A stretch of DNA of 64,000 nucleotides. Source: Armatimonadota bacterium. Its GTDB lineage: Bacteria; Armatimonadota; Fimbriimonadia; Fimbriimonadales; Fimbriimonadaceae. Positions 1-64,000 of this stretch are shown here, in pieces (the stretch's first letter is position 1; each line of letters starts with the position of its first letter). Under the pieces are notes generated by a model. That model did no database searches, had not been told where the DNA came from, and saw nothing but the letters and a program-made list of their open reading frames with translations. Location: NCBI GenBank assembly GCA_016789105.1, contig JAEURN010000001.1, forward strand, positions 62,001-126,000. Reading direction: 5' to 3'. The position numbers and the translations under genes were made by a program.

Positions 1-276
1 TTCTTGGTCAAAGTGGGGGTGGGCATTGAGATCGGTTGGGGCCCCGTGCGTGGCCCACCGGGAATGGGCAATCGCTCGTTCGGCATGCGGTTTTTCGGTT
101 TCGACGACCTTGCGAAGTTCGGCGAGCTTCCCCGCCCGTTTGAGCACACGCAAAGAGTCGTCGTTTAAGAACGCGACCCCGGTCGAATCATAGCCTCGGT
201 ATTCGAGCCGTTCGATTTGGTCGATCACGACATCGACCGCATTGCGCTTACCGATATAGCCGGCGATCCCGCACAT
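1..276 (-). CDS. glmS: Glutamine--fructose-6-phosphate aminotransferase (isomerizing), N-terminal part, cut by the window edge
   Basis: GlmS makes glucosamine-6-phosphate from fructose-6-phosphate and glutamine, the first step to UDP-GlcNAc for peptidoglycan. Read on the minus strand, the 92 visible codons start MCGIAGYIGKRNAVDVV, with Cys2 as the class II amidotransferase nucleophile, followed by the typical LEYRGYDSTG segment and HSRWATHG. The synthetase/isomerase domains lie beyond position 1. The ATG follows the upstream glycosyltransferase stop by only 12 bases, so the two are probably co-transcribed. Confidence 0.95.
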   Translation of the reverse strand, partial: MCGIAGYIGKRNAVDVVIDQIERLEYRGYDSTGVAFLNDDSLRVLKRAGKLAELRKVVETEKPHAERAIAHSRWATHGAPTDLNAHPHFDQE

Positions 277-288
277 GAGGCGGGGAGT

Positions 289-1476
289 TTACCGTTCGGG
301 TTGGGACGTCTCGGGTGCCGGTTCCCAAGGGGAGTTGGGCCTTGCCCCGCCTTGGCTCCAACGGATGACCTGGTCGAGGTAATCCGCGGCGTTTCGGGGC
401 TCAAGGCACTTGGCCCATCCGGCGATCGCCTCTCGGCGTTCCAAGGGCATCAGGCCCCTTTGGATCCAGCTGTCCAGGATCCGGGCCAAATCGGGGACGC
501 TTTCCGCCTTAGCCACCGCCCCCCGGTCCGGCTGGCTGCCGCGAACCAAGACTTGGCTCCCCGTTTGATCGGTGGCCACCACCGGGACCCCTCGCATCAG
601 GGCTTCCCCAACCACAGCCCCCCAGCCGTCATGGCGGCTCGGCACAACGACGAGGCTCGCCGTTTCGAGCCGGGCCATCGCCTCGCTCCAGGGCAGAAAA
701 TCGTGTATTTCAACGACACCGCCCTTGATCTGTCCCGCCATGGCCCGACAATCGCCTTCCAGCTCGCCCGCCCCATAGAGCTCTGCCCTCCACCCTTGGC
801 CAGAAACTTGGGCCAGAGCCTGAACCAGAACATCCGCTCCTTTGCGATGGCTGAACTGGCCCAAATAGAGGATCGTGAACGGTTCTGCCGCTGTTTTGGC
901 CTGGAACCCCTCTCCCGGCCCAGCCGGGAAGTACCCGTACGGGAAAACCTTTTCCCCCCATCCAAAAACACGATATGCCTCTTCCGCCATCGCCCCGATG
1001 GCAAGGACAAAGAGGACTTGGCGGCCATACCTCGCCCGGACGACCCGTTGGGCGGCCGGTTGCAGGCCCCCCAAAACCCGGTTCGCCAGCGAACGCCCTC
1101 CGGCGGCCTCCATGCCTTTTGGGAGGGGCGCTTCGTTCATGAGGGCAAACCGGCACCCTTTCCTCATGCCCGTAAAAAAGGCACTCCGCGCCAATGGCAC
1201 CCCAAAGATCCCTCCGGCAATATGCAATGTCTCTTCAAAGCGGCCTGAGAGCAAGGCCTCAGCTTGTGCCGTTTCCGGCGATTCCACCAAAGTCACACCA
1301 GAATCGGCGAACTCCGGCCACCCCATGGCCGCGCGCTCCCCGCTCAGCCCCTCCTGAACCGCCCAAACAACCTCGTAGCCGTGGTTGCGGGCAAGCGCAG
1401 CCAGTACCCCTGATTGGTGGTGGCTGGGCATGTTCTGCCAAAACACCAACCGCTTGATCGGACCAAAGCCGCCCAT
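289..1476 (-). CDS. Glycosyltransferase, GT4-like (GT-B fold)
   Basis: This 395-residue protein probably transfers a sugar from a nucleotide donor to an envelope glycan or lipid acceptor. The second half has the GT4 layout: ILYLGQFSHRKGADVL near residue 205 (start of the donor-binding Rossmann domain), then VVPSRHDGWGAVVGEAL followed by GVPVVATD, the EX7E-like donor site in which the first Glu is replaced (DGWGAVVGE). There is no signal peptide. It lies directly upstream of glmS and divergent from a second GT4 gene, so a glycan role is likely. A TANNNT-like hexamer (TACGCT) lies 10 bases before the ATG. The acceptor cannot be read from sequence. Confidence 0.8.
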   Translation of the reverse strand: MGGFGPIKRLVFWQNMPSHHQSGVLAALARNHGYEVVWAVQEGLSGERAAMGWPEFADSGVTLVESPETAQAEALLSGRFEETLHIAGGIFGVPLARSAFFTGMRKGCRFALMNEAPLPKGMEAAGGRSLANRVLGGLQPAAQRVVRARYGRQVLFVLAIGAMAEEAYRVFGWGEKVFPYGYFPAGPGEGFQAKTAAEPFTILYLGQFSHRKGADVLVQALAQVSGQGWRAELYGAGELEGDCRAMAGQIKGGVVEIHDFLPWSEAMARLETASLVVVPSRHDGWGAVVGEALMRGVPVVATDQTGSQVLVRGSQPDRGAVAKAESVPDLARILDSWIQRGLMPLERREAIAGWAKCLEPRNAADYLDQVIRWSQGGARPNSPWEPAPETSQPER

Positions 1477-1551
1477 CGACCCGCCAAGCGTACCGCCTCC
1501 ATGGAGTCCTGGCCCCGATCAACCATACTTATGAAAGGAGCCATGTCCGGA

Positions 1552-2757
1552 ATGCCGATCAAACGCGTCTTGCAAGTGCATAACCGGTACGTTTGGAGCC
1601 CCGGCGGCGAAATCAGTGTCCTGGAATCGGAGGCCGAACTCCTCCGCGCCCACGGGGTGGAAGTCGAACAGTTTTTCGTCGATAACCCAGACGAGATCAG
1701 CGGCTTGGGCAACAAACTCAAGGCCGCCAAAAACATTGTGTGGTCCAACGACGGCCTGCAAATGGTGCGCAAAGCCATCCAGCAATCAAAGCCGGATATC
1801 GTCCACGTCCACAATTTTTTTATCCACCTCTCGCCCAGCGTTTACAAGGCTTGCAATCTCGAAGGCGTCCCCGTTGTGCAAACCCTGCACAACTTCCGAA
1901 CCTGTTGCGCCCAAGCCGCCTTTATGCGCGATGGCCGGGCCTGCCAAGATTGCGTCGGGAGATTCCCCTTCCCGGCCTTGAAGCACAAGTGCTACCGGGG
2001 ATCGCTTTCGGCAACTGTGCCGTTGGTGTTGATGCAACAGGTCAACCGCTGGAACGGGGCCTTTACTCACATGTGCGACGGCTATATCTGCCTGTCTGAA
2101 TTTGCCAAGGAGATTTTTGCCCGTTCTGGGTTGCCAGTCGACCGCATCCACATCAAGCCGAACTTCGCCGCCGACCACGGAGCCAGCGCCAAGCCGCGCG
2201 AGAACAAGATGGTCTTTGTCGGCCGGATCGTCGAGGAAAAGGGCCCCCATGTCCTAGTCGATGCTTGGCTCAAAGCTCAACCAAAAGGTTGGACTTGCCA
2301 TATTTTGGGGGAGGGCGAAATGAAAGACGCCTTGATGGCCAAATCACAGGACTGCCCCAGCCTCGTTTGGCATGGTTGGGTCCAAAAGGATGAGGTCGAA
2401 GAATTCATCCAGACTTCAAAATATGTGGTGATGACCAGCACCTGTTACGAAGGCTTCCCCCTGGCCCTCGCAGAGGCTTTGAGCTTCGGGACGCCGTCGA
2501 TCGTCCCGAACCATGGCGCAATGCCGGAAATCATGCAATGTCCGGATGTCGGCCTTGCGGCTAATCCTTCGGATCCCGAAGATTTTGCCCGAGTAATCAC
2601 AGAAGCGGCGTCTCTGCCCGATACCAATTGGCAGACCAGATCCCAAGCTGCCCGCCACCGCTTTGAGGGGAATTACACTCCTGAGATCAATTTCCACCAA
2701 TTGATGGAGATTTACCAAAAGGTTGACGAAAGCCCGCACCGCCGGAGGTCACGGTGA
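1552..2757 (+). CDS. Glycosyltransferase family 4 protein
   Basis: A 401-residue GT-B enzyme likely to build an envelope polysaccharide or glycolipid. It starts MPIKRVLQVHNRYVW. Its GT4 hallmarks are the acceptor-side HVHNFFIHLSP and LHNFRTCCAQA segments, a Cys cluster (CQDC, then KHKC) seen in a subgroup of GT4 enzymes, VFVGRIVEEKGPHVL, and the EX7E element in EGFPLALAEALSFGTP. I chose the ATG at 1552 because AAAGGAG lies 11 bases upstream; ATGs at 1531 and 1543 overlap or crowd that site. The stop overlaps the GTG start of the next SDR gene, indicating translational coupling. Confidence 0.88.
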   Translation: MPIKRVLQVHNRYVWSPGGEISVLESEAELLRAHGVEVEQFFVDNPDEISGLGNKLKAAKNIVWSNDGLQMVRKAIQQSKPDIVHVHNFFIHLSPSVYKACNLEGVPVVQTLHNFRTCCAQAAFMRDGRACQDCVGRFPFPALKHKCYRGSLSATVPLVLMQQVNRWNGAFTHMCDGYICLSEFAKEIFARSGLPVDRIHIKPNFAADHGASAKPRENKMVFVGRIVEEKGPHVLVDAWLKAQPKGWTCHILGEGEMKDALMAKSQDCPSLVWHGWVQKDEVEEFIQTSKYVVMTSTCYEGFPLALAEALSFGTPSIVPNHGAMPEIMQCPDVGLAANPSDPEDFARVITEAASLPDTNWQTRSQAARHRFEGNYTPEINFHQLMEIYQKVDESPHRRRSR

Positions 2758-3686
2758 GCTATCCGCGCAAAGCCCTGGTGACGGGCGGCGCCGGGTTCAT
2801 CGGTTCGCACCTGGTGCTCGCCTTGCTGGAATCGGGGGTTGAGGTTTCCGTCATCGATGATCTCAGCAATGGGCTGGAATCCAATGTCGCCCTCTATGAT
2901 GGCCAAGTCGGATTCCACCGCGCCTCCATCCTCGATCAAGGCGCCTTGGCAACCGCCGCCGCAGGCTGCGACACAATCTTCCACTTGGCCGCCGTCAGCA
3001 ACGTAGCCCAAACCTTAGACCAACCGCTCCATGCCCATGCGGTCAACGCCACCGGGACGATGGCTGTTCTCGAAGCGGCCCGCGCCAACCGGGCTCATGT
3101 CGTCTTTAGCAGCTCGGCCGCCATCTATGGGGATACCCCAGTCGTCCCGACACCGGAGGACGCCCCCAAGGAGCCGATTTCGATGTACGGCTCCCAAAAG
3201 CTTCTTGGCGAGTTCTATGTCCGCAATTACTGCCGGCTGTTCGGCATGACGGCCGCGTGCCTGCGCTACTTCAACGTTTATGGCCCCCGCCAACGCCCAG
3301 ATTCGCCCTACAGTGGAGTCATCAGCATTTTTGCAAAGCGGGCTCTTGAAGGCGCCCCAATCACAATCCATGGCAGCGGCGACCAGACCAGGGATTTCAT
3401 CGCCGTCCAAGACGTGGTAGCCGCCAACATGCTGGCCGCCCAAGCTCGGAATTGCGCGGGCCGCGCGTTCAACGTGTGCACAGGAGAAAGCACCTCCGTA
3501 AAAACCCTCTGCGAACTGACGGTGATAGCCACATCGTCGCCGAGCCCTGTTTCCCACGGGCCGGCCCGAGAAGGTGATATCCGGCACAGCCAAGGCATCC
3601 CTACCGCTGCTGCCGAAGTATTGGGGTTCCGCGCCCAGACGAGGTTCGAGTCTGGCCTCCGCGCCCTTTTGACGGAAAATCCGTGA
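2754..3686 (+). CDS. NAD-dependent epimerase/dehydratase (extended SDR, UDP-sugar epimerase-like)
   Basis: A 310-residue extended short-chain dehydrogenase, probably acting on a UDP- or dTDP-sugar to supply the adjacent glycosyltransferases. The N-terminus has the NAD-binding GGAGFIGSH motif. The catalytic YxxxK is in MYGSQKLLGE, preceded by the Ser-rich FSSSAAIYG strand, and RYFNVYGPRQRP is typical of GalE-like epimerases. The GTG start at 2754 overlaps the upstream stop and has GGAGGT four bases before it. Whether it is a 4-epimerase, a dehydratase or another family member is not decided by the sequence. Confidence 0.88.
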   Translation: MSYPRKALVTGGAGFIGSHLVLALLESGVEVSVIDDLSNGLESNVALYDGQVGFHRASILDQGALATAAAGCDTIFHLAAVSNVAQTLDQPLHAHAVNATGTMAVLEAARANRAHVVFSSSAAIYGDTPVVPTPEDAPKEPISMYGSQKLLGEFYVRNYCRLFGMTAACLRYFNVYGPRQRPDSPYSGVISIFAKRALEGAPITIHGSGDQTRDFIAVQDVVAANMLAAQARNCAGRAFNVCTGESTSVKTLCELTVIATSSPSPVSHGPAREGDIRHSQGIPTAAAEVLGFRAQTRFESGLRALLTENP

Positions 3687-3698
3687 TCCAGGTAAGTT
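3669..3698 (+). promoter_or_regulatory. Candidate sigma70 promoter giving a leaderless alpha-N-acetylglucosaminidase mRNA
   Basis: TTGACG at 3669-3674 and TAAGTT at 3693-3698 are separated by 18 bases, and the ATG at 3706 starts 7 bases after the -10 box. With initiation at the usual distance, the transcript would begin at or very near the ATG. The -35 overlaps the end of the upstream SDR gene. Confidence 0.6.
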
Positions 3699-3705
3699 CC
3701 CTGGC

Positions 3706-6246
3706 ATGAAGCCGGCCATCGCCGCCACTTTGATGCTCGCCGCCGCAACCGCGGGGGCTGCAACGACCCAGGAATCCGCGGCAAAGGGGGTCCTCGCGCG
3801 GTTGATCGGTGGACGATCCAAACAGTTCCGGTTTGTGCAGTCGCCGCCGTCCCAAGGGTTGGATTGGTATGCCGTCAAGGCACAGGGTGGCGTCGTGGAA
3901 GTCCGGGGGACAACTGGCGTCGCCATGTGCCGGGGCGCATACGATTACCTCAAAGCCAAATGCGGGATCGTGGTGACGTGGGATGGCGACCAGCTCCGGT
4001 TGCCCAAGGAGTTCCCCGATGCCGAAATCAATTCCGGCCCCAACTCCCTGCAATACCGCCACTACTTCAACGTCTGCACATTTGGCTACACCACTGCCTT
4101 TTGGGATTGGAAGCGGTGGCAGCGCGAAATCGACTGGATGGCCCTACACGGCATCAATATGCCCCTGGCCATGAACGGCCTGGAAAAAGTCTGGCAAACG
4201 GTCTGGCGCGGTTACGGCCTGACCGACCGCCAAATCCGGGAGCACTTCGTGGGTCCGGCGTTCCGCCCGTGGCAATGGATGGGCAATGTGGATTCCCATG
4301 GCGGTCCGCTCCCCCAAGCCTGGATCGATAGCCAGGCCAAGTTGCAGCAACAGATCCTCGACCAAGAATTCGCGCTCGGCATGACGCCGGTGACGCCAGC
4401 ATTTGCCAGTTTCATCCCCAAGGCGTTCGCCGCCAAGCTCCGCCCGGGGGATTACAGCCGTTCAAGCGGGTGGTGTGGGTTCGAACCCACCTATATGCTC
4501 GATCCCCGCAACCCGCTCTTCGGTGAAATCGGCGAACGGTTCATCAAAGAATACAAAAAACAATACGGTCGCACCGCCGGGCTCTATCTCGCCGACATCT
4601 ACAACGAAATGTCCCCTCAGGTCAGCGCAGAAACCAAAGACCAAGAACTGCGCGAAATCGCCCAAGCAGTCCACAACAGCATTAAAAAAGGGGACCCCCA
4701 AGGCAAGTGGGTCATGCAGGGTTGGCTGTTCTACAACGAGCGCAACTTTTGGCACGAGCCTGAAATCGAAGCTTACCTGGGCGGCGTCCCCAACCAGGAC
4801 ATGGTCTTGCTCGACCTGGCCGGCGAAGCCTATGAAGTCTGGCGGGCTAGCCAGGCTTTCCGGGGCAAACCCTACATTTGGAACATGCTCCACAACTATG
4901 GGCAAAACACGGTCTTGAGCGGCAACCTGACCAACTTGGTCGAAAAGGTCTGGGCGGTCCGCACCGATCCAAACCGTGGGAGCTTGGCCGGAATGGGGCT
5001 CACCATGGAGGGCATCGAGCAAAACGCTCTCCAATATGAACTGATGTGCGACCTGATGTGGACATCGGAAAAGGTCGATGCCACCAAATGGATGACACAG
5101 TATGGAATCCACCGCTACGGGCAGGACTCAGCGGCAATCCGCACCATCTGGTCTTCGACCATCGGCGACATCTACCTGGGCCGCGCCCAAAGCGAAACCG
5201 CCCAATACACCCGCCGCCCATCCATGGCCCAAGTCGGCGAAGTCGGCGACGAACTCAAAGATGCCCGCCACCGGGTTGAAGGTTTGCTCGCCCTCTCCCA
5301 AACCCTTGGAAGTTCAAAACTGTGGCAACGCGACCTGGTGGATGTCGCCAAGCGGTATGGCGACTATGCTGTCCGCGCTTCGGTTGAAGAGGTGGTCGAT
5401 GCCATTGAATCTAAAGACATGGGCAAAGTATCCAAGGCCAGGGCTCGTTTCCAAACCCTTATGCGCGACCTCGACACCCTGTTGGCCACAATCCCCAATC
5501 ACCGGATGGATCGTTGGATCGACCAAGCCCGGGCGACGGCAGCCCCTCAAGATAAGGACCTCCTCGAAATGAATGCCCGGCTCCAGGTGACCGTTTGGGG
5601 CGGCCCGATCCTGTATGACTATGCGGCCAAAGAATGGTCGGGCCTCGTGTGGGATTTCTACCGGCCGCGATGGGAGCGGTTCTTTGACGGGCTCGAAGGC
5701 AAGACCCAACAACCCGGCTTGCCGGAATGGGAGTTGGCCTGGACCAAACAAAAGGGATTGCCCAAGCCGCAAGCTTCAGACCCCGTAACCGCCGCAAAGA
5801 AGCTCCTGACCGACGGGCTCCCCCTGGAGGACACGTCGGTTGACCGCGGCATCGCCGTGGGCAAACCCGTAACCAGCGACGGCGGGACGGAAGGCAGTGC
5901 CGTCCCCGGCATCGTGACCGACGGGCGGGCGTCAGGCCGGTATTGGGCCGCGGGCCCTGGACCCCATTGGGTTCAAATCGACCTCCTGGAGCCAACGGAA
6001 GTCAGCCGGATTGTGGTCTACCCCTATGTGGATGGCGAACGGTACTACCAGTACACGGTCTCGGTTTCGGCGGATGGACAGAGTTGGCAGACTGTGGCCG
6101 ATATGTCGTCCAACCGCGCACCCTCGCCCCGGCGCGGCTTTACCCACCGGTTCCCCGCGGTTTCAGCCCGGTACGTCCGGGTGGCCATGACCTACAATTC
6201 GGCCAACCCCAGCATGCACCTCTACGAGGTCAGGGTCTTCCATTGA
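3706..6246 (+). CDS. Secreted alpha-N-acetylglucosaminidase (GH89) with C-terminal F5/8-type C (CBM32-like) domain
   Basis: An exo-glycosidase that releases terminal alpha-linked GlcNAc, as human NAGLU does. Residues 1-19 form an Ala-rich signal peptide. The NAGLU N-domain follows (about 25-90), then the TIM barrel with NYRHYFN-type sequence, GINMPLAMNG and RPWQWMGN. By comparison with the human enzyme, Glu301 in DIYNEMSP should be the acid/base and Glu435 in LTMEGIEQNA the nucleophile; both are present. An all-alpha domain reaches about residue 680. The last ~135 residues resemble a discoidin domain (WVQIDLLEPTEVSRIVVYPY, ending YEVRVFH) that could bind glycans. At 846 residues it is longer than a bare GH89 core. 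Likely roles are host or environmental glycan scavenging. Confidence 0.93.
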   Translation: MKPAIAATLMLAAATAGAATTQESAAKGVLARLIGGRSKQFRFVQSPPSQGLDWYAVKAQGGVVEVRGTTGVAMCRGAYDYLKAKCGIVVTWDGDQLRLPKEFPDAEINSGPNSLQYRHYFNVCTFGYTTAFWDWKRWQREIDWMALHGINMPLAMNGLEKVWQTVWRGYGLTDRQIREHFVGPAFRPWQWMGNVDSHGGPLPQAWIDSQAKLQQQILDQEFALGMTPVTPAFASFIPKAFAAKLRPGDYSRSSGWCGFEPTYMLDPRNPLFGEIGERFIKEYKKQYGRTAGLYLADIYNEMSPQVSAETKDQELREIAQAVHNSIKKGDPQGKWVMQGWLFYNERNFWHEPEIEAYLGGVPNQDMVLLDLAGEAYEVWRASQAFRGKPYIWNMLHNYGQNTVLSGNLTNLVEKVWAVRTDPNRGSLAGMGLTMEGIEQNALQYELMCDLMWTSEKVDATKWMTQYGIHRYGQDSAAIRTIWSSTIGDIYLGRAQSETAQYTRRPSMAQVGEVGDELKDARHRVEGLLALSQTLGSSKLWQRDLVDVAKRYGDYAVRASVEEVVDAIESKDMGKVSKARARFQTLMRDLDTLLATIPNHRMDRWIDQARATAAPQDKDLLEMNARLQVTVWGGPILYDYAAKEWSGLVWDFYRPRWERFFDGLEGKTQQPGLPEWELAWTKQKGLPKPQASDPVTAAKKLLTDGLPLEDTSVDRGIAVGKPVTSDGGTEGSAVPGIVTDGRASGRYWAAGPGPHWVQIDLLEPTEVSRIVVYPYVDGERYYQYTVSVSADGQSWQTVADMSSNRAPSPRRGFTHRFPAVSARYVRVAMTYNSANPSMHLYEVRVFH

Positions 6247-6260
6247 GAAGGTCAAAGGAA

Positions 6261-6420
6261 CGTCATTCCGCCCTTGAGGCGGAATCCCTTTACACGACCC
6301 TACGAAACTTGTGATTTCCGCGAAGGCGGGATTCAGCAAAGTTTCCCTCCCCAAGTCTGGTGAGGGTTAGCGAGGGGTTGCCCAAGAGGCCCACACGGTC
6401 ATTCCTTTGGAACAGGAATC
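6261..6420. repeat. Cluster of REP-like intergenic hairpins (ATTCC...GGAAT type)
   Basis: Three imperfect or perfect inverted repeats lie in tandem. ATTCCGCC/GGCGGAAT at 6265-6285 is a perfect 8-bp stem with a CTTGA loop. GATTTCCGC-GAAG-GCGGGATTC is at about 6313-6334. ATTCCT/AGGAAT at 6401-6419 surrounds TTGGAAC. All share a TCATTCC- or GATTTCC-like left arm and a GGAAT- or GGGATTC-like right arm, the organisation of REP elements in other phyla. No gene is visible in this 224-base gap. Confidence 0.6.
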
Positions 6421-6439
6421 AGCCCAAGCCATAGGCAGT

Positions 6440-6464
6440 GTGCCACTGGTTTCTTCAGTGGCAC
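6440..6464. terminator. Perfect 9-bp hairpin between convergent genes
   Basis: GTGCCACTG (6440-6448) and CAGTGGCAC (6456-6464) flank a 7-base loop, six bases before the end of the minus-strand acetyltransferase gene. It lacks a clear T-run, so it may act as a bidirectional transcript end or 3' stabiliser rather than a classical intrinsic terminator. Confidence 0.5.
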
Positions 6465-6470
6465 CCTCCA

Positions 6471-7028
6471 TCAACTCCGGATCGGCGGTCGCTCCTTAAT
6501 CGGCTTGCACGGGTTACCGCCACAGATCTGCCAATCCGGCATATCCTTGGTCACCACGCTTCCGCTGGCGATGATCGTCCCGTTGCCGACCCTCACCCCG
6601 GGCGCGACGAAACATTTGGCTGCCACCCACGCCTGATCGCCGATCGTGATCGGGAAGAACACGAGGGGAAACAGGGGGTCTTCGTAGTCGTGGGTGCCCG
6701 TACACAGGTAAGAATATTGAGAAACGACGGCCATCCGGCCAATCGTCACTTTCGCATAGTTGTAGATGTCCACGTCCCAGCCCACCCAACTCCCATCTCC
6801 GATCTCCAGCTCCCAAGGATAAAGCACCTTGACCGTGTTGTTGATCTTCACACCTTGGCCGATCTTGGCGCCAAACGCTCGCAGCCAAAAAATCCGCCAC
6901 CCATCAAAGAACAGCCGGGGTGAGGGGCGGAATAACAACCGCCAAACAATCCCCCAAAGAATCCTTTTGATCAGGATTGCTTTGGACCACTTGGTCCGGC
7001 TTTTGGTCAGGTCGAGTTCGCCGCTCAC
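6471..7028 (-). CDS. WcaF-like hexapeptide-repeat O-acetyltransferase
   Basis: A 185-residue left-handed beta-helix acyltransferase, likely an acetyl-CoA-dependent O-acetylase of an exopolysaccharide precursor (colanic acid WcaF type). The N-terminal ~55 residues (LFFDGWRIFWLRAFGAKIG) match the helical cap of this family. The hexapeptide coils follow, with the probable catalytic His in CTGTHDYEDP near residue 110. The C-terminus has GGNPCKPIKERPP, the usual closing motif. It is divergent from nrnA and convergent with the glycosidase gene, standing alone as a transcription unit. Confidence 0.88.
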   Translation of the reverse strand: MSGELDLTKSRTKWSKAILIKRILWGIVWRLLFRPSPRLFFDGWRIFWLRAFGAKIGQGVKINNTVKVLYPWELEIGDGSWVGWDVDIYNYAKVTIGRMAVVSQYSYLCTGTHDYEDPLFPLVFFPITIGDQAWVAAKCFVAPGVRVGNGTIIASGSVVTKDMPDWQICGGNPCKPIKERPPIRS

Positions 7029-7091
7029 TCAATGCCATTGTGGCTGATCGAACCCCAGAGGAGAGGGGGGGCGGGCAGCCTGACCCCCAGG

Positions 7092-7097
7092 TATCCT
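7092..7097 (+). promoter_or_regulatory. -10 box (TATCCT) 6 bases before the nrnA start
   Basis: TATCCT ends exactly 6 bases before the ATG at 7104 and there is no purine-rich Shine-Dalgarno between them. This fits a leaderless transcript. No convincing -35 was seen. Confidence 0.5.
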
Positions 7098-7103
7098 CCC
7101 CCA

Positions 7104-8099
7104 ATGACCGACGCCTCCCCCGGACAACTGGGCGAAATGTGGCCCGGTCTGTTGGCCGAAATCCAAAATGCCGGAAGCATCTTGGTTGCCAGCCATGTGA
7201 ACCCCGACGGGGACGCCTTGGGGTCGGCCCTGGCATTCAGTTTCGTCCTCGACCAATTGGGAAAATCCCACCAAGTCCTGTTCCACCACCCGGCTCCCAA
7301 GTATCTAGGGTTCCTGCCTGGGATCGAGCGGATCACGAACAAACCCGACCCCGGGCCAGCCGACCTCGCCATCCTTTTGGATTTGGAAGCCATGGACCGC
7401 ATTGGCGACACCATCCGCCCTGCCCTCCTTGGTGCCCGGAAATTGGTGGTCATCGACCACCACCAGCCGCACGAGGAACCCGGCGACATCCGCATTGTCA
7501 GCACCAAATCCCCCGCAACTGCCGCAATCCTGGCCGACCTGTGGCGGGGCTCCGATGTCCAAATCACGCCGGATATCGCCACGCTTCTCCTGGTCGGAAT
7601 CCTCACCGACACCGGGAATTTCCGGTTCCCCAATACCACCCCCCACTGCATGCACGTGGCCGCCGATTTGCTGGAAGCGGGGGCAAAACTCCGCCAGATC
7701 AACGAGGCCGTCTACCTCTCCAAACCCCTCCCCGCCGTTAAGCTCTTTGGCAAAGCGTTGGCCAACCTCCAACTGACCTCGGGGAACCAGATCGCCTGGA
7801 CCACCCTGACCCGGCGCGATTTCGAGCAGTCCGGCGCGATCGAAGAAGACACCGAAGGCTTTGTCAACGAACTGTTGGCCATCGATACGGTTCGGCTGGC
7901 GGCAATCCTCCGTGAAAGTGCAAGCGGCCGCGTCAAAATCTCAATCCGAAGCCAAGGCCCCATCGATACGACAGCGATCGCCCGGCAGTTCGGAGGAGGC
8001 GGCCACATCAACGCCAGCGGAGCCCACAGCGACGAGCCGATCGAAGCCGCCGCCGCAAAACTTGTCCAGGCGATGGCCACATGTTTGGAATCCTCTTGA
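7104..8099 (+). CDS. nrnA: DHH-DHHA1 phosphoesterase, NrnA-type nanoRNase / pAp phosphatase
   Basis: NrnA hydrolyses short RNA oligomers (2-5 nt) and 3'-phosphoadenosine 5'-phosphate in the cytoplasm. Its 331 residues have the DHH-family metal motifs in order: ASHVNPDGDALGSALA (motif I, near residue 28), LDLEAMDR, VIDHHQPH (DHH) and GILTDTGNFRFPNT. The DHHA1 domain ends with the substrate-binding GGGGHINASGA. I took the ATG at 7104 because homologous sequence begins there; an upstream in-frame ATG at 7032 would add a Gly/Pro/Arg-rich, unlike sequence. The gene overlaps truB by 19 bases, a pairing also common elsewhere with rbfA/infB absent here. Confidence 0.92.
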   Translation: MTDASPGQLGEMWPGLLAEIQNAGSILVASHVNPDGDALGSALAFSFVLDQLGKSHQVLFHHPAPKYLGFLPGIERITNKPDPGPADLAILLDLEAMDRIGDTIRPALLGARKLVVIDHHQPHEEPGDIRIVSTKSPATAAILADLWRGSDVQITPDIATLLLVGILTDTGNFRFPNTTPHCMHVAADLLEAGAKLRQINEAVYLSKPLPAVKLFGKALANLQLTSGNQIAWTTLTRRDFEQSGAIEEDTEGFVNELLAIDTVRLAAILRESASGRVKISIRSQGPIDTTAIARQFGGGGHINASGAHSDEPIEAAAAKLVQAMATCLESS

Positions 8100-8965
8100 T
8101 CGACAAACCGGCGGGGATCACCTCCCATGGCGTGATTTCCCGTTTGAGGAGGATTTTTGGAACGCGCCGGATCGGCCATGCCGGAACGTTGGATCCCTTG
8201 GCGACCGGCCTGCTGGTGGTAGCGGTCGGGCCGGCGACCCGGTTCCTGCAATACCTTGACCTGGAACCAAAAACCTATGAAGCCGAAATCACCTTTGGAG
8301 TCGCCACCAACACGTACGATTCTGAGGGGGAAGAAACAGAATCCAAGCCTATTCCCGATGATTTGAATAATTTGATAAAACAAAAATTGCACGATTTTAT
8401 TGGAAAAATCGAACAGTTCCCTCCCGCCTATTCCGCGGTCAAACACTTGGGAAAGCCTCTCTATGCCTATGCCCGCAAAGGCGAGGAGGTCGAGTTGAAA
8501 TCCCGCTCCGTATTTATTTCGCAGTTCAGCCTGGATTCACTCGATGGCGCAACCGGCCGATTCACCGTCGTCTGTTCGGGCGGGACATACGTCCGGTCAC
8601 TGGCCCACGACTTGGGCCAGGCCATCGGATGCGGGGCCCACATTTCTGCCCTTCGGCGCACCAGCGCCGGCCAGTTCTCGGCTGACGATGCCACGTCATT
8701 GGAAGAGACTGAACCGTCTGATCTGATCCCCGTCAAGGAGGTTCTTGTCCATTTGCCACAAATCCAATTGGATCCGGAGCAGGTCGACTGCATCCGCCAC
8801 GGGCGCCCAATCACAATCTCCGACCGCCTTGAAAGCCCTAAAGCAGCGCTCTTAACCCCAGAAGGAAACGTTGTGGGAATCGGTTCCGTTGTAAAAGAAT
8901 CGACACTCCATCCAGAGTGTGTGATTCCCGCTGAAGTCTTCGACGAGTTGCTTTCAACCCCATGA
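8081..8965 (+). CDS. truB: tRNA pseudouridine(55) synthase
   Basis: TruB isomerises U55 in the tRNA T-loop. The start MFGILLIDKPAGITSHGV and the catalytic motif GHAGTLDPLATGLL (Asp is the nucleophile) are diagnostic. YSAVKHLGKPLYAYAR and CSGGTYVRSLAHDLG follow as expected, and the C-terminal ~60 residues resemble a PUA-like extension. The length of 294 is normal. The gene starts inside nrnA and its stop overlaps the next start (ATGA), so the three genes are translationally coupled. Bases 8330-8420 are unusually AT-rich compared with the rest of the gene. Confidence 0.95.
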   Translation: MFGILLIDKPAGITSHGVISRLRRIFGTRRIGHAGTLDPLATGLLVVAVGPATRFLQYLDLEPKTYEAEITFGVATNTYDSEGEETESKPIPDDLNNLIKQKLHDFIGKIEQFPPAYSAVKHLGKPLYAYARKGEEVELKSRSVFISQFSLDSLDGATGRFTVVCSGGTYVRSLAHDLGQAIGCGAHISALRRTSAGQFSADDATSLEETEPSDLIPVKEVLVHLPQIQLDPEQVDCIRHGRPITISDRLESPKAALLTPEGNVVGIGSVVKESTLHPECVIPAEVFDELLSTP

Positions 8966-9465
8966 CCCCGCCCACCTGGCTATATGACACTCAAAACGTC
9001 CATCGGCGCAACCTTAATGGCCAGTGGTCATGGTTCGGTTTGTGGGCGGTTTGCACAGTGGTCGGGGCTCTGATCCTCCATCAAGACAAGCACCTCCACG
9101 GCACCCACACCCAGTTGGGGTTGCCCAAATGCTACAGCGTGGTTTTGTGGGATCGGCCCTGCCCAGGGTGCGGTCTGACGACGAGTTGGACATCCATCCT
9201 CCATGGGGATTGGCACACGGCCTTCACCGCCAACGCCTTCGGCCCAATCCTCTATTTGATGTTCACCGCCACGGCCCTGGCGGGGGCATTCGGTTCACTC
9301 AAAAAGTGGCGCCTGCGCTCGGAAACCGCATTTGCGAACTGGACATTGATTGTGACCATCGTCGCATTCCTGGTTTATGGCGGCATCCGGTTTGCCACAA
9401 CGGTCTACCACGACCCGGCGCATGCCATCTGGGTGGGTATGCAAAGTCCCGTCACTTCCCGCTGA
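8962..9465 (+). CDS. DUF2752 family membrane protein
   Basis: A 167-residue protein of unknown function. It has three or four predicted membrane segments (about residues 23-41, 88-110 and 130-150). The family signature RPCPGCGLTTSW lies near residue 60: a CxxCG motif next to a membrane helix, which might bind metal or act in redox chemistry. It overlaps truB by 4 bases and its last 14 bases overlap the convergent gene on the other strand. Confidence 0.75.
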   Translation: MTPPTWLYDTQNVHRRNLNGQWSWFGLWAVCTVVGALILHQDKHLHGTHTQLGLPKCYSVVLWDRPCPGCGLTTSWTSILHGDWHTAFTANAFGPILYLMFTATALAGAFGSLKKWRLRSETAFANWTLIVTIVAFLVYGGIRFATTVYHDPAHAIWVGMQSPVTSR

Positions 9466-10444
9466 GTTCCCCGCTCGGGGAATGGCCCCGGGCCTGGGCG
9501 AACAACGCCGGAATCCCCCCCGTGTGCCAAAAAAGAACCCGGCCCGAGATCCTGCCGGAACGGGCCAGTGACACCAAACCGGCAAACGCCTTGGCTGAAT
9601 AAACCGGGTCGAGCAGGATCCCTTCCCTTTGGGCCATGAGCGCAAGGGCCGATTCTGCCTCTGGCCCGGCGACGCCGTATCCCGGCCCCACGTGGTCAAG
9701 ATCGAAAATGATGTCCTCCATCTCGAGGGCCGGAACCCCCGCCCAGTCCCCATAGCGCGCACTCAACTCCAACAAGTCGTCGATGATTTCAGGCTCTGGG
9801 TCGGCAGATATGCCGACAACCTTGGTCTTCGATCCCGAAAACGCATGCGCGAGCCCGATTTGGGTGCTTCCGCTGGAGCTGGCCGTCACCACCCAATCGA
9901 AATCCGCCCCGACTTCCCGGCCGGCTTCGACAAACGCCTGAACGGCCAAAACCGAGCTCCCCCCCAACGAGATCCGGTAAACCTTTTCACCCTGGTCGGC
10001 CAATTCCCTCTCCAAAAATTCGGCGTGGGCTTCCAGTTCGTGCCAGGTGCCATCAGCGACCCGGTGCCGCTCAATGCCGAACCAACGGTCTAGGGCAAGG
10101 TTCCCGCCTTCGGCAGGCACGTCGCGCATTTGGCGGTCCACCGTTTCGAACGGGGCATCCATAGTGGCCGCCACGCACCGCATGTCCAAAACTGCGCAAG
10201 CGGCTCCGAGCTGGCGGATGAAATTGCTTTGGCTGGCCCCGCAACTCACAACCGCGGTCGAACCTTGGGCAACCGCTTCTGCCATCAGGAATTCGAGTTT
10301 CCGGCCCTTATTCCCTCCTCCGGCAAAGCCGGTCAGGTCGTCGCGCTTGATCCAAAGGTCGATCCCTAGTTCCGGCCCCAGCCGTGGCAGGGGGTGCATC
10401 GGCGTCGGCAGCTGGCAAAGGGGGATCCTCTCAATCGGGGGCAC
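9452..10444 (-). CDS. PLP-dependent D-cysteine desulfhydrase / ACC deaminase family protein
   Basis: A 330-residue fold-type II PLP enzyme. The family degrades D-cysteine to pyruvate, H2S and ammonia, or deaminates 1-aminocyclopropane-1-carboxylate. GGGNKGRKLEFL contains the Lys expected to hold PLP (around residue 45), and SCGASQSNFIRQ follows as in the family. SSSGSTQIGLAHAF forms the phosphate-binding loop, and the C-terminal FWHTGGIPALFA matches the family. The GTG start lies 6 bases after a -10-like box. The substrate cannot be settled without comparing active-site residues to characterised enzymes. Confidence 0.85.
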   Translation of the reverse strand: MPPIERIPLCQLPTPMHPLPRLGPELGIDLWIKRDDLTGFAGGGNKGRKLEFLMAEAVAQGSTAVVSCGASQSNFIRQLGAACAVLDMRCVAATMDAPFETVDRQMRDVPAEGGNLALDRWFGIERHRVADGTWHELEAHAEFLERELADQGEKVYRISLGGSSVLAVQAFVEAGREVGADFDWVVTASSSGSTQIGLAHAFSGSKTKVVGISADPEPEIIDDLLELSARYGDWAGVPALEMEDIIFDLDHVGPGYGVAGPEAESALALMAQREGILLDPVYSAKAFAGLVSLARSGRISGRVLFWHTGGIPALFAQARGHSPSGELSGK

Positions 10445-10450
10445 TTGCGG

Positions 10451-10456
10451 AATTTA
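10451..10456 (-). promoter_or_regulatory. -10 box (TAAATT) 6 bases before the GTG start of the desulfhydrase-like gene
   Basis: On the minus strand TAAATT is followed by CCGCAA and then GTG. There is no Shine-Dalgarno, so a leaderless message starting at GTG is implied. Confidence 0.5.
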
Positions 10457-10521
10457 CCGTCCCTTACACCATCTCGTACGTCTGACAAACAACCGAGTAA
10501 AATTGCTGGAAACCAGCGATA

Positions 10522-11088
10522 ATGGCCACCGACGAACGTAACCCCCGAACCCGCCGCATGATGTTTGGGTGTCTTGGACTCTTTATCGGTATGGTCGTCG
10601 CATTTTGGATTTGGCTCGGCCCACTTCTGATGACGGCCCAAAAACGAGGATTTTTTTCGCCCCAGGTCAAGCGCAAGTATGAGGGCGACACGATGACCAA
10701 CCTCAAGGACATCCACACCGCCTTGATGCTTTACCAAGAGTCCGAGGGTCAGTTGCCGTTTGCCGAATCCTGGATGGACGCCACTTGGCGCCGACTCCAA
10801 ACGGGCGACATGGTGGAAGAAGAAGCCAAGAAAAAGCTCAAATCGCCCAGCGTTCTGCAGCAAAACCCCCAGGGCTTCGGCTACGCCTTCAACGACTTGG
10901 TCAGCGGAAAGTACTCGTCAGATATCAAAGATCCGGCCAAGACCCCCTTGGTCTTCGACAGCAGCGATATCACTTGGAACGCCCATGGGAACCCCGCCCA
11001 ATTGGCCCCCAACCCACCACGGCCGGAAGGGAACTTTGCCCTGACCGTCGAGGGGAACGTTGTCAAGCTGGAATCTCTACTGAAATAA
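10522..11088 (+). CDS. Pilin-like membrane-anchored protein of unknown function
   Basis: A 188-residue protein with one N-terminal membrane segment (about residues 13-36, GCLGLFIGMVVAFWIW). A helix resembling the post-helix region of type II pseudopilins follows (NLKDIHTALMLYQESEGQLP), and the C-terminal half is globular with FGYAFNDLVSG. A prepilin-peptidase cleavage motif is not evident, so it may be a pilin-derived domain on a fixed anchor. It is divergent from the desulfhydrase-like gene and upstream of the E1 gene, which has its own promoter. The function is unknown. Confidence 0.6.
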   Translation: MATDERNPRTRRMMFGCLGLFIGMVVAFWIWLGPLLMTAQKRGFFSPQVKRKYEGDTMTNLKDIHTALMLYQESEGQLPFAESWMDATWRRLQTGDMVEEEAKKKLKSPSVLQQNPQGFGYAFNDLVSGKYSSDIKDPAKTPLVFDSSDITWNAHGNPAQLAPNPPRPEGNFALTVEGNVVKLESLLK

Positions 11089-11114
11089 GCCCCAGATTCC
11101 CAGGAAACGTCCCC

Positions 11115-11143
11115 TTGGGCTCAAACAGCCCCTTAGCTATACT
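11115..11143 (+). promoter_or_regulatory. Sigma70-type promoter of the E1 gene
   Basis: TTGGGC at 11115-11120 and TATACT at 11138-11143 are 17 bases apart. The ATG at 11192 follows by 48 bases, with AAAGGA 5-10 bases before it, so this gene has a normal leader unlike many in the window. Confidence 0.6.
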
Positions 11144-11191
11144 GGAACCGGGCCCCTGAGGAGGCCGCTTTCAAAGACGAAAGGAACAACC

Positions 11192-13159
11192 ATGTCCGTG
11201 ATTCAACAAACCAAGCCGCTGATAAAGATTGACTTCCTGCGCATGATGATGACGTCGCGGGAAGGCGATCGCCGGGAAGGCATCCTGTTGCGCCAGAGCA
11301 AAGGATGGTTCCAGGTCAGCGGGATGGGGCACGAAGCGTTGGGGGCCATGGCCCACCTGTTGAACGCCGACGACTACCTGTTCCCCTATTACCGCGACCG
11401 CGGCCTGATGTTGGCCCGCGGGATGAGCACGCAAGATTTGGCGCTGGCCTACTTTGCCAAGCGGGATTCCAGCAGCGGCGGCCGGCAAATGCCCGGCCAC
11501 TACAGCAGCCGCAAACTCAAAGTCGGCAGTGTCTGCACTCCCACGGGGGGTGGCCTGATCCCCGCCGCCGGGGTTGCGTGGGGCATCCAGCTTGACGGAA
11601 AGGACAACGTGGTCATTGCCACAATTGGCGACGCGGCCATGCGCCAGGGTGAGTTCTACGAAGCCTGGGCCTTTGCTGTGCAAGAAAAGTTGCCGCTCAT
11701 CATCGTCATTGAAGACAACAAGTACGGCATCAGCACCCCGACTGAAAAGTTCATGGCTTTGAACCACGATGGGATCATCGCCCGCGACTTTGTGATCAAA
11801 GCGGATGGCCGGACAGTAGATTCGGTTCTGGAAGCCTCGGGCAAGGCGATCGCCAAAGCCCGCGCCGGCGATGGGCCCAGCATCCTGTGGTTCGACCTGG
11901 ACCGCCTGAGCAGCCACACCAGTTCCGATGACCACCGCACATACCGAGACGCGGACGAAATCGCCGAGATGGCCGACCGAGACCCGATCAAACTCCTGAA
12001 AGACGAATTGATCGCCGCCGGGGAACTCACCGAAGAAGGGTTCCAAAAACTTCAAGAAGAGATCATCGCCGAAGTCGACGCGATTTACCGGGAAGCGGAA
12101 CAAGCCGAAGACCCGCGGGCCGATGAAGTCCAAGACCACCTTTGGGGCGTTCCCGACCAACCGGCGACCCCGCCGATTTCAACCGGCAACCAAACCATGG
12201 TCGAGGCCATCAATACCACGCTGGAAAAAGGGCTGGCCGGCGATCCCGATATCGTCTTTTTTGGCGAAGACATTGAAGACCCCAAGGGGGGCGTGTTCAA
12301 ACTCACCGAAGGGCTTAGCGACAAGTACCCCAAGCAGGTGTTCAACAGCCCGCTCGCCGAAGCAACCATCATCGGTGTCGCCGTTGGGCTTTCCATGTAC
12401 GGTAAGCGCCCAGTATTTGAGCTCCAATTCGTCGATTTCTTTTGCCCGGCCATGAACCAGATCATGAGCAATGTCAGCACCACCCGTTGGCGCAGCTTTG
12501 GCGATTGGCCGACCCCGATGACCGTTTACGCCCCCTATGGCGCCTATCTGCCCGGCGGATCGCTGTGGCACAGCCAGAGCAACGAAGCCTACTTTGCCCA
12601 CACTCCTGGGCTCAAGGTGGCCATCCCTTCCACGCCTGAAGATGCCGCCGGCCTGTTCTGGACAGCGATGCACTCCGATGACCCATGCTTCATTTTTGTG
12701 CCCAAGCACATCTTCCGCAAGCGGGTCGACGTGGCATCGGTCGAACCGTTAGGGTTTGGCAAAGCTAGGGTGGTGCGCAGCGGGTCAGACCTGACCATTG
12801 TCACCTACGGGAACACCATCGAACTCGCCGTCGAAGCCGCCGACAAACTCGCCGCCGAAGCCTCGGTCGAAATCATCGACATCCGCTCGCTGGTTCCTTT
12901 GGATAAGGAGGCCATCGCCACCTCGCTGGAAAAAACTGGCCGCCTAGTCGTGATCCAAGAGGACACCAAAACCTGCGGATTTGGGCAACACATCATCAGC
13001 GAAGTGGTCTCCGACCCGGACGTGTTCGGTACGCTGTTCAGCAGCCCGCAACTTGTTGCCCGGCCCGATGTCCACATCGGTTACAACCCGATCTACGAAT
13101 ATGCGGCCTTGCCAGATGTCGATGAAGTCTTGGCCGCCTGCCGAACTGCCCTCGAATAA
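11192..13159 (+). CDS. 2-oxoacid dehydrogenase E1, fused alpha and beta subunits (branched-chain/pyruvate type)
   Basis: The thiamine-diphosphate enzyme that decarboxylates pyruvate or branched-chain 2-oxoacids and passes the acyl group to E2 lipoate. Residues ~1-325 are the alpha chain, with YRDRGLMLARGMS and a thiamine site GDAAMRQGEFYEAW ending VIEDN, an atypical form of GDG...NN. Residues ~330-655 are the beta chain, with FFGEDIEDPKGGVFK, SPLAEATIIGVAVG, YGAYLPGGSLWHSQS and HTPGLKVAIPSTPEDA. The alpha linker is Glu/Asp-rich. The fusion (655 residues) replaces the usual two genes. No E2 or E3 gene is adjacent. Beta-chain motifs most resemble 2-oxoisovalerate dehydrogenase. Confidence 0.9.
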   Translation: MSVIQQTKPLIKIDFLRMMMTSREGDRREGILLRQSKGWFQVSGMGHEALGAMAHLLNADDYLFPYYRDRGLMLARGMSTQDLALAYFAKRDSSSGGRQMPGHYSSRKLKVGSVCTPTGGGLIPAAGVAWGIQLDGKDNVVIATIGDAAMRQGEFYEAWAFAVQEKLPLIIVIEDNKYGISTPTEKFMALNHDGIIARDFVIKADGRTVDSVLEASGKAIAKARAGDGPSILWFDLDRLSSHTSSDDHRTYRDADEIAEMADRDPIKLLKDELIAAGELTEEGFQKLQEEIIAEVDAIYREAEQAEDPRADEVQDHLWGVPDQPATPPISTGNQTMVEAINTTLEKGLAGDPDIVFFGEDIEDPKGGVFKLTEGLSDKYPKQVFNSPLAEATIIGVAVGLSMYGKRPVFELQFVDFFCPAMNQIMSNVSTTRWRSFGDWPTPMTVYAPYGAYLPGGSLWHSQSNEAYFAHTPGLKVAIPSTPEDAAGLFWTAMHSDDPCFIFVPKHIFRKRVDVASVEPLGFGKARVVRSGSDLTIVTYGNTIELAVEAADKLAAEASVEIIDIRSLVPLDKEAIATSLEKTGRLVVIQEDTKTCGFGQHIISEVVSDPDVFGTLFSSPQLVARPDVHIGYNPIYEYAALPDVDEVLAACRTALE

Positions 13160-13212
13160 CCGGACCGACAACTCCTCAAAGGCATTTTCCGGCGGCAAAC
13201 CCGATTCCCCGC

Positions 13213-13218
13213 TAAAAT
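13213..13218 (+). promoter_or_regulatory. -10 box (TAAAAT) 6 bases before the next start codon
   Basis: TAAAAT is followed by AGGGGA and then ATG at 13225. AGGGGA could serve as a very close Shine-Dalgarno, but initiation from this -10 would start at about the ATG. Confidence 0.5.
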
Positions 13219-13224
13219 AGGGGA

Positions 13225-14673
13225 ATGATCCGCCACGCCTTTGTAGCCGCGGCCATGGTGGCAGCTGTTGCCGCCCACGCCCAGTTCGGCCCCATCAAGC
13301 CGCCGGAGATCAAAATCCCCGGACTGGACACCCTGCTCAAAGGCGAGCCGCCCCTTAGCACCACCATCAAAGACGCCAAGATTTGGGGCTGGCCAAACCT
13401 CGCCAAAATCGAACTCCGCAACCCGGTCACCCTTAGCGATGCGGATCGCAACGCCGACCACCTGTTTACGCTGGCCCCCGGCCACTACAAAATGACCGTC
13501 AAATCGTTTTGCGGCAAGGGTTACACCTATGGCCCCACCAAAGGTGAGGGTTATGTCTGGGGCCCCTGGAAAGGCTCGCGGCAGGCATTCATCAACACGC
13601 TCCTGCACGCCTACAACGCGAAAGGTGATGTGCCCCAAAGGAACGTCCAACTCCTCATTTGGCAAGTACTGGCCCGGGTCAAACCCCAAGATATGTCGCC
13701 CGAGGCAAAATCGGCCCTCCTCGCGCTCGTCGGCGAAAAGGGGCTCGACGTCCTGAAAGACGGGGCTGCCGACTACATGACCGGAAAACTAGCCGAGGAA
13801 CTCTATAAACAAGCGAGCAAAGAGCTCCGCCCGTTCATCGAATACGACAACAAAATCCGGGGGCTGAGCCGTCAGGCCAACGCCACCTACGAACAGTTTG
13901 AAAGCCTCGCCGTGTTGCCGGCCCCCCAAGACACCCGGTCCGAAATCGGCCGAGGTGTTTGGAACATCTCGCCGAGCGGGTACATGATCCGGTACCAACC
14001 CCACGGCTACAGCCAAACCGACGTGGAGGTCATCGTTCCGCGCGTGGCCCACTTCGTCCGCGATGACGAACGGCGGGTGACCGCCGTGACCTGGGAGGAC
14101 GGGATGCGGGTGGAAATCACGTATTCCGATGATCCGGCCCGGGAGATCCCTGGCGAACCTGCGATGAAAATCTGGAACGTCGCCCAGGTCAAACTCACCC
14201 CGGCCGGCGGGGGCGAACCGTTGGTTTCTTCAAAAGCCGACTATGTCCTGAAGGGTGTCCCTCGCAAAAAGCGTGAGGCAACCAACACCCCGTTGCACCT
14301 CCGGTTCATGAGCATGATTCCGCTCCAAGACTGGATGGGCCGCTATGAACGGGCGCGTGACCTCCACGACCGGATCGAAACTTACGAGGAGTGGTACCAA
14401 CGCACGCAGAGAATTGAAAATGGGTCGGAGCCCGAAGAAGGGCTGTTCGATTCCAATCACATCAGCGACCTCATCGATTCGATTTTCGGGGGGACGGATG
14501 ACCGCTTGGAGCAAATCGCCGACACGCATGGCCGCCTCGCCGAGCACCTGTCGCATGCCACGTCGCTCATCGATTCCCTGCCCACCACATCGACGGTCGA
14601 TCCGGGTGAAGGGATTGCAACCCCCGGCGCCGGAGGGCACCAGCTCATCTTGATGAGCACCAACTCATATTAA
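13225..14673 (+). CDS. Secreted protein of unknown function
   Basis: 482 residues with a clear signal peptide (MIRHAFVAAAMVAAVAAHAQ, likely cleaved after AHA). The mature part starts with a Pro-rich stretch (FGPIKPPEIKIPGLDTLL) and has no motif I recognise. Residues ~80-130 contain repeated Gly-aromatic turns (YGPTKGEGYVWGPWKGS), ~235-360 look beta-rich, and the last 90 residues are acidic and low in complexity. It is preceded by a leaderless-type -10 box and ends by overlapping the start of a truncated esterase remnant. Confidence 0.7.
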   Translation: MIRHAFVAAAMVAAVAAHAQFGPIKPPEIKIPGLDTLLKGEPPLSTTIKDAKIWGWPNLAKIELRNPVTLSDADRNADHLFTLAPGHYKMTVKSFCGKGYTYGPTKGEGYVWGPWKGSRQAFINTLLHAYNAKGDVPQRNVQLLIWQVLARVKPQDMSPEAKSALLALVGEKGLDVLKDGAADYMTGKLAEELYKQASKELRPFIEYDNKIRGLSRQANATYEQFESLAVLPAPQDTRSEIGRGVWNISPSGYMIRYQPHGYSQTDVEVIVPRVAHFVRDDERRVTAVTWEDGMRVEITYSDDPAREIPGEPAMKIWNVAQVKLTPAGGGEPLVSSKADYVLKGVPRKKREATNTPLHLRFMSMIPLQDWMGRYERARDLHDRIETYEEWYQRTQRIENGSEPEEGLFDSNHISDLIDSIFGGTDDRLEQIADTHGRLAEHLSHATSLIDSLPTTSTVDPGEGIATPGAGGHQLILMSTNSY

Positions 14674-14969
14674 TGGTCGTCCCCCTTGTGCTTACGGGGC
14701 TGATCGCCAAAGATGCCTATGCATCGGCTTTGTCGGAGCGGCTCACACCGCTCCGCAACCGAGACTCGCTGACCGGCACGGAAAAAGCTGCCATCCGCAA
14801 GGCCATCGGCAAACGCCGAGTTGTGATGCTCGGCGAACTTACCCATGGCGATGGCACCGCCTTCCGGTTCAAAGTCGCCTTGGTCAATTTCCTGCGTAAG
14901 GAGATGGGATTCGATGGGATCCTGTTCCTGGGCTTGATGGAGCCGAGGATCCAACTGTCAAATCCATGA
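14673..14969 (+). pseudogene. Truncated erythromycin-esterase-like remnant
   Basis: Only 98 residues remain. RVVMLGELTHGDGTAFRFK followed by LVNFLRKEMGFDGILF resembles the N-terminal signature of the erythromycin esterase/succinoglycan biosynthesis family (LGExTHG with the catalytic-site His), whose members usually exceed 350 residues. After GFDGILF the expected Glu is absent, and the frame ends LGLMEPRIQLSNP* inside the start of hemW. The ATG overlaps the stop of the preceding gene. I read it as a 3'-deleted gene, although a translated short protein cannot be excluded. Confidence 0.55.
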
Positions 14970-16087
14970 ACGATCCCGTTGCCATCTATGTGCACACGCC
15001 GTTCTGCCCCAGCAAGTGCGGCTATTGCGATTTCAACAGCTATGCCCTCTCTGGCGACATCATGGCGCGCACATCCGCAGCGACCATCCAGGAAATCCAG
15101 CAAAGCCCTCACCGGGGGCGTCCGGCGAAAACGGTATTTTTTGGCGGCGGAACACCAACATATCTGCCAACCGGTCAACTCACCGCCATTCTTGAAGCCA
15201 TTGTGGATGCCCACCCTCCCATCGAGGGATGTGAGATCACCAGCGAGGCGAATCCAGGGACGATCGATTTCCCCAAGTTCAAAGCAATGCGGGAGGCCGG
15301 GTTTAACCGCCTTTCCCTGGGGGCCCAATCGTTCCAAACCCACGACTTGATTCAACTCGGCCGGATCCACGCGCCAGACCATGTCGCCCAGGCCGTGGCG
15401 AAGGCAAGGGCCGCCGGGTTCGACAACCTCAACTTAGATCTGATGTTCGCCCTGCCCGGTCAATCATTGCGGGCGTGGCGGCAAAATCTGGAAACCGCGC
15501 TGGCCCTCCGCCCGGAGCACCTGAGCCTCTACTGCCTGACCATCGAACCTAACACGCGCTTCTATCGGCACCACTTGCGCGGTCTGCTTGACTTGCCTGG
15601 CGAAGAACTCCAGATTGCCATGTACGATGTGGCGATCGAAGCCTGCGAAGGCTCCGGTTTGTACCAATATGAAATCTCAAACTTTGCAAAAACCGGAAGG
15701 CAGTGCCGCCACAACCTGGAATATTGGCACGCTCGGGAATACCTCGCCTATGGCCCTGGGGCAGTCGGTTGCCATGCCGTAGATAAGGGCAAGTTCCGGT
15801 ATACAAACATGAAGCATCCAGAGCGGTATTGCGAGGCCATTGAACAAGGGCTCCCTCTCCACTGCGATACCGAAACGCTTTCCCCGGAAGACGAAGATTT
15901 TGAGCGGATTATGCTGGGGCTTCGGCTCAACGCCGGGCTGCCCTCCCAAAACCTGGCCCTAGACTCAAAAGGCCTCCAAACCGCCGCCGCACGGGGGTGG
16001 ATCGACCGCAACGGCGACAAAATCATCCTCACTGGCAAAGGCCGCCACTTCTGTTCAGAAGTGGCGGTGCTGCTCAGCCCCGGCTAG
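14966..16087 (+). CDS. hemW: Radical SAM heme chaperone HemW
   Basis: HemW (formerly called HemN-like) binds a 4Fe-4S cluster, SAM and heme and delivers heme to target proteins; it is not a true coproporphyrinogen oxidase. YVHTPFCPSKCGYCDFNS at residues ~8-25 contains CxxxCxxC and lacks the fourth Cys that marks HemN. FFGGGTPTYL, SEANPGTID and NLDLMFALPGQ follow, and the C-terminal HemN domain has MLGLRLNAGL. Length 373 is typical. Its first codons overlap the end of the esterase remnant, which may supply coupling or be an accident of the deletion. Confidence 0.93.
   Translation: MNDPVAIYVHTPFCPSKCGYCDFNSYALSGDIMARTSAATIQEIQQSPHRGRPAKTVFFGGGTPTYLPTGQLTAILEAIVDAHPPIEGCEITSEANPGTIDFPKFKAMREAGFNRLSLGAQSFQTHDLIQLGRIHAPDHVAQAVAKARAAGFDNLNLDLMFALPGQSLRAWRQNLETALALRPEHLSLYCLTIEPNTRFYRHHLRGLLDLPGEELQIAMYDVAIEACEGSGLYQYEISNFAKTGRQCRHNLEYWHAREYLAYGPGAVGCHAVDKGKFRYTNMKHPERYCEAIEQGLPLHCDTETLSPEDEDFERIMLGLRLNAGLPSQNLALDSKGLQTAAARGWIDRNGDKIILTGKGRHFCSEVAVLLSPG
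16042..16067. repeat. Perfect 12-bp inverted repeat inside the end of hemW
   Basis: CCGCCACTTCTG at 16042-16053 and its exact complement at 16056-16067 are separated by TT. The hairpin falls in the last codons of hemW, 18 bases before its stop, and faces the convergent PEP-CTERM gene. There is no T-run; it could act as a shared 3' end element. Confidence 0.6.
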
Positions 16088-16091
16088 AGGC

Positions 16092-16664
16092 TCACTTGCG
16101 TTTGCGTGCGGCAACCAATGCCAGTCCGGCAATCCCGATCAACGTGAACGGTTCGGGAACCGGCCGGATGGCGATGCTGAAGTAGTGCTCACCCGCAGTT
16201 TGGTTGGACCAGAGACGGCGGGCGTTGATGTCAATGTTCGATTGGGTGCCCCAAGGCCCGGTACCGTTGGGGCCAAGGTCGGTCGGGGTGATGTAATTGA
16301 CCCCAAAGCCGTTGAGGCTCAGCTGCCAATCGTTGGGGTTGGTCAGCATCGTTTGGGTGTTGTTGAGAAACTCGAACCCCGCATCGCTGAGGGAGGCTTG
16401 CCCAATAAACATCGATGGAGCGCCAAAGGCATCCCGGGCTTGGACGTGCAAGTAATTCGTCACGTTCGCCACGAGCGAAATCGATCCCGTCGCGCCGCCA
16501 CTTTGCCAAGTGCCCGTTTGCTGGCAGATGAGCGTGCCCTGCACCGTATCGTTTGTGGACAGGTAGGCCTCAAAAAAGTCGTCAGCCACGCCGGTGAACG
16601 TCAATGTCGTCGCCTGAGCTACAACCCCCGCTGCCAATCCAATTGCAAAAAACGCAAACCTCAT
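16092..16664 (-). CDS. PEP-CTERM sorting-signal surface protein
   Basis: A 190-residue exported protein. It has an N-terminal signal peptide (MRFAFFAIGLAAGVVAQA) and a C-terminal tripartite tail: VPEPFTLIGIAGLALVAARK, i.e. PEP, a hydrophobic helix and a basic end. That tail is recognised by exosortase/archaeosortase-type enzymes in other bacteria. The middle is a beta-rich domain of unknown function. Two PEP-CTERM proteins in this window imply an exosortase elsewhere in the genome; none is here. The start lies 7 bases after a -10 box. Confidence 0.85.
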   Translation of the reverse strand: MRFAFFAIGLAAGVVAQATTLTFTGVADDFFEAYLSTNDTVQGTLICQQTGTWQSGGATGSISLVANVTNYLHVQARDAFGAPSMFIGQASLSDAGFEFLNNTQTMLTNPNDWQLSLNGFGVNYITPTDLGPNGTGPWGTQSNIDINARRLWSNQTAGEHYFSIAIRPVPEPFTLIGIAGLALVAARKRK

Positions 16665-16671
16665 GGCTATC

Positions 16672-16677
16672 AGTTTA
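16672..16677 (-). promoter_or_regulatory. -10 box (TAAACT) 7 bases before the PEP-CTERM start
   Basis: On the minus strand TAAACT is followed by GATAGCC and ATG, with no Shine-Dalgarno. TAGCAA lies 17 bases further upstream as a weak -35. Confidence 0.5.
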
Positions 16678-16850
16678 TCGGGCCGTGAGGATAATTGCTA
16701 GTGGCCTAGCCCGTTTCTCTTGGCTTCCACTTTCCGTCAGCCTCAGGCCCCACATGTTTCCTTCGCATCTCGGTCAAATGACATCGGCAAATCAGAAGCA
16801 GGTTGAAACTGGGCAACATCCAATCGAACGAGTAAGATCTCTGTGGCCAA

Positions 16851-18461
16851 ATGGAAGTCCTCGAATCGAAGATCAACCTGGGCGACGATGCCCACCGTGC
16901 CAACCGGGCTGCCATGGATGCGGTCATGGCTGAATACCGGGCAAACCTCCGGGGTGCGCTTGCCGGAGGCGGGCCGGCGGCGGTGGAAAAGCACAAGTCC
17001 CGCGGCAAACTGCTTGCCCGGGAACGAATCGACGCCTTGATCGACCCTAACTCGCCATTCCTGGAATTCTCCACCTTCGCCGCACATAACATGTACGAAG
17101 GGTCGGCACCGGCGGCCGGGATTGTGACCGGCATCGGCCGGATCCATGGCCGGGAATGCGTTGTCGTCGCCAACGACGCCACCGTCAAAGGGGGCACCTA
17201 TTTCCCGATCACGGTCAAAAAGCACCTGCGCGCCCAAGAAATCGCTTTGGAAAACAACCTCCCCTGCGTCTATCTCGTTGATAGCGGCGGGGCGTTTCTC
17301 CCCCTCCAAGCCGAAGTGTTTCCCGATAAAGAGCACTTTGGCCGCATATTCTATAACCAAGCCAATTTGTCCTCCCGGGGCATCCCCCAAATTGCCGCCG
17401 TCATGGGATCGTGCACGGCTGGGGGCGCTTATGTCCCTGCCATGTCCGATGAAACCGTGATGGTTAGGAACCAAGCCACGATTTTTTTGGGGGGTCCCCC
17501 GCTAGTCAAAGCCGCAACCGGTGAAGAGGTCACGGCAGAAGACCTTGGCGGGGCCGACGTCCATACCCGCCTATCCGGCGTGGCTGACCACCTTGCCGAA
17601 GATGACGGGCATGCGCTGGAAATCGTCCGCAACATCATCGAGGGTCTTGGCCCCGCCCCGCGGAAATCTTTGGCCGAACCCAATGATCCGGAGGAACCGC
17701 TCTACCCGGCCGATGAGATCTATTCCCTGGTTCCGGCCGATAGCAAAACCCCGATGGATATGCGGGGGATTTTGGCGCGAATCATCGACGGCAGCCGCTT
17801 TCAGGAGTTCAAAGCCCGTTACGGCACAACGTTGATTTGCGGATTTGCCCGGCTCCACGGCCATCTCGTCGGAATTCTGGCCAACGACGGGATCCTGTTT
17901 TCGGAATCCGCCCTCAAGGGGGCGCACTTCATCGAGCTGTGCTGTCAACGGCAGATCCCGCTGGTCTTCCTGCAAAACATCACCGGGTTCATGGTCGGCC
18001 GAAAATATGAAAACGAGGGGATCGCCAAAAATGGGGCCAAGTTGGTGACGGCCGTCAGCACGGCGAACGTGCCCAAGTTCACCGTCATCGTCGGCGGGTC
18101 TTATGGAGCGGGCAACTATGGGATGTGTGGGCGGGCCTATGGCCCCCGGCAACTGTGGATGTGGCCAAATGCCGGAATCAGCGTGATGGGCGGCGAACAG
18201 GCCGCCAACGTCCTTTTGACCGTGAAGGCAGAACAATTGGCTGCGCAAGGTCAAACAATGTCACCTCAAGAGCAAGCCGAATTCAAAGCCCCGACGCTTG
18301 CAAAGTACGCCGAAGAATCCAACGCCTACTACGCCTCCGCAAGGCTCTGGGATGACGGGGTCATCGACCCCGTCGATACCCGCCGGGTGCTGGCGCTGGG
18401 GATCGAAGCAGCGCGCAACGCCCCGGTTCCAGAGCCGGCATTCAGCCTATTCCGGATGTGA
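16851..18461 (+). CDS. Acyl-CoA carboxylase carboxyltransferase (beta) subunit, methylcrotonyl-/propionyl-CoA type
   Basis: The carboxyltransferase moves CO2 from biotin to an acyl-CoA, probably 3-methylcrotonyl-CoA in leucine breakdown. The 536-residue length, [15 protein letters not shown] near residue 45, [19 protein letters not shown], and [17 protein letters not shown] match MccB. The C-terminal half has [19 protein letters not shown] and [16 protein letters not shown] with [16 protein letters not shown]. No biotin-carboxylase subunit is adjacent, so the partner is elsewhere; the biotin ligase gene sits at 35.4 kb. TAAGAT lies 12 bases before the start. The gene ends 5 bases from the convergent AraC gene. 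Confidence 0.9.
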
Positions 18462-18466
18462 GCCCG

Positions 18467-19288
18467 TTACCTGGTTTCGCCGTCGAGACTCCGTTTGTAC
18501 TGCTCGATGCGGTAGATGTCTTTGGGCATGTTCCCCGCCCGGATCGCACGGGGGGAAGCACCCAACCGCAACCGGGCAAACCGGTTCAATTGGTGCAGGT
18601 CGCCGAATCCGCATTGGGCTGCGACTTGTTTGATCGATAGTGTGGAAGTGGTCAACAACTCCTCTGCCTTCCTGGCTTGGGCCAATTGGATGAACTGCTT
18701 GGGCGTAATGCCGTGCTCTTGCAAAAAGTGACGACCCAACTGGCTGACGGATATCCCGAGTTCCCTGGCAACTGCTGCAACCTTGAGGCCTTCCGGCAGC
18801 CGGTCTTCGATGATTTTTTCGGCAAGACCCACAATCGGGTTTCGCCGGACGAGTTCAACCGGTCGAGACACCGACCAGAGCATGGCCCGGGCCACGGTGT
18901 TGACATGCGCTTTGGTCGTTCGGGATTCCGCCAGCCCCTTGCGGAACTCGATGTTCCAAAAGTCGCCGGCACCTCCAAGTCCGGCCAGCTGCGGCAAAAG
19001 GCGCATCGTTCCGGCCCCTGCGACCCGGAAACTAAAGAAATTGTAAACGTAGGGTGGGTCCCCCTGCCACCGGGCTTCGCACCGCGAACCTGGCGGGATG
19101 ATGACCAAGTCGTTGACCCTGACGGTAAAGGTCTCGCCATTGACTGTGAACTCCCCTTCGGAAAGGGAATGCAGGCCCTGCCAATGCTCGATGGCCTGAG
19201 TCCAAGCCAGGACAGGTTGGTTGTCGCCAAATGCCCCCGATCCGACAACGGGCAGGTCTTCGGCAAGGTTCATCCGGTAAAGGCGCAC
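18467..19288 (-). CDS. AraC-family transcriptional regulator
   Basis: A 273-residue regulator. The N-terminal half is a cupin-like sensor (GLHSLSEGEFTVNGETF then VIIPPGSRCEARW). The C-terminal ~100 residues are the double HTH: VAAVARELGISVSQLGRHFLQEHG and IKQVAAQCGFGDLHQLNRFARLRLG, an intact AraC/XylS signature. The start may be GTG at 19288 or ATG at 19273 (MNLAEDLP). A perfect 22-bp palindrome covers the GTG and a CATAAT box, suggesting autoregulation. Its ligand is not evident; the nearest outward gene is a PEP-CTERM protein. Confidence 0.88.
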   Translation of the reverse strand: MRLYRMNLAEDLPVVGSGAFGDNQPVLAWTQAIEHWQGLHSLSEGEFTVNGETFTVRVNDLVIIPPGSRCEARWQGDPPYVYNFFSFRVAGAGTMRLLPQLAGLGGAGDFWNIEFRKGLAESRTTKAHVNTVARAMLWSVSRPVELVRRNPIVGLAEKIIEDRLPEGLKVAAVARELGISVSQLGRHFLQEHGITPKQFIQLAQARKAEELLTTSTLSIKQVAAQCGFGDLHQLNRFARLRLGASPRAIRAGNMPKDIYRIEQYKRSLDGETR

Positions 19289-19308
19289 TGGTCATAATTA
19301 TGACCAGT
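19287..19308. promoter_or_regulatory. Perfect 22-bp palindrome at the AraC start: candidate operator
   Basis: The sequence is self-complementary over all 22 bases, centred on ATAATTAT within TGGTCATAATTATGACCA. On the minus strand CATAAT within it lies 8 bases before the GTG at 19288, so a bound dimer would block the -10 region. Such an exact palindrome is unlikely by chance. The following AT-rich gap (19309-19485) carries the divergent promoter. Confidence 0.65.
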
Positions 19309-19485
19309 AAATTTAAGCTCTTTTCCAGTTTTTATATTCAAATTTATACGGGTTAGTATTCAATTTTAATCACAATGTATCGAAATTTCTCGCGCCAACC
19401 GCCACTTTGTTGCCGTACTGATAGAATTGAGGTCAGGTTTAAAGGCCAAGAACACAGATATGCGGCCTTTGCATTGGAGAAAAGT
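19309..19485. other. AT-rich divergent intergenic region between araC-type and PEP-CTERM genes
   Basis: This 177-base stretch is much richer in A/T than its surroundings, especially 19309-19390. It contains repeated TATATTCAAATTT- and AGTATTCAATTTT-like tracts, so it probably holds promoter and regulator sites. I see no gene in it. Confidence 0.5.
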
Positions 19486-20145
19486 ATGAACAGGGTTTTT
19501 TTGATTGCGTTGGCGTGCTTGGGGGCATCGGTTGCCTGGGGAGAAGGGTTTGGCCCAACGCCGTACCTTCAAGCCTCAGATTCGCCATGGAACAGCTACA
19601 CCTGGAGCTACCACCATCTTGAGGACTTTGAAGACAACTTGCTCAACGTCCCCGGGGTGACTGTTGACCACGGGAACCCGTATTCAAACCCGGCCAATTG
19701 CGATTCGGTGGACGCCGACGATGGCACCATCGATGGATCAGGTCTGTTGGGCCATAGCCTCTTCTATACCAGTGGTTCGACGGGGGTCAAGTTCACTTTT
19801 GATGCCAATGCTTTGGGCCAGCTCCCCAATTACGCGGGGATTGTTTGGACCGATGGAGGCGGCGCAACGACCTTCACCGCATTCGACGCCAACGGTGTGC
19901 AGATCGGGCAGATCATCGCCACAACCGCCGACGGGGCCTCGAACGGCCAGACCGCCGAAGACCGGTTCTATGGTTGGCATTCAGATGCCGGGATCGGTTC
20001 GATCCATATCAAAAATGCAAGTGGCGGCATCGAGGTCGACCATCTGCAATATGGACTGGGGCAGCCCGTTCCGGAGCCGGCAACGTTCTCGGCCGCCGCA
20101 CTGCTCGGTTTGTTGGCCCGGCGGAAAAAGAACCGGTCAAACTGA
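19486..20145 (+). CDS. PEP-CTERM sorting-signal surface protein
   Basis: A 219-residue exported protein. The start at 19486 has GGAGA six bases upstream and gives a good signal peptide (MNRVFLIALACLGASVAWG). The central region is beta-rich and Gly/Thr/Asn-rich, typical of extracellular jelly-roll-like domains, without a recognised catalytic motif. The tail VPEPATFSAAALLGLLARRK is a complete PEP-CTERM signal. It is divergent from the AraC gene and followed by a strong hairpin, so it is probably monocistronic and may be the AraC target. Confidence 0.85.
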   Translation: MNRVFLIALACLGASVAWGEGFGPTPYLQASDSPWNSYTWSYHHLEDFEDNLLNVPGVTVDHGNPYSNPANCDSVDADDGTIDGSGLLGHSLFYTSGSTGVKFTFDANALGQLPNYAGIVWTDGGGATTFTAFDANGVQIGQIIATTADGASNGQTAEDRFYGWHSDAGIGSIHIKNASGGIEVDHLQYGLGQPVPEPATFSAAALLGLLARRKKNRSN

Positions 20146-20163
20146 CCGTCCCCGACGCCGATT

Positions 20164-20204
20164 CCCTGGCCCGATCCATCAGGGTTTCCCGGATCGGGCC
20201 AGGG
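20164..20204 (+). terminator. Strong hairpin after the PEP-CTERM gene
   Basis: CCCTGGCCCGATCC (20164-20177) pairs perfectly with GGATCGGGCCAGGG (20191-20204), with a 13-base loop. Outer bases extend the stem with one G-T pair. It lies 19 bases after the stop. No T-run follows, so termination could be factor-assisted. Confidence 0.65.
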
Positions 20205-20287
20205 GATCATTGGGCACCGGCAATGCTGCCGGATTTGCGGTTCTAACCTGGAGATCGGCCGCAGGCTAGCCTTTATGAACGCTGAGC

Positions 20288-21244
20288 ATGCCTGTTCTCA
20301 GCATTGTGATCTTGTCCCACAACCGCCTCGCCGACTTGCAGGCCAACCTGGAATACCTCTTTGCCGCTGGACGCGAAGATTGGGAAATCATTGTTGTGGA
20401 TAACGCCTCCACCGATGGCACGCCAGAATATCTGGCGGGGCTGGAGCATCCGCGCCTGACCGTCGTTGCCAACCAGGAAAACCGGGGCGTCGCCGGCGGG
20501 AGGAACGACGGCTTCCGCCTTGCTAAGGGCAAGTACATTTTGTGCATTGATGACGACTCCCAACCGGAACTCGGCTTCTTGAACGACTTGCCCGCCCTGT
20601 TTGCCGCTTATCCCGAAGCCGGTTTGATCACACCCCTCGTGCTCCACGCCCAGGACGGCACTCCTCAAAACGACCACGGGATGGATCCGATGTGGGTCTC
20701 CAATTTCCATGGCAGTTGCCACGCCTTTCGGCGTTCGTTGCTGGATGAAATCGGCTTTCAAGATGAACTATGTACGTTTGGGGGAGAAGAAATTGACTTT
20801 TCAGTTCGAGCCCACAAAGCGGGCTATCAAACCCTTTACCATCCCGAATATGTCAGTCGCCACAACAGCTTTGTCCGGCCCCCGGCCGAGCAAATGAAGC
20901 GGTGGCACCGCTGGGCCTACAACTATGCCCGTGTGCTCGGCAAAAACTTCCCCCCCGAAATGGCCAAAAAGCTGGCCGACGAGCACACCAAGCAATTTGC
21001 GCTCAAGTTGGCGCGGGCCGGCCAACCGAGGGGATCCCAAACCATAGCCCAAGAAGGTCTACGCGGACTGATGGAAGGTCTTGCGGCAAACGAGCAATGC
21101 CCGGTCGAAACCCAGCGGTTTTACTCCAACCCCGATCTGGCCCCAGAGTTTGGAAACAAGACGATCTTGCGCAAAATCTGGCACAAAGTCGCCAAACCTG
21201 GCCCAGCTCCAGACCTGCTTGCCGGCCGGCGGAAACTAGCCTAG
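20288..21244 (+). CDS. Glycosyltransferase family 2 protein
   Basis: A 318-residue GT-A enzyme, probably adding a sugar such as rhamnose to surface glycans. LSIVILSHNRLADLQANLEY and VVDNASTDGTPEYL form the nucleotide-binding start. CIDDDSQPE contains the metal-binding DxD, and FGGEEIDFSVRAHKAGY contains the ED/EE catalytic-base element. The C-terminal ~90 residues are basic and helical. A TAGCCT hexamer lies 15 bases before the ATG. Its last 9 bases overlap the convergent peptidase gene. Confidence 0.88.
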   Translation: MPVLSIVILSHNRLADLQANLEYLFAAGREDWEIIVVDNASTDGTPEYLAGLEHPRLTVVANQENRGVAGGRNDGFRLAKGKYILCIDDDSQPELGFLNDLPALFAAYPEAGLITPLVLHAQDGTPQNDHGMDPMWVSNFHGSCHAFRRSLLDEIGFQDELCTFGGEEIDFSVRAHKAGYQTLYHPEYVSRHNSFVRPPAEQMKRWHRWAYNYARVLGKNFPPEMAKKLADEHTKQFALKLARAGQPRGSQTIAQEGLRGLMEGLAANEQCPVETQRFYSNPDLAPEFGNKTILRKIWHKVAKPGPAPDLLAGRRKLA

Positions 21245-22288
21245 ATCAAAGGCGTAATCCTTCTTCCCGCAATCTTCGATGTACCGGGCGAGCAGATCGA
21301 TGGACGCCTGCACGTCGGCCTTGTGAACCGTTTCGTTGACCGTGTGGATGTAGCGGGTCGGGATTGAGAGCGTGAAGCTCGGGATCCCGCCGTTTTGCCG
21401 TTGCACTCCACCCGCATCCGTCCCGCCGGCGGGGAGCAACTCGATTTGGTGGGGGATTCCGTGGGTCTCGGCAAGCTCCCGGAAGTGGGCCACCATTTTG
21501 GGGTGGCAGATCAACGATGAATCCATAACTTTAATGGCCGTGCCCTCGCCGAGTTTCGTCACGCAATACTCGGCCGGGATCCCTGGGAAGTCGTTGGCCA
21601 ACGTCACGTCGATCGCCACGCAGTAGTCCGGGTTGATCCCACTGCCGGCCGCGGTCGCCCCCCTCAAACCAATCTCCTCTTGGGTCGTCGCGACGGCATA
21701 GACGTCCACGTCGTGATCCCGCGCGGCTTTGACGGCTTCGATCATCACAAAGACGGCGGCGCGGTCGTCCATGCTCTTGCACGTGCAAAGGTCTCCCATG
21801 GTTTGGAAGTCCCGGTTCATCGTGACCATGTCGCCGATCCTGATCTGCGCCTTGGCCGAGTCGGCGTCCAAGCCGGTGTCGATGAAATAGTCGTCGTGTT
21901 TGGGCGCTTTGTCGGCTTCGGCAGGGGAAAGCAAGTGCTTGGGCTTTGTGCCCAGCATCATCAGCCCGTGTCGCGGTCCGCTTTGGGTGTGGACGATCAC
22001 GCGTTGGGCTGCCATCATCCGCGGATCCCAACCCCCCAGCGGGTGGATGCGCAAGAACCCCTTGTCGTCAATGAACTTGACGACAAACCCGATTTCATCC
22101 ATGTGGGCCGCCAGCATCAGCTTTTTGCCGGATCCGCTGCCCCGCTTTAGGCAGATCAGGTTGCCCATGGCATCGGATGAAATATCGCAGAGCCCCTTCA
22201 GCTCTCGGTGGACGATTTTGCGGATCGCATCTTCCTGTCCGGGCACGCCATGGGCTTCGGTGAGTTCTTTGAGGAGTTCGAGGTTCAT
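21236..22288 (-). CDS. M42-family metallo-aminopeptidase
   Basis: A cytosolic di-zinc aminopeptidase of the M42 family (glutamyl-aminopeptidase, deblocking aminopeptidase or the so-called endoglucanase M), which trims peptides as large tetrahedral particles. The metal ligands are visible in order: AAHMDEIGF (His), SMDDRAAV (bridging Asp), TTQEEIGLRGA (catalytic Glu and ligand Glu), VAIDVT (Asp) and YIHTVNETVH (His). The length of 350 is normal. The gene starts 18 bases after the diguanylate cyclase stop, so the two may share a transcript. Confidence 0.92.
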   Translation of the reverse strand: MNLELLKELTEAHGVPGQEDAIRKIVHRELKGLCDISSDAMGNLICLKRGSGSGKKLMLAAHMDEIGFVVKFIDDKGFLRIHPLGGWDPRMMAAQRVIVHTQSGPRHGLMMLGTKPKHLLSPAEADKAPKHDDYFIDTGLDADSAKAQIRIGDMVTMNRDFQTMGDLCTCKSMDDRAAVFVMIEAVKAARDHDVDVYAVATTQEEIGLRGATAAGSGINPDYCVAIDVTLANDFPGIPAEYCVTKLGEGTAIKVMDSSLICHPKMVAHFRELAETHGIPHQIELLPAGGTDAGGVQRQNGGIPSFTLSIPTRYIHTVNETVHKADVQASIDLLARYIEDCGKKDYAFDLG

Positions 22289-22306
22289 TCGAACCGTTTT
22301 ACCGCG

Positions 22307-25162
22307 TCAGGCGGCTTTCGGTTCCTTCATCTTGGACCAAGCGGTCACCCGGTTGCGCCCGGCCTCTTTGCTGGCATAGAGGGCCTGGTCGGCCCGGTCG
22401 ATGAGTTCCGCCTTGCTCTCCACGTCTTTCGTGTACATTGAAACGCCAAAGCTAGCCGTGACTTGGCGGTGCGGCCAATCTTGGTCTTCAATGGCCATCC
22501 GGCAGTCTTCTGCCAGTTCCACCATCCCGTCTTCGGAGAGCCCCACGCCGACGATCACGAACTCCTCGCCCCCATAGCGGGCGACAAAGTGCGGAGCTGG
22601 GACGTTTTCTTGTAGAGTTTTGGCCACCCGTTTCAAAACCTCGTCCCCTGCCAGGTGGCCAAACCCGTCGTTGAACAGCTTAAATTTGTCGACATCCATC
22701 AGGCTGACGCCGATCGAAATTCCCGCGGTGTCGGCGACGGCCATTTTGTCCGAGAGGAACTCCTGGAACGTTTTGTGGTTCTTCAGCCCGGTCAAACCGT
22801 CAGTAGAAGCCAGGTTCAAGAGCTTTTCGTTCGCTTCTTGCAACATCGACTGTTGGATTTCCATCTGGACGTTGGCTTCGTTGAGCGCCGCCATCTGGTC
22901 CTCGATCTGGCGTTCGGCATCTTTGCGACTGGTGATGTTTTGGTAGAACACGCTGATGCCGCCGTCAAGGTTTTTATATGTGCGGAATTCCAGCCAGGAA
23001 CCGGTTGGCGGGTACATGAATTCCATGTTCTCGTCTTCGCCGGTTTCTTGCACTCGGTCGAATAGTTCCCGAACCGGTTGCCAAAAATCCTCGGGCATCG
23101 AATCCCAAATGTTCGTGCCGATGAGGTCGATGGCCTCAACCCCCATGCTGGCGGCGGCAGAGGCATTGATATAGGTGTACCGACCAGAGGGGTCCAGGGA
23201 GTAGAAACTGTCGTTGATGCTCTCCAAAATGCGTTTGATGCGCATGTTGGCGGTTGCCAAGGCATCTTCGGCCATTTTCTGTTCCGTGACATCAAGGCTT
23301 GTCCCCCGGAATCCGGCCAACTCGCCCATTTCGTCGAACACGGGGATGGCGTTGAACCGTTGCCAGACCCGTTGGCCATATTTGCCGTGGGAATTGAGCA
23401 ACAAGTTCTTCACCGGCATGCCGTCCAAAACCGATTCGGCCAAACGGTTTTGGACTTCCCGGACTTCTGACCGTTCGATGTAGTCGAGCGGATTGTGCCC
23501 CAAAAGTTCTTCTGGCAAAAAGCCGAGCACGTCTTCCACCTTTTGGCTAACGTAGGTGAACCGAAAATCGGCATTGACTTCCCAAACGTATTCACCGGCT
23601 GATTCGACGACGTCGCGGAACCGCGCCTCGCTCTTGGCGATCTGGATTTGCGCTTCCTTTTGTTCGGTGACATCATCTTCGATCACCACGATATGGGTGC
23701 AGATCCCAGAGTCGCTTTTGATCGGTGTGATGGAGACCCGGCTCCAATACTCCTCCCCATCCGGTCGTTTGAATAAGTTTTCACCCTGGTATTCCGCGTG
23801 GCGCCGTAGGGCTTGGCTGAGCTCGGGCAGGCTCTGGTACTTGGGGTCGACCTCCGAACGGAACGCAAACGGGGTTTCTCCGACGACTGCGCCGAACTCG
23901 AATCCGCTCAACCGTTGGAATGCCTCGTTGGCATAGATGATGCACGCCGCCGAATCCAAAATCAAAACGCTGTTCATGCTCTGCCGGGCGACCATGCTGA
24001 GCATCTTGAGTTGTTCGGCAACCGCTTTCTCTTCGGTGATGTCCTTTGCCACCGTCAGGTAACCGCGGATCCCGCCGGCCTCGGTCCTGATCTCGTTGAG
24101 GCTGAGGTTGACATCGATCTGGTCGTCTCCGGAAGTTTGGTATTGCCACTCCGTCACCGAATTCCCTGGCTTGGCCGCCAAGTAGGCAAACAGATCCGGC
24201 CCGGTTTCCAGAATATCGCCGGTGGTCGCCTCGATCTCGGCTATCCGGAGGCCGATTTCGGTTTTTGGATGGAAATCAGAAAGCCGTTTTTGGCCGACGC
24301 ACTCCGCCTCGGAATACCCGAGGATTATTTCGGCAGCCCGGTTCATCCCCAAAATCGAACAGTTCTCATCCGCCCAGACGATCGAATATTCGGCAGCATC
24401 CAAAACCGCCTCTTGCAGGGCCGCCATGTCTTCGAGCCTCCTTTGTGCGGCGACTTGTTCGGTGATGTCCAAACCGCAAACGATCCCGCCCAGGATGTTG
24501 CCGTCCCGGTTGCGCAGCGGGAAGAACCGGAAGTTGACGGTTCGTAGTTGCGATCCGAATTCAAAACTGCGTTCGACGGAGACCATTTCCCCATCGTGCA
24601 TTACCTGCCCGATGATCCCTTCGAGGAGTTCTGCACCGTCATCCCAGCGGAGGGATTTCGCGATGGGGTGCAAAACCGCGTGGTGGGTGGGGATGCCGGT
24701 CAGCTCCGCCATCTGCGGGTTAGATTCAAAGATCGTGCCTTCGGCATCAAATGTTGCGGCACCGATCGGCAGACCCTCGAAGAGGCTTTGAAACCGTCGT
24801 GATGCGTGTTCTTGCATCGATTTCTGGATTTCGGCCAGGTCTAGGGCTTGCTGGATTTCTTCTTGCTGTTCTTGCTGGCGGTTGAGGATCCCTTCGATCT
24901 CTTCCCGTTGCCTGATGAGCTCGTCGTTATCCGACTGCATCTGTGCCGACTCGGCATCGATGCGCCGGCAGACCGTGAGAAACACCCAAATGTTGGCGGC
25001 AATCGAGGCAGCGGCCGTGATTGACGCCCCGATGGCGACCACAGTCATCCCGCCTTTGATTTGAAGGGTCAGGCCGACTGTGAGCGCCAATTGGAGGACC
25101 GCAAGCCCAACAAAAACCCATTTCAAGCCTGACCTGTTTCCGCCCAGGTTCCGCGACTCCAT
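22307..25162 (-). CDS. Membrane-anchored diguanylate cyclase with five PAS domains
   Basis: Makes the second messenger cyclic di-GMP from GTP. Order: two membrane segments (about residues 15-60), a Gln-rich coiled coil (~70-115), five PAS domains (~120-245, 250-375, 380-510, 515-640, 650-770), a helical linker, and GGDEF (~790-945). The active site is intact: DGLTGLKNHK, LMDVDKFKLFND and RYGGEEF. The usual RxxD inhibitory site before the GGEEF is not preserved (ENVPAPHFVARYGGEEF), so product inhibition may be lost. I start at ATG 25162 because GAGGA lies 4-8 bases upstream; an in-frame start at 25213 adds a non-homologous tail. The signal sensed is unknown. Confidence 0.9.
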   Translation of the reverse strand: MESRNLGGNRSGLKWVFVGLAVLQLALTVGLTLQIKGGMTVVAIGASITAAASIAANIWVFLTVCRRIDAESAQMQSDNDELIRQREEIEGILNRQQEQQEEIQQALDLAEIQKSMQEHASRRFQSLFEGLPIGAATFDAEGTIFESNPQMAELTGIPTHHAVLHPIAKSLRWDDGAELLEGIIGQVMHDGEMVSVERSFEFGSQLRTVNFRFFPLRNRDGNILGGIVCGLDITEQVAAQRRLEDMAALQEAVLDAAEYSIVWADENCSILGMNRAAEIILGYSEAECVGQKRLSDFHPKTEIGLRIAEIEATTGDILETGPDLFAYLAAKPGNSVTEWQYQTSGDDQIDVNLSLNEIRTEAGGIRGYLTVAKDITEEKAVAEQLKMLSMVARQSMNSVLILDSAACIIYANEAFQRLSGFEFGAVVGETPFAFRSEVDPKYQSLPELSQALRRHAEYQGENLFKRPDGEEYWSRVSITPIKSDSGICTHIVVIEDDVTEQKEAQIQIAKSEARFRDVVESAGEYVWEVNADFRFTYVSQKVEDVLGFLPEELLGHNPLDYIERSEVREVQNRLAESVLDGMPVKNLLLNSHGKYGQRVWQRFNAIPVFDEMGELAGFRGTSLDVTEQKMAEDALATANMRIKRILESINDSFYSLDPSGRYTYINASAAASMGVEAIDLIGTNIWDSMPEDFWQPVRELFDRVQETGEDENMEFMYPPTGSWLEFRTYKNLDGGISVFYQNITSRKDAERQIEDQMAALNEANVQMEIQQSMLQEANEKLLNLASTDGLTGLKNHKTFQEFLSDKMAVADTAGISIGVSLMDVDKFKLFNDGFGHLAGDEVLKRVAKTLQENVPAPHFVARYGGEEFVIVGVGLSEDGMVELAEDCRMAIEDQDWPHRQVTASFGVSMYTKDVESKAELIDRADQALYASKEAGRNRVTAWSKMKEPKAA

Positions 25163-25275
25163 CCGATCCTCATGCGGATTATCGGCAAGGCGTTGGCCAG
25201 AACTGCAACCCAATGTCCATTAGGTCTCACCCTGGGGCGGGGGAACATGTTGCCTGGTAACCTCCTTCCACCAAT

Positions 25276-26211
25276 ATGACTCACAAAGTCGCCATCATCG
25301 GAACCGGCCCGGCCGGATACACGGCCGCACTTTATGCAGCCCGCGCAGATCTCCGGCCCATCGTCTTTGCCGGGCCCGAACCGGGTGGCCAACTGATGAT
25401 TACGACTGATGTGGAGAACTATCCGGGCTTCCCCGATGGCGTCATGGGCCCCGATATGATGGACCTCTTCCGCAAACAGGCCGAGCGTTTCGGGGCGGAG
25501 GTCATCCAAAAGACAGTCGAGAAGGTGGATCTCTCCCAGCGCCCGTTCCGGATCTGGGCGGACGGCGCGGAATACATGGCGGAGTCGGTGATTATTTCAA
25601 CCGGGGCATCGGCCAAATGGCTGGGGCTCGAGGGTGAAGTGACGTTTGGCGGTTACGGCGTATCGGCTTGCGCCACATGCGACGGGTTCTTCTTCAGAGG
25701 CAAAAACGTCATCGTCGTCGGAGGCGGGGACACGGCGATGGAAGAGGCCAACTACTTAACCAAGCACGCAGAAAAAGTCTACCTCGTCCACCGGAGGGAT
25801 GTCTTCCGCGCCAGTAAAGTCATGCAGCAACGCGTGGTAGAAAACCCGAAGGTCGAATTGGTGACCAATGCGGAAATCACCGAAATCTTGGGCGACCTGG
25901 AGCCCCGCAAAAAGGTGACGGGTGTCGTCTTACGCGACACGGTGACCGGCGAAACCAGATCCATGCCCATCGATGGCGTGTTTATCGCCATCGGCCACAA
26001 ACCAAACAGCGATCTCTTCACCGAATTCCTTGACCACGATGAGGTCGGCTACCTCCACCGGGAGCCGAACTCAACCAAAACGAAAATCCCCGGCGTGTTC
26101 GTGTGCGGGGATGTTGCCGACAGCGTCTACCGGCAGGCCGTGACCGCCGCCGGAACCGGCTGCATGGCGGCCATCGACGCCGAACGGTTCTTGGAAGGCA
26201 CCGGGCATTAA
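25276..26211 (+). CDS. trxB: Thioredoxin-disulfide reductase
   Basis: NADPH:thioredoxin reductase, a FAD enzyme that keeps thioredoxin reduced; trxA lies at 43.1 kb. IIGTGPAGYTAALYAARA at the N-terminus binds FAD and GGQLMITTDVENYPGF follows. The redox motif CATCDG is near residue 133, GGGDTAMEEANYL binds NADPH, and the C-terminal FVCGDVADSVYRQAVTAAG is diagnostic. The length of 311 matches the low-molecular-weight type. It is divergent from the diguanylate cyclase, with TAACCT 12 bases before the ATG. Confidence 0.96.
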   Translation: MTHKVAIIGTGPAGYTAALYAARADLRPIVFAGPEPGGQLMITTDVENYPGFPDGVMGPDMMDLFRKQAERFGAEVIQKTVEKVDLSQRPFRIWADGAEYMAESVIISTGASAKWLGLEGEVTFGGYGVSACATCDGFFFRGKNVIVVGGGDTAMEEANYLTKHAEKVYLVHRRDVFRASKVMQQRVVENPKVELVTNAEITEILGDLEPRKKVTGVVLRDTVTGETRSMPIDGVFIAIGHKPNSDLFTEFLDHDEVGYLHREPNSTKTKIPGVFVCGDVADSVYRQAVTAAGTGCMAAIDAERFLEGTGH

Positions 26212-26249
26212 AACGAACCGCCCGGTGAGTGCGTCACACTGCTAAGACT

Positions 26250-27380
26250 ATGTCGATCCTGGGTGCCCTCCTGCTGGCCAGCTGCCTGGCCCAACCCCAA
26301 GACCCCCAAACCGCCCAACTCTTTGCCCAAATCGACTTGCCGTCGCAATCCTCGCCAGGAGCGATGTTGGAAGTTTTGCACTACATCTCTCCGATGCGGA
26401 CGGTCAAGGAGATGCCCGAGACCGAATGGCAATTCCCATTTGTGAGCGTGGGCATGGCGGAAACGGCGGCTGGCGCGGGGGCAAGCGTCAGGTTCCGGGT
26501 TTTCAGCCAATCCCGAGCAAGCGAAACACCCGACGAGATCAGCCAATGGGTGACGCGGATGATGGTCCGGCTGTGGGACTACGCCTACTACCGGTGCGAC
26601 CTCGACCACAACCCCCGCACTCAAAAGACCGTCGATGTTTACCTCTGCAAATCGGGCGATTCGGGCTCACAACAAAAGTTCGTCTATGACTACCAAGAAC
26701 TCGATGCCGCCGACCGCCCATCGCCGAAGAACCTGATCGCCGTCTATCAGATGGACAAGGCGAAGAGAGGCATCCAGCTTTCGCGGGAACTCGCTCACGA
26801 ATATGGGCATGCGGTGATCCCTCCGGCCGGAGGGTTTGAAAAACCGGAAAGCTACACCAATGGCGACATCGGCGAAAGGGTTTTCCTCGCCATGTTCCGG
26901 GACGACTTGGCCAAAGGCAAGCTCGCGCCCGAAGACACGCTGTTTACCGACAAGGCCGCATTGGACGCTTACTACGATGCCAAAGTGAAACCGATCGTCC
27001 TCTCCATGGCCGGTTCGGGCCCCGATTTCCCCCTCCTCAAAACAAGGACGGAAACGGCCTATTGGGGCTATGTCAACACCATCGTTTACCTCAGCCGCAT
27101 CTGTCCACCGCGGTTGTTCGGCCGAACCCTTGCCCTCACGACCCGTGCCGCCGAAGACTTGGGACCCGCCGTTAAAAGCGCGGCCGAAGAGCAGCCAACC
27201 TGGGAGGTTTCGATCCCAGCGGAGCTCAAAGGCAAACCGCTTTTCATCCCCCTGGTCAAAGGAACAGTGACCGGTGCCAAAGTGCTCAAAAAGTCGGGAG
27301 ATTGGGCAATGATCCAACCAGAGCCGGGGAAAAAGGTCGTTGTAGCCAACCCGCCCCTCCCGCCGGATAGCAAATCTTAG
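26250..27380 (+). CDS. Lipoprotein with HExxH motif, possible metallopeptidase
   Basis: 376 residues from the ATG at 26250. The N-terminus MSILGALLLASCLAQ has a lipobox (LASC), so it is probably lipid-anchored. Near residue 181 is ELAHEYGHAVIP, an HExxH zinc motif on a helix; a third ligand is not certain (GDIGERVF follows about 25 residues later with a plausible Glu). The rest matches no family I recognise, and the C-terminus resembles a small beta domain (KVLKKSGDWAMIQPEPGKKVVV), possibly SH3-like. A GTG at 26229 is an alternative start but would hide the lipobox. It sits between trxB and the flagellar operon. Confidence 0.65.
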   Translation: MSILGALLLASCLAQPQDPQTAQLFAQIDLPSQSSPGAMLEVLHYISPMRTVKEMPETEWQFPFVSVGMAETAAGAGASVRFRVFSQSRASETPDEISQWVTRMMVRLWDYAYYRCDLDHNPRTQKTVDVYLCKSGDSGSQQKFVYDYQELDAADRPSPKNLIAVYQMDKAKRGIQLSRELAHEYGHAVIPPAGGFEKPESYTNGDIGERVFLAMFRDDLAKGKLAPEDTLFTDKAALDAYYDAKVKPIVLSMAGSGPDFPLLKTRTETAYWGYVNTIVYLSRICPPRLFGRTLALTTRAAEDLGPAVKSAAEEQPTWEVSIPAELKGKPLFIPLVKGTVTGAKVLKKSGDWAMIQPEPGKKVVVANPPLPPDSKS

Positions 27381-27412
27381 AGAAAGTTCTCAACTTTTGC
27401 GCCCTCCTCCTC

Positions 27413-27440
27413 TAAAGACTGACGGGAGGAAGCCCAATAA
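27413..27440 (+). promoter_or_regulatory. Candidate sigma28 (FliA/SigD)-like flagellar promoter before fliM
   Basis: TAAAGACT (27413-27420), 11 bases, then GCCCAATAA (27432-27440). The family consensus is TAAAGTTT, 11 bases, GCCGATAA, so the match is good apart from one extra or changed base in the -10. It is 56 bases before the fliM start. Confidence 0.45.
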
Positions 27441-27495
27441 CCAAGCTGAGAGCCCACACCAGGCCATCTGGAATTGGGCAGGACAGGAGACTTGG

Positions 27496-28521
27496 TTGTC
27501 GGACATCCTCTCACAAGATGAGATCGAAGCCCTTTTGGGGTCACTTTCGGGTGGCGAGCCCTCGCCATCGGCGGACCCCGAAAAAACAAGGGAGTCGCAC
27601 GGTGGGTCGTCGACCGTTTCCAAACGCACGTCCAGGAGTGCGGTCGCCTATGAAGTCTATGACTTCCGCCGTCCCGACAAATTCAGCAAGGAACAGCTCC
27701 GGACCTTGCAAATGCTGCACGAGACATTTGGGCGGCTAGCCGGGACGAACCTTTCCGGCCTCCTCCGCACCAACGTCAACATCGACCTAATCTCGTTGGA
27801 ACAGGTGCCCTACGAAGAGTATTTGCGGAGCATTTCCAGTTCGGTTTTCACGATCTTCTCCATCCCGCCGCTCAGCGGCCAAGCGGCAATCGAAATGGAG
27901 TTCGACCTCATCTTCACGATGATCGACAAACTCCTGGGAGGTCCTGGTCGTTCGGTCAAGCGGCAAAACCTCACGGACATCGAAGAGCCGTTGTTCCACC
28001 AAGTCGTCTCCAAGATGTTCGTCGCCCTTAAATCGGCTTGGGAAGGCGTCGTGATCGTCAACCCCAGCATCGAGGAAATCGAGACGTCCAGCCAATTCGT
28101 GCAGATCGCGCCGCCAAGCGACATCGTCGTCAGCATCTTGTTCGAAGTCCGGGTCGGCGACACCCACGGGGCCTTGAGCTTGTGCATCCCCTATATGGTC
28201 CTCAAGCCGATCACGGCCAAGCTCAGCGCCCAAAAATGGTTTGCCGCGACAAGCAACCGCAAACAAACGGCCGCCCACCGCAATGCGCTCACCGGCCAGC
28301 TGAACAACGCCCCCGTCAACTTGGCGATCAGGATGGGCAAAAGCCGAATCAGCGTCAAAGATTTCCTAATGCTCCGGCGAGACGATGTCATTAGGCTAGA
28401 TCAAAAGGTCAAGCAAGACATGGTGCTCACCGTGGCCGACCAAGACAAATTCGCTGGCACGCCCAGCCTCAACGGCAACTCAATCGCTTTCCACATCAAC
28501 GGGATCATCAACAAGGACTAA
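27496..28521 (+). CDS. fliM: Flagellar motor switch protein FliM
   Basis: FliM forms the C-ring at the cytoplasmic base of the flagellar motor and receives CheY-P. I start at TTG 27496 because it gives MSDILSQDEIEALL, the conserved CheY-binding EIDxL-like peptide at the N-terminus, with GGAG six bases upstream. An earlier in-frame ATG (27397) would add unrelated residues. The CheC-like middle domain spans ~50-230 and the FliN-like SPOA domain the rest (ISVKDFLMLRRDDVIRLDQ). 341 residues is normal. It heads a tight set fliM-fliY-fliO-fliP-fliQ-fliR-flhB. Confidence 0.95.
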   Translation: MSDILSQDEIEALLGSLSGGEPSPSADPEKTRESHGGSSTVSKRTSRSAVAYEVYDFRRPDKFSKEQLRTLQMLHETFGRLAGTNLSGLLRTNVNIDLISLEQVPYEEYLRSISSSVFTIFSIPPLSGQAAIEMEFDLIFTMIDKLLGGPGRSVKRQNLTDIEEPLFHQVVSKMFVALKSAWEGVVIVNPSIEEIETSSQFVQIAPPSDIVVSILFEVRVGDTHGALSLCIPYMVLKPITAKLSAQKWFAATSNRKQTAAHRNALTGQLNNAPVNLAIRMGKSRISVKDFLMLRRDDVIRLDQKVKQDMVLTVADQDKFAGTPSLNGNSIAFHINGIINKD

Positions 28522-28524
28522 CCC

Positions 28525-29424
28525 ATGGCAAACATCACTACCGAAATGGTCGACAAGTTCAGCAACTTGCAGTCCAACATCTGGCAAAACGTGTCGCTCG
28601 CCGTCAGCGAGGCGGCCGGCACGGCGATCAACTTTTCTGACGCGATCACAATGCCGACGGAAATCAGCGACCTGTACGGCGAAATGTCCAGCCCCAAGCT
28701 GATCATCCAATTTGCCTTTGCCAACAATCCGGAAAGCGTTCAAGTCGTCCTGATCTCCCAAGACACCCTCGTCGATATCTACAACCTTGTCACCGGCAAG
28801 ACAGAAGACTCGGTTGACGAAAACACCCTGGCCGAAATCCGCGACTCAATCGAGGCGATCGTTCAAGGCCTGTGTTTGGCCGCTGGGAACATCCGCAACG
28901 AGGCCATGGTCGCCAGCGGCCTGTCGGTCCGACTCCAGATTTTTAGCCTGCCCAACAACATGCAGGTGGCCGGTACCGTTATCCGGACAAACGTCCGGGT
29001 CAGCGGCGACGAGCTCAGCGGGAGCCTCACCTGGCTGGTCGATGAAGAGACTGCCGCCATTTTCAACAACACAGAATCGACCGGGTCATCTCCCTATGGA
29101 TCGGGTTCCGCTTCCGGCGGTTCCCACTCCCCAGGCGCGCTGGCCGGCCTGGAAGAATCCGGGCTTGAACTCCTCTACGACATCCCCCTCGAAGTCACCG
29201 TGGAACTCGGCCGGGTGAAAATGGTCGTCAAAGACGTGATCGAACTCGGTTCGGGTTCGATTGTGGAAATTGACAAAGCGGCCGGCGAACCGGTCGATGT
29301 CATGGTCAACGGCCGCCTGGTCGCCCATGGCGAAGTCGTTGTGATTGAAGACAACTTCGGCGTCCGGATCACCGAGATCCTTAGTCCCGCCGACCGTTTG
29401 GCCCGGCTCAACGACGCGGCCTGA
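28525..29424 (+). CDS. fliY: Flagellar motor switch protein FliN/FliY
   Basis: At 299 residues it is much longer than plain FliN (~130) and resembles FliY. A CheC-like domain occupies ~1-185 with two pseudo-repeats ([16 protein letters not shown] and [14 protein letters not shown]). After a Ser/Gly linker, the C-terminal SPOA/FliN domain has [16 protein letters not shown] and [22 protein letters not shown]. The CheC active motif [DS]xxxExxN is not obvious in either repeat, so CheY-P phosphatase activity is doubtful. It starts 3 bases after fliM. Named FliY by architecture. Confidence 0.88.
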
Positions 29425-29447
29425 CCCCGTTTGGATTGATTTGCGTT

Positions 29448-30068
29448 ATGGTTCGCCCCACCCTCACCCTGACTGGCATTCTGATCCCCGCATTTTTGCT
29501 GGCCCAATCGGTAAGCCCCAACCTGGGCACCAAATCCGACATCATGCGGGCCGGAACGGCAAAACCAACTGGCCAAACCATGGATCCGGCACAACTGCTC
29601 CCGATGCTGGTTGCCCTCGGACTCGTCTTCTTCCTCCTCAAATATGCCCTGCCCAAAGTGGTGGCCAAGTTCAACAAGGGAATGTCCACCTCTCTAAACA
29701 GCCCAATCATGTTGGAAGAGAGCGCATCTTTTGCCACGGGAACATTGCAGGTTGTGACCGTACGGGGGAAATCGTTGCTCCTGGCCGTGACCCCGCAAGG
29801 TGTCACTTGCCTCTCCGAGGTTCCCACCACTTTGCCAGGCGACCCCGTCCCCGCATTTTTTGAGATCCTCGACCGGGAATCGGAAAATCCCAAGGCACAA
29901 ACCGTGGTCACCCATGCCGTTGTGGAGCAAGCGGCAGAACCCAAGCCGAACCCGGCCGTTAAAGCTTATGCCGCCAATGCCCGCCCCCGGCGGAAATCGG
30001 CAACCCCATCGCGCGAAGAGTTGTTAGAACGCCTTGCCCACCTCCAAGGTTTGGTCGACGAAAAATGA
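29448..30068 (+). CDS. fliO: Flagellar biosynthesis protein FliO
   Basis: FliO assists assembly of the FliPQR export gate. The 206-residue protein has a signal-like N-terminus (LTLTGILIPAFLLAQS), a periplasmic stretch, one membrane helix at ~50-70 (LLPMLVALGLVFFLLKYALP), and a cytoplasmic domain with LQVVTVRGKSLLLAVTPQGVTCL, the FliO hallmark. The Lys/Arg-rich tail is disordered. ATG 29448 is preferred over TTG 29436. Its last 4 bases overlap fliP. Confidence 0.85.
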   Translation: MVRPTLTLTGILIPAFLLAQSVSPNLGTKSDIMRAGTAKPTGQTMDPAQLLPMLVALGLVFFLLKYALPKVVAKFNKGMSTSLNSPIMLEESASFATGTLQVVTVRGKSLLLAVTPQGVTCLSEVPTTLPGDPVPAFFEILDRESENPKAQTVVTHAVVEQAAEPKPNPAVKAYAANARPRRKSATPSREELLERLAHLQGLVDEK

Positions 30069-30880
30069 ATCGCCTGGGGAGCACTCTCGGCGAGGCGACT
30101 CGCCACCCGCTGTTCCGGCCCATCCTGGTTTTGTTGATGGTGCTGGCGGCAACATTCGCCCTTGCGCAAACCGCCGGGGCCCCGCCCAAGCCAAGTAGCG
30201 TTCCCGTCCCGAGCATCAATCTGGGCATCGGTTCCGGTAGCGATAAAGAACAGCTGAGCACATCTCTGCGCATCCTGGCGATGCTCACCGTTCTCAGCCT
30301 GGCTCCGGCGATCTTAATCCTGACGACGGCGTTCACGCGGATCGTCATCATCCTCAGCTTCACGCGGACCGCCCTGGGCACGCAAAACATCCCACCCAAC
30401 CAGGTGATCATCGGTCTCAGCTTGTTTTTGACGATGTTCGTGATGGGGCCGACCTACAACAAAATCAACGAGACGGCGATCAAACCGTTCACCGCAGAAA
30501 CCAACCCCATCAGCTTCGAGGTCGCGGTCAAACGGGCGGAGATCCCCCTCAAAGATTTCATGCTCAAGAACACCTATGAGAGCGACCTCAAGATGTTCAT
30601 GGATTTCAAACACCAGACCGCCCAAACCCGCAATGACGTCGACATCATGTCGTTGATCCCGGCATTTGTGGTCAGCGAGCTCAAAACGTCGTTCATCATC
30701 GGCTTCTATATCTTCGTTCCGTTCATCATCATCGACCTGATCATCGCGAGCATCTTAATGGGCATGGGGATGATGATGATGCCGCCGGTCGTGGTTTCTT
30801 TGCCGGCCAAGATCTTGATCTTCGTGCTCGCCGACGGTTGGTCGGTGATCGTCAAGGCCATTCTTTCGGGGTACGCCTAA
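30065..30880 (+). CDS. fliP: Flagellar type III export gate protein FliP
   Basis: An inner-membrane export gate subunit (five per gate). The signal peptide is followed by a Pro-rich linker, then the FliP core: LTVLSLAPAILILTTAFTR, VIILSFTRTALGTQNIPPNQ, DIMSLIPAFVVSELKTSF and the Met-rich plug GMGMMMMPPVVVSLP. 271 residues is slightly longer than average because of the N-terminal linker. Four membrane helices are expected. The family match is very strong. Confidence 0.97.
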   Translation: MNRLGSTLGEATRHPLFRPILVLLMVLAATFALAQTAGAPPKPSSVPVPSINLGIGSGSDKEQLSTSLRILAMLTVLSLAPAILILTTAFTRIVIILSFTRTALGTQNIPPNQVIIGLSLFLTMFVMGPTYNKINETAIKPFTAETNPISFEVAVKRAEIPLKDFMLKNTYESDLKMFMDFKHQTAQTRNDVDIMSLIPAFVVSELKTSFIIGFYIFVPFIIIDLIIASILMGMGMMMMPPVVVSLPAKILIFVLADGWSVIVKAILSGYA

Positions 30881-30885
30881 CCGCC

Positions 30886-31155
30886 ATGAACCAGTCCATC
30901 GTCATGGATTTGGCCCGTCAGGGCATTACGGTCAGCCTGATGATTTCTTTGCCGATCTTGGCAATCGCCTTGTTCACCGGCTTGATCGTTTCGGTGTTCC
31001 AGGCCATGACCCAGATCCAGGAGATGACGCTGACTTACCTGCCGAAACTGATCGGGACCGGGTTGTTGATCCTGTTCATGGGCGGCTGGATGCTCTCGAC
31101 CCTCGTCGGCTTCATGCAGCATTGCTTTGACCTGGCGGGCCGGCTAGGAGGCTGA
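30886..31155 (+). CDS. fliQ: Flagellar type III export gate protein FliQ
   Basis: A small (89-residue) gate subunit with two membrane helices: SLMISLPILAIALFTGLIVS and LIGTGLLILFMGGWMLSTLV. The connecting MTQIQEMTLTYLPKL is the FliQ signature. The start at 30886 is 5 bases after the fliP stop. Confidence 0.95.
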   Translation: MNQSIVMDLARQGITVSLMISLPILAIALFTGLIVSVFQAMTQIQEMTLTYLPKLIGTGLLILFMGGWMLSTLVGFMQHCFDLAGRLGG

Positions 31156-31159
31156 ACCC

Positions 31160-31915
31160 GTGCAACTTGACTCATCATTTGTCCTGCAGTTCGCCGCGAT
31201 CTTTGTTCGGTGCGGGGCCATGATGCTCTCAAGCCCTCTTTATGGTGGGGCTGTGCCGGTGAACATCCGGGTGATGACCGCCGGGGTGATATCGCTGGCC
31301 TTGACCCCGGTGGTCGGCCCCCTCATCAATCTGGATGTGCAGTCCCTGGCCGGGCTTGGCTTGATGATGGGCCGAGAGGCGATTTTTGGACTGCTCATCG
31401 GCATGTGTTTGCAGTTCCTGTTGGCCGCCATCCAAATCGCCGGATCGTTTGCCGACATGCAGCTCGGTTTGGGGTCGGCCCAGTTGTTCAATCCCCAAAT
31501 TGGTGGCCAGACCTCTCCGCTCGGCCAATTCAAATTCTGGCTGGCCACGGTGATCCTGTTTCTGCTCAACGCTCACCAGCTCATGTTCCGCGCGTTTGTC
31601 GCCAGTTTCCATCTCAAGGGTGCGCCCATCGGTGGGGGGGAAATGCTCAGCTCCGGGGTGATGCTCCTTAGCCAGCTCTTGATCCTCAGCATCCAAATCG
31701 CCGCCCCGGTTGTGGCCGTGACCGTCGTCATCGACGTTGCCGCGGGGCTGATCAACCGGGCGGTTCCCCAAACCCAGCCTTTCCTGCTCGCGCTCCCGGC
31801 CAAGCTCGCCCTGGGGTTGGTGACCTTGGCTTTTGGGCTCCCCGCCCTGGTGGTCGCGGTAGAGAGGGCGGTGGAAACCTCGTTCGCCGGATTGCAACAT
31901 ATGTTTGGAGGCTGA
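31160..31915 (+). CDS. fliR: Flagellar type III export gate protein FliR
   Basis: The single FliR subunit completes the FliP5-FliQ4-FliR1 gate. 251 residues with about six membrane segments. FVRCGAMMLSSPLYGG, GREAIFGLLIGMCLQFLLAA and SFADMQLGLGSAQLFNPQ are typical, and AAGLINRAVPQTQPFLLALP marks the C-terminal region. The GTG start is 4 bases after the fliQ stop and has AGGAGG upstream. Confidence 0.95.
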   Translation: MQLDSSFVLQFAAIFVRCGAMMLSSPLYGGAVPVNIRVMTAGVISLALTPVVGPLINLDVQSLAGLGLMMGREAIFGLLIGMCLQFLLAAIQIAGSFADMQLGLGSAQLFNPQIGGQTSPLGQFKFWLATVILFLLNAHQLMFRAFVASFHLKGAPIGGGEMLSSGVMLLSQLLILSIQIAAPVVAVTVVIDVAAGLINRAVPQTQPFLLALPAKLALGLVTLAFGLPALVVAVERAVETSFAGLQHMFGG

Positions 31916-31919
31916 CCCG

Positions 31920-32993
31920 ATGGCAGAAAACGAATCCGGCGAAAGGACAGAGGATCCAACCCCCAAGCGGAGGCAAGAGGCCCGCAAGAAAGGCACGGTC
32001 GCCAAATCAACCGACCTCACGGGGGCAATCACGCTCATGGCGGCAACCCTGGCGGCCCCTTCGATCTTTGGCGGAATCGCGGGGGCGGCGATCCCGGCAT
32101 TCAGCCGACAGGTTTCCCAGGCCCCAAAAGATGTCACCCCGTTTAGCATGATGGGGTTTGCCCAGGGCGTGGCCGCGCCCTGGTTGGGCGGGGCGCTCGC
32201 CCTTCTCATGGTCTTGCTGGTCGTTGGCCTCATCGCCAACGTCGGCCAGGTCGGATTGCTCTTCACTGCCGAGCCTATGTCCCCCAAACTGGAGAAGATC
32301 AACCCGATGGCCGGTGCCAAAAGGATCTTCAGCCGGCGGGCCGCAATGGAAGGGTTGAAAGCCATTGCCAAACTGGGGATCTTCGCATGGATCGCCTTTT
32401 CCGCCATCTCCGCCGACTGGCAAAAAATGACGGGCCTCGTCTGGATGGATCCTGCCTCTTCGGCGGCCATTTTGGGCGGCGTCTTGCACGGCCTGATGAC
32501 GAAAATCGCATTTGTTTGGTTGGTGATCGCCTCGGTCGACTACTTCTTCCAAAGAAAGGAGGTCGAAAAGCAGCTCAAAATGACCAAACAGGAGCTGAAA
32601 CAAGAAATGAAGGAGCAGGAAGGGTCGCCGGAAGTCAAATCCGCCCAGTACCAAAAGCGACGCCAACTCCTCAAAGGCGGGTTGGCCAAGCAACTCCGCG
32701 AAGCCGATGTGCTGGTGACGAACCCGACCCACTTTGCCGTCGCCATCAAATATGAGCGGAACTCCGTCCACGCGCCCGTTGTCCTGGCAAAGGGCCAAGA
32801 CCACCTGGCATTGAAAATGAGGGAGATCGCCGCCGGGATCGACTTGCCGATCGTCGAAAACAAGCCGTTGGCCCGCGCCCTTTACAAGCAGTGCGAACCA
32901 GGGGATTTCATTCCGCGAGACCTCTTTGGCCCAGTGGCAGAAGTCTTGGCCTTTGTTTACAAAACGGTCAAACAGCGCCGCAAAGCGGCGTAG
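31920..32993 (+). CDS. flhB: Flagellar export switch protein FlhB
   Basis: FlhB switches export from rod/hook to filament substrates by self-cleavage. The start MAENESGERTEDPTPKRRQ is characteristic. Four membrane segments follow (~33-55, 85-110, 135-160, 185-205), then a charged linker (KQELKQEMKEQEGSPEVK). The autocleavage site NPTH begins at Asn268, with HFAVAIKYE after it. 357 residues is normal. flhA, the usual next gene, is missing from this window. Confidence 0.96.
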   Translation: MAENESGERTEDPTPKRRQEARKKGTVAKSTDLTGAITLMAATLAAPSIFGGIAGAAIPAFSRQVSQAPKDVTPFSMMGFAQGVAAPWLGGALALLMVLLVVGLIANVGQVGLLFTAEPMSPKLEKINPMAGAKRIFSRRAAMEGLKAIAKLGIFAWIAFSAISADWQKMTGLVWMDPASSAAILGGVLHGLMTKIAFVWLVIASVDYFFQRKEVEKQLKMTKQELKQEMKEQEGSPEVKSAQYQKRRQLLKGGLAKQLREADVLVTNPTHFAVAIKYERNSVHAPVVLAKGQDHLALKMREIAAGIDLPIVENKPLARALYKQCEPGDFIPRDLFGPVAEVLAFVYKTVKQRRKAA

Positions 32994-33027
32994 CCCGTCA
33001 CCGGCGCCGCGCCATAATCAAGCCGCG

Positions 33028-34044
33028 ATGCCCGAGCGTGCCTCAGAATCTTGGAAAAAGATGGTGCTGCGCTCGATGCAGCCGCCGGCATGGCTCACCG
33101 AAGAAGCTGACGACCTCGACATTGTTGTCAGTTCTCGGTTCCGCACCGCGCGGAACCTCAAGGGCCACCGGTACCCCCACCGGTGTGAACCTCCAGAGCT
33201 GGTGGAAATCGCCCAGACGGTATCCAAATCGTGCAACGGTCTCGCCTTGTCGGTGTCGCGTAACATCACCGAGGCCGAACGGGACTACCTGCTAGGGGCC
33301 CGCCTCATTTCGCCAGATTTCCCCCACTCCGAGCCCGGCAGACTGGTCCTGCTCGACCAACCCCGGTTGGTCAGCATCATGGTCAACGAAGAAGACCATC
33401 TGAGGATCCAAGCCGTCAGCGGCGGATGGTCCATCCGCCGGGCCGTCCATGAAGGGGAACGCGCCACCGCCGAGTTGGCCAAACGGCTGGATTTCCAATC
33501 TTCCCCGGAACTCGGATTCCTGACCGCCAGCCCCACCAACCTTGGCCAAGGTTCCCGCCGGTCGGCCCTTTTCCACTTGGTCGGGCTCTCTAATCAAGGC
33601 CGGTTGAACCGGATGATCAAATCCCTCCATCATTTGGGTATTGCAACTCGCGGATTGTTTGGGGAATCGTCGCGGGGAATCGCCGCGTTCGTCCAGGTCT
33701 CCGGAACCCAAACCCGGGAAACCGATTTCATCGGCGCCTGCAACCACTTGATCCGCGAAGAACGGCTGGCCCGCAGCGAAGTCTCCCCCCGCGACACGTT
33801 GGAAAGGGCCCGTGGGGCGATCGATTATGCCGTGATGAGCAACCAGGTTTCCATGCGCGACGCCCTGCTCGTCCTCGGCTATGTCCGGTGGGTGGCGGCA
33901 ATCGGATTGCCAGAAATCGGGGTCACGCCACGGCAGGTCGATGGGTGGGTCACGGAGATGGAAGTCTTTGGAACCCAGTCGCCCACGGCCGCGGCCCGGC
34001 ACCGGGCCGACTTCTTGCGGGGCAAGATTGAAAACCTGGCTTGA
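33028..34044 (+). CDS. mcsB: McsB-like protein arginine kinase (divergent)
   Basis: McsB phosphorylates arginine residues, marking proteins for ClpC in Bacillus. The 338-residue protein keeps the guanido-kinase landmarks: VVSSRFRTARNLKG near residue 30, MVNEEDHLRIQAVS near 125, and RGLFGESSRGIAAFVQVSG near 212. In the loop that normally reads TxCPTNxGTG it has TASPTNLGQG, so Ser168 replaces the conserved active-site Cys and Gln replaces Thr. mcsA and clpC are not nearby. CATAAT lies 9 bases before the ATG. Activity may be reduced or altered; the family assignment is firm. Confidence 0.85.
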   Translation: MPERASESWKKMVLRSMQPPAWLTEEADDLDIVVSSRFRTARNLKGHRYPHRCEPPELVEIAQTVSKSCNGLALSVSRNITEAERDYLLGARLISPDFPHSEPGRLVLLDQPRLVSIMVNEEDHLRIQAVSGGWSIRRAVHEGERATAELAKRLDFQSSPELGFLTASPTNLGQGSRRSALFHLVGLSNQGRLNRMIKSLHHLGIATRGLFGESSRGIAAFVQVSGTQTRETDFIGACNHLIREERLARSEVSPRDTLERARGAIDYAVMSNQVSMRDALLVLGYVRWVAAIGLPEIGVTPRQVDGWVTEMEVFGTQSPTAAARHRADFLRGKIENLA

Positions 34045-34074
34045 CCAAAACCCGTATAACCCTTGACGCAAACC

Positions 34075-34566
34075 ATGCCTCTCACCACCTACACGCCTGC
34101 CGAAGTGATGCACTGGTTCGACACCGAGTCGAAGCGGAACCAAGCCCTAGTCCGCGCCCAAACCCGGGATATCGCCCGGGTCGCCAATGAAGAAGGGATC
34201 ATCCCCACCATCAAGCAAGCGGCCACTGCCGCATTGAGCATGGGCAAGGGAGCCTATGGCACGGTGGTGCAAAAGCAGGCGACCGAAACCCGATATGACC
34301 TGTTCGATACCGGCTTTGAGTTTGTCGATATCGCCCGCCGGATCAAAGTCGACTATTCCCAAGTGCGCCAAATCGTGGCCAAGGCGGGCGACCGGTACCA
34401 AATCCTGTTCAACGGGGGCAGCCTTACTGTCAAACCGCCGGCCCACTTGGTTGCCGGCAAATACCGCGTTCCGGTAGGCTGGATGCGCAACGGAGTGGAA
34501 GTCCCCTTTTTGACCCTCGTCGAGGAGATTTCTGCCCGGAGCGGCATCGAGATCATCGCCGAATGA
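34075..34566 (+). CDS. Unknown protein, possibly with a PH-like domain
   Basis: 163 residues from ATG 34075 (TTG 34063 is a weaker option). The N-terminus is helical and charged (EVMHWFDTESKRNQALVRAQ). From ~65 the pattern LFDTGFEFVDIARRIKVDYSQVRQIVAKAGDRYQI is reminiscent of bacterial PH-like domains, where a strand-loop VPYSQI motif ends the first sheet. There is no signal peptide or membrane helix. Its stop overlaps the nadC start (ATGA), so the two are coupled, but a role in NAD synthesis is not shown. Confidence 0.6.
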   Translation: MPLTTYTPAEVMHWFDTESKRNQALVRAQTRDIARVANEEGIIPTIKQAATAALSMGKGAYGTVVQKQATETRYDLFDTGFEFVDIARRIKVDYSQVRQIVAKAGDRYQILFNGGSLTVKPPAHLVAGKYRVPVGWMRNGVEVPFLTLVEEISARSGIEIIAE

Positions 34567-35420
34567 GTAACGGATTCAAAGCCCCCGCCCCAGAAGGGTG
34601 GGTCGACCTCCTGTGGGCCGCTATGGCCGAAGACTTGGGACCCGGTGACCCCACAACCGCCCTTTTCGAAGAGTCCGACCCCGTCAAATGGTACATCGAA
34701 TCACAGGCGGAGGGCGTTTTGTGCGGTGTCGGCATCGCCGCCTACCTGTTGCAACCCGAAGCCGACGAACCGGATTCCTGTTACACCGAAATTCACTGCC
34801 AAGATGGCGACCATGTCAAACCTGGCACCATGATCCTGAGCGGTCGCCTCAACCCAGCCCGGCTATTGACCAAAGAGCGCACGGCCCTCAACTTCCTCAT
34901 GCACCTCAGCGGCATTGCCACCCTGACCCACCAGTTCACACAAAAAGTAGAAGATTTGGGCGTAAGGATTGTCGATACGCGCAAAACGGTTCCGGGCATG
35001 CGGTACTTGCAAAAATACGCCGTCCGGTGTGGCGGCGGCACCAACCACCGCATGGGCCTCTACGACGGCATTATGCTCAAAGACAACCACATCCGGGCCG
35101 CAGGTTCAATCCAGGGAGCGGTCGAACAAGTCAAAATGGTCGCCGGGCACATGACCCTCATCGAAGTGGAATGCGAATCAGAAATCATGGTGGACCAGGC
35201 AGTCGCGGCCGGGGCAGACATCGTGATGCTCGACAATATGGATCCGTTTCAAATGGCCGACATTGTGCGCAAGTACAAAGGAAAGGTCATTTTGGAAGCA
35301 AGCGGCGGGGTGACATTGGACACCGTGCGCGGCGTGGCCCAGACCGGAGTGGATGCCGTCTCTGTCGGCGCCCTGACACATTCGGCCAAAGCCCTGGCCA
35401 TCCACCTGGAAGTCGAATAG
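34563..35420 (+). CDS. nadC: Nicotinate-nucleotide pyrophosphorylase (carboxylating)
   Basis: NadC (quinolinate phosphoribosyltransferase) joins quinolinate to PRPP in de novo NAD synthesis. EDLGPGDPTTALF near the start, ALNFLMHLSGIATLT, DTRKTVPGMRYLQKYAVRCGGG and the acid cluster IEVECES with VMLDNM and ILEASGGVTLDTV are diagnostic and include the catalytic Lys/Arg and Glu/Asp. 285 residues is normal. nadA and nadB are not nearby. It is followed 6 bases later by birA. Confidence 0.96.
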   Translation: MSNGFKAPAPEGWVDLLWAAMAEDLGPGDPTTALFEESDPVKWYIESQAEGVLCGVGIAAYLLQPEADEPDSCYTEIHCQDGDHVKPGTMILSGRLNPARLLTKERTALNFLMHLSGIATLTHQFTQKVEDLGVRIVDTRKTVPGMRYLQKYAVRCGGGTNHRMGLYDGIMLKDNHIRAAGSIQGAVEQVKMVAGHMTLIEVECESEIMVDQAVAAGADIVMLDNMDPFQMADIVRKYKGKVILEASGGVTLDTVRGVAQTGVDAVSVGALTHSAKALAIHLEVE

Positions 35421-35426
35421 TCGAAT

Positions 35427-36125
35427 ATGCAAGTCCCGGACGGGAAGTTACATATTTTCGCGAGTGTGGCCAGCACTCAAGATGAAGCCCGCACATTGGT
35501 GGCGGGCGGCGAGGAGTTTTTGGCCGTCTTGGCCCACGACCAACTGTTGGGGCGGGGGAGGTTCCGGCGGGAGTGGCACAGCCAGCCGGGAGAATCACTC
35601 ACCATGAGCATCGCCTTTCATCCCTATCGGGGTCATCCCGAGCCTTGGCTGGTGGGCATGGCAGTTGCTGTCGGACTTGCCGGCGCCGTGCGGTGCCAAA
35701 TTCAGTGGCCCAATGACCTGGTGATCCAGGGGAAAAAAGTCGGCGGCATCCTCACCGAACTGATGCCAGACCCGGTCGGGGTCAACATCCCCGTTGTCGG
35801 CATTGGCATCAATTTATCCCAGCAAGAGTTCCCGGACGCAATCCGGCACCGGGCGACGAGCCTGATCCTCAGCCAGGGCCGAGCGCCTGAAGCCGAATCC
35901 TTTGCCAAAACCCTTTTGGCCGCTCTCGCCCATGCCCCGGAACCCGCAAGTTGGGAAGAAATTGCCCCGGCATGGCGGTTATTCGACGCGACTCCTGGCA
36001 AACCGTACCGCCTCCTCGACGGCCGAGAGGCCACCGCGATCGGCATCGGGCCCGACGGCCGGCTAATCTGCTCCGCCGATGGCGAAACCCATGCCGTGAT
36101 GGCGGCAGAAGCCCTGTTCGGCTGA
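35427..36125 (+). CDS. birA: Biotin--[acetyl-CoA carboxylase] ligase, monofunctional
   Basis: Attaches biotin to the biotin carboxyl carrier protein, needed by carboxylases such as the one at 16.9 kb. SVASTQDEARTL, the biotinyl-AMP loop LGRGRFRREWHS, IQWPNDLVIQGKKVGGILTEL and GIGINLS are intact. At 232 residues it lacks the N-terminal winged-helix repressor domain, so it should not act as a biotin repressor. Confidence 0.95.
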   Translation: MQVPDGKLHIFASVASTQDEARTLVAGGEEFLAVLAHDQLLGRGRFRREWHSQPGESLTMSIAFHPYRGHPEPWLVGMAVAVGLAGAVRCQIQWPNDLVIQGKKVGGILTELMPDPVGVNIPVVGIGINLSQQEFPDAIRHRATSLILSQGRAPEAESFAKTLLAALAHAPEPASWEEIAPAWRLFDATPGKPYRLLDGREATAIGIGPDGRLICSADGETHAVMAAEALFG

Positions 36126-36183
36126 CATAGGGGGGGCGACAATGAACTTTTGGCCTGCACACGGCATAATAAAGGAAAGAGGC

Positions 36184-36552
36184 GTGACCCGAACCCACTT
36201 TTTGCTCCGCCTGGTTTTGGCCACCTGCTTGGCCCTGGGTCTTATCCCAGCCCAAGCTGTAGCGAACCTGTGCGCCTCGGCAAAGCCCGCTTGCCATGCC
36301 GCGGCAAGCTGCTGCGGGGCAAGCAAAAAGTGTGGGTGCAAAGTCGATTCGCACCCAAAGCAAGCGGCTCATGCCGACCTTGCCCCCGCCCCGCCCCCGC
36401 TGCAGGTGATTTCCATCCCCGAGCCGGCGGCCACCGTATTGAAGTCAGCCGGGATCCCACCCCCCATCCGGTTCCCTGAGCCCAAAGCCCATGCTCCACC
36501 GGGCCCATCCCGTTCCCCCGGCGCCCCCCGCGCCCCTCCGATTGACCTGTGA
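36184..36552 (+). CDS. Small secreted Cys-rich and Pro-rich protein
   Basis: 122 residues from GTG 36184 (an ATG at 36142 would place extra residues before the signal peptide). Signal peptide: RTHFLLRLVLATCLALGLIPAQA. The mature part begins with eight cysteines in ~30 residues, in C/CH...CC...C.C spacing (CHAAASCCGASKKCGCK), then a Pro/Ala-rich tail without structure. Cys spacing suggests metal binding or disulfides. It precedes the YHS-repeat protein by 30 bases, so a shared metal or sulfur role is inferred. I do not recognise a named family. Confidence 0.6.
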   Translation: MTRTHFLLRLVLATCLALGLIPAQAVANLCASAKPACHAAASCCGASKKCGCKVDSHPKQAAHADLAPAPPPLQVISIPEPAATVLKSAGIPPPIRFPEPKAHAPPGPSRSPGAPRAPPIDL

Positions 36553-36582
36553 TCCCGTCACCGTTTGGGCTGATATGGCCCC

Positions 36583-37851
36583 ATGACGACCCAACAGGAC
36601 AATCAGATGAATTCAAAAACGCTTATTACCGCTTCACTGGCCTTGGCTGCACTTGGTGCCCTTGCCCAGTCCGACCAAAAACAAGAACTGGCCAGCCTCT
36701 CATGCCCAGTGCTGGGGAACCCAGTCTCGCCACAGAAAGACCTCTCGATCGAATACCGGGGACTTTCAATTTCGTTTTGCTGCCCGGGATGCGACGCCAA
36801 ATTCCTGGCCAACCCCGAGAAGTACTTGGAAGAAGCCTCCCATGACGGCAAGACCGTGGCAATCAGCCTGTTCGACCCGGTCAACCACAAACGGCTGGCC
36901 CTTGCCGATGCAGCGGCTACCCTGGACTTCCAGGGGATCCGGTACCCGTTTGCCACCGCGGCCGATGCCACGGAGTTCCGCTCTCTTCCCGGATCGTATG
37001 CCTACGCTCCCAGCCGGGAATCCGTGACCTGTCCGGTGATGAAGAAAACCGTCGAAAGCCACTCATCGGCGGCGGGATTTGCAGATTTCCGGGGGGTTCG
37101 CTACTATTTCTGCTGTCCCGGTTGCGACGAAGATTTTGCCAAGGATCCGGAAAAATTTGCGGCATCGGTTGCGGACAAGGTGCGGCCCGTGGCCGCCACG
37201 GCAGAAAAGGCCCATCCGCAATTGACTTTGGCGCCGACATGTGCCGGGTGTGCCGGTGAGGCGAGGCTTTTGAGCAATGGGGGGTTTGCCGGAAAATTCA
37301 CGGCGGCCTATCGGTTTGTGGCCATTGACGATGTCGCGGCCCGGCACCGGTTCACACTGGACTACGCTGTCACCCCCCGCCTCACCGTTGGAATCGAGCG
37401 CAGCGGTGGCGATGCGAGCCTTGCCCCAGTTCCCCGATTCCAAGACAACCCCGGCGACTTCCTCCGGTTTTCTGATGGCGACGCCCTGGTTATGCCGCGG
37501 TTCAGCTGGTTCGTCTCACCCGAAAAGGAGAACTGCCCGAGCTTCCTCGTCGGCATGGCCTCGGATCGGCTCAGCACGCCTCGCGGACAAGCCTTTTTTG
37601 CCACCGCCTCCAAGCACATCGCTGGAACCTCGGTCACGCCGTTCCTCAGCATAAAGACCAACACCTTCGATGGGCGGACGGTCATGCCCTTTGGAGTGAA
37701 TTACGCGTTGCCCGACAATTTCGTCCTGCAGGCGGTCAACGACGGCGACTACACGCACTTCTTGTTCACAAAAATGCTGGATCGGGCGTCGGTCAGCCTG
37801 TTGCTCGCCCGGAGCCGGTATTTCGGTTTCAGCGTCGCGGTGGGGTTTTAA
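36583..37851 (+). CDS. Exported protein with tandem YHS-like metal-binding repeats and a barrel-like C-terminal half
   Basis: 422 residues. After a signal peptide (MNSKTLITASLALAALGALA) comes YHS-like repeat 1 (SCPVLGNPVSP...FCCPGCDAKFLANPEKYL, ~34-80), a Cys-less repeat with the same spacing (ISLFDPVNHKRL...FQGIRYPF, ~90-140), and repeat 2 (CPVMKKTV...FCCPGCDEDFAKDPEKF, ~148-195). YHS modules bind heavy metals in P-type ATPases and related proteins. Residues ~215-422 contain TCAGCAGE and then alternating hydrophobic strands ending FSVAVGF, with a terminal Phe as in outer-membrane barrels. Start 36583 lies 6 bases after TGATAT; ATG 36607 with AGGA upstream is the alternative. Confidence 0.65.
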   Translation: MTTQQDNQMNSKTLITASLALAALGALAQSDQKQELASLSCPVLGNPVSPQKDLSIEYRGLSISFCCPGCDAKFLANPEKYLEEASHDGKTVAISLFDPVNHKRLALADAAATLDFQGIRYPFATAADATEFRSLPGSYAYAPSRESVTCPVMKKTVESHSSAAGFADFRGVRYYFCCPGCDEDFAKDPEKFAASVADKVRPVAATAEKAHPQLTLAPTCAGCAGEARLLSNGGFAGKFTAAYRFVAIDDVAARHRFTLDYAVTPRLTVGIERSGGDASLAPVPRFQDNPGDFLRFSDGDALVMPRFSWFVSPEKENCPSFLVGMASDRLSTPRGQAFFATASKHIAGTSVTPFLSIKTNTFDGRTVMPFGVNYALPDNFVLQAVNDGDYTHFLFTKMLDRASVSLLLARSRYFGFSVAVGF

Positions 37852-37855
37852 AGCC

Positions 37856-38311
37856 ATGGTTGCCGCAGCTCTGGTGCTCCTGGCCCAAGGCCAACTGGCC
37901 ACCCCTGCCCCGATGCCCGAACTCAACTTGAAAGACTTGCAAGGCAAGACATGGCGCAAAGAAGGGCTGGAACGAGACCGCGTCTATCTGGTCGAGTTCT
38001 GGGCAACCTGGTGCACAACGTGCCGGGCCATCCATCCGGAAGTCCAAAAGTTCGTCAAGTCTCAAGCCGAAGCCAAGTTCACCTACCTGGCAGTGAGCGT
38101 GGATGATGACCTTGGTGCCCTGCGCAAATGGGCAAAGGCCGAACAACCAGCCTATCCGGTTTTGATGGATCCCGATTTCGCCGCAATGGAGCGGTGGAAG
38201 GTGAAAGAGGTTCCCAGCCTGTTCTTTGTGCTCAACGGCAAGGTGTTGTGGCGGCACACGGGCTCTCTCAAATCGGCCGATTTGAATTCGGCCTTGGCAA
38301 AGATCAAATGA
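37856..38311 (+). CDS. TlpA/ResA-like exported thiol-disulfide redoxin
   Basis: 151 residues with a short signal-like N-terminus (MVAAALVLLAQGQLA). The thioredoxin fold has VEFWATWCTTCRAIHPE with active-site CTTC, and cis-Pro in VKEVPSLFFVLNGKV. This domain form usually reduces cytochrome c or metalloprotein thiols outside the cytoplasm. It starts 4 bases after the YHS-barrel gene, so it could keep the Cys-rich proteins reduced. The substrate is inferred from position only. Confidence 0.82.
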   Translation: MVAAALVLLAQGQLATPAPMPELNLKDLQGKTWRKEGLERDRVYLVEFWATWCTTCRAIHPEVQKFVKSQAEAKFTYLAVSVDDDLGALRKWAKAEQPAYPVLMDPDFAAMERWKVKEVPSLFFVLNGKVLWRHTGSLKSADLNSALAKIK

Positions 38312-38314
38312 AAA

Positions 38315-38334
38315 CGGCCCCCAATAGGGGGCCG
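38315..38334. terminator. Intrinsic-type terminator between redoxin gene and tRNA-Gly
   Basis: CGGCCCCC (38315-38322), AATA, GGGGGCCG (38327-38334). On the minus strand the stem is followed by TTTTC, so it terminates the tRNA-Gly transcript; it also ends 3 bases after the redoxin stop on the plus strand. Confidence 0.75.
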
Positions 38335-38344
38335 GAAACTGTTT

Positions 38345-38419
38345 TGGAGCGGGAAAGGAGATTCGAACTCCCGACCCTCTCGTTGGCAACGAGATGCTCT
38401 ACCACTGAGCTATTCCCGC
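38345..38419 (-). tRNA. tRNA-Gly (anticodon GCC)
   Basis: On the minus strand the 75-base sequence begins GCGGGAATAGCTCAGTGG and ends TTCCCGCTCCA, with the 3' CCA encoded. Acceptor stem GCGGGAA pairs with TTCCCGC. The anticodon loop reads TTGCCAA (GCC, reading GGC/GGT), and the T-arm has GGTTCGAATCC-type sequence. A promoter and a terminator flank it, so it is a single-gene unit. Confidence 0.97.
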
Positions 38420-38432
38420 TCGGGAGAGCGAT

Positions 38433-38461
38433 AATATACCCCAAGCCCGCAGGCCGTGCAA
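38433..38461 (-). promoter_or_regulatory. Promoter of tRNA-Gly
   Basis: On the minus strand TTGCAC (38461-38456), 17 bases, TATATT (38438-38433). The tRNA 5' end is 13 bases downstream. Confidence 0.65.
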
Positions 38462-38501
38462 CGGGCCCGGCACCTCCGGGTCAAAAGGGCATAATGTCCC
38501 C

Positions 38502-39263
38502 GTGGCCAATTACCGATCGCTGACCGAAGCCACTGCCCCCCTCCTCCATCAAGCGGCCGCGATTGCCAGCAACCTCCGGACTGGCCTCCAAATCGATCAA
38601 AAGCGCGATTCTTCCCTGGTCACCAACGTTGACCGGGCCATTGAGCAGTTCCTCAAACCGGCACTTTTGGATTTGACTCCGGGTGCCGGCTTTTATGGCG
38701 AAGAGTTCGGCCACACCCCGCCGAGCGATGCCGGATACTGGGTGGTCGACCCGGTAGACGGGACCTCGAATTTTGCCTACGGGCAACCCCTTTGGGGAAT
38801 CACCGCGGCCTATTTGCAGGGCGGCCGCATCCGCTCCGGTGGGATTCTGCTGCCAGACCTCGGCGAAACCTACCTGGCAACAGAGGGCGAAGGCGCGACG
38901 CGGAACGGGGTCAAACTCCCGATGATCCCACCCGGCCCCATCCAAGAAACCGAGCTTTTGGGGAACACCGACAGCCGGATTAGGTTTTTGGGGCAAACGC
39001 CCGGCAAACTCCGGCATATCGGGGCTTTTGTGGTGGAAAGCACCTTTGTCGCCACCCAGCGTTACCGGGCCCTGATCACGGGTCAGATCTCGCTCTACGA
39101 TTGTGCGGCCGGCATCCTGATTAACCGGGAATTGGGTGCAGAAGTCCGGTACCTGGACGGCGGCCATTTCGATGAATCCCGCCACTTGGGAACGGATCTT
39201 TCGCCCGGTTTCTATATCGGCCCAAGGGATTCCAACTTCCCGTTTGGCCTTTCAAGCGAGTAA
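38502..39263 (+). CDS. Inositol monophosphatase-family phosphatase
   Basis: 253 residues of the Mg-dependent IMPase fold (inositol-1-phosphatase, histidinol phosphatase HisN or CysQ-like). The metal site is [12 protein letters not shown] near residue 85, preceded by FYGEEFG (Glu ligands), and the third Asp is in [15 protein letters not shown], with Tyr in the place of the usual Trp. The N-terminus [14 protein letters not shown] matches the family. GTG 38502 is 6 bases after CATAAT. The precise substrate is not readable. Its final 12 bases overlap the end of rpoD on the other strand. Confidence 0.85.
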
Positions 39264-40160
39264 GGCGCGGCATTCGCTGCGCTTGAGTTTTTTAAGTCCC
39301 CGCTGCTCGATCTGCCGAACCCGCTCCCTGGTGATTTGAAGTTGGGAGGCAACCTCTTCCAAGGTGAGTTGCAATCCGTCCCTGAGGCCAAACCTCAGGC
39401 TGAGGACTTCGCGTTCCCGATCATCCAGGATGGAAAGGGCCTCGGCGATGGATTGTTTCAAATGGGTTTGGTCAATATCGGAATTGCCATGGCGGGAATC
39501 GGGGATCACATCCTGCAAAGTGGCGTCGTCGCTGCCCGAAATAGGCGATTCAAGCGAGAGGGCGTCGGGCACCAGGTGCAAAAATTCGTTGACTTTTTCG
39601 ACCTCGATCTCTGCCCTCTGGGCGATCTCCTCGGCCGTCGGCTCCCGTCCAAGCTCAAACTGCAGCCGGGCGGCAACCCGGCGCAGCCTCATGGTTCCTT
39701 CGACGACATGAACCGGCACGCGAATCAGCCGGGATTGGTCGCTGATGGCCCGGCTGATCGCTTGACGGATCCACCAGGTGGCATAGGTGCTGAAGCGGAA
39801 ACCTTTGGCGCCATCGAACTTTTCCACGGCCTTGATGAGCCCAATGTTCCCTTCTTGGATCAAGTCATCCAGGCACAGCCCCCGGCCCGTGAATTTTTTG
39901 GCGATGTTGACAACTAGCCGGTAATTGGATTCGACCAGCCGCTTCCGGCTTTCCAAGCAACCGCTGGTCATTTTGCGGGCAAGGACAGTCTCCTGCTCTG
40001 AAGTAAGCAACGGCGTACGCCCCACGGTAGCCAACCACAGCTTGAGGCTGTCATCGACTTTGACCCGGGACACCGGTTCATGCGTTGCCGCTCCTGGCTC
40101 TAATTCAAATCCATCTGACCGCTCCGGTGATCCGGTCAACCCAGGTTGAACGAATGCCAT
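39252..40160 (-). CDS. rpoD: Sigma-70 family RNA polymerase sigma factor (RpoD/SigA-like, short)
   Basis: 302 residues from ATG 40160. It has region 1.2 ([21 protein letters not shown]), region 2 ([37 protein letters not shown], then [15 protein letters not shown] for -10 melting), region 3, and region 4 with the [22 protein letters not shown]. Region 1.1 is absent. An in-frame TTG at 40232 is not the start: it is the -35 box. Position behind dnaG is the classic place for the housekeeping sigma, though the short N-terminus also fits a group 2 sigma. Confidence 0.88.
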
Positions 40161-40203
40161 GGAATCCAGTCCGCCGCCGGAACAAACACCGCCGGCTTCT
40201 TGC

Positions 40204-40232
40204 GTTATACTCCACAATCTTTGTATATTCAA
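40204..40232 (-). promoter_or_regulatory. rpoD promoter overlapping the dnaG stop
   Basis: On the minus strand TTGAAT (40232-40227), 17 bases, TATAAC (40209-40204), then the ATG at 40160, 43 bases on. The -35 begins inside the final dnaG codons and includes its TGA stop. Confidence 0.7.
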
Positions 40233-42025
40233 GAAGAATTTTGCGGGGATTTGCCGCCCTTTAACCTTCTTAACCTATCGTTTATGTTCCTCAATGCCTC
40301 GTCATCTGCAGCCCCGGCGGTGAGGGCCGCTTCGGCTTCCAATTGGGCAGTCCGAGCTTCCAAATCGCGGCTCAGGCGGTCGACAGCTTCTTCCAGGATC
40401 GGGAGTTCGATTGGTTCGCCGGACTGCATGGCCAAGTCAAACAGCAATGTCCTGATGGCGGCATCCTGAATCTGATGGGGCCACCGGTCGTCGCGGGGGG
40501 CGGCCGCGCCGAGCCCTTCCAGGCTCCGGGCCACCCGCGTTCCCAATGCGGTTTTCATCAACGGGGCATGACAGGCAAATTTCCATGCTTCGGCAACGAG
40601 GGCGGGGGCAAACAGCGAAAGGAACACCACCTTTTCCGGGCCCGCGAGGTCGCCTGGCTTGAGTTGTTCTTCGACAGCAACCGGCTCAACATCCTCTTCG
40701 GCCTGGATTTTGGCCTGACGCGGGTTGTCTTTCCTCTTCCGGTCGTTCCTGGCCTTGGCCACCATGCGTTCCAGCGCCTTGGCGGCTGCCTGCCGGTCGC
40801 GGATTCCCGGGTACTTGGCTGCCACCGGGATCAGGTGTTTTTGGAGTTCCAGCGGAGTTTCGGCCGTCGCCAAGATTTCCACCACCTCTTTCCAATAGGC
40901 ATCCGATTCTGGATCGAGCTTGGCATTGAGCCGGCCCATGCGGAAATCCATGGGGCTGACCCCCTGCTCGACGGCCGCGACCACGGCCGCCGCACCCTTC
41001 TGCTTCAGCAGAGTGTCCGGGTCTTCACCGGCGGGGGCCAGAGCGACCTTGACACTAAGCCCACCTTCGGCCAGAAGCAAGGATGCCCGGTCGGCGGCCT
41101 TTTGGCCGGCCTCGTCGGCATCGTAAAGCACCACAACTTGGCTGCACCACCGCTTCAGCAATCGCACGTGGTCGTCGGCCAGGGCTGTCCCCAAGCTGGC
41201 CACCGCTTGTCCGACCCCGGCCCGGTGGCAGGCAATGACGTCCAGGTACCCCTCCACAAGCACGGCCTGGCCGGCTCTTGCGATGGCTTCTTTGGCGCGG
41301 TTCATCCCGTAAAGCACGCGCGATTTGCTGTAAAGCGGGGTATCGCTGCTGTTGATGTATTTGGGTTGGCCCTGGCCCGTCACACGTCCGCCGAAGGCCA
41401 CCAAACGTCCGCGTTCGTCGCGGATCGGGAACATGATCCGGCCCCGGAACCGGTCGTAGTATCCACCGGATTGGTCCCGGTCAACCAAGAACAGCTGCTG
41501 GCAAAGCGGGAGATTGTGCCCCTTCTTCTTCAGGGTCAACGCAAGCGCTTCGCCGGCCGGGGGGCCATAGCCAATTTCCCAGGCGTCTGCCGTTTCTTTG
41601 TCGATCCCCCGTAACCGGAGGTATTCCTGGGCATGGGTGTCGCTTCTGAGCTGGTCGCGGAAAAAGGCGAGGGCGTCGGCCATCGCTGCTTCCATTTGCT
41701 CTGGCTCGTCAGAATCCTGTTTGCCGGTGAATTGGGGGATTTCGACCCCCGCGGCCTTGCCCAAGATGCGCATGGCATCCATGAAATCGACCCGTTGGGT
41801 TTCCATGACCCACTTGAACGCGTCGCCGGTTGCCCCGCAACTCCAGCATTTGTAGATCCCAAGGGTCGGGTTGACGTTGAAGCTCGGGTTCCGGTCGTCA
41901 TGGAACGGGCAGAGGCCGGTGAAGCCTCTGCCCGTTTTTTTGAGCGACACCCGTTGCCCGACCAGATCGGCCAAATCGGTGCGGCGGCGGATTTCTTCCT
42001 TGATCCGGTCGAAATCAGCCGCCAC
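40229..42025 (-). CDS. dnaG: DNA primase
   Basis: Makes RNA primers at the replication fork. The zinc-binding domain has [11 protein letters not shown] and CWSCGATGD near residues 38-65. The RNA-polymerase/TOPRIM core has [31 protein letters not shown] and [17 protein letters not shown] with the metal acids. The helicase-binding C-terminus (~440-598) is divergent. 598 residues is normal. rpoD follows on the same strand, the dnaG-sigma half of the macromolecular synthesis operon; rpsU is absent here. Confidence 0.96.
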
Positions 42026-42053
42026 TGCCCATCAATTCCAGACCAAGCTGAGC

Positions 42054-42899
42054 TTAGGTCTTGCCCGCGGCGACCACAACGCCGGTCACGACTTGGGGTT
42101 TGTCTTTTTGCAAGCGGTTCATGCGGAAGGCAACCCGGTCACGGACGAGGAACCGGACGACGAGGTTGTCGCCGTTGATTTCATAGCTGTCCGGCGCATT
42201 GTAGGCCTTGATCAGGCTGGAGAAGCTGGACCCAAAGGTGATGCCCCGCCTGGTGCGCACGGCGCTGTTCTTGAGCCCGATCGCTTCGATTTGGATGACG
42301 CGGTTGAACTTGTCGAGGACGAAAGCGTATCGGCTGCCGTTGCGTTTGTAGACCCAGCGGGTGTAGATGACTTTGCCGCCACCGCCGCCGCTGGCTGCGC
42401 CGCCGCCGCGCCCGCCGGTTCCGCCAGGACCCGTGTTCGGGGTCGAGGCTCCGCCGCCACGGCCGGAATCTCCGCCGCCGCCATCGTCAGGCGGGGCCAA
42501 AGTGGCTTGCCGCCATTCTTGGCCGTTGCCAAATGGGTCGCCGACCAATTCGAACGGGGTGTTGTATTTGCCGCCGGCGCCTTCGCCGCCCGTCGGGCCG
42601 CGCTGGCCGCCTTGCGGTGCCCCGCCCCGGCCGCCGACGCCGGTGCCCGGAGTTCCCGCGCCGCCGCCGTCGCCTGCCCCGCCACCGGCCGCAGAGCTGC
42701 TGCCGACGTTGAGGGCCAGAATGTCATCAGGTGACCCATACTTGCTGATCACCTTGCTGCCCGGGTCATAAAGGCTGATGCCGATTAAGCTGTTCTCTGC
42801 CGAGCCCCGGTGGGGTTGCGGCGAATTTTGGCCGATGACGACGGCAGCCGACCCCAAGGTCAGTGCCGCCATTGCCAATCCGATAAGTGCGTTCTTCAC
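42054..42899 (-). CDS. Secreted Gly-rich low-complexity protein
   Basis: 281 residues; GTG start with GGGAG 12 bases upstream. A signal peptide (ALIGLAMAALTLGSAAVVIG) is followed by a small domain with SLIGISLYDPGSKVISKYGSPDDILAL. Two Gly/Ala/Thr-rich tracts follow (about 75-110 and 140-180). A C-terminal domain of ~100 residues (KVIYTRWVYKRNGSRYAFVLDKFNRVI) looks beta-rich. The YGSPDDI and YNAPDSY segments may be two copies of one motif. Function unknown. It is divergent from trxA. Confidence 0.65.
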   Translation of the reverse strand: MKNALIGLAMAALTLGSAAVVIGQNSPQPHRGSAENSLIGISLYDPGSKVISKYGSPDDILALNVGSSSAAGGGAGDGGGAGTPGTGVGGRGGAPQGGQRGPTGGEGAGGKYNTPFELVGDPFGNGQEWRQATLAPPDDGGGGDSGRGGGASTPNTGPGGTGGRGGGAASGGGGGKVIYTRWVYKRNGSRYAFVLDKFNRVIQIEAIGLKNSAVRTRRGITFGSSFSSLIKAYNAPDSYEINGDNLVVRFLVRDRVAFRMNRLQKDKPQVVTGVVVAAGKT

Positions 42900-43084
42900 A
42901 GGTCTGGAACTCCCTCTTTCCGAGTACGCCCATTACGACGTGGCAGAGGGGCAGAATGGTTACACACTTGTCCCCAATCCGCCTGACCGGGACCCCCGAG
43001 AACTTTCTGCTCTTCCTGACTCTTATACAAGTGTAGACTGGACGGCGTGCGGGAAACGCCCCCGCCCAGCATCTAGGAAGAACT

Positions 43085-43408
43085 ATGGGAGCAAACCTGA
43101 CCCTCGAAGCTAGCCGGTTCGAAACCGAAGTCCTCAATTCCGATGTGCCCGTCCTCGTCGATTTCTGGGCCACCTGGTGTCGGCCGTGCATCGCCATCAC
43201 GCCGAGCGTGGAAGAAGTCGCCACCGAGATGGAAGGCCGGGCCAAGGTCTTCAAAGTCGATGTGGATGAAAATCAAGCCCTCGCCATGAAGTACGACATC
43301 ATGAGCATCCCTGCCCTCGTCGTGTTCAAAGGCGGCAAGGAAGTCGACCGCATGGTCGGTGCCGGCAGCAAAGCCGACATCAAAAACCTGATCGAACGGC
43401 ACGCCTAA
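43085..43408 (+). CDS. trxA: Thioredoxin
   Basis: 107 residues of the classical cytosolic thioredoxin, the partner of TrxB at 25.3 kb. DFWATWCRPCIAITPSVEE carries the redox pair as CRPC instead of the usual CGPC, and SIPALVVFKGGKEV has the cis-Pro. AGGAAG lies 5-10 bases before the ATG. The Gly-to-Arg change between the cysteines may shift its redox potential. Confidence 0.95.
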   Translation: MGANLTLEASRFETEVLNSDVPVLVDFWATWCRPCIAITPSVEEVATEMEGRAKVFKVDVDENQALAMKYDIMSIPALVVFKGGKEVDRMVGAGSKADIKNLIERHA

Positions 43409-43451
43409 GCCGCTCGCCGGCTCCGGCCCACCGCAAAGAGGGGGCAACGCA

Positions 43452-45290
43452 ATGGAACCGGGCCGCGTCACTATGGGTGACGTGGCCCGTTTTCGTTTCT
43501 GGTTCCTCCTGTTCTTCCTGTTGGCCCCGATCCTCGGGCTTGCCGATGATGGATTTGAGATCGAGAACTACGACGTCCGGATGACAGCCACGGCTAACGC
43601 CGTCATCGAAGTTAATGAAACGATCTCGGTCACGTTCACCGAATCAAAGCACGGCATTTACCGTGAAATCCCCAATCGGTACGAAATTAGCGGCGGTCCG
43701 CAACGCCGAGTGTTGATCCAGAACGTCCAGGTCCCCGGGGAAGGTGTGCTCGTCACGCAAAACCTCAACAACGTCCGGATTCGCATCGGCGACGCTGACA
43801 CCGTGCTTCCCGCCGGCACCAAAAAGACCTATATCATCCAATATTCCGTCAAGGGCGCCATCAACTGGTTCAAAGGCGATGAATCGTGGGAGCCGCGGTC
43901 GGAAATCTATTGGAACATTGCCGGGCCATCCTGGCCGACCGCCATCAAACGGACGACCTTTACGCTCAGCTATCCATCAGAAAAGGCCAGTTCGATCAAA
44001 CCCCGGCTCTATGTCGGCTATTTTGGGGGCACTTCCTATGTGGAACCCGGGCAAGGCGGCAAATCCATCCGATTCGACCAATCCCCAGGCATGGTCTCCG
44101 GCACCGTATCGCAACCGGTTTACCCAGGCCAGGCCGTTTCGGTCGTCGTCGCCGTACCGGCCGGGTTGATCCGTCAACCCGCCTGGTATGAGGATCTCGG
44201 CGACTTCCTCCGCATCAACTGGGGGTTATTGTTGCCCTTGCCGTTGGCCGCAGTTTTGGGGGTTGTCTGGTTGTTCATTGGCCGCGACCCCAAAGTTGGC
44301 CCTCCGGGGGTGCGGTTCGACCCCCCGCCCGGAATTGACCCGGCCTTTGCCGGGGTCTTGATCGACGACAAGGTCGATGGCCGCGACATCACCGCCGGGA
44401 TCATGTCCTTGGCCGTCAAGGGGTATCTCAAGTTTGTCTCCAATGACCCCCACGGACGGTTTGACCCGGAAACCACTTCTGTTCGCCGCACCGGAAAACC
44501 TGTCGGGTCTGACCTCATCGAATTCGAGCGAACCCTGTTGGACCGGGTTTTTGCCGGAGGAACAACCTACACCACCTTGGAGAACATGATCGACAACCTT
44601 CGGGCTTCCGGCTACTCGATCACCAAAAAGCTCCGCGACCGGCTCGTTGGTGGCGGTTATTACCGGATCCATCCCGAGGATGTGCGCGGACAGATGGCCG
44701 CGCTGCCATTCATGTTGATCTTTGTCCTCTTTTGGGCAGGCGGGTTCTTCTCTGGCTTCTTGTCCCACCTCGGTCTCGCGCCATCCATCATGAGTGTCAT
44801 ATTCGGGGTTCTTGCGTGCGTCCCCGTCTATGGGTTTTTCATGGTGATCATGCCGGCGCGGACCGCGCTTGGGGCCGTCAAAAACAAGGAATGCCTCGCC
44901 TTTTTTGAAGCCATGAAGCGCCGGGCCCACTACAACGATTGGTTCACCAAAACAAACCTTGACCAAGCCAAATATGAGGAGTACCTTCCTTATGCCGTGG
45001 CTTTCGGCCTGACCCGCGAATGGTCCACGATCTGCAACAGCGTTGTGCAAGGGTTGCCGAGCTTTTGCGAATCGGGTTACAACGGCCCGTTTGACTACTA
45101 TCTGTGGTCGTCCAGTTTCCACCACAGTTACGATTCGATGAACAGCCAATTCGCCCCGATGACGAGGCCCCCATCCAGCTCAGGATATCATGGCGGCGGC
45201 TCCTCGGGCTGGTCGGGCGGATCTGGGTTCAGCGGTGGGGGAGGATTCTCCGGCGGAGGATTTGGTGGCGGCGGCGGCGGCAGCTGGTAG
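43452..45290 (+). CDS. DUF2207 family membrane protein with Gly-rich tail
   Basis: 612 residues; GAGGGGG lies 7 bases before ATG 43452. Layout: signal-anchor helix (~14-30), DUF2207 extracellular beta domain (~35-215, VNETISVTFTESKHGIYREIPNRY), a membrane helix at ~240-260 (WGLLLPLPLAAVLGVVWLFIG), a cytoplasmic region with DDKVDGRDITAGIMSLAVKGYL, two further helices at ~415-460, and a C-terminal tail of Gly/Ser ending FSGGGFGGGGGG. The family is uncharacterised. A terminator-like hairpin overlaps its first codons. Confidence 0.88.
   Translation: MEPGRVTMGDVARFRFWFLLFFLLAPILGLADDGFEIENYDVRMTATANAVIEVNETISVTFTESKHGIYREIPNRYEISGGPQRRVLIQNVQVPGEGVLVTQNLNNVRIRIGDADTVLPAGTKKTYIIQYSVKGAINWFKGDESWEPRSEIYWNIAGPSWPTAIKRTTFTLSYPSEKASSIKPRLYVGYFGGTSYVEPGQGGKSIRFDQSPGMVSGTVSQPVYPGQAVSVVVAVPAGLIRQPAWYEDLGDFLRINWGLLLPLPLAAVLGVVWLFIGRDPKVGPPGVRFDPPPGIDPAFAGVLIDDKVDGRDITAGIMSLAVKGYLKFVSNDPHGRFDPETTSVRRTGKPVGSDLIEFERTLLDRVFAGGTTYTTLENMIDNLRASGYSITKKLRDRLVGGGYYRIHPEDVRGQMAALPFMLIFVLFWAGGFFSGFLSHLGLAPSIMSVIFGVLACVPVYGFFMVIMPARTALGAVKNKECLAFFEAMKRRAHYNDWFTKTNLDQAKYEEYLPYAVAFGLTREWSTICNSVVQGLPSFCESGYNGPFDYYLWSSSFHHSYDSMNSQFAPMTRPPSSSGYHGGGSSGWSGGSGFSGGGGFSGGGFGGGGGGSW
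43459..43489 (+). terminator. Intrinsic-terminator-like hairpin overlapping the DUF2207 start
   Basis: CGGGCCGCGTCAC (43459-43471) pairs with GTGACGTGGCCCG (43477-43489), 13 pairs with one G-T, loop TATGG, followed by TTTTCGTTTC. It is 51 bases past the trxA stop and within codons 3-13 of the next gene. Confidence 0.65.
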
Positions 45291-45292
45291 GG

Positions 45293-45970
45293 CTAATCCT
45301 CAAGCAAGAGCGCCGGAAGGTGGTTGATATTGGCCACCAGGTGGGTGTGGGGGTACGGCATCAGCGCTTCCCGCGAATGGGTGCCTTCGGTGACCCCGAC
45401 AACCCATCCGCATCCGCTGATGTTGCCCATCAGCAGGTCATTGGGGGTGTCGCCCACCTTGGCCACGTGGGCGGGGTTGTCCACGGCGAAACGTTTCATG
45501 GCTTCAAACACCATTTGCGGGTTGGGTTTGGGTTTGTTGACTTCGTTTCCGGCGACCGTCCAATCGATGATCCCGCCTTTCCACTTCAGCTTTTCCAAAA
45601 TGTGGTCGGCCACATGCCGGTTCAAGCACGTGTCGAGCACGACGAAGATGCCGTTCTGTTTGAGGACGCTAAAAACAGACATCGCCCCGGGAACCGGGAT
45701 CGCCTCGTCCGCGAAATAGGCGTTGAGCGTGGCATCGAGTTTGACGACGGTCTCGGCCACAAAAGCCGGGTTTTCAGCGCGGTCGTCCCCTACTCGGCGC
45801 AATGAGCGGTTGACGACGAATTCCGGCGGTGATCCCATCCAGGGGATGAAAGCGCCGGGCGGGATTTCAAAGCCATATTCCTTGAAGAAGTCGGACATAA
45901 CGCGGGCGATCCCCCCACGGTCGAACACGGTTGTGCCCGCCATGTCGAACATCACCAATCGCGGCTTCAT
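45293..45970 (-). CDS. Phosphonatase-like HAD-family hydrolase
   Basis: 225 residues from ATG 45970 (MKPRLVMFDMAGTT); a TTG at 45979 is possible. FDMAGTT contains the nucleophile and acid Asp of the HAD fold, in the form typical of the phosphonoacetaldehyde-hydrolase-like group. VVLDTCLNRHVADHIL is the motif II region and GDTPNDLLMGNISGCGWVVGV is the motif IV/III region. The Lys needed for true phosphonatase chemistry is not evident, so it may be a phosphatase. It ends 2 bases after the DUF2207 stop. Confidence 0.8.
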   Translation of the reverse strand: MKPRLVMFDMAGTTVFDRGGIARVMSDFFKEYGFEIPPGAFIPWMGSPPEFVVNRSLRRVGDDRAENPAFVAETVVKLDATLNAYFADEAIPVPGAMSVFSVLKQNGIFVVLDTCLNRHVADHILEKLKWKGGIIDWTVAGNEVNKPKPNPQMVFEAMKRFAVDNPAHVAKVGDTPNDLLMGNISGCGWVVGVTEGTHSREALMPYPHTHLVANINHLPALLLED

Positions 45971-46061
45971 CTCCGCCAAGTATGACCCAATGGGGGTCGC
46001 TGTTCGTTCGGCCCGCTGCCCATGTTATGCGGATTCTTTAGAAATCCAGGTGAAATAGGGC

Positions 46062-46901
46062 GTGCAAACTTTGACCTACCCGATCCGGAGCGACAAGCTG
46101 ACAATGACCGTCGCCGTGGAAGCCCATGTGGCCAGCGTCGGCTCCCCGTTCCAGCAGATCGACATCTACCGGACTACTGAATTGGGGCACATGTTATTTT
46201 TGGACGGCCATGTGCAACTGGCCGAATTCGACGAGCACGCCTATCACGAATCCTTCGCCCACATCCCCCTTTCTGGCATGGCCTCACCAAAGAGCGCGCT
46301 GATCGTCGGCGGGGGCGACGGGGGATTGCTTCGGGAACTTTGCCGCCATTCATTTTCAACCATCCACATGGTGGAAATTGACGATATGGTGGTCGCCACC
46401 TGCCGCGACCACCTTCCCGGGTTGAGCCACGGTGCGTTCGATGACCCTCGCGTGCAGATATTCTACGAAGACGCCTTCGCCTTCCTCAAAAACCCTCCAC
46501 AACGGTACGATGCCATTTACATCGACGCGACCGATGTTTACGAAGAAGAAGACGGTTCGTTGAGCGAGCAACTGTTCACGGGCGGGTTCTACCGCGATTG
46601 CCGGAATGCGTTGACCGAAGGTGGGATTGTTGCCACCCAGGCCGACAACCCGGTTTTTTGTCCCTATTCGGCGGCGCCCTTGCTCGGCCAGTTTGAAGCG
46701 GCGTTTGGCCAATCGGGGTTCTATTGGTGCCTGGTGCCCAGTTTTGGCGGGTATTCCGGATTTGTGTGGGGGAGCCCGCAACACCGTCCGGCGAAATCCC
46801 GGCAACTGCCCGCCGACCTCGCCACCCGGTATCTGGACGACCTGACCTACCGGCTGGCGTTTAGCCCGCTGCCGTTTGGTGACCTCGCGCCCAAACCGTA
46901 G
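46062..46901 (+). CDS. speE: Polyamine aminopropyltransferase (spermidine synthase)
   Basis: Transfers the aminopropyl group from decarboxylated SAM to putrescine. MLFLDGHVQLAEFDEHAYHE, ALIVGGGDGGLLRELCRH, VEIDDMVVATCRDHLP and the catalytic loop YDAIYIDATD (DATD in place of the usual DSTD) identify it. The GTG start has AGGG 3 bases upstream. 279 residues is normal. speD and speA/B are not nearby. Confidence 0.95.
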   Translation: MQTLTYPIRSDKLTMTVAVEAHVASVGSPFQQIDIYRTTELGHMLFLDGHVQLAEFDEHAYHESFAHIPLSGMASPKSALIVGGGDGGLLRELCRHSFSTIHMVEIDDMVVATCRDHLPGLSHGAFDDPRVQIFYEDAFAFLKNPPQRYDAIYIDATDVYEEEDGSLSEQLFTGGFYRDCRNALTEGGIVATQADNPVFCPYSAAPLLGQFEAAFGQSGFYWCLVPSFGGYSGFVWGSPQHRPAKSRQLPADLATRYLDDLTYRLAFSPLPFGDLAPKP

Positions 46902-46987
46902 AAAAAACCGGGATCGCACAATCCCCTGCCAAATACGGGAGGCCGCAACCGAGGCGTGCGGAACACATGCCGTGAGGTTTGTTTTCC

Positions 46988-47770
46988 ATGCCCGCCTTGT
47001 TGCCCTTTGCCCTCGCCTTTCTGCTTTCCCCCCAAACAGGTTGGGAAGCACGGCCTAACCGGCCGCTCGAAGTCCCCGCCGAAGTCCACAAGAACGTCGT
47101 GGAGACTTTGAACGACGCCTTGGAAGCCCAATCCAAACGGGACTACCAACTTTCGTTGGCCTTGTTGCACGGCGTCATCTACCAAGGCGGGGTCAAAGTC
47201 GCCGTGGATCCCCGGTATCCGGCCCCTAACGCGGCCGCCAAGGAAGGTCTCGACCGGGCCCTGCGCACATGGGAACAGTCGCTGGGCAACGATGACCCAA
47301 TCCGTTTTGTCTCCGATCCGGCCTCGGCCGAGGTCAAGATCCAGTTCGTCGACAAGGTGCCCCGGTCGGGCCACGATGCCCTGGGGCTCATTGAACTCAA
47401 AAAGGAATACCGGTGGAACAACTCCCGGTACGAAACAATCGTCTCGGGCACCATTTACATTCAGACCCACTTTGAAAAAGTCCCGCTGGATACCACCCAG
47501 TACAGCGAGGTGGCGGCCCACGAGCTTGGCCACCTGCTGGGTCTGGAGGACATGCCCAATACTGGGCAATTGATGGGGCCGATGTTGCTGGACAAGCCCG
47601 TGCCGACCCCCAACCGGCGCGAAGTTTCGGCCGTGCAATTTGTGCGGAACCAAGCCCGCCGGCAATGGAACAGCGTTTTGGATTCGATGCAAAAAGATGC
47701 TGGTTCCAGGCTGGGCTCATTCCAGCTGGTGCAAAAATCGCACTATCTGGCATGTTGCACAGGAGGCTAA
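46988..47770 (+). CDS. Secreted matrixin-like zinc metalloprotease
   Basis: 260 residues. Signal peptide MPALLPFALAFLLSPQTG, then a helical N-terminal domain (EVHKNVVETLNDALEAQSKRD) and a metzincin catalytic domain with SEVAAHELGHLLGLEDMPN: HExxHxxG followed by Asp as a possible third ligand variant (matrixins usually have His). A Met-turn may be QLMGPML, 12 residues on. ATG 46988 is chosen over the upstream TTG 46979. It likely acts outside the cytoplasm; the substrate is unknown. Confidence 0.8.
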   Translation: MPALLPFALAFLLSPQTGWEARPNRPLEVPAEVHKNVVETLNDALEAQSKRDYQLSLALLHGVIYQGGVKVAVDPRYPAPNAAAKEGLDRALRTWEQSLGNDDPIRFVSDPASAEVKIQFVDKVPRSGHDALGLIELKKEYRWNNSRYETIVSGTIYIQTHFEKVPLDTTQYSEVAAHELGHLLGLEDMPNTGQLMGPMLLDKPVPTPNRREVSAVQFVRNQARRQWNSVLDSMQKDAGSRLGSFQLVQKSHYLACCTGG

Positions 47771-47822
47771 GGCCCTTGAGTGCGGAAAATCACCTTCAGA
47801 GAACTTATGGAGGCTCTCAACT

Positions 47823-48035
47823 ATGGTCAGCGCGAATTATGCAATGAATTCAACCCTGGCCGGTTTGAAGCGCCTTGAGGCTCAACTTCAGCGCGCCATG
47901 CTGGAAGCAAGCGGAAAGGCGCCACAGCAATCGGCCCAGCAGCCCGAAAAAGTGGCAGAACGGATGGACTTCGAGGCAAAGAAAACCGAAGCCCGAGCCA
48001 ACACCGTGATGAATGCCCTCGACATCTCCGCCTGA
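47823..48035 (+). CDS. Small helical protein, first of a tandem pair
   Basis: 70 residues from ATG 47823, with GGAGG nine bases upstream. It is predicted helical and charged: LAGLKRLEAQLQRAMLEASG, then VAERMDFEAKKTEARANTV. It starts MVSANYAM, like the neighbour's MVSPAFSM, and is the same length. No signal peptide or known motif. The C-terminal pattern (DFEAKKTEARANTVMNALD) is loosely like flagellar rod/hook C-termini. Confidence 0.6.
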   Translation: MVSANYAMNSTLAGLKRLEAQLQRAMLEASGKAPQQSAQQPEKVAERMDFEAKKTEARANTVMNALDISA

Positions 48036-48044
48036 GGAAAGAAA

Positions 48045-48257
48045 ATGATGGTCAGCCCCGCATTCTCAATGCTCGCCCGCAGCCTCAACGATGCCCAAGA
48101 CAGGGCTCTGCGGGCGGCTGGCCAGATCAGCCAAGGGGGCGACATCGCCGAATCGTTCGTCGACCTGAAGATGGCCGAACTCCAAACCAAGGTGGCGGCC
48201 AAATCGCTCCGCGCCCTGGACGAAACAACCCAATCCGTGCTCGACATCCTCGCTTAA
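48045..48257 (+). CDS. Small helical protein, second of a tandem pair
   Basis: 70 residues; GAGGAAAG lies before ATG 48045. AESFVDLKMAELQTKVAAKS followed by LRALDETTQSVLDIL is reminiscent of flagellar basal-body/hook C-terminal helices (AQRAYEANAKVIQTADEML-like) and of small motility proteins. It starts 9 bases after the previous gene. A flagellar role is inference; no flagellar gene is within 14 kb. Confidence 0.6.
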   Translation: MMVSPAFSMLARSLNDAQDRALRAAGQISQGGDIAESFVDLKMAELQTKVAAKSLRALDETTQSVLDILA

Positions 48258-48327
48258 GCCGGACGCCGGGCCTTGACTTGCCCCCCAAGGCCAATTGAAA
48301 GTGCAACCTGCCCTCGACCTAAAGCGG

Positions 48328-48333
48328 TACTCT
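48328..48333 (+). promoter_or_regulatory. -10 box (TACTCT) 6 bases before the marR-type GTG start
   Basis: TACTCT, GGGCCC, then GTG at 48340. No Shine-Dalgarno is present, which supports a leaderless message. Confidence 0.5.
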
Positions 48334-48339
48334 GGGCCC

Positions 48340-48768
48340 GTGCCGGAAAGCCAAATCGGGCCCCTCATCGCCACGATCTACGAACTCCAATCATCCTGGT
48401 TGGAGCCCCGACTCAAGAAATCCGGCATGCGGTGGACGACATTCCAACTGCTTGCCACGGTTATGGCCGCCGGAGACGGGGCCTCCCAAGCCGAGGTGGC
48501 CCGACGGCTTGGCGTCGCCCCCGCCACACTCAGCGAGTCCGTCCACGCCCACGTGGATTCTGGTCACCTACTCCAAGAACCTTCGCCTGGAGACCGCCGC
48601 AAGAAGATCCTCCGCCTCACGCCGTCTGCCAAGAAAAGGATGGGCGAAGTGGGGAAACACGTCCGGGAACTGGAATCGCGGATGTCCCGTTCGCTCCAAG
48701 GCCAAGAGCTTTCGGATTTGGAGAAGATGTTGGAAAAAGTCGTTGAAAACCTGGAGGGGGAACCGTAA
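48340..48768 (+). CDS. MarR-family transcriptional regulator
   Basis: 142 residues with a winged helix: WTTFQLLATVMAAGDGASQAEVARRLGVAPATLSESVHAHVDS (helix-turn-helix, in two pieces), wing PGDRRKKILRLTPSA, and a C-terminal dimer helix (ELSDLEKMLEKVVENL). The DRRxxxLxLT motif is diagnostic. The GTG at 48340 follows a -10 box by 6 bases; an ATG/GTG upstream at 48295/48301 would add residues unlike the family. The regulated gene is not evident. Confidence 0.88.
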   Translation: MPESQIGPLIATIYELQSSWLEPRLKKSGMRWTTFQLLATVMAAGDGASQAEVARRLGVAPATLSESVHAHVDSGHLLQEPSPGDRRKKILRLTPSAKKRMGEVGKHVRELESRMSRSLQGQELSDLEKMLEKVVENLEGEP

Positions 48769-48866
48769 AGACCCGCACCATCAAGCGACAAAGCAGGTAA
48801 AAGTACAGGATCGGGGGCATCTCTTGGGTCCATCCCCTCGTCACTACCTCACAACAGGTGCATTGA

Positions 48867-49235
48867 ATGATCCGGATTGTCGGCGTCCAGCCAAGCGAAA
48901 ACATCGGTCAAGAGTTCGTTTTGTTGCAAAACCAAGGCAACATGCGGGTCAACCTGCGGGGTCACGCCTTAGTCGCCGAAGATTCACTGCTTGACCCGCC
49001 GGGCCTGCAACGCGTTTTTGTCATCAACCAGGATGTTGATATCCCTGCGGGTCACCATGTGGCCATCCGGACAGGTTCTGGCGACCATCAGTGGTGCCAC
49101 AAGCACGATGGCTACCACATCTACCACTTCTTTTTGAACCGGGGGGAATCGCTTTGGGATTCTCAGAGCACGCTGATGTTGCTGGCCCCCAACCACCGAT
49201 TCACCCCCCGCAAGGTCGAAACGCTCCTCGTCTAG
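48867..49235 (+). CDS. Lamin-tail-domain-like small protein
   Basis: 122 residues with a beta-sandwich pattern: IVGVQPSENIGQEFVLLQNQGNMRVNLRGHALV split over several strands, then IPAGHHVAIRTGSG, and WDSQSTLMLLAPN. EFVLLQNQG and L-x-G-x-x-L spacing resemble the lamin tail domain found in many bacterial surface or DNA-linked proteins. No signal peptide is visible. It sits alone, convergent with pth. Confidence 0.6.
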   Translation: MIRIVGVQPSENIGQEFVLLQNQGNMRVNLRGHALVAEDSLLDPPGLQRVFVINQDVDIPAGHHVAIRTGSGDHQWCHKHDGYHIYHFFLNRGESLWDSQSTLMLLAPNHRFTPRKVETLLV

Positions 49236-49263
49236 CTTGGTCGCCATCGGGATTGAGACGATT

Positions 49264-49857
49264 TTAGACCTGGTTCACCAAGTTCATTGCGCGCTCAAGC
49301 CCGTCACTCAACCAAGATTCGATGCCATTGGCCGCGGTTTCGAAAACCCTTTCGACGGCGGCCCGTTCATCTGGGTCGAACCGGCCAAGCACATGGTCGA
49401 TTGTTTCCCCCGACTTCCCGATGCCGATCTTGATCCGGGGGTATTCGTCGGTGCCCAGCGAAGCGATGATTGATTTGTGTCCGTTGTGGCCCCCGCTGCT
49501 GCCCTTGGGCTTCATTTTCAGGGTGCCGGTTGGCAAATCGAGGTCGTCGGTCACAACAAGGATATCGGCGGGGCCGATCCCATAGGCCGCGGCCAGGTCT
49601 TTCACCGCGCGACCGCTAAGGTTCATGAATGTCATCGGTTTGACCAAGGCGACCGCCACGCCAAGAATTTCGACCTCCGCGATCAGGGCTTGGCGACGGC
49701 CCGTGTTGACTTTAACGCCATGTCTCTTTGCCACAAGGTCAATGATGTCGAACCCCACGTTGTGCCGGGTGTGGGAATATTGGGGGCCCGGGTTACCAAG
49801 ACCGACCACGAGTTTCTTGGGATAGACCTTGGGCGACTTCTTCTTGAAGAATCCCAC
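49264..49857 (-). CDS. pth: Peptidyl-tRNA hydrolase
   Basis: Releases tRNA from peptidyl-tRNAs dropped by ribosomes. VVGLGNPGPQYSHTRHNVGF contains the catalytic His, and KPMTFMNLSGRAV, VVTDDLDLPTGTLKMK and GSSGGHNGHKSIIASLG are all diagnostic. 197 residues is normal; a Lys-rich extra ~15 residues precede the core. GTG start, 3 bases after uppP stops. Confidence 0.96.
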   Translation of the reverse strand: MGFFKKKSPKVYPKKLVVGLGNPGPQYSHTRHNVGFDIIDLVAKRHGVKVNTGRRQALIAEVEILGVAVALVKPMTFMNLSGRAVKDLAAAYGIGPADILVVTDDLDLPTGTLKMKPKGSSGGHNGHKSIIASLGTDEYPRIKIGIGKSGETIDHVLGRFDPDERAAVERVFETAANGIESWLSDGLERAMNLVNQV

Positions 49858-49860
49858 TCC

Positions 49861-50679
49861 TCATGACCTCGAAATGGCAGAAGCGGCGGTGAGGAGAACC
49901 ACAACCCCCAACACCACCCGATAGATGGCAAAGGGCCAGAGCGACTTCGTCTGCAACAGCTTCATCAGCCAAGAAATGGCTACCCACCCAACTACAAAAG
50001 ACACGACCGTCGCCACCAAGGTCGGCACCGCCCCTTCGACCATCAGGTTGTCCTTTTCTTTGATAAGTTTGTAGAGCCCGCTTGCCGCGACGCTGGGGAT
50101 GGAGAGGAGAAATGAAACCCGGGCGGCGGTCGCCCGGTCGAAGCCCCCGAACAGCCCACCGGTGATTGTGGAACCGCTCCGGCTGGAACCCGGGATCAAA
50201 GCCAGGCACTGCCAAAGCCCCATCAGCACGCCATCCAAGACCCGGAAGTTCTTAAGGTCGCGATCCTTTTTCCCAAAGTGGTCCGCAACACCCATCAGTA
50301 GCCCAAAAGCCACCAGGGAACCAGCAACAACCGTCGCCGTGCGGAAATCCTTGTCGATTTTTTTCTCCAGCAACAAGCCGAGCACGGCGATGGGGAGGGT
50401 TCCAAGAATGACACCCCAACCCAAGTTCCAATCATGGCCCCGGTGGCCGGGATCGCGGAATCCGGCGACCCAGCCCTTAAAGACCTGAACGATGTCCCCC
50501 CAAAAGTAGATCAGCACGGCCAGCAGCGTGCCCAACTGGATGACTGCGGTGAAGCCGCTCCCCGCATCATCCCACCCGAACAGCGAGGGGACGAGCAGCA
50601 GGTGGCCGCTGGAGCTGATTGGCAGGAATTCGGTAAGGCCCTGCACAATGCCAAGGACGACCGCTTCTAAGATCCCCAT
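49861..50679 (-). CDS. uppP: Undecaprenyl-diphosphatase UppP/BacA
   Basis: Recycles the undecaprenyl-PP carrier in peptidoglycan and glycan synthesis and can give bacitracin resistance. GLTEFLPISSSGHLLLV near the N-terminus and LIPGSSRSGSTITGGLFGG hold the catalytic Glu, Ser and Arg residues. About eight membrane helices are expected in 272 residues. It overlaps wecB by 13 bases. Confidence 0.96.
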   Translation of the reverse strand: MGILEAVVLGIVQGLTEFLPISSSGHLLLVPSLFGWDDAGSGFTAVIQLGTLLAVLIYFWGDIVQVFKGWVAGFRDPGHRGHDWNLGWGVILGTLPIAVLGLLLEKKIDKDFRTATVVAGSLVAFGLLMGVADHFGKKDRDLKNFRVLDGVLMGLWQCLALIPGSSRSGSTITGGLFGGFDRATAARVSFLLSIPSVAASGLYKLIKEKDNLMVEGAVPTLVATVVSFVVGWVAISWLMKLLQTKSLWPFAIYRVVLGVVVLLTAASAISRS

Positions 50680-51803
50680 GATTCCTCCGCCGGGCTTTCG
50701 ATTCCCAGGTGGTTTAAGGCGGCAAACCGGATCCTCTGCGCCGCCCGCCCGTCGCCATAAGGGGAGACCGCGTGTGCCATCTCCTGGTAAGACGCCCCAT
50801 CTTCCAAGAGGAAAGCGGCCGCAAGGTACACGTCGTCTTCCCCGGTGCCCACCAGCTTAGCCGTGCCACGCTCGACTCCTTCTGGCCGCTCCGTGGTCGT
50901 GCGCAAGACGAGCACCGGGATGCCAAATGTCGGGGCTTCTTCTTGAACTCCGCCGGAATCGGTGAGGATCAGGTGTGCCCGTTGCATCAGTTTCACAAAG
51001 TCGGCGTAGTCGGGCGGTTCGATCAGGTCGATCCGCTCATGCCCCGCCAGAATCGAAGTGAGGGTTTTGCGCACAACCGGGTTGCGGTGCATCGCCACAA
51101 CCAGTTTGAGATCGGGGAAATGATCGACCAACCGTCGGGCCGCCCGGGCGATTTGGAGCTGGGGTTCACCCCAGTTTTCGCGGCGGTGGGTGGTCAAGAG
51201 CACCACCCTGCCCTCCCATTCGGGATACCAATCCTTGTCGACAGCTTTGGCGGTGTGGAGCACGGCGTCGATCCCCGTGTTCCCCGTCACAAAGATCTTG
51301 GAGCTCGGGACGCCTTCTCGGAGCAGGTTTTCGGCACTCCAGGTTGTTGGCGGAAAGTGGAGGGCGGCAAACAACCCCACGGCGCGACGGTTGAACTCTT
51401 CGGGGAAAGGGTTAAAAATGTCGGGAGTGCGGAGTCCGGCTTCGATATGGGCAAACGGGATTTGCCGGTAGAAGCTGGCCAATCCGGCAACAAATGTCGT
51501 TGTGGTGTCGCCTTGGGCAAAAACCAGGTTTGGTGCCTCGGCTTCCAAGATCCCATCCAGTCCCCCCAGGACTTTTTGGGTAACGCCGGCAAGGGTTTGG
51601 CCGTGCGCCATCACGTCGAGGTCGTGGTCGGGTCTCAGGCCAAATGCGGCCAGGGCCTGTTGGAGCATTTCGCGGTGTTGCCCCGTGCTGACCAGCACCG
51701 TCTCGACCTGGTCAGAGTACCGCTGGAATTCCACAACGACGGGCGCGGTTTTAATCGCATCGGGCCGGGTGCCGACGACAAAGAGCACTTTGGGCTTAGC
51801 CAT
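50667..51803 (-). CDS. wecB: UDP-N-acetylglucosamine 2-epimerase (non-hydrolyzing)
   Basis: Interconverts UDP-GlcNAc and UDP-ManNAc, a precursor for enterobacterial-common-antigen- or teichoic-like polymers. VVGTRPDAIKTAPVV, STGQHREML, VFAQGDTTTTFVAGLA, HIEAGLRTPDIFNPFPEE and LTDSGGVQEEAPTFG are diagnostic; catalytic Asp, Glu and His are present. 378 residues is normal. It follows wecA with an 8-base overlap. Confidence 0.95.
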   Translation of the reverse strand: MAKPKVLFVVGTRPDAIKTAPVVVEFQRYSDQVETVLVSTGQHREMLQQALAAFGLRPDHDLDVMAHGQTLAGVTQKVLGGLDGILEAEAPNLVFAQGDTTTTFVAGLASFYRQIPFAHIEAGLRTPDIFNPFPEEFNRRAVGLFAALHFPPTTWSAENLLREGVPSSKIFVTGNTGIDAVLHTAKAVDKDWYPEWEGRVVLLTTHRRENWGEPQLQIARAARRLVDHFPDLKLVVAMHRNPVVRKTLTSILAGHERIDLIEPPDYADFVKLMQRAHLILTDSGGVQEEAPTFGIPVLVLRTTTERPEGVERGTAKLVGTGEDDVYLAAAFLLEDGASYQEMAHAVSPYGDGRAAQRIRFAALNHLGIESPAEESWGS

Positions 51804-52818
51804 TTGACCTCACAAGGAACAGGATTACCCCGCTGAGCGCGATGGCAGCCAGGTAGAGGATCCAAACGGCTTGCTTTTGCGTGAATCCAAATTTGAGCAG
51901 TGTGTGGTGGACATGCCGCTTATCCGGGCTAGAGATCGGGCTGCCGCTCAACAGCCGCCGGACCACGACGAACCCCGCGTCGAACAAGGGGATTCCAAAA
52001 ATAAAGATCGGGATCGCAAGCGCCAGGGTGGCGGCCGTTTTCATCGTGCCGACCACGCTCAAACTGGCCAAGAGGAACCCGACGACCGGCGCGCCTCCGG
52101 CAAGGAATATTTTGGCCGGGTTGTAGTTGTATCGCAAAAATCCAAGGCACGCGCCGGCGACTGCCATCGCCAAAATGGCCACACGGGGTTGGCCTTCGAT
52201 CACGCCGATCACCCCGATCGTTCCCGCACTGATGGTGGCGATCCCCGATGCCAAACCGTCGATGCCGTCGATCGTGTCCATGGTTTTTGAGACCACAAAG
52301 ATGTAGACCGCGGTCAGTGGGTAAGACCACCACCCGAAATCGATCCAGTGCCCGGCCAAGTTGACTCCGGCGACATGCACACGTCCGACATCGCTCCCCA
52401 ACGCCTGCACGCCGAATCCGGCAGCCAACAAAATCAAAAGCTGGGCTTTGGCCGAAAGCGGTTTGACATCATCCATCAAACCCATGGCCAAAACGATCAG
52501 GCTGGCCACAAAGACACACATGAGATAAGGGGGAACCGGAACCTGCGGGTAGGCAAACGGCAACACGGCCGCCCATGCCACAACAATCCCCAACCAAACC
52601 GGCAACCCGCCCCACCGAGGCGTGACTTGCGTGTGCACCCTCCGTTCGTCGCGGGTGGGGTCGTCCATCGCGCCGAATTTTTGGGCCAACTTCATGGCAA
52701 AGGGGGTTGTGACTAAAACAACGGCCATTGCGATAAAAGCGGTAGCCAGCGGGGTGCCGAATCCCCCCAACCCGCCCTTAGGGAGGCTGTCGCAGAGCAT
52801 GTGCCAGAAGGCGTTCAC
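51796..52818 (-). CDS. wecA: Undecaprenyl-phosphate N-acetylglucosaminyl/hexosamine-1-phosphate transferase (WecA/TagO/MraY family)
   Basis: Loads a HexNAc-1-phosphate onto undecaprenyl phosphate, starting an envelope polymer. HTQVTPRWGGLPVWLG, LMDDVKPLSAKAQL (the catalytic DD), MDTIDGIDGLASG and the cytoplasmic HVHHTLLKFG motif are all present, as are ~10 membrane helices. 340 residues is normal. Being next to wecB and uppP, it probably forms a polysaccharide-start set. It overlaps the deaminase gene by 4 bases. Confidence 0.92.
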   Translation of the reverse strand: MNAFWHMLCDSLPKGGLGGFGTPLATAFIAMAVVLVTTPFAMKLAQKFGAMDDPTRDERRVHTQVTPRWGGLPVWLGIVVAWAAVLPFAYPQVPVPPYLMCVFVASLIVLAMGLMDDVKPLSAKAQLLILLAAGFGVQALGSDVGRVHVAGVNLAGHWIDFGWWSYPLTAVYIFVVSKTMDTIDGIDGLASGIATISAGTIGVIGVIEGQPRVAILAMAVAGACLGFLRYNYNPAKIFLAGGAPVVGFLLASLSVVGTMKTAATLALAIPIFIFGIPLFDAGFVVVRRLLSGSPISSPDKRHVHHTLLKFGFTQKQAVWILYLAAIALSGVILFLVRSNG

Positions 52819-53291
52819 CCGGCGGCCCCTACCCTCTCCAGGCCCAGGCCATCAAACCGGAAGAGTTCCAACCCCGATTCCCGGAAAAGCTCTAAAGAAA
52901 AATCGTCCGGGTAATCACCTTCATAGATCACCTGCCGAATGCCGGCATTGATGATCATTTTCGCGCAGGTGTTGCATGGCTGGCACGTCACGTACATCCC
53001 CGCGCCATCGCAAGGGACACCGATCATGGCGGCTTGCAGCAGGGCGTTTTGCTCCGCATGCAGGCTGCGGATGCAATGCCCGGCCCTCATGCACCCGGTC
53101 GGCCAATCGTGATCCGGCCCGCCTTCCGGACAATGGCTGAGTCCCCGGGGGGCACCGTTGTAGCCGGTCGCGAGGATGCGGCGGTCGCGGACGATGACCG
53201 CCCCGACTTGGCGCCGGGGGCAAGTCGCCCGGGTTTTGACAAGGTGGGCGATCTGCATGAAGTAGGCGTCCCAACTCGGCCGCTCGGTCAT
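52815..53291 (-). CDS. Deoxycytidylate (dCMP) deaminase, ComEB-like
   Basis: Zinc deaminase converting dCMP to dUMP for thymidylate supply. The zinc sites are HAEQNALLQA (His and the catalytic Glu) and CQPCNTCAKMIIN (PCxxC). The N-terminus MTERPSWDAYFMQIAHLVK and an inserted GGPDHDWPTGCMRAGHC are typical of dCMP/ComEB proteins. I start at ATG 53291, since CATAAT lies 8 bases upstream and homologues start near MTERPSWDAY; TTG 53300 is the alternative. First gene of a five-gene overlapping set. Confidence 0.9.
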   Translation of the reverse strand: MTERPSWDAYFMQIAHLVKTRATCPRRQVGAVIVRDRRILATGYNGAPRGLSHCPEGGPDHDWPTGCMRAGHCIRSLHAEQNALLQAAMIGVPCDGAGMYVTCQPCNTCAKMIINAGIRQVIYEGDYPDDFSLELFRESGLELFRFDGLGLERVGAAG

Positions 53292-53400
53292 CACCGGCAA
53301 TTATGACTGCTTGCGGGATGGAACGGCGGGGCTGGGCTTTTACCCCGTTCCGATGGACGGCCATCCCCATCCGCCCTTCACGGAGAATCTGCGCCTTGAC

Positions 53401-53430
53401 TTGCCCCACAGGCCCCGACCCAGCTAAACT
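53401..53430 (+). promoter_or_regulatory. Candidate promoter of the exported isomerase gene
   Basis: TTGCCC (53401-53406), 18 bases, TAAACT (53425-53430), then 9 bases to the ATG at 53440. There is no Shine-Dalgarno in that gap, so a very short or absent leader is implied. Confidence 0.5.
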
Positions 53431-53439
53431 GGCCCCGCA

Positions 53440-54354
<915 letters not shown>

Positions 54355-54360
54355 CGTGAA

Positions 54361-54382
54361 TTCCCCGCAAAATTGCGGGGAA
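54361..54382. terminator. Perfect hairpin after the isomerase gene
   Basis: TTCCCCGCAA (54361-54370) and TTGCGGGGAA (54373-54382) are exact complements around AA. It lies 6 bases after the stop. There is AAAAG but no T-run on the plus strand. Confidence 0.6.
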
Positions 54383-54399
54383 AAGGCTCGGACTGGCCG

Positions 54400-54430
54400 A
54401 TAACTGGATCAGGAAGGATCCCCAGTTATG
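54400..54430 (+). promoter_or_regulatory. Hairpin hiding the start codon of the carbonic anhydrase gene
   Basis: ATAACTGG (54400-54407) pairs with CCAGTTAT (54422-54429), which covers the AT of the ATG start (54428-54430). The loop ATCAGGAAGGATCC contains the Shine-Dalgarno AGGAAGG. GGATC/GATCC inside the loop offers an alternative pairing. Confidence 0.5.
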
Positions 54431-55198
54431 ATCGCCTGTCTCACCACTGCCCTGCAGCTTGTGCTGCTCAACAACCAGATTTCCACCCGGACTTCGGTCC
54501 AAGTCGACAACGCGACGGTTGCCAAAAAGCTTAACCCGTACGCCGAAAATGCTTTCAAGCGCTTGGTGGAAGGCAATGCCCGCTTTGCCGAGGGCTTAAA
54601 CGAGCACGTCCGCCAAAATCCTGAAGCCCGCAAAGTGGCCGCTTCGGGCCAAGCCCCGCACACGATCGTCGTCACCTGTGCCGATAGCCGGGTCAGCCCA
54701 GAAATCCTGTTCGACCAGGGTCTGGGCGACCTCTTCGTCATTCGTGTGGCGGGCAACGTGGTGGATCAATTTGGCATCGCCAGCATCGAATATGCGGCGG
54801 AGCACCTGAACTCCCCACTGCTGGTTGTGCTCGGCCATGAACGCTGCGGTGCTGTCAAAGCGGCGGTCGAGACCTACCAAGCCAAGCTGGAATCCCACAA
54901 TGAATCCACTGGCGACCATGGCTCTGATCTGGCCAACATCAATGCCCTGATCGAAGAGATCTTGCCCAGCGTGATGGAAGCCGCCCGCAAACCCGGGGAC
55001 CTGCTGGCCAATGCCGTGGACATCAATGTTGAAAACAGCATCAACCAGGCCATGGGGCGGTCGGCAATCCTCCGAAAACGGGCCGAAGAATCGAAATTCG
55101 ACGTCATCGGGGCGACCTACGACCTGGATACCGGCCGGGTGGCGTTCACCGCCCCCAAAGACATTCGGTCGTTTGTCCGGCTCGTCGACAAAAAGTAA
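54428..55198 (+). CDS. Beta-class carbonic anhydrase
   Basis: Hydrates CO2 to bicarbonate with zinc. Ligands are Cys and Asp of VVTCADSRVSPE and His and Cys of LGHERCGAV; the Asp-Arg pair CADSR is the catalytic dyad. At 256 residues it has an N-terminal extra ~35 residues with a short hydrophobic start (MIACLTTALQLVLLNN), which may be a signal peptide or membrane tether. The supply of bicarbonate could serve carboxylases. Its start is in a hairpin and a T-tailed terminator follows. Confidence 0.93.
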   Translation: MIACLTTALQLVLLNNQISTRTSVQVDNATVAKKLNPYAENAFKRLVEGNARFAEGLNEHVRQNPEARKVAASGQAPHTIVVTCADSRVSPEILFDQGLGDLFVIRVAGNVVDQFGIASIEYAAEHLNSPLLVVLGHERCGAVKAAVETYQAKLESHNESTGDHGSDLANINALIEEILPSVMEAARKPGDLLANAVDINVENSINQAMGRSAILRKRAEESKFDVIGATYDLDTGRVAFTAPKDIRSFVRLVDKK

Positions 55199-55212
55199 GA
55201 ACTGCAAGGACG

Positions 55213-55234
55213 GGGGCCAGGTCCGGCCCCTTTT
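55213..55234 (+). terminator. Intrinsic terminator after the carbonic anhydrase gene
   Basis: GGGGCC (55213-55218), AGGTCC, GGCCCC (55225-55230), TTTT. It lies 14 bases after the stop. Confidence 0.7.
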
Positions 55235-55247
55235 CCATCCCGGGACT

Positions 55248-55253
55248 TATACT
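55248..55253 (+). promoter_or_regulatory. -10 box (TATACT) before the first cyclophilin gene
   Basis: TATACT, then 8 bases to ATG 55262. GTGTGAAT in between has no Shine-Dalgarno. Confidence 0.5.
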
Positions 55254-55261
55254 GTGTGAAT

Positions 55262-56254
55262 ATGAACAAGGTTTTCCCGATGCTGGCCGTGCTTGTTGCC
55301 GGAGCATTGCTGGGCGGATGCGCCAAAGACCCCGAACCGATGGCGGGCGGAACCAAGACCGAAACCACCGCCGCACCGGAAGTCAAACACGAACTCACCC
55401 TCACCGGCTCGACTTATGAAGGTGAGAAAGATGGCAAGCCGGTCAAATTGGTTCTGACCCCGGACGGCAAGTTCGAAATGGTGCTTCCCGAAACCGGAAA
55501 AGATTCCACAATTCTGCTCGCCGGAACGTATTACCGCGCCGACAGCCGCTATGCCCTCCGGGTCGAGACAAACAATGGCACCGCCCAGGAACTGGAAATG
55601 GTCGCCACCAAACGGGGGGATGGAACGATGCAAGCCCCCTCCCAGCTGGGCAATGTCGAACTGAAGAATACGGCCAAGGGCGATGAAGTTGCGCCCATCG
55701 ACCTTTCCGCAGACCCCAAACCGGGCGACGAAGTCGCCGTTTTTGAAACGGGCAAAGGGAAAATCGTCATCATGTTCTATCCCCAGATCGCGCCCAAAAG
55801 CGTGGCCAACTTCAAGGAGCTCATCTCGAGCGGGTTCTACAACGGAACCCGGTTCCATCGGTGCATCGAAAACTTCATGGTCCAAGGGGGCGACCCCAAA
55901 TCCAAAGATGTCAAGTTGGCTAGCGAGTGGGGCACCGGCGGCAACATGAAGGACGGGGTCGAGGTCAACGTCCCCCACGAATTCGGCTATATTCTGCTCC
56001 ACAAGCGCGGGGTCGTCAGCATGGCCCGTTCGAATGACGTGGATTCCGCAAGCAGCCAGTTCTTTTTGATGCAACACGACTACCCCTCGCTGGATGGTCA
56101 ATACTCTGCCTTTGGCCGGATCGTCAAAGGATTGGATGTCGTCGACCAGATCGTCAAAACCGGTTCGAAAGATCCGAACGCGAACGGTTCCGTAAAGCCG
56201 GATGACGCTGTCCTTTTGAACAAAGCCACCTTGGCCAAATGGCCGGTCAACTAA
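55262..56254 (+). CDS. Cyclophilin-type peptidyl-prolyl isomerase, lipoprotein
   Basis: 330 residues. The lipobox LLGGC (signal MNKVFPMLAVLVAGALLGGC) makes it a lipid-anchored protein in the periplasm or on the surface. Residues ~40-125 form an NlpE-like lipid-binding/lipocalin-type small domain (LTLTGSTYEGEKDGKPVKLVL). Residues ~150-330 are the cyclophilin: FHRCIENFMVQGGDP and SQFFLMQHDYPSLDGQYSAFG contain the Arg and Phe/Gln of the active site. First of three adjacent cyclophilins. Confidence 0.9.
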   Translation: MNKVFPMLAVLVAGALLGGCAKDPEPMAGGTKTETTAAPEVKHELTLTGSTYEGEKDGKPVKLVLTPDGKFEMVLPETGKDSTILLAGTYYRADSRYALRVETNNGTAQELEMVATKRGDGTMQAPSQLGNVELKNTAKGDEVAPIDLSADPKPGDEVAVFETGKGKIVIMFYPQIAPKSVANFKELISSGFYNGTRFHRCIENFMVQGGDPKSKDVKLASEWGTGGNMKDGVEVNVPHEFGYILLHKRGVVSMARSNDVDSASSQFFLMQHDYPSLDGQYSAFGRIVKGLDVVDQIVKTGSKDPNANGSVKPDDAVLLNKATLAKWPVN

Positions 56255-56258
56255 CCCC

Positions 56259-56885
56259 ATGATTTCCGCACTCTTCACCCTCGCCCTCACCCAGCAGGAC
56301 ATCAGCGTCAAGCGCTCAGCCGACATCGACCAGCGAACCATTGCCCCCCAAGCCGGCGACGAAGTCGGCGTTTTGGAGACGACCAAAGGGAAAATCGTCG
56401 TGATGTTTTTCCCGAGCGTGGCCCCCAAACACGTCGATAACTTCATCAAGCTCAGCAAACAGGGGTTTTATGACGGCACCCGTTTCCACCGGTGCATACC
56501 GGGCTTTATGGTCCAAGGCGGCGACCCCAACAGCAGAAGGATGGAGGCCTCGGATATGTGGGGCACCGGCGGGCCGTTGGATAGCCAAGGTAACCGGCAG
56601 ACTGTCAACGCCGAGTTCAGCGACCTCAAACACCTGCGCGGGGTGCTGAGCATGGCCCGTTCCAGCGACCCGAATTCAGCGGGGAGCCAATTCTTCATCA
56701 TGGTCGCCGATTACCCATCTCTGGATGGGAAATATTCGGCTTTTGGCAAAGTCGTCCAAGGCATGGATGTCGTCGATGAAATCGTGAAGACCGGATCTGC
56801 CGACCGTTCCGCCAATGGCAAGGTTGCCCCTAAAGACGCCGTTGAAATCACCAAAGCCACCGTTGTCAAGTGGCCCCTGCAATAA
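56259..56885 (+). CDS. Cyclophilin-type peptidyl-prolyl isomerase, second copy
   Basis: 208 residues. The N-terminal ~12 residues (MISALFTLALTQQ) look like a short signal peptide, so this copy may be exported or periplasmic. The domain has FHRCIPGFMVQGGDPNSRR and SAGSQFFIMVADYPSLDGKYSAFG, closely similar to the first copy. It starts 4 bases after the first gene and probably arose from it by duplication. It lacks the NlpE-like domain. Confidence 0.9.
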   Translation: MISALFTLALTQQDISVKRSADIDQRTIAPQAGDEVGVLETTKGKIVVMFFPSVAPKHVDNFIKLSKQGFYDGTRFHRCIPGFMVQGGDPNSRRMEASDMWGTGGPLDSQGNRQTVNAEFSDLKHLRGVLSMARSSDPNSAGSQFFIMVADYPSLDGKYSAFGKVVQGMDVVDEIVKTGSADRSANGKVAPKDAVEITKATVVKWPLQ

Positions 56886-56889
56886 AAGA

Positions 56890-57444
56890 ATGAGCCAACT
56901 CTCTCCAACCGCTGCCCCGGGGGCCACCGTCCCGGCCGACGGCGATCCGATCGCTGTCATCCAAACCAACCACGGACGCATCGTCCTCCGGTTTTTCCCG
57001 GAAGTCGCCCCGAACCATGTGGCCAACTTCATCGAACTGGCCGAATCGGGCTATTACGATGGCATTCGGTTCCACCGGGTTATTCCTGGTTTCATGATCC
57101 AAGGTGGCGACCCCCATTCCCGCGACGAACCTCGCCATATGCATGGCAGCGGCGGCCCGGGGTACAGCATCGCGGCCGAGTTCAACGAAATCCCCCACAC
57201 CCCGGGCATTTTGAGCGCCGCAAGGACGAGCGACCCCAATTCCGCGGGCTCCCAGTTCTTTCTTATGCACCGCACAGCGCCCCATTTGGACCGGCAATAT
57301 TCCGTCTATGGCCAAGTGATAGAAGGCATGGATGTCGTGGAAATGATTGTCAACCTCCCCAAAGACCACAACGACAATCCGCTGGAAGAAAACCCGGCGA
57401 TTATGGAAAAGGTCACAATTTCCACTTGGCCTCTGGAGGGCTGA
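56890..57444 (+). CDS. Cyclophilin-type peptidyl-prolyl isomerase, third copy
   Basis: 184 residues, no signal peptide, so cytosolic. FHRVIPGFMIQGGDPHSRD, GSGGPGYSIAAEF and SAGSQFFLMHRTAPHLD with YSVYGQV are the cyclophilin hallmarks. It is the most divergent of the three. ATG 56890 is 4 bases after the second copy. The trio may assist folding in different compartments. Confidence 0.92.
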   Translation: MSQLSPTAAPGATVPADGDPIAVIQTNHGRIVLRFFPEVAPNHVANFIELAESGYYDGIRFHRVIPGFMIQGGDPHSRDEPRHMHGSGGPGYSIAAEFNEIPHTPGILSAARTSDPNSAGSQFFLMHRTAPHLDRQYSVYGQVIEGMDVVEMIVNLPKDHNDNPLEENPAIMEKVTISTWPLEG

Positions 57445-57484
57445 ACCTTCCGGGGCCATAGGCCAAAATAGCCTCGGGAGAACT

Positions 57485-58213
57485 GTGGAATCGATCGCCA
57501 AAACTGCGATTTCTTATGCCCCAATCGTGTTTGGGGCAATCGTCGTCTTGGTCATCGTCGCCCAATACCTTAATGAGAAATCCAAGAGCGAGCGGTTCTT
57601 CCGGCTGGCCCAGAGCTTGGGGCTCTCCTATGTCCCCAGTCTCGAAGGAGGCACTGGCGGACTGTTTGAAACCCTGTTCAACCAGTATTCGGCGACCACC
57701 TCTTTCGTCGCCAAATATGAAGGCTTTGCCCCCATGGGCCGGCCGCGCGACCGTGTTCGGCACATCTTTTCCGGCCACAAAGGAGAGATGGGGGTCGAGG
57801 TGTTCCAATACCAATACACCACGAGCAGCGGCAAAAACTCCTCGACCCACTACTATTCGGTGGCCAGTGCCACGTTCGGATCCGCGCTCCCGGCGATGAG
57901 TGTGTCTCCAGAGGGGTTCGCCGACCGGTTCATCAAGTTTTTCGGGGGCCAAGACATCCAGTTCGAATCCAACGAATTCAATGAACGGTTCGTGGTCACC
58001 GGTGCCGATGAGCAGGCCGTTCACGCTATCCTCCACCCCCAGATGATGCAATGGATCATGGATCGCAAGCCGCCATCGTTACAGACCGGGCTCAACCGGG
58101 TGGTTCTCCACCAAAGCGGCAAGTTGTCCGACGGGTTCTTGACCGACAGCTTGGCCATCATGGCCGAGTTTTGGAGCCTCGTGCCGCCATACGTCAAAGA
58201 GGAAGGGGCTTGA
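57485..58213 (+). CDS. Single-pass membrane protein of unknown function
   Basis: 242 residues from GTG 57485 with GGGAG 4 bases upstream; a membrane helix at ~12-32 (YAPIVFGAIVVLVIVAQYL). The rest is cytosolic or extracytoplasmic, with FFGGQDIQFESNEFNERFVV and ILHPQMMQWIMDRKPPSLQ, a conserved-looking pattern seen in proteins of unknown function beside LemA. The stop overlaps the LemA start. Function unknown. Confidence 0.6.
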   Translation: MESIAKTAISYAPIVFGAIVVLVIVAQYLNEKSKSERFFRLAQSLGLSYVPSLEGGTGGLFETLFNQYSATTSFVAKYEGFAPMGRPRDRVRHIFSGHKGEMGVEVFQYQYTTSSGKNSSTHYYSVASATFGSALPAMSVSPEGFADRFIKFFGGQDIQFESNEFNERFVVTGADEQAVHAILHPQMMQWIMDRKPPSLQTGLNRVVLHQSGKLSDGFLTDSLAIMAEFWSLVPPYVKEEGA

Positions 58214-58767
58214 TGCAGAACGCCATTTTTTTGCTTCTCGGGTCGGTGGCTGTTTTTGTCGCCTGGTTCCTGGCGACGTTCAACCGGGGGGTGCGGCTCC
58301 GCCAGAACATAGTGGAAAGCCGGGCCAACATCGATGTCCAACTCAAGCGTCGGCATGACCTCGTGCCAAACCTGGTCGCGGTCTGCAAAGGGTATGCCAG
58401 CCACGAGCAAGCCGTCTTTGAATCGATTTCAGCTGCCCGAGCCAATGCCATTGAGAGCCTGGCCCACCACGAAACCGGCTACGAGACGGAAGCGCAGCTC
58501 GTCTCGGCGATGAACCGGCTGGTTGCACTGGTTGAAGCGTATCCACAGATCAAAGCCGACTCCCAATTCCTCGCGCTTCAAAAAGAATTGGTCAATACCG
58601 AAGACCGCATCGCCGCCGCTCGGCGGTTTTACAATGCGAATTGCCGGGGGTGGAACGTGCTCCGCGAGTCGTTCCCCAGTTCCCTCGTGGTCAAAGGGCC
58701 AGAAGCTTTTTACTACGAGGTCGAAGGCGTGGACTTGGTGCCGGTCATCGACCTGAACCGTTCCTGA
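58213..58767 (+). CDS. LemA family protein
   Basis: 184 residues. N-terminal membrane helix (FLLLGSVAVFVAWFLATFN) followed by the long-helix LemA domain: ESRANIDVQLKRRHDLVPNLV and AARRFYNANCRGWN match the family. The function of LemA is unclear; it often sits with DUF2207 or signalling proteins. ATG 58213 overlaps the stop TGA of the upstream gene. Confidence 0.92.
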   Translation: MQNAIFLLLGSVAVFVAWFLATFNRGVRLRQNIVESRANIDVQLKRRHDLVPNLVAVCKGYASHEQAVFESISAARANAIESLAHHETGYETEAQLVSAMNRLVALVEAYPQIKADSQFLALQKELVNTEDRIAAARRFYNANCRGWNVLRESFPSSLVVKGPEAFYYEVEGVDLVPVIDLNRS

Positions 58768-58791
58768 ACCCGCCGGTAGACTCGGTTACCC

Positions 58792-59349
58792 ATGGAAGCC
58801 AAACGCGTCCAAGAGACCAAGCTCCGCATGGCGCAGGTGATGACCCCCAACGACGCCAACTTCCTTGGCAAAGTGTTCGGCGGTTCCATCCTCGCCCTCA
58901 TCGACCTCACCGCCAGTGCCGTGAGCTCCAAATTTGCCGGACGGGTCTGCGTGACAGCCGCCTTTGAGCGGGTGGACTTTTTGGCCCCGGTGGAAATCGG
59001 AGAGCTTTTGGAACTCGACGGATACGTCTCTTATGTTGGCCGGACTTCGGTGGAAGTCACGATTGACGTCCATGCCACCCATTTGCGGACCGACACGACC
59101 CGCCACGTGAACACGGCCCGGGTCACGATGGTCGCGGTGGAAGATGGGCGGCCCGTCGCCGTCCCCCGGTTGATCTGCGAAACCCGCGAAGAGAAGCTCC
59201 GATTCTTAGAAGGCCGGCTGAGGCGGGAACTCCGATCAGAGCGGTCACGCCAGATGACCGGGCTGCTCGAAAAGCTCTCTGGCCTGGATGACACCCAAGT
59301 CGAATCCCTTTACGCCAACGACGCGCCGCTCGAACTGCAACTCATCTGA
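58792..59349 (+). CDS. Acyl-CoA thioesterase (hotdog fold)
   Basis: 185 residues. MAQVMTPNDANFLGKVFGGSI is the acyl-CoA hydrolase (YciA/ACOT7 type) signature, with Asn/Asp-Gly in the active site, followed by TAAFERVDFLAPVEIGELLE and YVGRTSVEVTIDV. A helical C-terminal tail (EEKLRFLEGRLRRELRSERS) is extra to the core. It releases free CoA and fatty acids in the cytoplasm. TAGACT is 9 bases before the ATG. Confidence 0.9.
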   Translation: MEAKRVQETKLRMAQVMTPNDANFLGKVFGGSILALIDLTASAVSSKFAGRVCVTAAFERVDFLAPVEIGELLELDGYVSYVGRTSVEVTIDVHATHLRTDTTRHVNTARVTMVAVEDGRPVAVPRLICETREEKLRFLEGRLRRELRSERSRQMTGLLEKLSGLDDTQVESLYANDAPLELQLI

Positions 59350-59381
59350 TTGACAATCTGAGGAGCGTCCAGGAGAGCAGG

Positions 59382-60860
59382 TCAACCTTTGCCGAAAAAG
59401 GATTCAAAAACCGCTGTCGCCTCTTCCCCGGCGTTTTCTGATTTCACGAGGCGGCCGTTGCGATCCGCTAACCCGGCAGATTGCAACATCCTCGCCCATT
59501 CGATCGGTTTTGCAGTCTCCACCCAGTCGGTGTAACTGGGGGGAATCATTTCATGCCGGGAATCCATGGCGATGGAATAGTAAATCCAAAAGCTGTCTTC
59601 GGCATAGCCCTTGCCATCCTGGCAATCGGCATAAATGCGGCGGATCATGTCGTCGATAGATTTTTGGCCTTTCGTCGCTGACCTGATCGATATATCTAAC
59701 AAAAAGCCGACTAATTTGCCTTTAGTGTAGTAACTGACGCCGCCAAAGCCCTGGCTCCCGCTGTTGTCCCAAACCTTGAGGCTCGCCTCTTGGGCGCTGA
59801 TCTGCGAGTAGGCGGCATTCCGGGATACCGATTGGTATTTGCGGTTCATTTCGTTCAAGAACCCGTCCTTGTCCAGCAGTCCAGCCCGGAGTTGCAACAG
59901 GTCGGCAAAGTAGTCCGTCACCCCTTCCAGCCACCAAAGGGTTTTGAGCCGGGGCGCGCGCAACGGGTCGATGGGGCGCAGCTGGGCGGGCCGGATGGCT
60001 TTGACGTTCAGAGAGTGAAAGTACTCGTGGAAGATGATGCCGGCCGCCTGCTTGGGATCCCGGCTCCACATGCCGATCCGGCAACTGGTCCCATGCTCCA
60101 ATCCGGCCGGGAAACTGGCCCACAACCCAAAAAAGGTGTATTCCTTGTAAGGGAGTTCACCGATCAACAGGTGGGTTTGTTCAACCGCCGATTTGGCCAC
60201 AGCGGCAAAAGCTGCCACATCCACGCCAGACGTGTTGCCAACGGCCACAAAAGTGTGCTTCCGGTTGTCCACCATGAATTCGGATCGTTTGATTTCGGGC
60301 GCGAATAAAAACGGCGAATCGCCCAACGTCTCATGGTCTTTGGCCTGCATCGATAAGATGCCGCCTCTATTGGAGCTTGGGATCGAACCTTGGAAATCCC
60401 ACCCTACGGGTCCGCTCACAGTCAGCTCGACCGGCTTTTGGAGGTTGCCATCCGCAAAGCCGATTACGCCAGCCGGGTTGACAAAAACCAAGTTCGGGGA
60501 GATTAGCAGGTTGTCGCTGAAATTGCCTTTGCTTTGGCGGACGGTATAGCGGACAGTGTCCCACTTCCCTTCAGCGACGAATCCGTTTGCCCCGTCGCGG
60601 CCGGAAAGTTTGACGGGTTCTCCCTCTTTGGAGAATTCGATTGCGGTGACGGTGTTGCCAAAATCCCACACCTGGTAGTCGCCGGGAATCCAGGCGCTCA
60701 TCCAAAACTTGGTGGCGGTCTGGCCGTCGGGCAGGCGCATTTCGACTTTGGCGACCCCTGCTTCTTGGTCGAACGTCATGGCATACCGCACATCGTTCGG
60801 TTCCGCCCACCCCAGCGCGGCGGTTGCCGCCAATGCCATTCCAATCAGCCATTTCGCCAT
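59382..60860 (-). CDS. M61 family peptidase (glycyl aminopeptidase-like)
   Basis: 492 residues with a signal peptide (KWLIGMALAATAALGWA), so exported. The N-terminal beta domain spans ~20-180. The zinc motif HEYFH is near residue 300 in AAGIIFHEYFHSLNVKAIRP, and LEGVTDYFADLL supplies the third ligand Glu. The start at 60860 is preceded by AGAGAGG. Unlike typical M61 (~580-620 residues), the C-terminal PDZ domain is missing. It overlaps the next upstream SDR gene by 16 bases. Confidence 0.88.
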   Translation of the reverse strand: MAKWLIGMALAATAALGWAEPNDVRYAMTFDQEAGVAKVEMRLPDGQTATKFWMSAWIPGDYQVWDFGNTVTAIEFSKEGEPVKLSGRDGANGFVAEGKWDTVRYTVRQSKGNFSDNLLISPNLVFVNPAGVIGFADGNLQKPVELTVSGPVGWDFQGSIPSSNRGGILSMQAKDHETLGDSPFLFAPEIKRSEFMVDNRKHTFVAVGNTSGVDVAAFAAVAKSAVEQTHLLIGELPYKEYTFFGLWASFPAGLEHGTSCRIGMWSRDPKQAAGIIFHEYFHSLNVKAIRPAQLRPIDPLRAPRLKTLWWLEGVTDYFADLLQLRAGLLDKDGFLNEMNRKYQSVSRNAAYSQISAQEASLKVWDNSGSQGFGGVSYYTKGKLVGFLLDISIRSATKGQKSIDDMIRRIYADCQDGKGYAEDSFWIYYSIAMDSRHEMIPPSYTDWVETAKPIEWARMLQSAGLADRNGRLVKSENAGEEATAVFESFFGKG

Positions 60861-61825
60861 TTTTCCAACACCTCTCTTTCTTGTTCGACGGTCAACCCGG
60901 CCTTGAGGGGTCGGCCCCTGCCGGTTTCTTGCATCCACGCCCAAGTGTCGCGGATGGATTCGATGACCGGACGCTCCGTCAACCCGTTCGACACGGCCGC
61001 CGAGACGTCGCCGGTCGCTGCGCCTTCTGGCAACAGCCCCGGGAGCTCCGCCCACCTGCGCACCCCCAGATCGACAAGGTGTTCAAGGGGGATTTCAACC
61101 GGGTTGAGTTGAACCCCGATCTCCTGGGCAAAATCGAAGATTGCCGAGCGGAGGTCGCCAAATGTGGCGGCGCGCCGATCCACATTGTAAATCCCCGTGA
61201 TCCCCTTTTCGATGCAATTGCCCAGGAATCTGGCAAAGTCTCGGACGTCGAGGCAGGTGATCGCTAGGTGATCTGCATCTTGCGGAATGACCATATCGCC
61301 CCCCTCGCTGGCGCGCAAAGGCCAATAGGCGAACCGGTCGGTGTGGTCGTTGGGGCCGACGATCACTCCCGGCCTCAATATCGTCGCTTTGTCGCCCCAG
61401 CGCTCCTGCACAAGCCGTTCGCAGATGACCTTGTACGGGCCATAGGTTTCATTGGTGAGTTCGCCCGTGTCCTCCTTGAGTTCAAGGAGCTTGGCCGACT
61501 CGGGCAACCGCTGGCCATCGCCTTGGTCGTAGACGCTGATTGTGCTGATGTAAATGAAGTGCCGCACCGAGTCGTTCAGGGCTTCGTTCAGCCTTTGGGT
61601 CTGGTGGGGGAAGTAGGAATTCACGTCCACGACGGCATCCCATTCCCGGTTGGCAATCAAATCGAGCGGATTGTTCCGGTCACCGACGAGTGATTCCACC
61701 CCGGGGAAAAGTCCGGGGTTGGTTTTGCCCCGGTTGAAGTGGGTGACTTGGTGCCCAGCGGCCAGAAGGGTTTCGGTGAACGCGCGCCCCACGAACTGGG
61801 TGCCGCCCATCATGAGGATGCGCAT
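60845..61825 (-). CDS. NAD-dependent epimerase/dehydratase (SDR)
   Basis: 326 residues with GGTQFVGRAF (variant GxxGxxG) at the start, as in CSP41-like and isoflavone-reductase-like extended SDRs. YGPYKVICE has the YxxxK pair and STISVYDQG the Ser. The C-terminal substrate domain has AELPGLLPEGAATG. The TANNNT box TAATGT ends 6 bases before the ATG. A sugar, lipid or RNA-linked substrate is possible. Confidence 0.85.
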   Translation of the reverse strand: MRILMMGGTQFVGRAFTETLLAAGHQVTHFNRGKTNPGLFPGVESLVGDRNNPLDLIANREWDAVVDVNSYFPHQTQRLNEALNDSVRHFIYISTISVYDQGDGQRLPESAKLLELKEDTGELTNETYGPYKVICERLVQERWGDKATILRPGVIVGPNDHTDRFAYWPLRASEGGDMVIPQDADHLAITCLDVRDFARFLGNCIEKGITGIYNVDRRAATFGDLRSAIFDFAQEIGVQLNPVEIPLEHLVDLGVRRWAELPGLLPEGAATGDVSAAVSNGLTERPVIESIRDTWAWMQETGRGRPLKAGLTVEQEREVLEKWRNG

Positions 61826-61831
61826 CCCCTT

Positions 61832-61837
61832 ACATTA
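61832..61837 (-). promoter_or_regulatory. -10 box (TAATGT) 6 bases before the SDR start
   Basis: On the minus strand TAATGT, AAGGGG, ATG. AAGGGG is both a possible very close Shine-Dalgarno and the start region of a leaderless message. Confidence 0.5.
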
Positions 61838-61841
61838 CCGG

Positions 61842-62738
61842 CTAAGGGTTGGCGACGAACGGCCCGCCCCGGCAAGCCTTGAGAAAGTTGAGCCCGTAAA
61901 CCTGCCCCGTCATCTCCAAGTCGTCTCGGTACACGGGGTCGTGCCATCCTTCGATGTCGATGCACCCTTCCCAACCGGCCTGCCGCAGAATGGAGATCAC
62001 GTCGTGCCAGTTGGTGTCCCCAAAACCGGGAGTGCGGTGGAAGACCACGTATTCGCCGCACCGGATTCCTTCGGATCTAATTTTTGCCCAGTCGATGGTG
62101 GCGTCCTTGCCGTGAATGTGAACGACTTTGCCAACCCACTTCCTCAGTTGGGGCAGGGGGTCGATCAGGCTGACCATTTGGTGGCAAGGCTCCCATTCCA
62201 GCCCGATGTGTGCGCTGTCCACGGTGTTGAACATCATTTCCCAGGCCCGAGGTGCGTGAGCAATGTTCCAGGCCGGCTTATCCCAAGTTCCCCCCATGTC
62301 GCAGTTTTCAAACCCGATCTTGACGTTGTGGTCTTCGGCCATTTTTGTAAGGGGACCGAAGACTTCGCCAAACCGGGCCATGGTGTCGCCGACGGCGGTG
62401 TCGGGCAGGCACCCGGTGAAACCGCAGACCGTTGTGGCACCCCACGCAGCCGCCGAGCGGATCAAAACCTCCCACGCTTCACGGGTCGCCTCTTCGGTCA
62501 TCGGGTTGCCATAAATGCCGATGCTGTCGATAACCGCTCGTCCATCGAGCATGTCCAAGGTGCTTTTGGCCAATTCGGCCTGGCCCTCAACGGTGTCGGC
62601 CCCTTCTGGAAGCTTGGCCCAGTTCGTCAGTTCAAAGCTCTCAAAACCATGGCCGACAATTTGCGAGAGGTATTCCCTGCACCCCTCCATTTTTGCCAGC
62701 GTCCCAATGCGGATATCCCGATGCCCCGTGCGATCCAT
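61842..62738 (-). CDS. TIM-barrel sugar phosphate isomerase/epimerase family protein
   Basis: 298 residues of the xylose-isomerase-like superfamily, without a signal peptide. Likely metal residues: Glu in IGFENCDMGG, Glu/His in GLEWEPCHQMVS, His in VVHIHGKDATIDW and Glu in IDIEGWHDP. The substrate is unknown. It ends 16 bases before the SDR start and is probably in the same transcript, suggesting a sugar or inositol pathway. Confidence 0.82.
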   Translation of the reverse strand: MDRTGHRDIRIGTLAKMEGCREYLSQIVGHGFESFELTNWAKLPEGADTVEGQAELAKSTLDMLDGRAVIDSIGIYGNPMTEEATREAWEVLIRSAAAWGATTVCGFTGCLPDTAVGDTMARFGEVFGPLTKMAEDHNVKIGFENCDMGGTWDKPAWNIAHAPRAWEMMFNTVDSAHIGLEWEPCHQMVSLIDPLPQLRKWVGKVVHIHGKDATIDWAKIRSEGIRCGEYVVFHRTPGFGDTNWHDVISILRQAGWEGCIDIEGWHDPVYRDDLEMTGQVYGLNFLKACRGGPFVANP

Positions 62739-62789
62739 GACGATCCAGGTTTACCAGAATCCGCCGGGGAACCCTGGGGGATTTCTGCC

Positions 62790-64000
62790 TTAACCCGGTC
62801 GGGCTGGGGCCGCCATCGGCGGAGGGCTAACCGCTTCGGCCACCCACCGCAAGACGATCTGAGCAAGCACCGCCAGGAAGAGGCAGTAAAAAACGGCCGG
62901 GAAATAGTGGTAATGAGCAAAGAACTTGAGCCAGGCCATTGGGAGGAAGGCGACAAACCCCATGAGCAACAGACCGATGGCCAGCCACCGCCTCCGGTCG
63001 TGCCAGATCCCGGCCACCGATGCGATATTTCCGGCCACAAGCGCCCCGTAGAGCCAAGGTGCTGCCGTCAGAAGGGAAAAGAGCCCAGTTTCGAGCGTGA
63101 TTTGGAGCTGCGGCAGTACCGTCAAGCCCGGCACCAGATAGTTCCCCAAATCAAGGAAAACCCCGGGGCCATCCCGGAATTGCTGCGCCTGATACCCGCT
63201 GACCTGGCTGGGCACAACTTGATGCCGCAACACCAAGTAGCCGACCAAGACGGCCCAAAACAAGACAGGACACACCCAGTGAACCCGGCGCCCCTGCAAG
63301 GCGAACATGACAGCCACGCCGGTCAGCAATCCGGGCAGCACGACGGCTTGCTCATAGGAGCCCAAGGCCAGGGCAAGGGCCAAGGCGGAAACAACCACCC
63401 AAATCCAGGGCATCTTCCCGGGCTGGGCGGCGACCGTCCCCTTCGTCGCCGGCAGATCCATCGGTGTCGGCGGAGAGGGTTTTTGCCCGGCTGTCAACCG
63501 CTCATATCGGGCATAGGCGGCGACGCTGGCCAAGGCAAAAATCGCCATCACGCTGGCTGTCCTCCCCGGGAGCCACCCCGTGATCCGGCTGGCAAAACCC
63601 AATGGGCCCGGAACAAGAGAGGCCAAAAAGACACAGCCTAAAAAACCCAGCGCCACCGGAACCACCTTGAGTTTCCAAGGACCCCGAGCGAATCCGGCCA
63701 GGCACACCCAAGCCAAAATCCAGAACAAACCGAATGCGGCGGCCACCCATTCCAGCCGAACGTGGGCGAGCCCAAAGGCCAAAGTGGCCAAGCCGACGGT
63801 CGGAGCATGGTCGGTCAATTCCCGACCTACCCAAAAAGCAACCCAAATGCAAACACTGGCAACGGCGGCGTTGGTGAGGCCAAAACCCGAACCGTTCATA
63901 CCCCACCGCCAAAGGTCGAACTCAAAAGCGAGCGTGGAAACCGGCCGATAGAAGTGGTTGAACAGCGGCCAGTCCCCGGCAAACCAACTCAACGGGTTGT
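62790..64000 (-). CDS. Polytopic membrane protein, GT39/oligosaccharyltransferase-like, cut by the right edge
   Basis: The frame stays open through 64000 (upstream residues NPLSWFAGDW), so the true start lies outside. About nine to ten membrane helices fill 400 residues. FNHFYRPVSTLAFEFDLWRWG near the start resembles the first luminal loop of GT39/PMT-type glycosyltransferases (DWxPL...RPVxNLTF). The catalytic Asp pair would be N-terminal and is not visible. The C-terminus has AVSPPPMAAPARPG. A role in protein or lipid glycosylation is possible. Confidence 0.65.
   Translation of the reverse strand, partial: NPLSWFAGDWPLFNHFYRPVSTLAFEFDLWRWGMNGSGFGLTNAAVASVCIWVAFWVGRELTDHAPTVGLATLAFGLAHVRLEWVAAAFGLFWILAWVCLAGFARGPWKLKVVPVALGFLGCVFLASLVPGPLGFASRITGWLPGRTASVMAIFALASVAAYARYERLTAGQKPSPPTPMDLPATKGTVAAQPGKMPWIWVVVSALALALALGSYEQAVVLPGLLTGVAVMFALQGRRVHWVCPVLFWAVLVGYLVLRHQVVPSQVSGYQAQQFRDGPGVFLDLGNYLVPGLTVLPQLQITLETGLFSLLTAAPWLYGALVAGNIASVAGIWHDRRRWLAIGLLLMGFVAFLPMAWLKFFAHYHYFPAVFYCLFLAVLAQIVLRWVAEAVSPPPMAAPARPG

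Follow-up and report, generated by a model that had tools for sequence, protein, structure and literature searches.

The locus described here raises the question of whether three small neighbouring genes form one unit and, if they do, whether the first of them handles metal itself or controls the other two. The window, by which we mean the whole 64,000-nucleotide stretch analysed (contig 1, positions 62001-126000), comes from an Armatimonadota genome of 2.75 Mb that is 99.96% complete. Reading its ORFs confirmed the three same-strand genes described by the first-pass annotation, here called A, B and C (Table 1), with a biotin-ligase-like gene on one side of them and an inositol-phosphatase-like gene on the other. 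Two start codons are available for B, at 36607 and at 36583. A signal-peptide-like N-terminus begins at 36607, and orthologous B genes start 54, 54, 86 and 56 nt past the stop of their upstream ORF (uORF), so 36607 is the most likely start and the gap between A and B is then 54 nt. The earlier estimate of about 30 bases for this gap is thus probably too short, while the 4 nt given for the gap between B and C was correct. A sigma-70 scan found no promoter, and the palindrome downstream of C gave a terminator-like match on the minus strand only.

Table 1. Features of the A-B-C locus, in window positions
Feature	Position	Strand	Remarks
Gene A	36184..36552	+	Predicted exported Cys-rich protein, probable arrest-peptide uORF; 122 aa, GTG start
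SD-like aaaggaaagagg of gene A	36171-36182	+	
Last Cys motif of A, C50-G-C52	36331..36339	+	Putative metal/redox-sensing site
RAPP codons CGC GCC CCT CCG of A	36529..36540	+	Putative ribosome stall site, three residues before stop
Hairpin, end of A to just upstream of B	36540..36604	+	36540-36544 pairs with 36600-36604; 36546-36550 pairs with 36594-36598
Gene B	36607..37851	+	Signal peptide, two YHS domains, CxxC, predicted outer-membrane barrel
YHS domains of B	about 36706-36831 and 37024-37164	+	Pfam YHS and orthologue alignment
C212-A-G-C215 of B	37240..37251	+	Site is UxxU, UxxC or CxxU in standalone relatives
Predicted beta-barrel part of B	37264..37848	+	Ends in Phe; alignment with relatives
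Gene C	37856..38311	+	TlpA/ResA-like exported redoxin; Pfam, NCBIfam and PDB matches
Active site CTTC of C	38012-38023	+	
GC-rich palindrome	38315..38334	.	Between C and a convergent tRNA-Gly; possible terminator

A search with B of 61 genomes, the window's own included, identified the full-length protein in five others, four from the same genus and one further genome (G008); G167 later yielded a seventh. The four same-genus genomes (G007, G003, G001 and G002) all have the order A-B-C. The genes keep the window's chromosomal place in G007 and G003 and lie in unrelated places in the other two, which indicates that the unit can relocate intact. G167 has B and C with no uORF ending in RAPP, and G008 has B with neither A nor C adjoining. 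Comparison of gene neighbourhoods, the check that the first-pass annotation had proposed for its cassette, therefore came out in its favour, as the three genes travel together in four other genomes of the genus. A, B and C are real genes that form one unit, and their arrangement is more than chance.

The A protein matched no family in Pfam or NCBIfam. Together with its orthologues in the four genomes sharing the common layout, it forms a set of five proteins of 122-138 aa, all with a hydrophobic N-terminus by hydropathy and with 6-8 Cys residues. In all five the Cys cluster ends in CxC and is followed by a Pro-rich spacer, and R[AG]PP stands 1-3 residues short of the stop. Counted from the cluster's last Cys to the Arg of RAPP, the distance is nearly constant (63, 62, 62, 63 and 64 residues). 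The RAPP codons vary at third positions among the orthologues, which indicates selection on the amino acids. RAPP and RGPP are known arrest motifs (PMC10951233, PMC10987492, PMC12992588). A also has the properties by which CutF-like uORFs are recognised, being at most 150 aa long with a hydrophobic N-terminus, a Cys motif, a PP at most 15 residues from the C-terminus and a same-strand gene within 1000 nt downstream. A is thus probably a CutF/CruR-like arrest-peptide uORF and not a metal-handling protein. The first-pass annotation had taken it for a metal-handling Cys-rich peptide, a view at odds with its combination of export signal, CxC, 62-64-residue spacer, RAPP and hairpin, which are features of a nascent-chain sensor.

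To place A within a wider class, we took the window and 80 loci centred on YHS and barrel genes (756,862 bases in all) and scanned them for ORFs that begin with a hydrophobic stretch and carry R[AG]PP close to the C-terminus. This gave 22 ORFs, 20 of which had at least three Cys; the spacing was 58-66 residues in 18 of these 20, with outliers of 43 and 73. When 14 control motifs were put through the same scan they gave 0-3 Cys-bearing matches apiece, one of which fell in the spacing range, and this rules out RAPP as a chance product of GC-rich sequence. A profile built from 18 of the uORFs gave 26 matches in 22 genomes when run over the 61 genomes. Of the 16 matches outside the building set, 15 had R[AG]PP, and the spacing was 58-66 in 15/15, in a search that favours such matches because the profile was built from the R[AG]PP class. 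Directly downstream of these uORFs, Pfam identified genes for a CusB-type adaptor and an OEP efflux protein, and inspection by eye added metallothionein-like Cys-rich proteins, YHS and HMA-like proteins and barrels. DUF2946 was rejected as a family for A, since its profile matched 0/18 uORFs. The NCBIfam model HYC_CC_PP had a weak match (0.0065) in one of the 18.

These data bear on the alternative that A is itself an exported metal-binding peptide, metallothionein-like or chaperone-like, which works with B and C and in which RAPP and the spacing are incidental. A is predicted to be exported and is Cys-rich, and true metallothionein-like ORFs lie directly upstream of two barrels (L048 and L133). 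We nevertheless consider this alternative distinctly unlikely, because the RAPP terminus, the fixed spacer and the hairpin described below are conserved in orthologues that are 21-38% identical to A and have not kept most of its sequence, and because the same type of uORF also heads unrelated metal genes.

The window's RNA between the fourth RAPP codon and the B start had a minimum free energy of -25.1 kcal/mol (z -3.0), and one of 200 shuffles was as good. In this fold the codons after RAPP, together with the stop of A, pair with the stretch containing AGGA (36596-36599) ahead of the B start (duplex p 0.027). The same layout was found with other sequence in G007, G003, G001 and G002 (z -3.5, -4.5, -2.0 and -3.7) and also at two loci outside this set, L067 and L150 (z -4.0 and -4.2). 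It was absent from two of the nine loci tested, L066 folding differently and L154 having no such fold. Across 35 uORFs, the duplex test gave p<0.05 in 10; the combined p of 5e-8 is optimistic, because many of the 35 are related, and the set retains loci with doubtful downstream starts, such as the short ORFs at L058, L120, L132, L138 and L175. Taken singly, the duplexes of G003, G001 and G002 were not significant. Since the last codons of A can pair with the stretch that binds the ribosome ahead of B, stalling at RAPP would leave B exposed; with the usual footprint, the stalled ribosome would occupy the 5' strand of the hairpin wholly or for the most part. Toeprints place the third residue of the motif in the P site of a stalled RAPP-type ribosome (PMC10987492).

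Two described regulators resemble A closely. CutF, from the cutFOG operon of Rhodobacter capsulatus, and the CutF-like uORFs are likewise small exported Cys proteins with a Pro-rich end, a same-strand gene close downstream and a hairpin over the next Shine-Dalgarno, and CusB and OEP occur among the neighbours of that class as they do for A-type uORFs; in CutF, stalling opens the next ribosome site (PMC9973294). A differs from CutF in its spacer (62-64 residues against 45), in ending in RAPP instead of the CutF Pro motif, in having CxC instead of CxxxC, and in its downstream genes, here a YHS2-CxxC-barrel and a TlpA. The authors of the CutF study place its Cys motif in the SecY vestibule, allowing about 30 residues for the tunnel and about 17 for the membrane with a 45-residue spacer (PMC9973294). 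By a count of the same type, the spacer of A would carry its CxC about 15 residues into the periplasm, and the A-type uORF would offer a naturally longer spacer for testing the distance idea put forward for CutF. CruR of Bordetella pertussis, a DUF2946 protein, shares with A a Cys motif and C-terminal RAPP at fixed spacing and a metal-related operon. However, DUF2946 is absent from the 18 members of the present class, the Cys-RAPP spacing of CruR is 45 and not 62-64, and CruR works by Rho termination across a 162-bp gap, whereas A has a 54-nt gap with a hairpin. The sign of CruR is also opposite to that of CutF, in that metal relieves the arrest and turns the genes off (PMC9426467). A terminal motif like that of A is found in the RAPP/RGPP peptides ApdA and ApdP and in those of a 2025 survey (PMC10951233, PMC10987492, PMC12992588), which reports Cu-related and thioredoxin genes downstream of such peptides (PMC12992588); the excerpts of these three papers name neither YHS, nor a barrel, nor Armatimonadota. 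The principle of the uORF is therefore already known from CutF and CruR, and A appears to be a variant of it with a 62-64-residue spacer. As a rule, a Cys motif followed after about 62 residues by RAPP, with a hairpin over the next ribosome site, would predict metal-responsive operons in this little-studied group.

We next consider what the uORF would control. B matched Pfam YHS at an E-value of 4.6e-20 (71.8 bits, cut-off 30.3) over three stretches, and the sequence PTCAGCAGEA, from the first Pro through Glu and Ala, is invariant in six B proteins. The first-pass description of B as a YHS-barrel protein is upheld by this match in its YHS half; the barrel is unproven and a prediction from sequence only, namely from the C-terminal Phe and from OMP_b-brl matches below the cut-off (0.037 and 0.055) in two relatives. 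AlphaFold2 run without an alignment gave a mean pLDDT of 35.4 for B and 34.1 for the barrel part alone, and a PDB profile search found no match for the barrel. DUF5777 was rejected for the barrel tail (0.24, below cut-off), and the PDB sequence search of B returned picornavirus VP4 matches only, which were judged to be chance. A contig search gave one distant YHS match in Lokiarchaeota.

The C-terminal part of B has relatives of its own that lack YHS, here called standalone barrels. Run over 291 genomes of the phylum, a 25-row barrel profile had matches in 66, counting a weaker second subfamily. In the loci read there were 65 barrel genes, of which 52 had UxxU, three UxxC, two CxxU, six CxxC and two no motif. 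This count includes near-identical copies (for example L053/L125/L126, L049/L050 and L060/L061) and leaves out both the second subfamily (about 1e-7 to 1e-17) and fragmentary matches in G123, G149 (two), G099, G070:C514 and G168:C627. In the standalone barrels the motif mostly reads PT*TG*PGEG with two in-frame TGA codons, and all 57 motif-bearing standalone genes have one or two in-frame TGA exactly at the positions of the two Cys of B. B itself has TGT at both positions and no in-frame TGA. The YHS-fused barrels are exactly the six CxxC genes and the window.

Behind the second motif codon lies a SECIS-like hairpin. Its pairing reached 92% across 50 distinct U-form sequences, compared with 79% for shuffled sequences and 43-63% after sliding. 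It showed 40 compensatory cells, and 0/1000 shuffles were as good. UxxC genes retain much of this hairpin, whereas CxxC genes do not. At a strict threshold, 142/291 genomes had a tRNA-Sec. Of the 50 genomes carrying a U-form barrel, 43 were positive (Fisher 2.8e-9, without correction for relatedness), and rescanning the other seven at lower stringency added G068, making 44/50. The window's genome has a tRNA-Sec (72.7 bits), yet only a Cys-form barrel. These results make the standalone barrels a candidate family of selenoproteins marked by UxxU. The other explanation, that the in-frame TGA codons are real stops in decayed or split genes, could draw on the six of 50 U-form genomes that lack tRNA-Sec, which are 70-97% complete, and on selenium incorporation being unproven. 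It is very improbable, given that the two codon positions are identical in 52 genes, that UxxC and CxxU mixed forms exist, that export signals lie in frame upstream and a conserved barrel downstream, and that the hairpin covaries and tRNA-Sec is present in the other 44 genomes.

The candidate family also appears undescribed in the literature and databases searched. The standalone barrels that were scanned gave nothing of note in NCBIfam and nothing above cut-off in Pfam, which sets them apart from known selenoprotein families, and literature searches (selenoprotein with Armatimonadota; selenocysteine, UxxU and beta-barrel; the motif letters) returned no such barrel family. Nor was one found in the excerpts of two selenoproteome reviews (PMC13188914, PMC9312934). 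The UxxU redox/metal motif is shared with known selenoproteins (Prx-like, mercuric-reductase-like and FmdB), and the MtrB/PioB barrel selenoprotein represents one other outer-membrane barrel family with Sec (PMC13188914).

C matched the Pfam AhpC-TSA/Redoxin/Thioredoxin families (8.8e-17). It shares its fold family and the WCxxC with the TlpA/ResA oxidoreductases, but falls below the curated ResA and DsbE cut-offs (for ResA, 55 of 170 bits). A TlpA gene comes next after six of seven YHS-fused barrels, the window included, and none of these TlpA proteins has a YHS domain. It also comes next after 27/57 U-form barrels, and here all 27 TlpA proteins differ from TlpA/ResA in being fused to an N-terminal YHS-like domain. 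A further 28 U-form barrels have no adjoining TlpA, and two more lie at contig ends. YHS is thus found on B or on TlpA, never on both, and YHS, the CxxC/UxxU barrel and TlpA are one module set in two fusion states, which is good evidence that they act together. It is plausible that C keeps B reduced. The switch between Sec and Cys coincides with the location of YHS, which hints at a single substrate for metal binding and redox chemistry.

On balance, we think it probable that A-B-C is a self-contained metal-responsive envelope unit in which A is an arrest peptide that switches on B and C. A would be translated and threaded through the Sec channel until its terminal RAPP reached the active centre of the ribosome and caused a pause. 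At that point the Cys cluster, some 63 residues back along the chain, would by residue count have just emerged into the periplasm. The ribosome, held there, would cover the last codons of A and free the ribosome-binding stretch of B, so that B, and C with it, would be translated. The length of the pause would depend on metal bound at the Cys cluster, or on its redox state; the simplest sign would be that of CutF, in which bound copper prolongs it. B would then act as a YHS2-CxxC predicted outer-membrane protein, the Cys version of a di-selenocysteine (UxxU) barrel family, and C as its thiol-disulfide partner. We counted against this mechanism the B of G008 without A or C, the B-C of G167 without A and the 28/57 U-form barrels without TlpA, together with the non-significant duplexes, the loci L066 and L154, the opposite sign of CruR, the sequence-based assignment of the barrel and the ArsR neighbours described below.

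The proposal of a metal/redox unit in the first-pass annotation agrees with relatives that adjoin heavy-metal genes, and needs amending in that the first gene would be regulatory and not metal-handling. Relatives of the parts sit with HlyD_D23 (CusB) and OEP efflux parts and with ArsR genes, and P-type ATPases with HMA, HMBD and YHS domains flank the module at L053. Copper is favoured as the metal by these ATPases, by the CusB and OEP genes behind the uORF class and by a YHS precedent (PMC4626032). ArsR-type regulators with an LCVCE site lie near 7/65 barrels, so Cd, Pb, As or Hg remain candidates beside copper. Alternatively, the Cys cluster of A might sense periplasmic thiol redox through a disulfide, with B-C as a redox-repair unit. 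C is a thiol-disulfide protein, relatives of B carry selenols, and thioredoxin genes occur among the targets of RAPP uORFs (PMC12992588), all of which would suit such a sensor; we regard it as unlikely because the genes behind the uORF class, for efflux parts and for HMA-like and metallothionein-like proteins, point to metal.

TlpA proteins take part in copper-site assembly, and B-C might accordingly serve the assembly of copper enzymes by TlpA-type delivery instead of metal defence. By eye, the gene list of the window shows neither an oxidase nor a cytochrome gene adjoining A-B-C, and the neighbours of its relatives are efflux and regulator genes, which make a role in assembly quite improbable. 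Returning to the metal-responsive reading, we give about an even chance to its broadest form, in which the locus belongs to an undescribed envelope metal/redox system. This would comprise a new barrel family with a periplasmic UxxU site served by YHS-TlpA, with the site changed to Cys and YHS placed on the barrel in the lineage of the window, and a RAPP peptide whose 62-64-residue ruler reads the periplasm proper and not the Sec vestibule. The statement that no known named cassette matches the gene order is upheld by our searches for the B-C pair, and does not extend to the principle of the uORF. As a candidate selenoprotein family with UxxU in a predicted outer-membrane protein, the barrels occur in natural UxxU, UxxC, CxxU and CxxC versions, which could show what selenium buys.

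Two of the barrel loci, L123 and L154, represent a second, weaker subfamily of barrels, in which the N-terminal region carries the motif CPLU (L123) or CPLC (L154). RAPP uORFs, the small Cys-rich upstream ORFs ending in R[AG]PP, precede these barrels too, directly so in L154. This second subfamily is a candidate for another Sec/Cys family.

Very short, Cys-rich, metallothionein-like ORFs with CPCC/CPPC repeats lie directly upstream of UxxU barrels, standalone relatives of B with two in-frame TGA codons, in L048 and L133. Small Cys-rich proteins are encoded directly behind RAPP uORFs in L168, L169, L172 and L178, and are perhaps metallothioneins under uORF control. Of the 65 barrel loci, 7 (L048, L055, L062, L117, L122, L127 and L134) have an ArsR-type regulator with an LCVCE site no more than 2.5 kb away from the barrel.

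In the window's genome, a single YHS gene was found beyond B; it lies close to a contig end, and its product has several YHS stretches without a barrel. L013 and similar loci encode long exported proteins, about 571 aa in length, in which YHS domains occur together with one YtkA-like and one Ig-like match. At the 3' flank of the A-B-C unit, a GC-rich palindrome separates it from a convergent tRNA gene.

Coordinates of the flanking tRNA gene and of YHS genes apart from B
Feature	Location	Strand	Product
tRNA-Gly(gcc)	window 38345-38419	minus	
Second YHS gene (G000:C2)	L051:7845-8426	minus	193 aa
YHS, YtkA-like and Ig-like gene	L013:493-2205	minus	~571 aa

Follow-up and report, generated by a model that had tools for sequence, protein, structure and literature searches.

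A triple-YHS protein fused to a probable outer-membrane barrel, the cysteine homologue of predicted selenoproteins in Armatimonadota

In the window, the whole stretch of 64,000 nucleotides of an Armatimonadota contig that was analysed, one gene joins three YHS repeats to a C-terminal half with barrel-like features. Comparison with relatives identifies this half as the cysteine version of a family of predicted selenoproteins, nested inside the selenocysteine (Sec, U) forms. The family, defined by PT-[U/C]-x-G-[U/C] followed by the barrel, is apparently undescribed when compared with NCBIfam and with a 2026 inventory of prokaryotic selenoproteins. As the barrel half is a Cys form of such a family, a relationship missed in the initial annotation, and a TlpA gene lies adjacent, redox chemistry is probably central to its function. 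The fusion, the Sec family and a YHS-TlpA partner found in relatives together suggest that a device driven by thiol/selenol chemistry handles metals at the cell surface.

Results

The fusion gene and its YHS repeats

The fusion ORF lies at 36583-37851 on the + strand and encodes 422 aa when alternative starts are included; the coordinates are those of the ORF list, as in the initial annotation. The likelier start, read from the sequence, is the ATG at 36607, which has AGGA ahead of it and a signal peptide after it. This peptide, MNSKTLITASLALAALGALA (36607-36666, +), ending ALGALA/QS, was also read from the sequence, and the N-termini of homologues are comparable. The YHS-like nature proposed for the repeats was borne out by Pfam, where PF04945 matched the protein in three stretches (E 4.6e-20; 71.8 bits, cut-off 30.3). 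Repeat 1 (residues 42-83; 36706-36831, +) has C41, C66, C67 and C70 in or around it, and repeat 3 (residues 148-194; 37024-37164, +), which also matches TRASH (PF24273), has C150, C177, C178 and C181. Both carry cysteines of the metal-ligand type. The degenerate middle repeat described earlier (about residues 98-140; 36874-37002, +) is indeed free of cysteine and matches PF04945 on its own with an E of 0.0067. Since unfused triple-YHS relatives share the cysteine-free repeat, it does not reflect decay of the window gene alone.

Repeats 1 and 3 share CPV...FCCPGC with the known YHS/TRASH domains (PF04945) of Cu-ATPases and of the adenylyl cyclase of Mycobacterium phlei (PMC4626032). The window repeats differ from these in being exported, in standing three in tandem with a conserved cysteine-free middle, and in their fusion to a barrel-like domain. 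NF041384, the YHS domain-containing (seleno)protein, likewise places YHS in a selenoprotein setting; there, Sec is in the YHS protein, whereas here it is in the barrel family. Membership of the fusion protein in NF041384 was rejected (25 bits, cut-off 70). With phmmer, the YHS part gave weak matches, which were judged to be due to chance.

The same fusion was found in eight genomes, which belong to three genera, with identities of about 46-62%, and an architecture that recurs in this way is not a chance one. Some part of the fusion protein is matched in 79 of the 85 genomes of the same bacterial family. The triple YHS exists alone (about 200-230 aa), with a longer C-terminal region (about 570 aa) or fused to the barrel, and the barrel half is also found by itself, with a signal peptide of its own. 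In the bacterial family, exported proteins of about 560-570 aa that combine the triple YHS with the long C-terminal region are common (L014, L020, L029, L121:11073-12755), and one protein of this type has a weak YtkA match. The window genome itself has a second, unfused triple-YHS gene (L049:12848-13615; G000:C2:242850-243398). A search of genome contigs returned a single archaeal YHS protein only.

The C-terminal half as a probable outer-membrane barrel

The second half (residues 217-422; 37231-37848, +), which is covered by a profile termed A1, is a probable outer-membrane barrel on the grounds of its C-terminal signature, strand alternation and length. The protein ends in VAVGF, and 56 of 65 relatives of this half likewise have Phe as their final residue. 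In these 65, the hydrophobic fraction at positions 0, -2, -4, -6 and -8 is 0.95, 0.75, 0.94, 0.95 and 0.63, against 0.09-0.18 at the positions in between. Over the whole domain, strand alternation amounts to 41 windows, while the maximum in 500 shuffles was 34. Stand-alone barrel relatives also begin with a signal peptide, as read from their sequences.

Alternatively, the C-terminal half could lie outside the membrane, as a secreted or periplasmic beta-rich domain with a CxxC/UxxU metal or redox site. Such a reading would agree with the searches, since the barrel-family matches in Pfam were all insignificant and the profile found no relative in the PDB, and with AlphaFold models made without an alignment, in which a closed barrel was absent at low pLDDT (34.5 for the window protein, 32.5 for the barrel half). 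The C-terminal Phe, the strictly alternating last strand and an alternation exceeding that of every shuffle argue against it, and we consider a non-membrane domain improbable. Of the barrel suggested in the initial annotation, the signal peptide, the C-terminal beta-signal and the alternating strands are present, whereas the closure of the barrel was not recovered in the single-sequence models (pLDDT 32-34) or by Pfam.

Membership in DUF5777 (PF19089), a membrane-bound beta barrel, was tried and rejected (13 bits, cut-off 23.1; E 0.06); the likeness is weak and confined to a short segment spanning two strands of the domain in the fusion protein. Viral contigs and plasmids yielded no barrel relatives. 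Near-invariant residues of the barrel are E226, R244, R256, E272, D328, R329, D387 and H392 (window numbering, set to agree with C220), and these are candidates for a functional interior.

The barrel family and its predicted selenocysteines

The YHS and barrel parts meet at APT-C220-AG-C223-AGEAR. The two cysteines of this junction (C220-A-G-C223; 37240-37251, +) are the key feature of the fusion protein, and both were absent from the motifs listed initially. Among 291 genomes of the phylum, profile A1 detected the barrel domain in 62, in most cases as a form that has two TGA codons. In stand-alone relatives, in-frame TGA codons stand exactly at the C220 and C223 sites, and for this reason those genes seemed truncated. 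These relatives read PT-TGA-AGC (three loci) or PT-TGA-TG-TGA-PGEG, and in the alignment the window pair is the cysteine counterpart of their U-x-x-U or U-x-x-C. When 65 loci were read through, the first 100 domain residues contained no TGA apart from those of the two motif positions (TGAs beyond these 100 residues were counted as stops). Neither TAA nor TAG was present within the barrel domain of the relatives, and the reading frame beyond the TGA is conserved across the families of the phylum.

Just after the motif, a SECIS-like hairpin can be drawn in which columns 27-33, counted from the first TGA, pair with columns 39-45. Pairing holds in 95.6% of cells, compared with 46-60% for slid versions, and changes on both sides number 36 against 10.4 in shuffles. 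Since single sequences fold little better than their shuffles, the case for the hairpin rests on this covariation. Within the bacterial family, SelB over its curated cut-off was found in 30 of the 32 genomes with a TGA barrel and in 18 of the 53 others (Fisher p 2e-8, with kinship ignored). The two TGA-barrel genomes lacking SelB are 68% and 75% complete.

The TGA codons could still be true stops and the family an artefact of decayed genes, as selenoprotein status is here predicted from DNA. This would leave unexplained the restriction of TGA to two sites in a domain where TAA and TAG never occur, the downstream frame kept throughout the phylum, the covarying hairpin and co-occurrence with SelB, and the cysteines that genomes lacking SelB have at this position. 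The true-stop reading is hardly credible, and a pseudogene interpretation of the TGA relatives was dropped on the evidence of frame, hairpin and SelB. The window protein is itself no candidate selenoprotein, its codons 220 and 223 both being TGT, and it is classed as a Cys homologue. Its genome encodes SelB as well as tRNA-Sec (the tRNA-Sec search covered the window genome only), and so the Cys form is not explained by loss of the machinery.

In NCBIfam, no significant match was obtained for any of the 19 barrel members tested, and no such family is among the 119 prokaryotic selenoprotein families of the 2026 inventory (PMC13188914). NF041115, the UxxU metal-binding (seleno)protein of HMA/MerP type, has in common a UxxU pair proposed for metals; its fold is different and no barrel member matches it. 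Sec in a predicted outer-membrane barrel is shared with GSU2204 of MtrB/PioB type (NF041027) and with the FCYXU TonB-dependent receptor (NF049945; PMC13188914). Those barrels are large and unrelated, whereas here Sec-x-x-Sec comes directly after the signal peptide of a small barrel. Further Sec/Cys swaps are seen at L105:7100-7654 and L136, whose motifs are mixed CxxU (PTCAGUPGEG and GCPGUPGEG).

A second barrel family with in-frame TGA

A second, distant barrel family came to light through weak matches of the barrel profile; it has CPLU after its signal peptide or, more rarely, UPLU, UPIU or UPVU. An in-frame TGA is present in about 30 loci. The family includes L138, L139, L142, L149, L101:9219-9755, L095:873-1397 and L152-L181, and searches of these barrels against Pfam and NCBIfam gave no match. 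Eight genomes without SelB over the cut-off have CPLC or CPIC instead. A triple-YHS gene adjoins three CPLU/UPLU loci on the same strand, in one case with a stop/start overlap (GTGA), and YHS-TlpA is found downstream of two. The association with triple YHS or YHS-TlpA thus recurs in a separate barrel family.

TlpA and other neighbours

A gene for a TlpA/ResA-like thioredoxin with the motif WATWCTTC (37856-38311, +) begins 4 nt past the stop of the fusion gene. Its product matches AhpC-TSA (PF00578; E 8.8e-17, 61.7 bits) and Thioredoxin (53 bits), both over the Pfam cut-offs, and also the ResA/DsbE models, where its scores are below the equivalog cut-offs of NCBIfam. It shares the fold profile and WATWCxxC with TlpA/ResA thioredoxins and is likely to be the reductant of a CxxC partner. 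From TlpA of Bradyrhizobium (PMC6696091), the relatives differ by an added N-terminal YHS and by the predicted partner, a UxxU/CxxC barrel.

In a profile search, such a YHS-TlpA protein (about 216 aa) was encoded directly downstream of 28 of 53 UxxU barrels; about half of these barrels have none adjoining. Downstream of the intact YHSx3-barrel fusions, six of seven, including that of the window, have a TlpA without YHS. YHS is thus carried either by the thioredoxin or by the barrel. This natural swap of a domain links all three parts, and YHS, TlpA and barrel appear from these arrangements to constitute one module.

Upstream of the fusion, a small exported Cys-rich protein with CC and CGC motifs is encoded at 36142-36552 (+), its true start probably lying further in. 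No match was obtained for it in Pfam or NCBIfam. Similar genes precede the fusion at three other loci (L033, L034, L035), and others are found near several other barrels and in the metal island described below.

Heavy-metal genes near relatives

At some loci, the barrel genes lie among genes for heavy-metal transport. A CopA-like ATPase and a RicR/CsoR-like repressor lie near one barrel (L042), and ArsR-like, TolC-like and CusA/CzcA genes near another (L132). A 13.3-kb heavy-metal island (L121 1-13288, the same as L122) is 99.94% identical between two genera and 95% identical to a copy in a third (L123), which indicates a recent horizontal transfer. Its cargo includes CusA/CzcA, ZntA-like and YHS-CopA-like ATPases, a UxxU barrel, YHS-TlpA and a triple-YHS protein. 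The island also encodes a 521-aa exported protein (L121:8497-10059) with no Pfam or NCBIfam match. In three genomes, an ArsR-family regulator with a CVC motif is located 102-236 nt upstream of a UxxU barrel on the same strand (L098:4230-4643, L099:3432-3818, L108:6146-6529), which hints at a metal(loid) signal.

Overall, heavy-metal genes flank a minority of the barrel loci. In the flanks of the window locus, inspected by eye, no metal genes were seen, and the ORFs resemble housekeeping genes of the nadC, birA, rpoD and dnaG types. The metal uptake, export or sensing device envisaged initially is therefore plausible from the heavy-metal transport genes beside some relatives, with nothing comparable seen beside the window gene. 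The co-occurrence with copper ATPase or CusA-like genes that had been proposed as a check divides in the same way, CopA-like and CusA/CzcA genes lying near some relatives and none having been seen around the fusion gene.

A channel for metal uptake or export, with the ion passing through the barrel and the YHS modules feeding or gating it, would fit the barrel-like signature and the RND and TolC-like genes adjoining at L132 and L121. However, a length of about 180 residues suits a barrel of roughly eight strands. Barrels of that size (OmpA/OmpX-type) normally have no open pore. RND and TolC-like genes are also missing beside the window gene, and a conducting channel seems rather improbable.

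Discussion

The initial annotation identified the modules correctly and proposed a plausible barrel, and is partly supported as a whole. The best explanation of the locus, held tentatively and at slightly under an even chance, is the capture or hand-off of a soft metal, perhaps copper, at the outer membrane, with TlpA keeping the CxxC/UxxU pair reduced. The C-terminal domain would form a small barrel of about eight strands with its dithiol or diselenol on the periplasmic side, and the YHS modules would bind the soft metal, most likely copper. With the pair held in the reduced state by TlpA, it could take a soft metal such as Cu(I) from the YHS modules or pass it to them, and the outcome at the outer membrane may be sequestration, detoxification or hand-off. 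A probable role in copper sensing has been reported for YHS (PMC4626032), and in Bradyrhizobium the copper chaperone ScoI and COX II are reduced by TlpA (PMC6696091); these reports favour a role in soft-metal capture or hand-off. That the relatives carry YHS on TlpA rather than on the barrel suggests that the parts act as one machine.

A UxxU pair is also compatible with a pure redox enzyme. The barrel could be an outer-membrane thiol/selenol oxidoreductase that reduces peroxide, methionine sulfoxide, selenite or another such oxidant with electrons from TlpA, the YHS part serving to regulate it or to guard it against metals. Two Sec residues in a UxxU pair with a dedicated thioredoxin partner, and the invariant E, R, D and H residues of the barrel, are in keeping with such an enzyme, and most selenoproteins with motifs of this kind are thought to be redox proteins (PMC13188914). 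The conservation of YHS both where TlpA carries it and where the barrel does, and the position of some loci among heavy-metal genes speak against it; an oxidoreductase is possible, if on the unlikely side. More speculative, and rather doubtful at present, is an outer-membrane selenol relay in which UxxU (here CxxC) at the barrel mouth, reduced by the YHS-thioredoxin, would move soft metals or electrons between the surface and periplasmic YHS carriers. If true, the relay would be a redox-driven outer-membrane metal machine of a kind not described, present in two parallel families (PTUxGU and CPLU).

The analysis adds two families of exported, predicted selenoproteins, both apparently undescribed, with Sec just before a probable outer-membrane barrel. 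Fusions and operon swaps tie both families to YHS metal modules and TlpA thioredoxins, and the window fusion is a natural link suggesting that the three parts act together. These proteins will be overlooked or cut short by gene finders that treat TGA as a stop codon. As the Cys form encoded in the window requires no Sec insertion, it can be produced in E. coli, which makes its function directly testable.

In the phylogeny of the barrel, the seven complete fused CxxC forms make up one clade (100/95) that is sister to three UxxC forms. When rooted with the distant CPLU barrels, an outgroup on a long branch, the CxxC and UxxC group falls inside the UxxU tree. A path from UxxU through UxxC to CxxC, accompanied by the fusion, is likely, read with the length of that outgroup branch in mind. 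In a distant family of the phylum, L127:3083-3646 together with an upstream part in the same frame encodes a degenerate YHS fused to a UxxU barrel, apparently an independent fusion.
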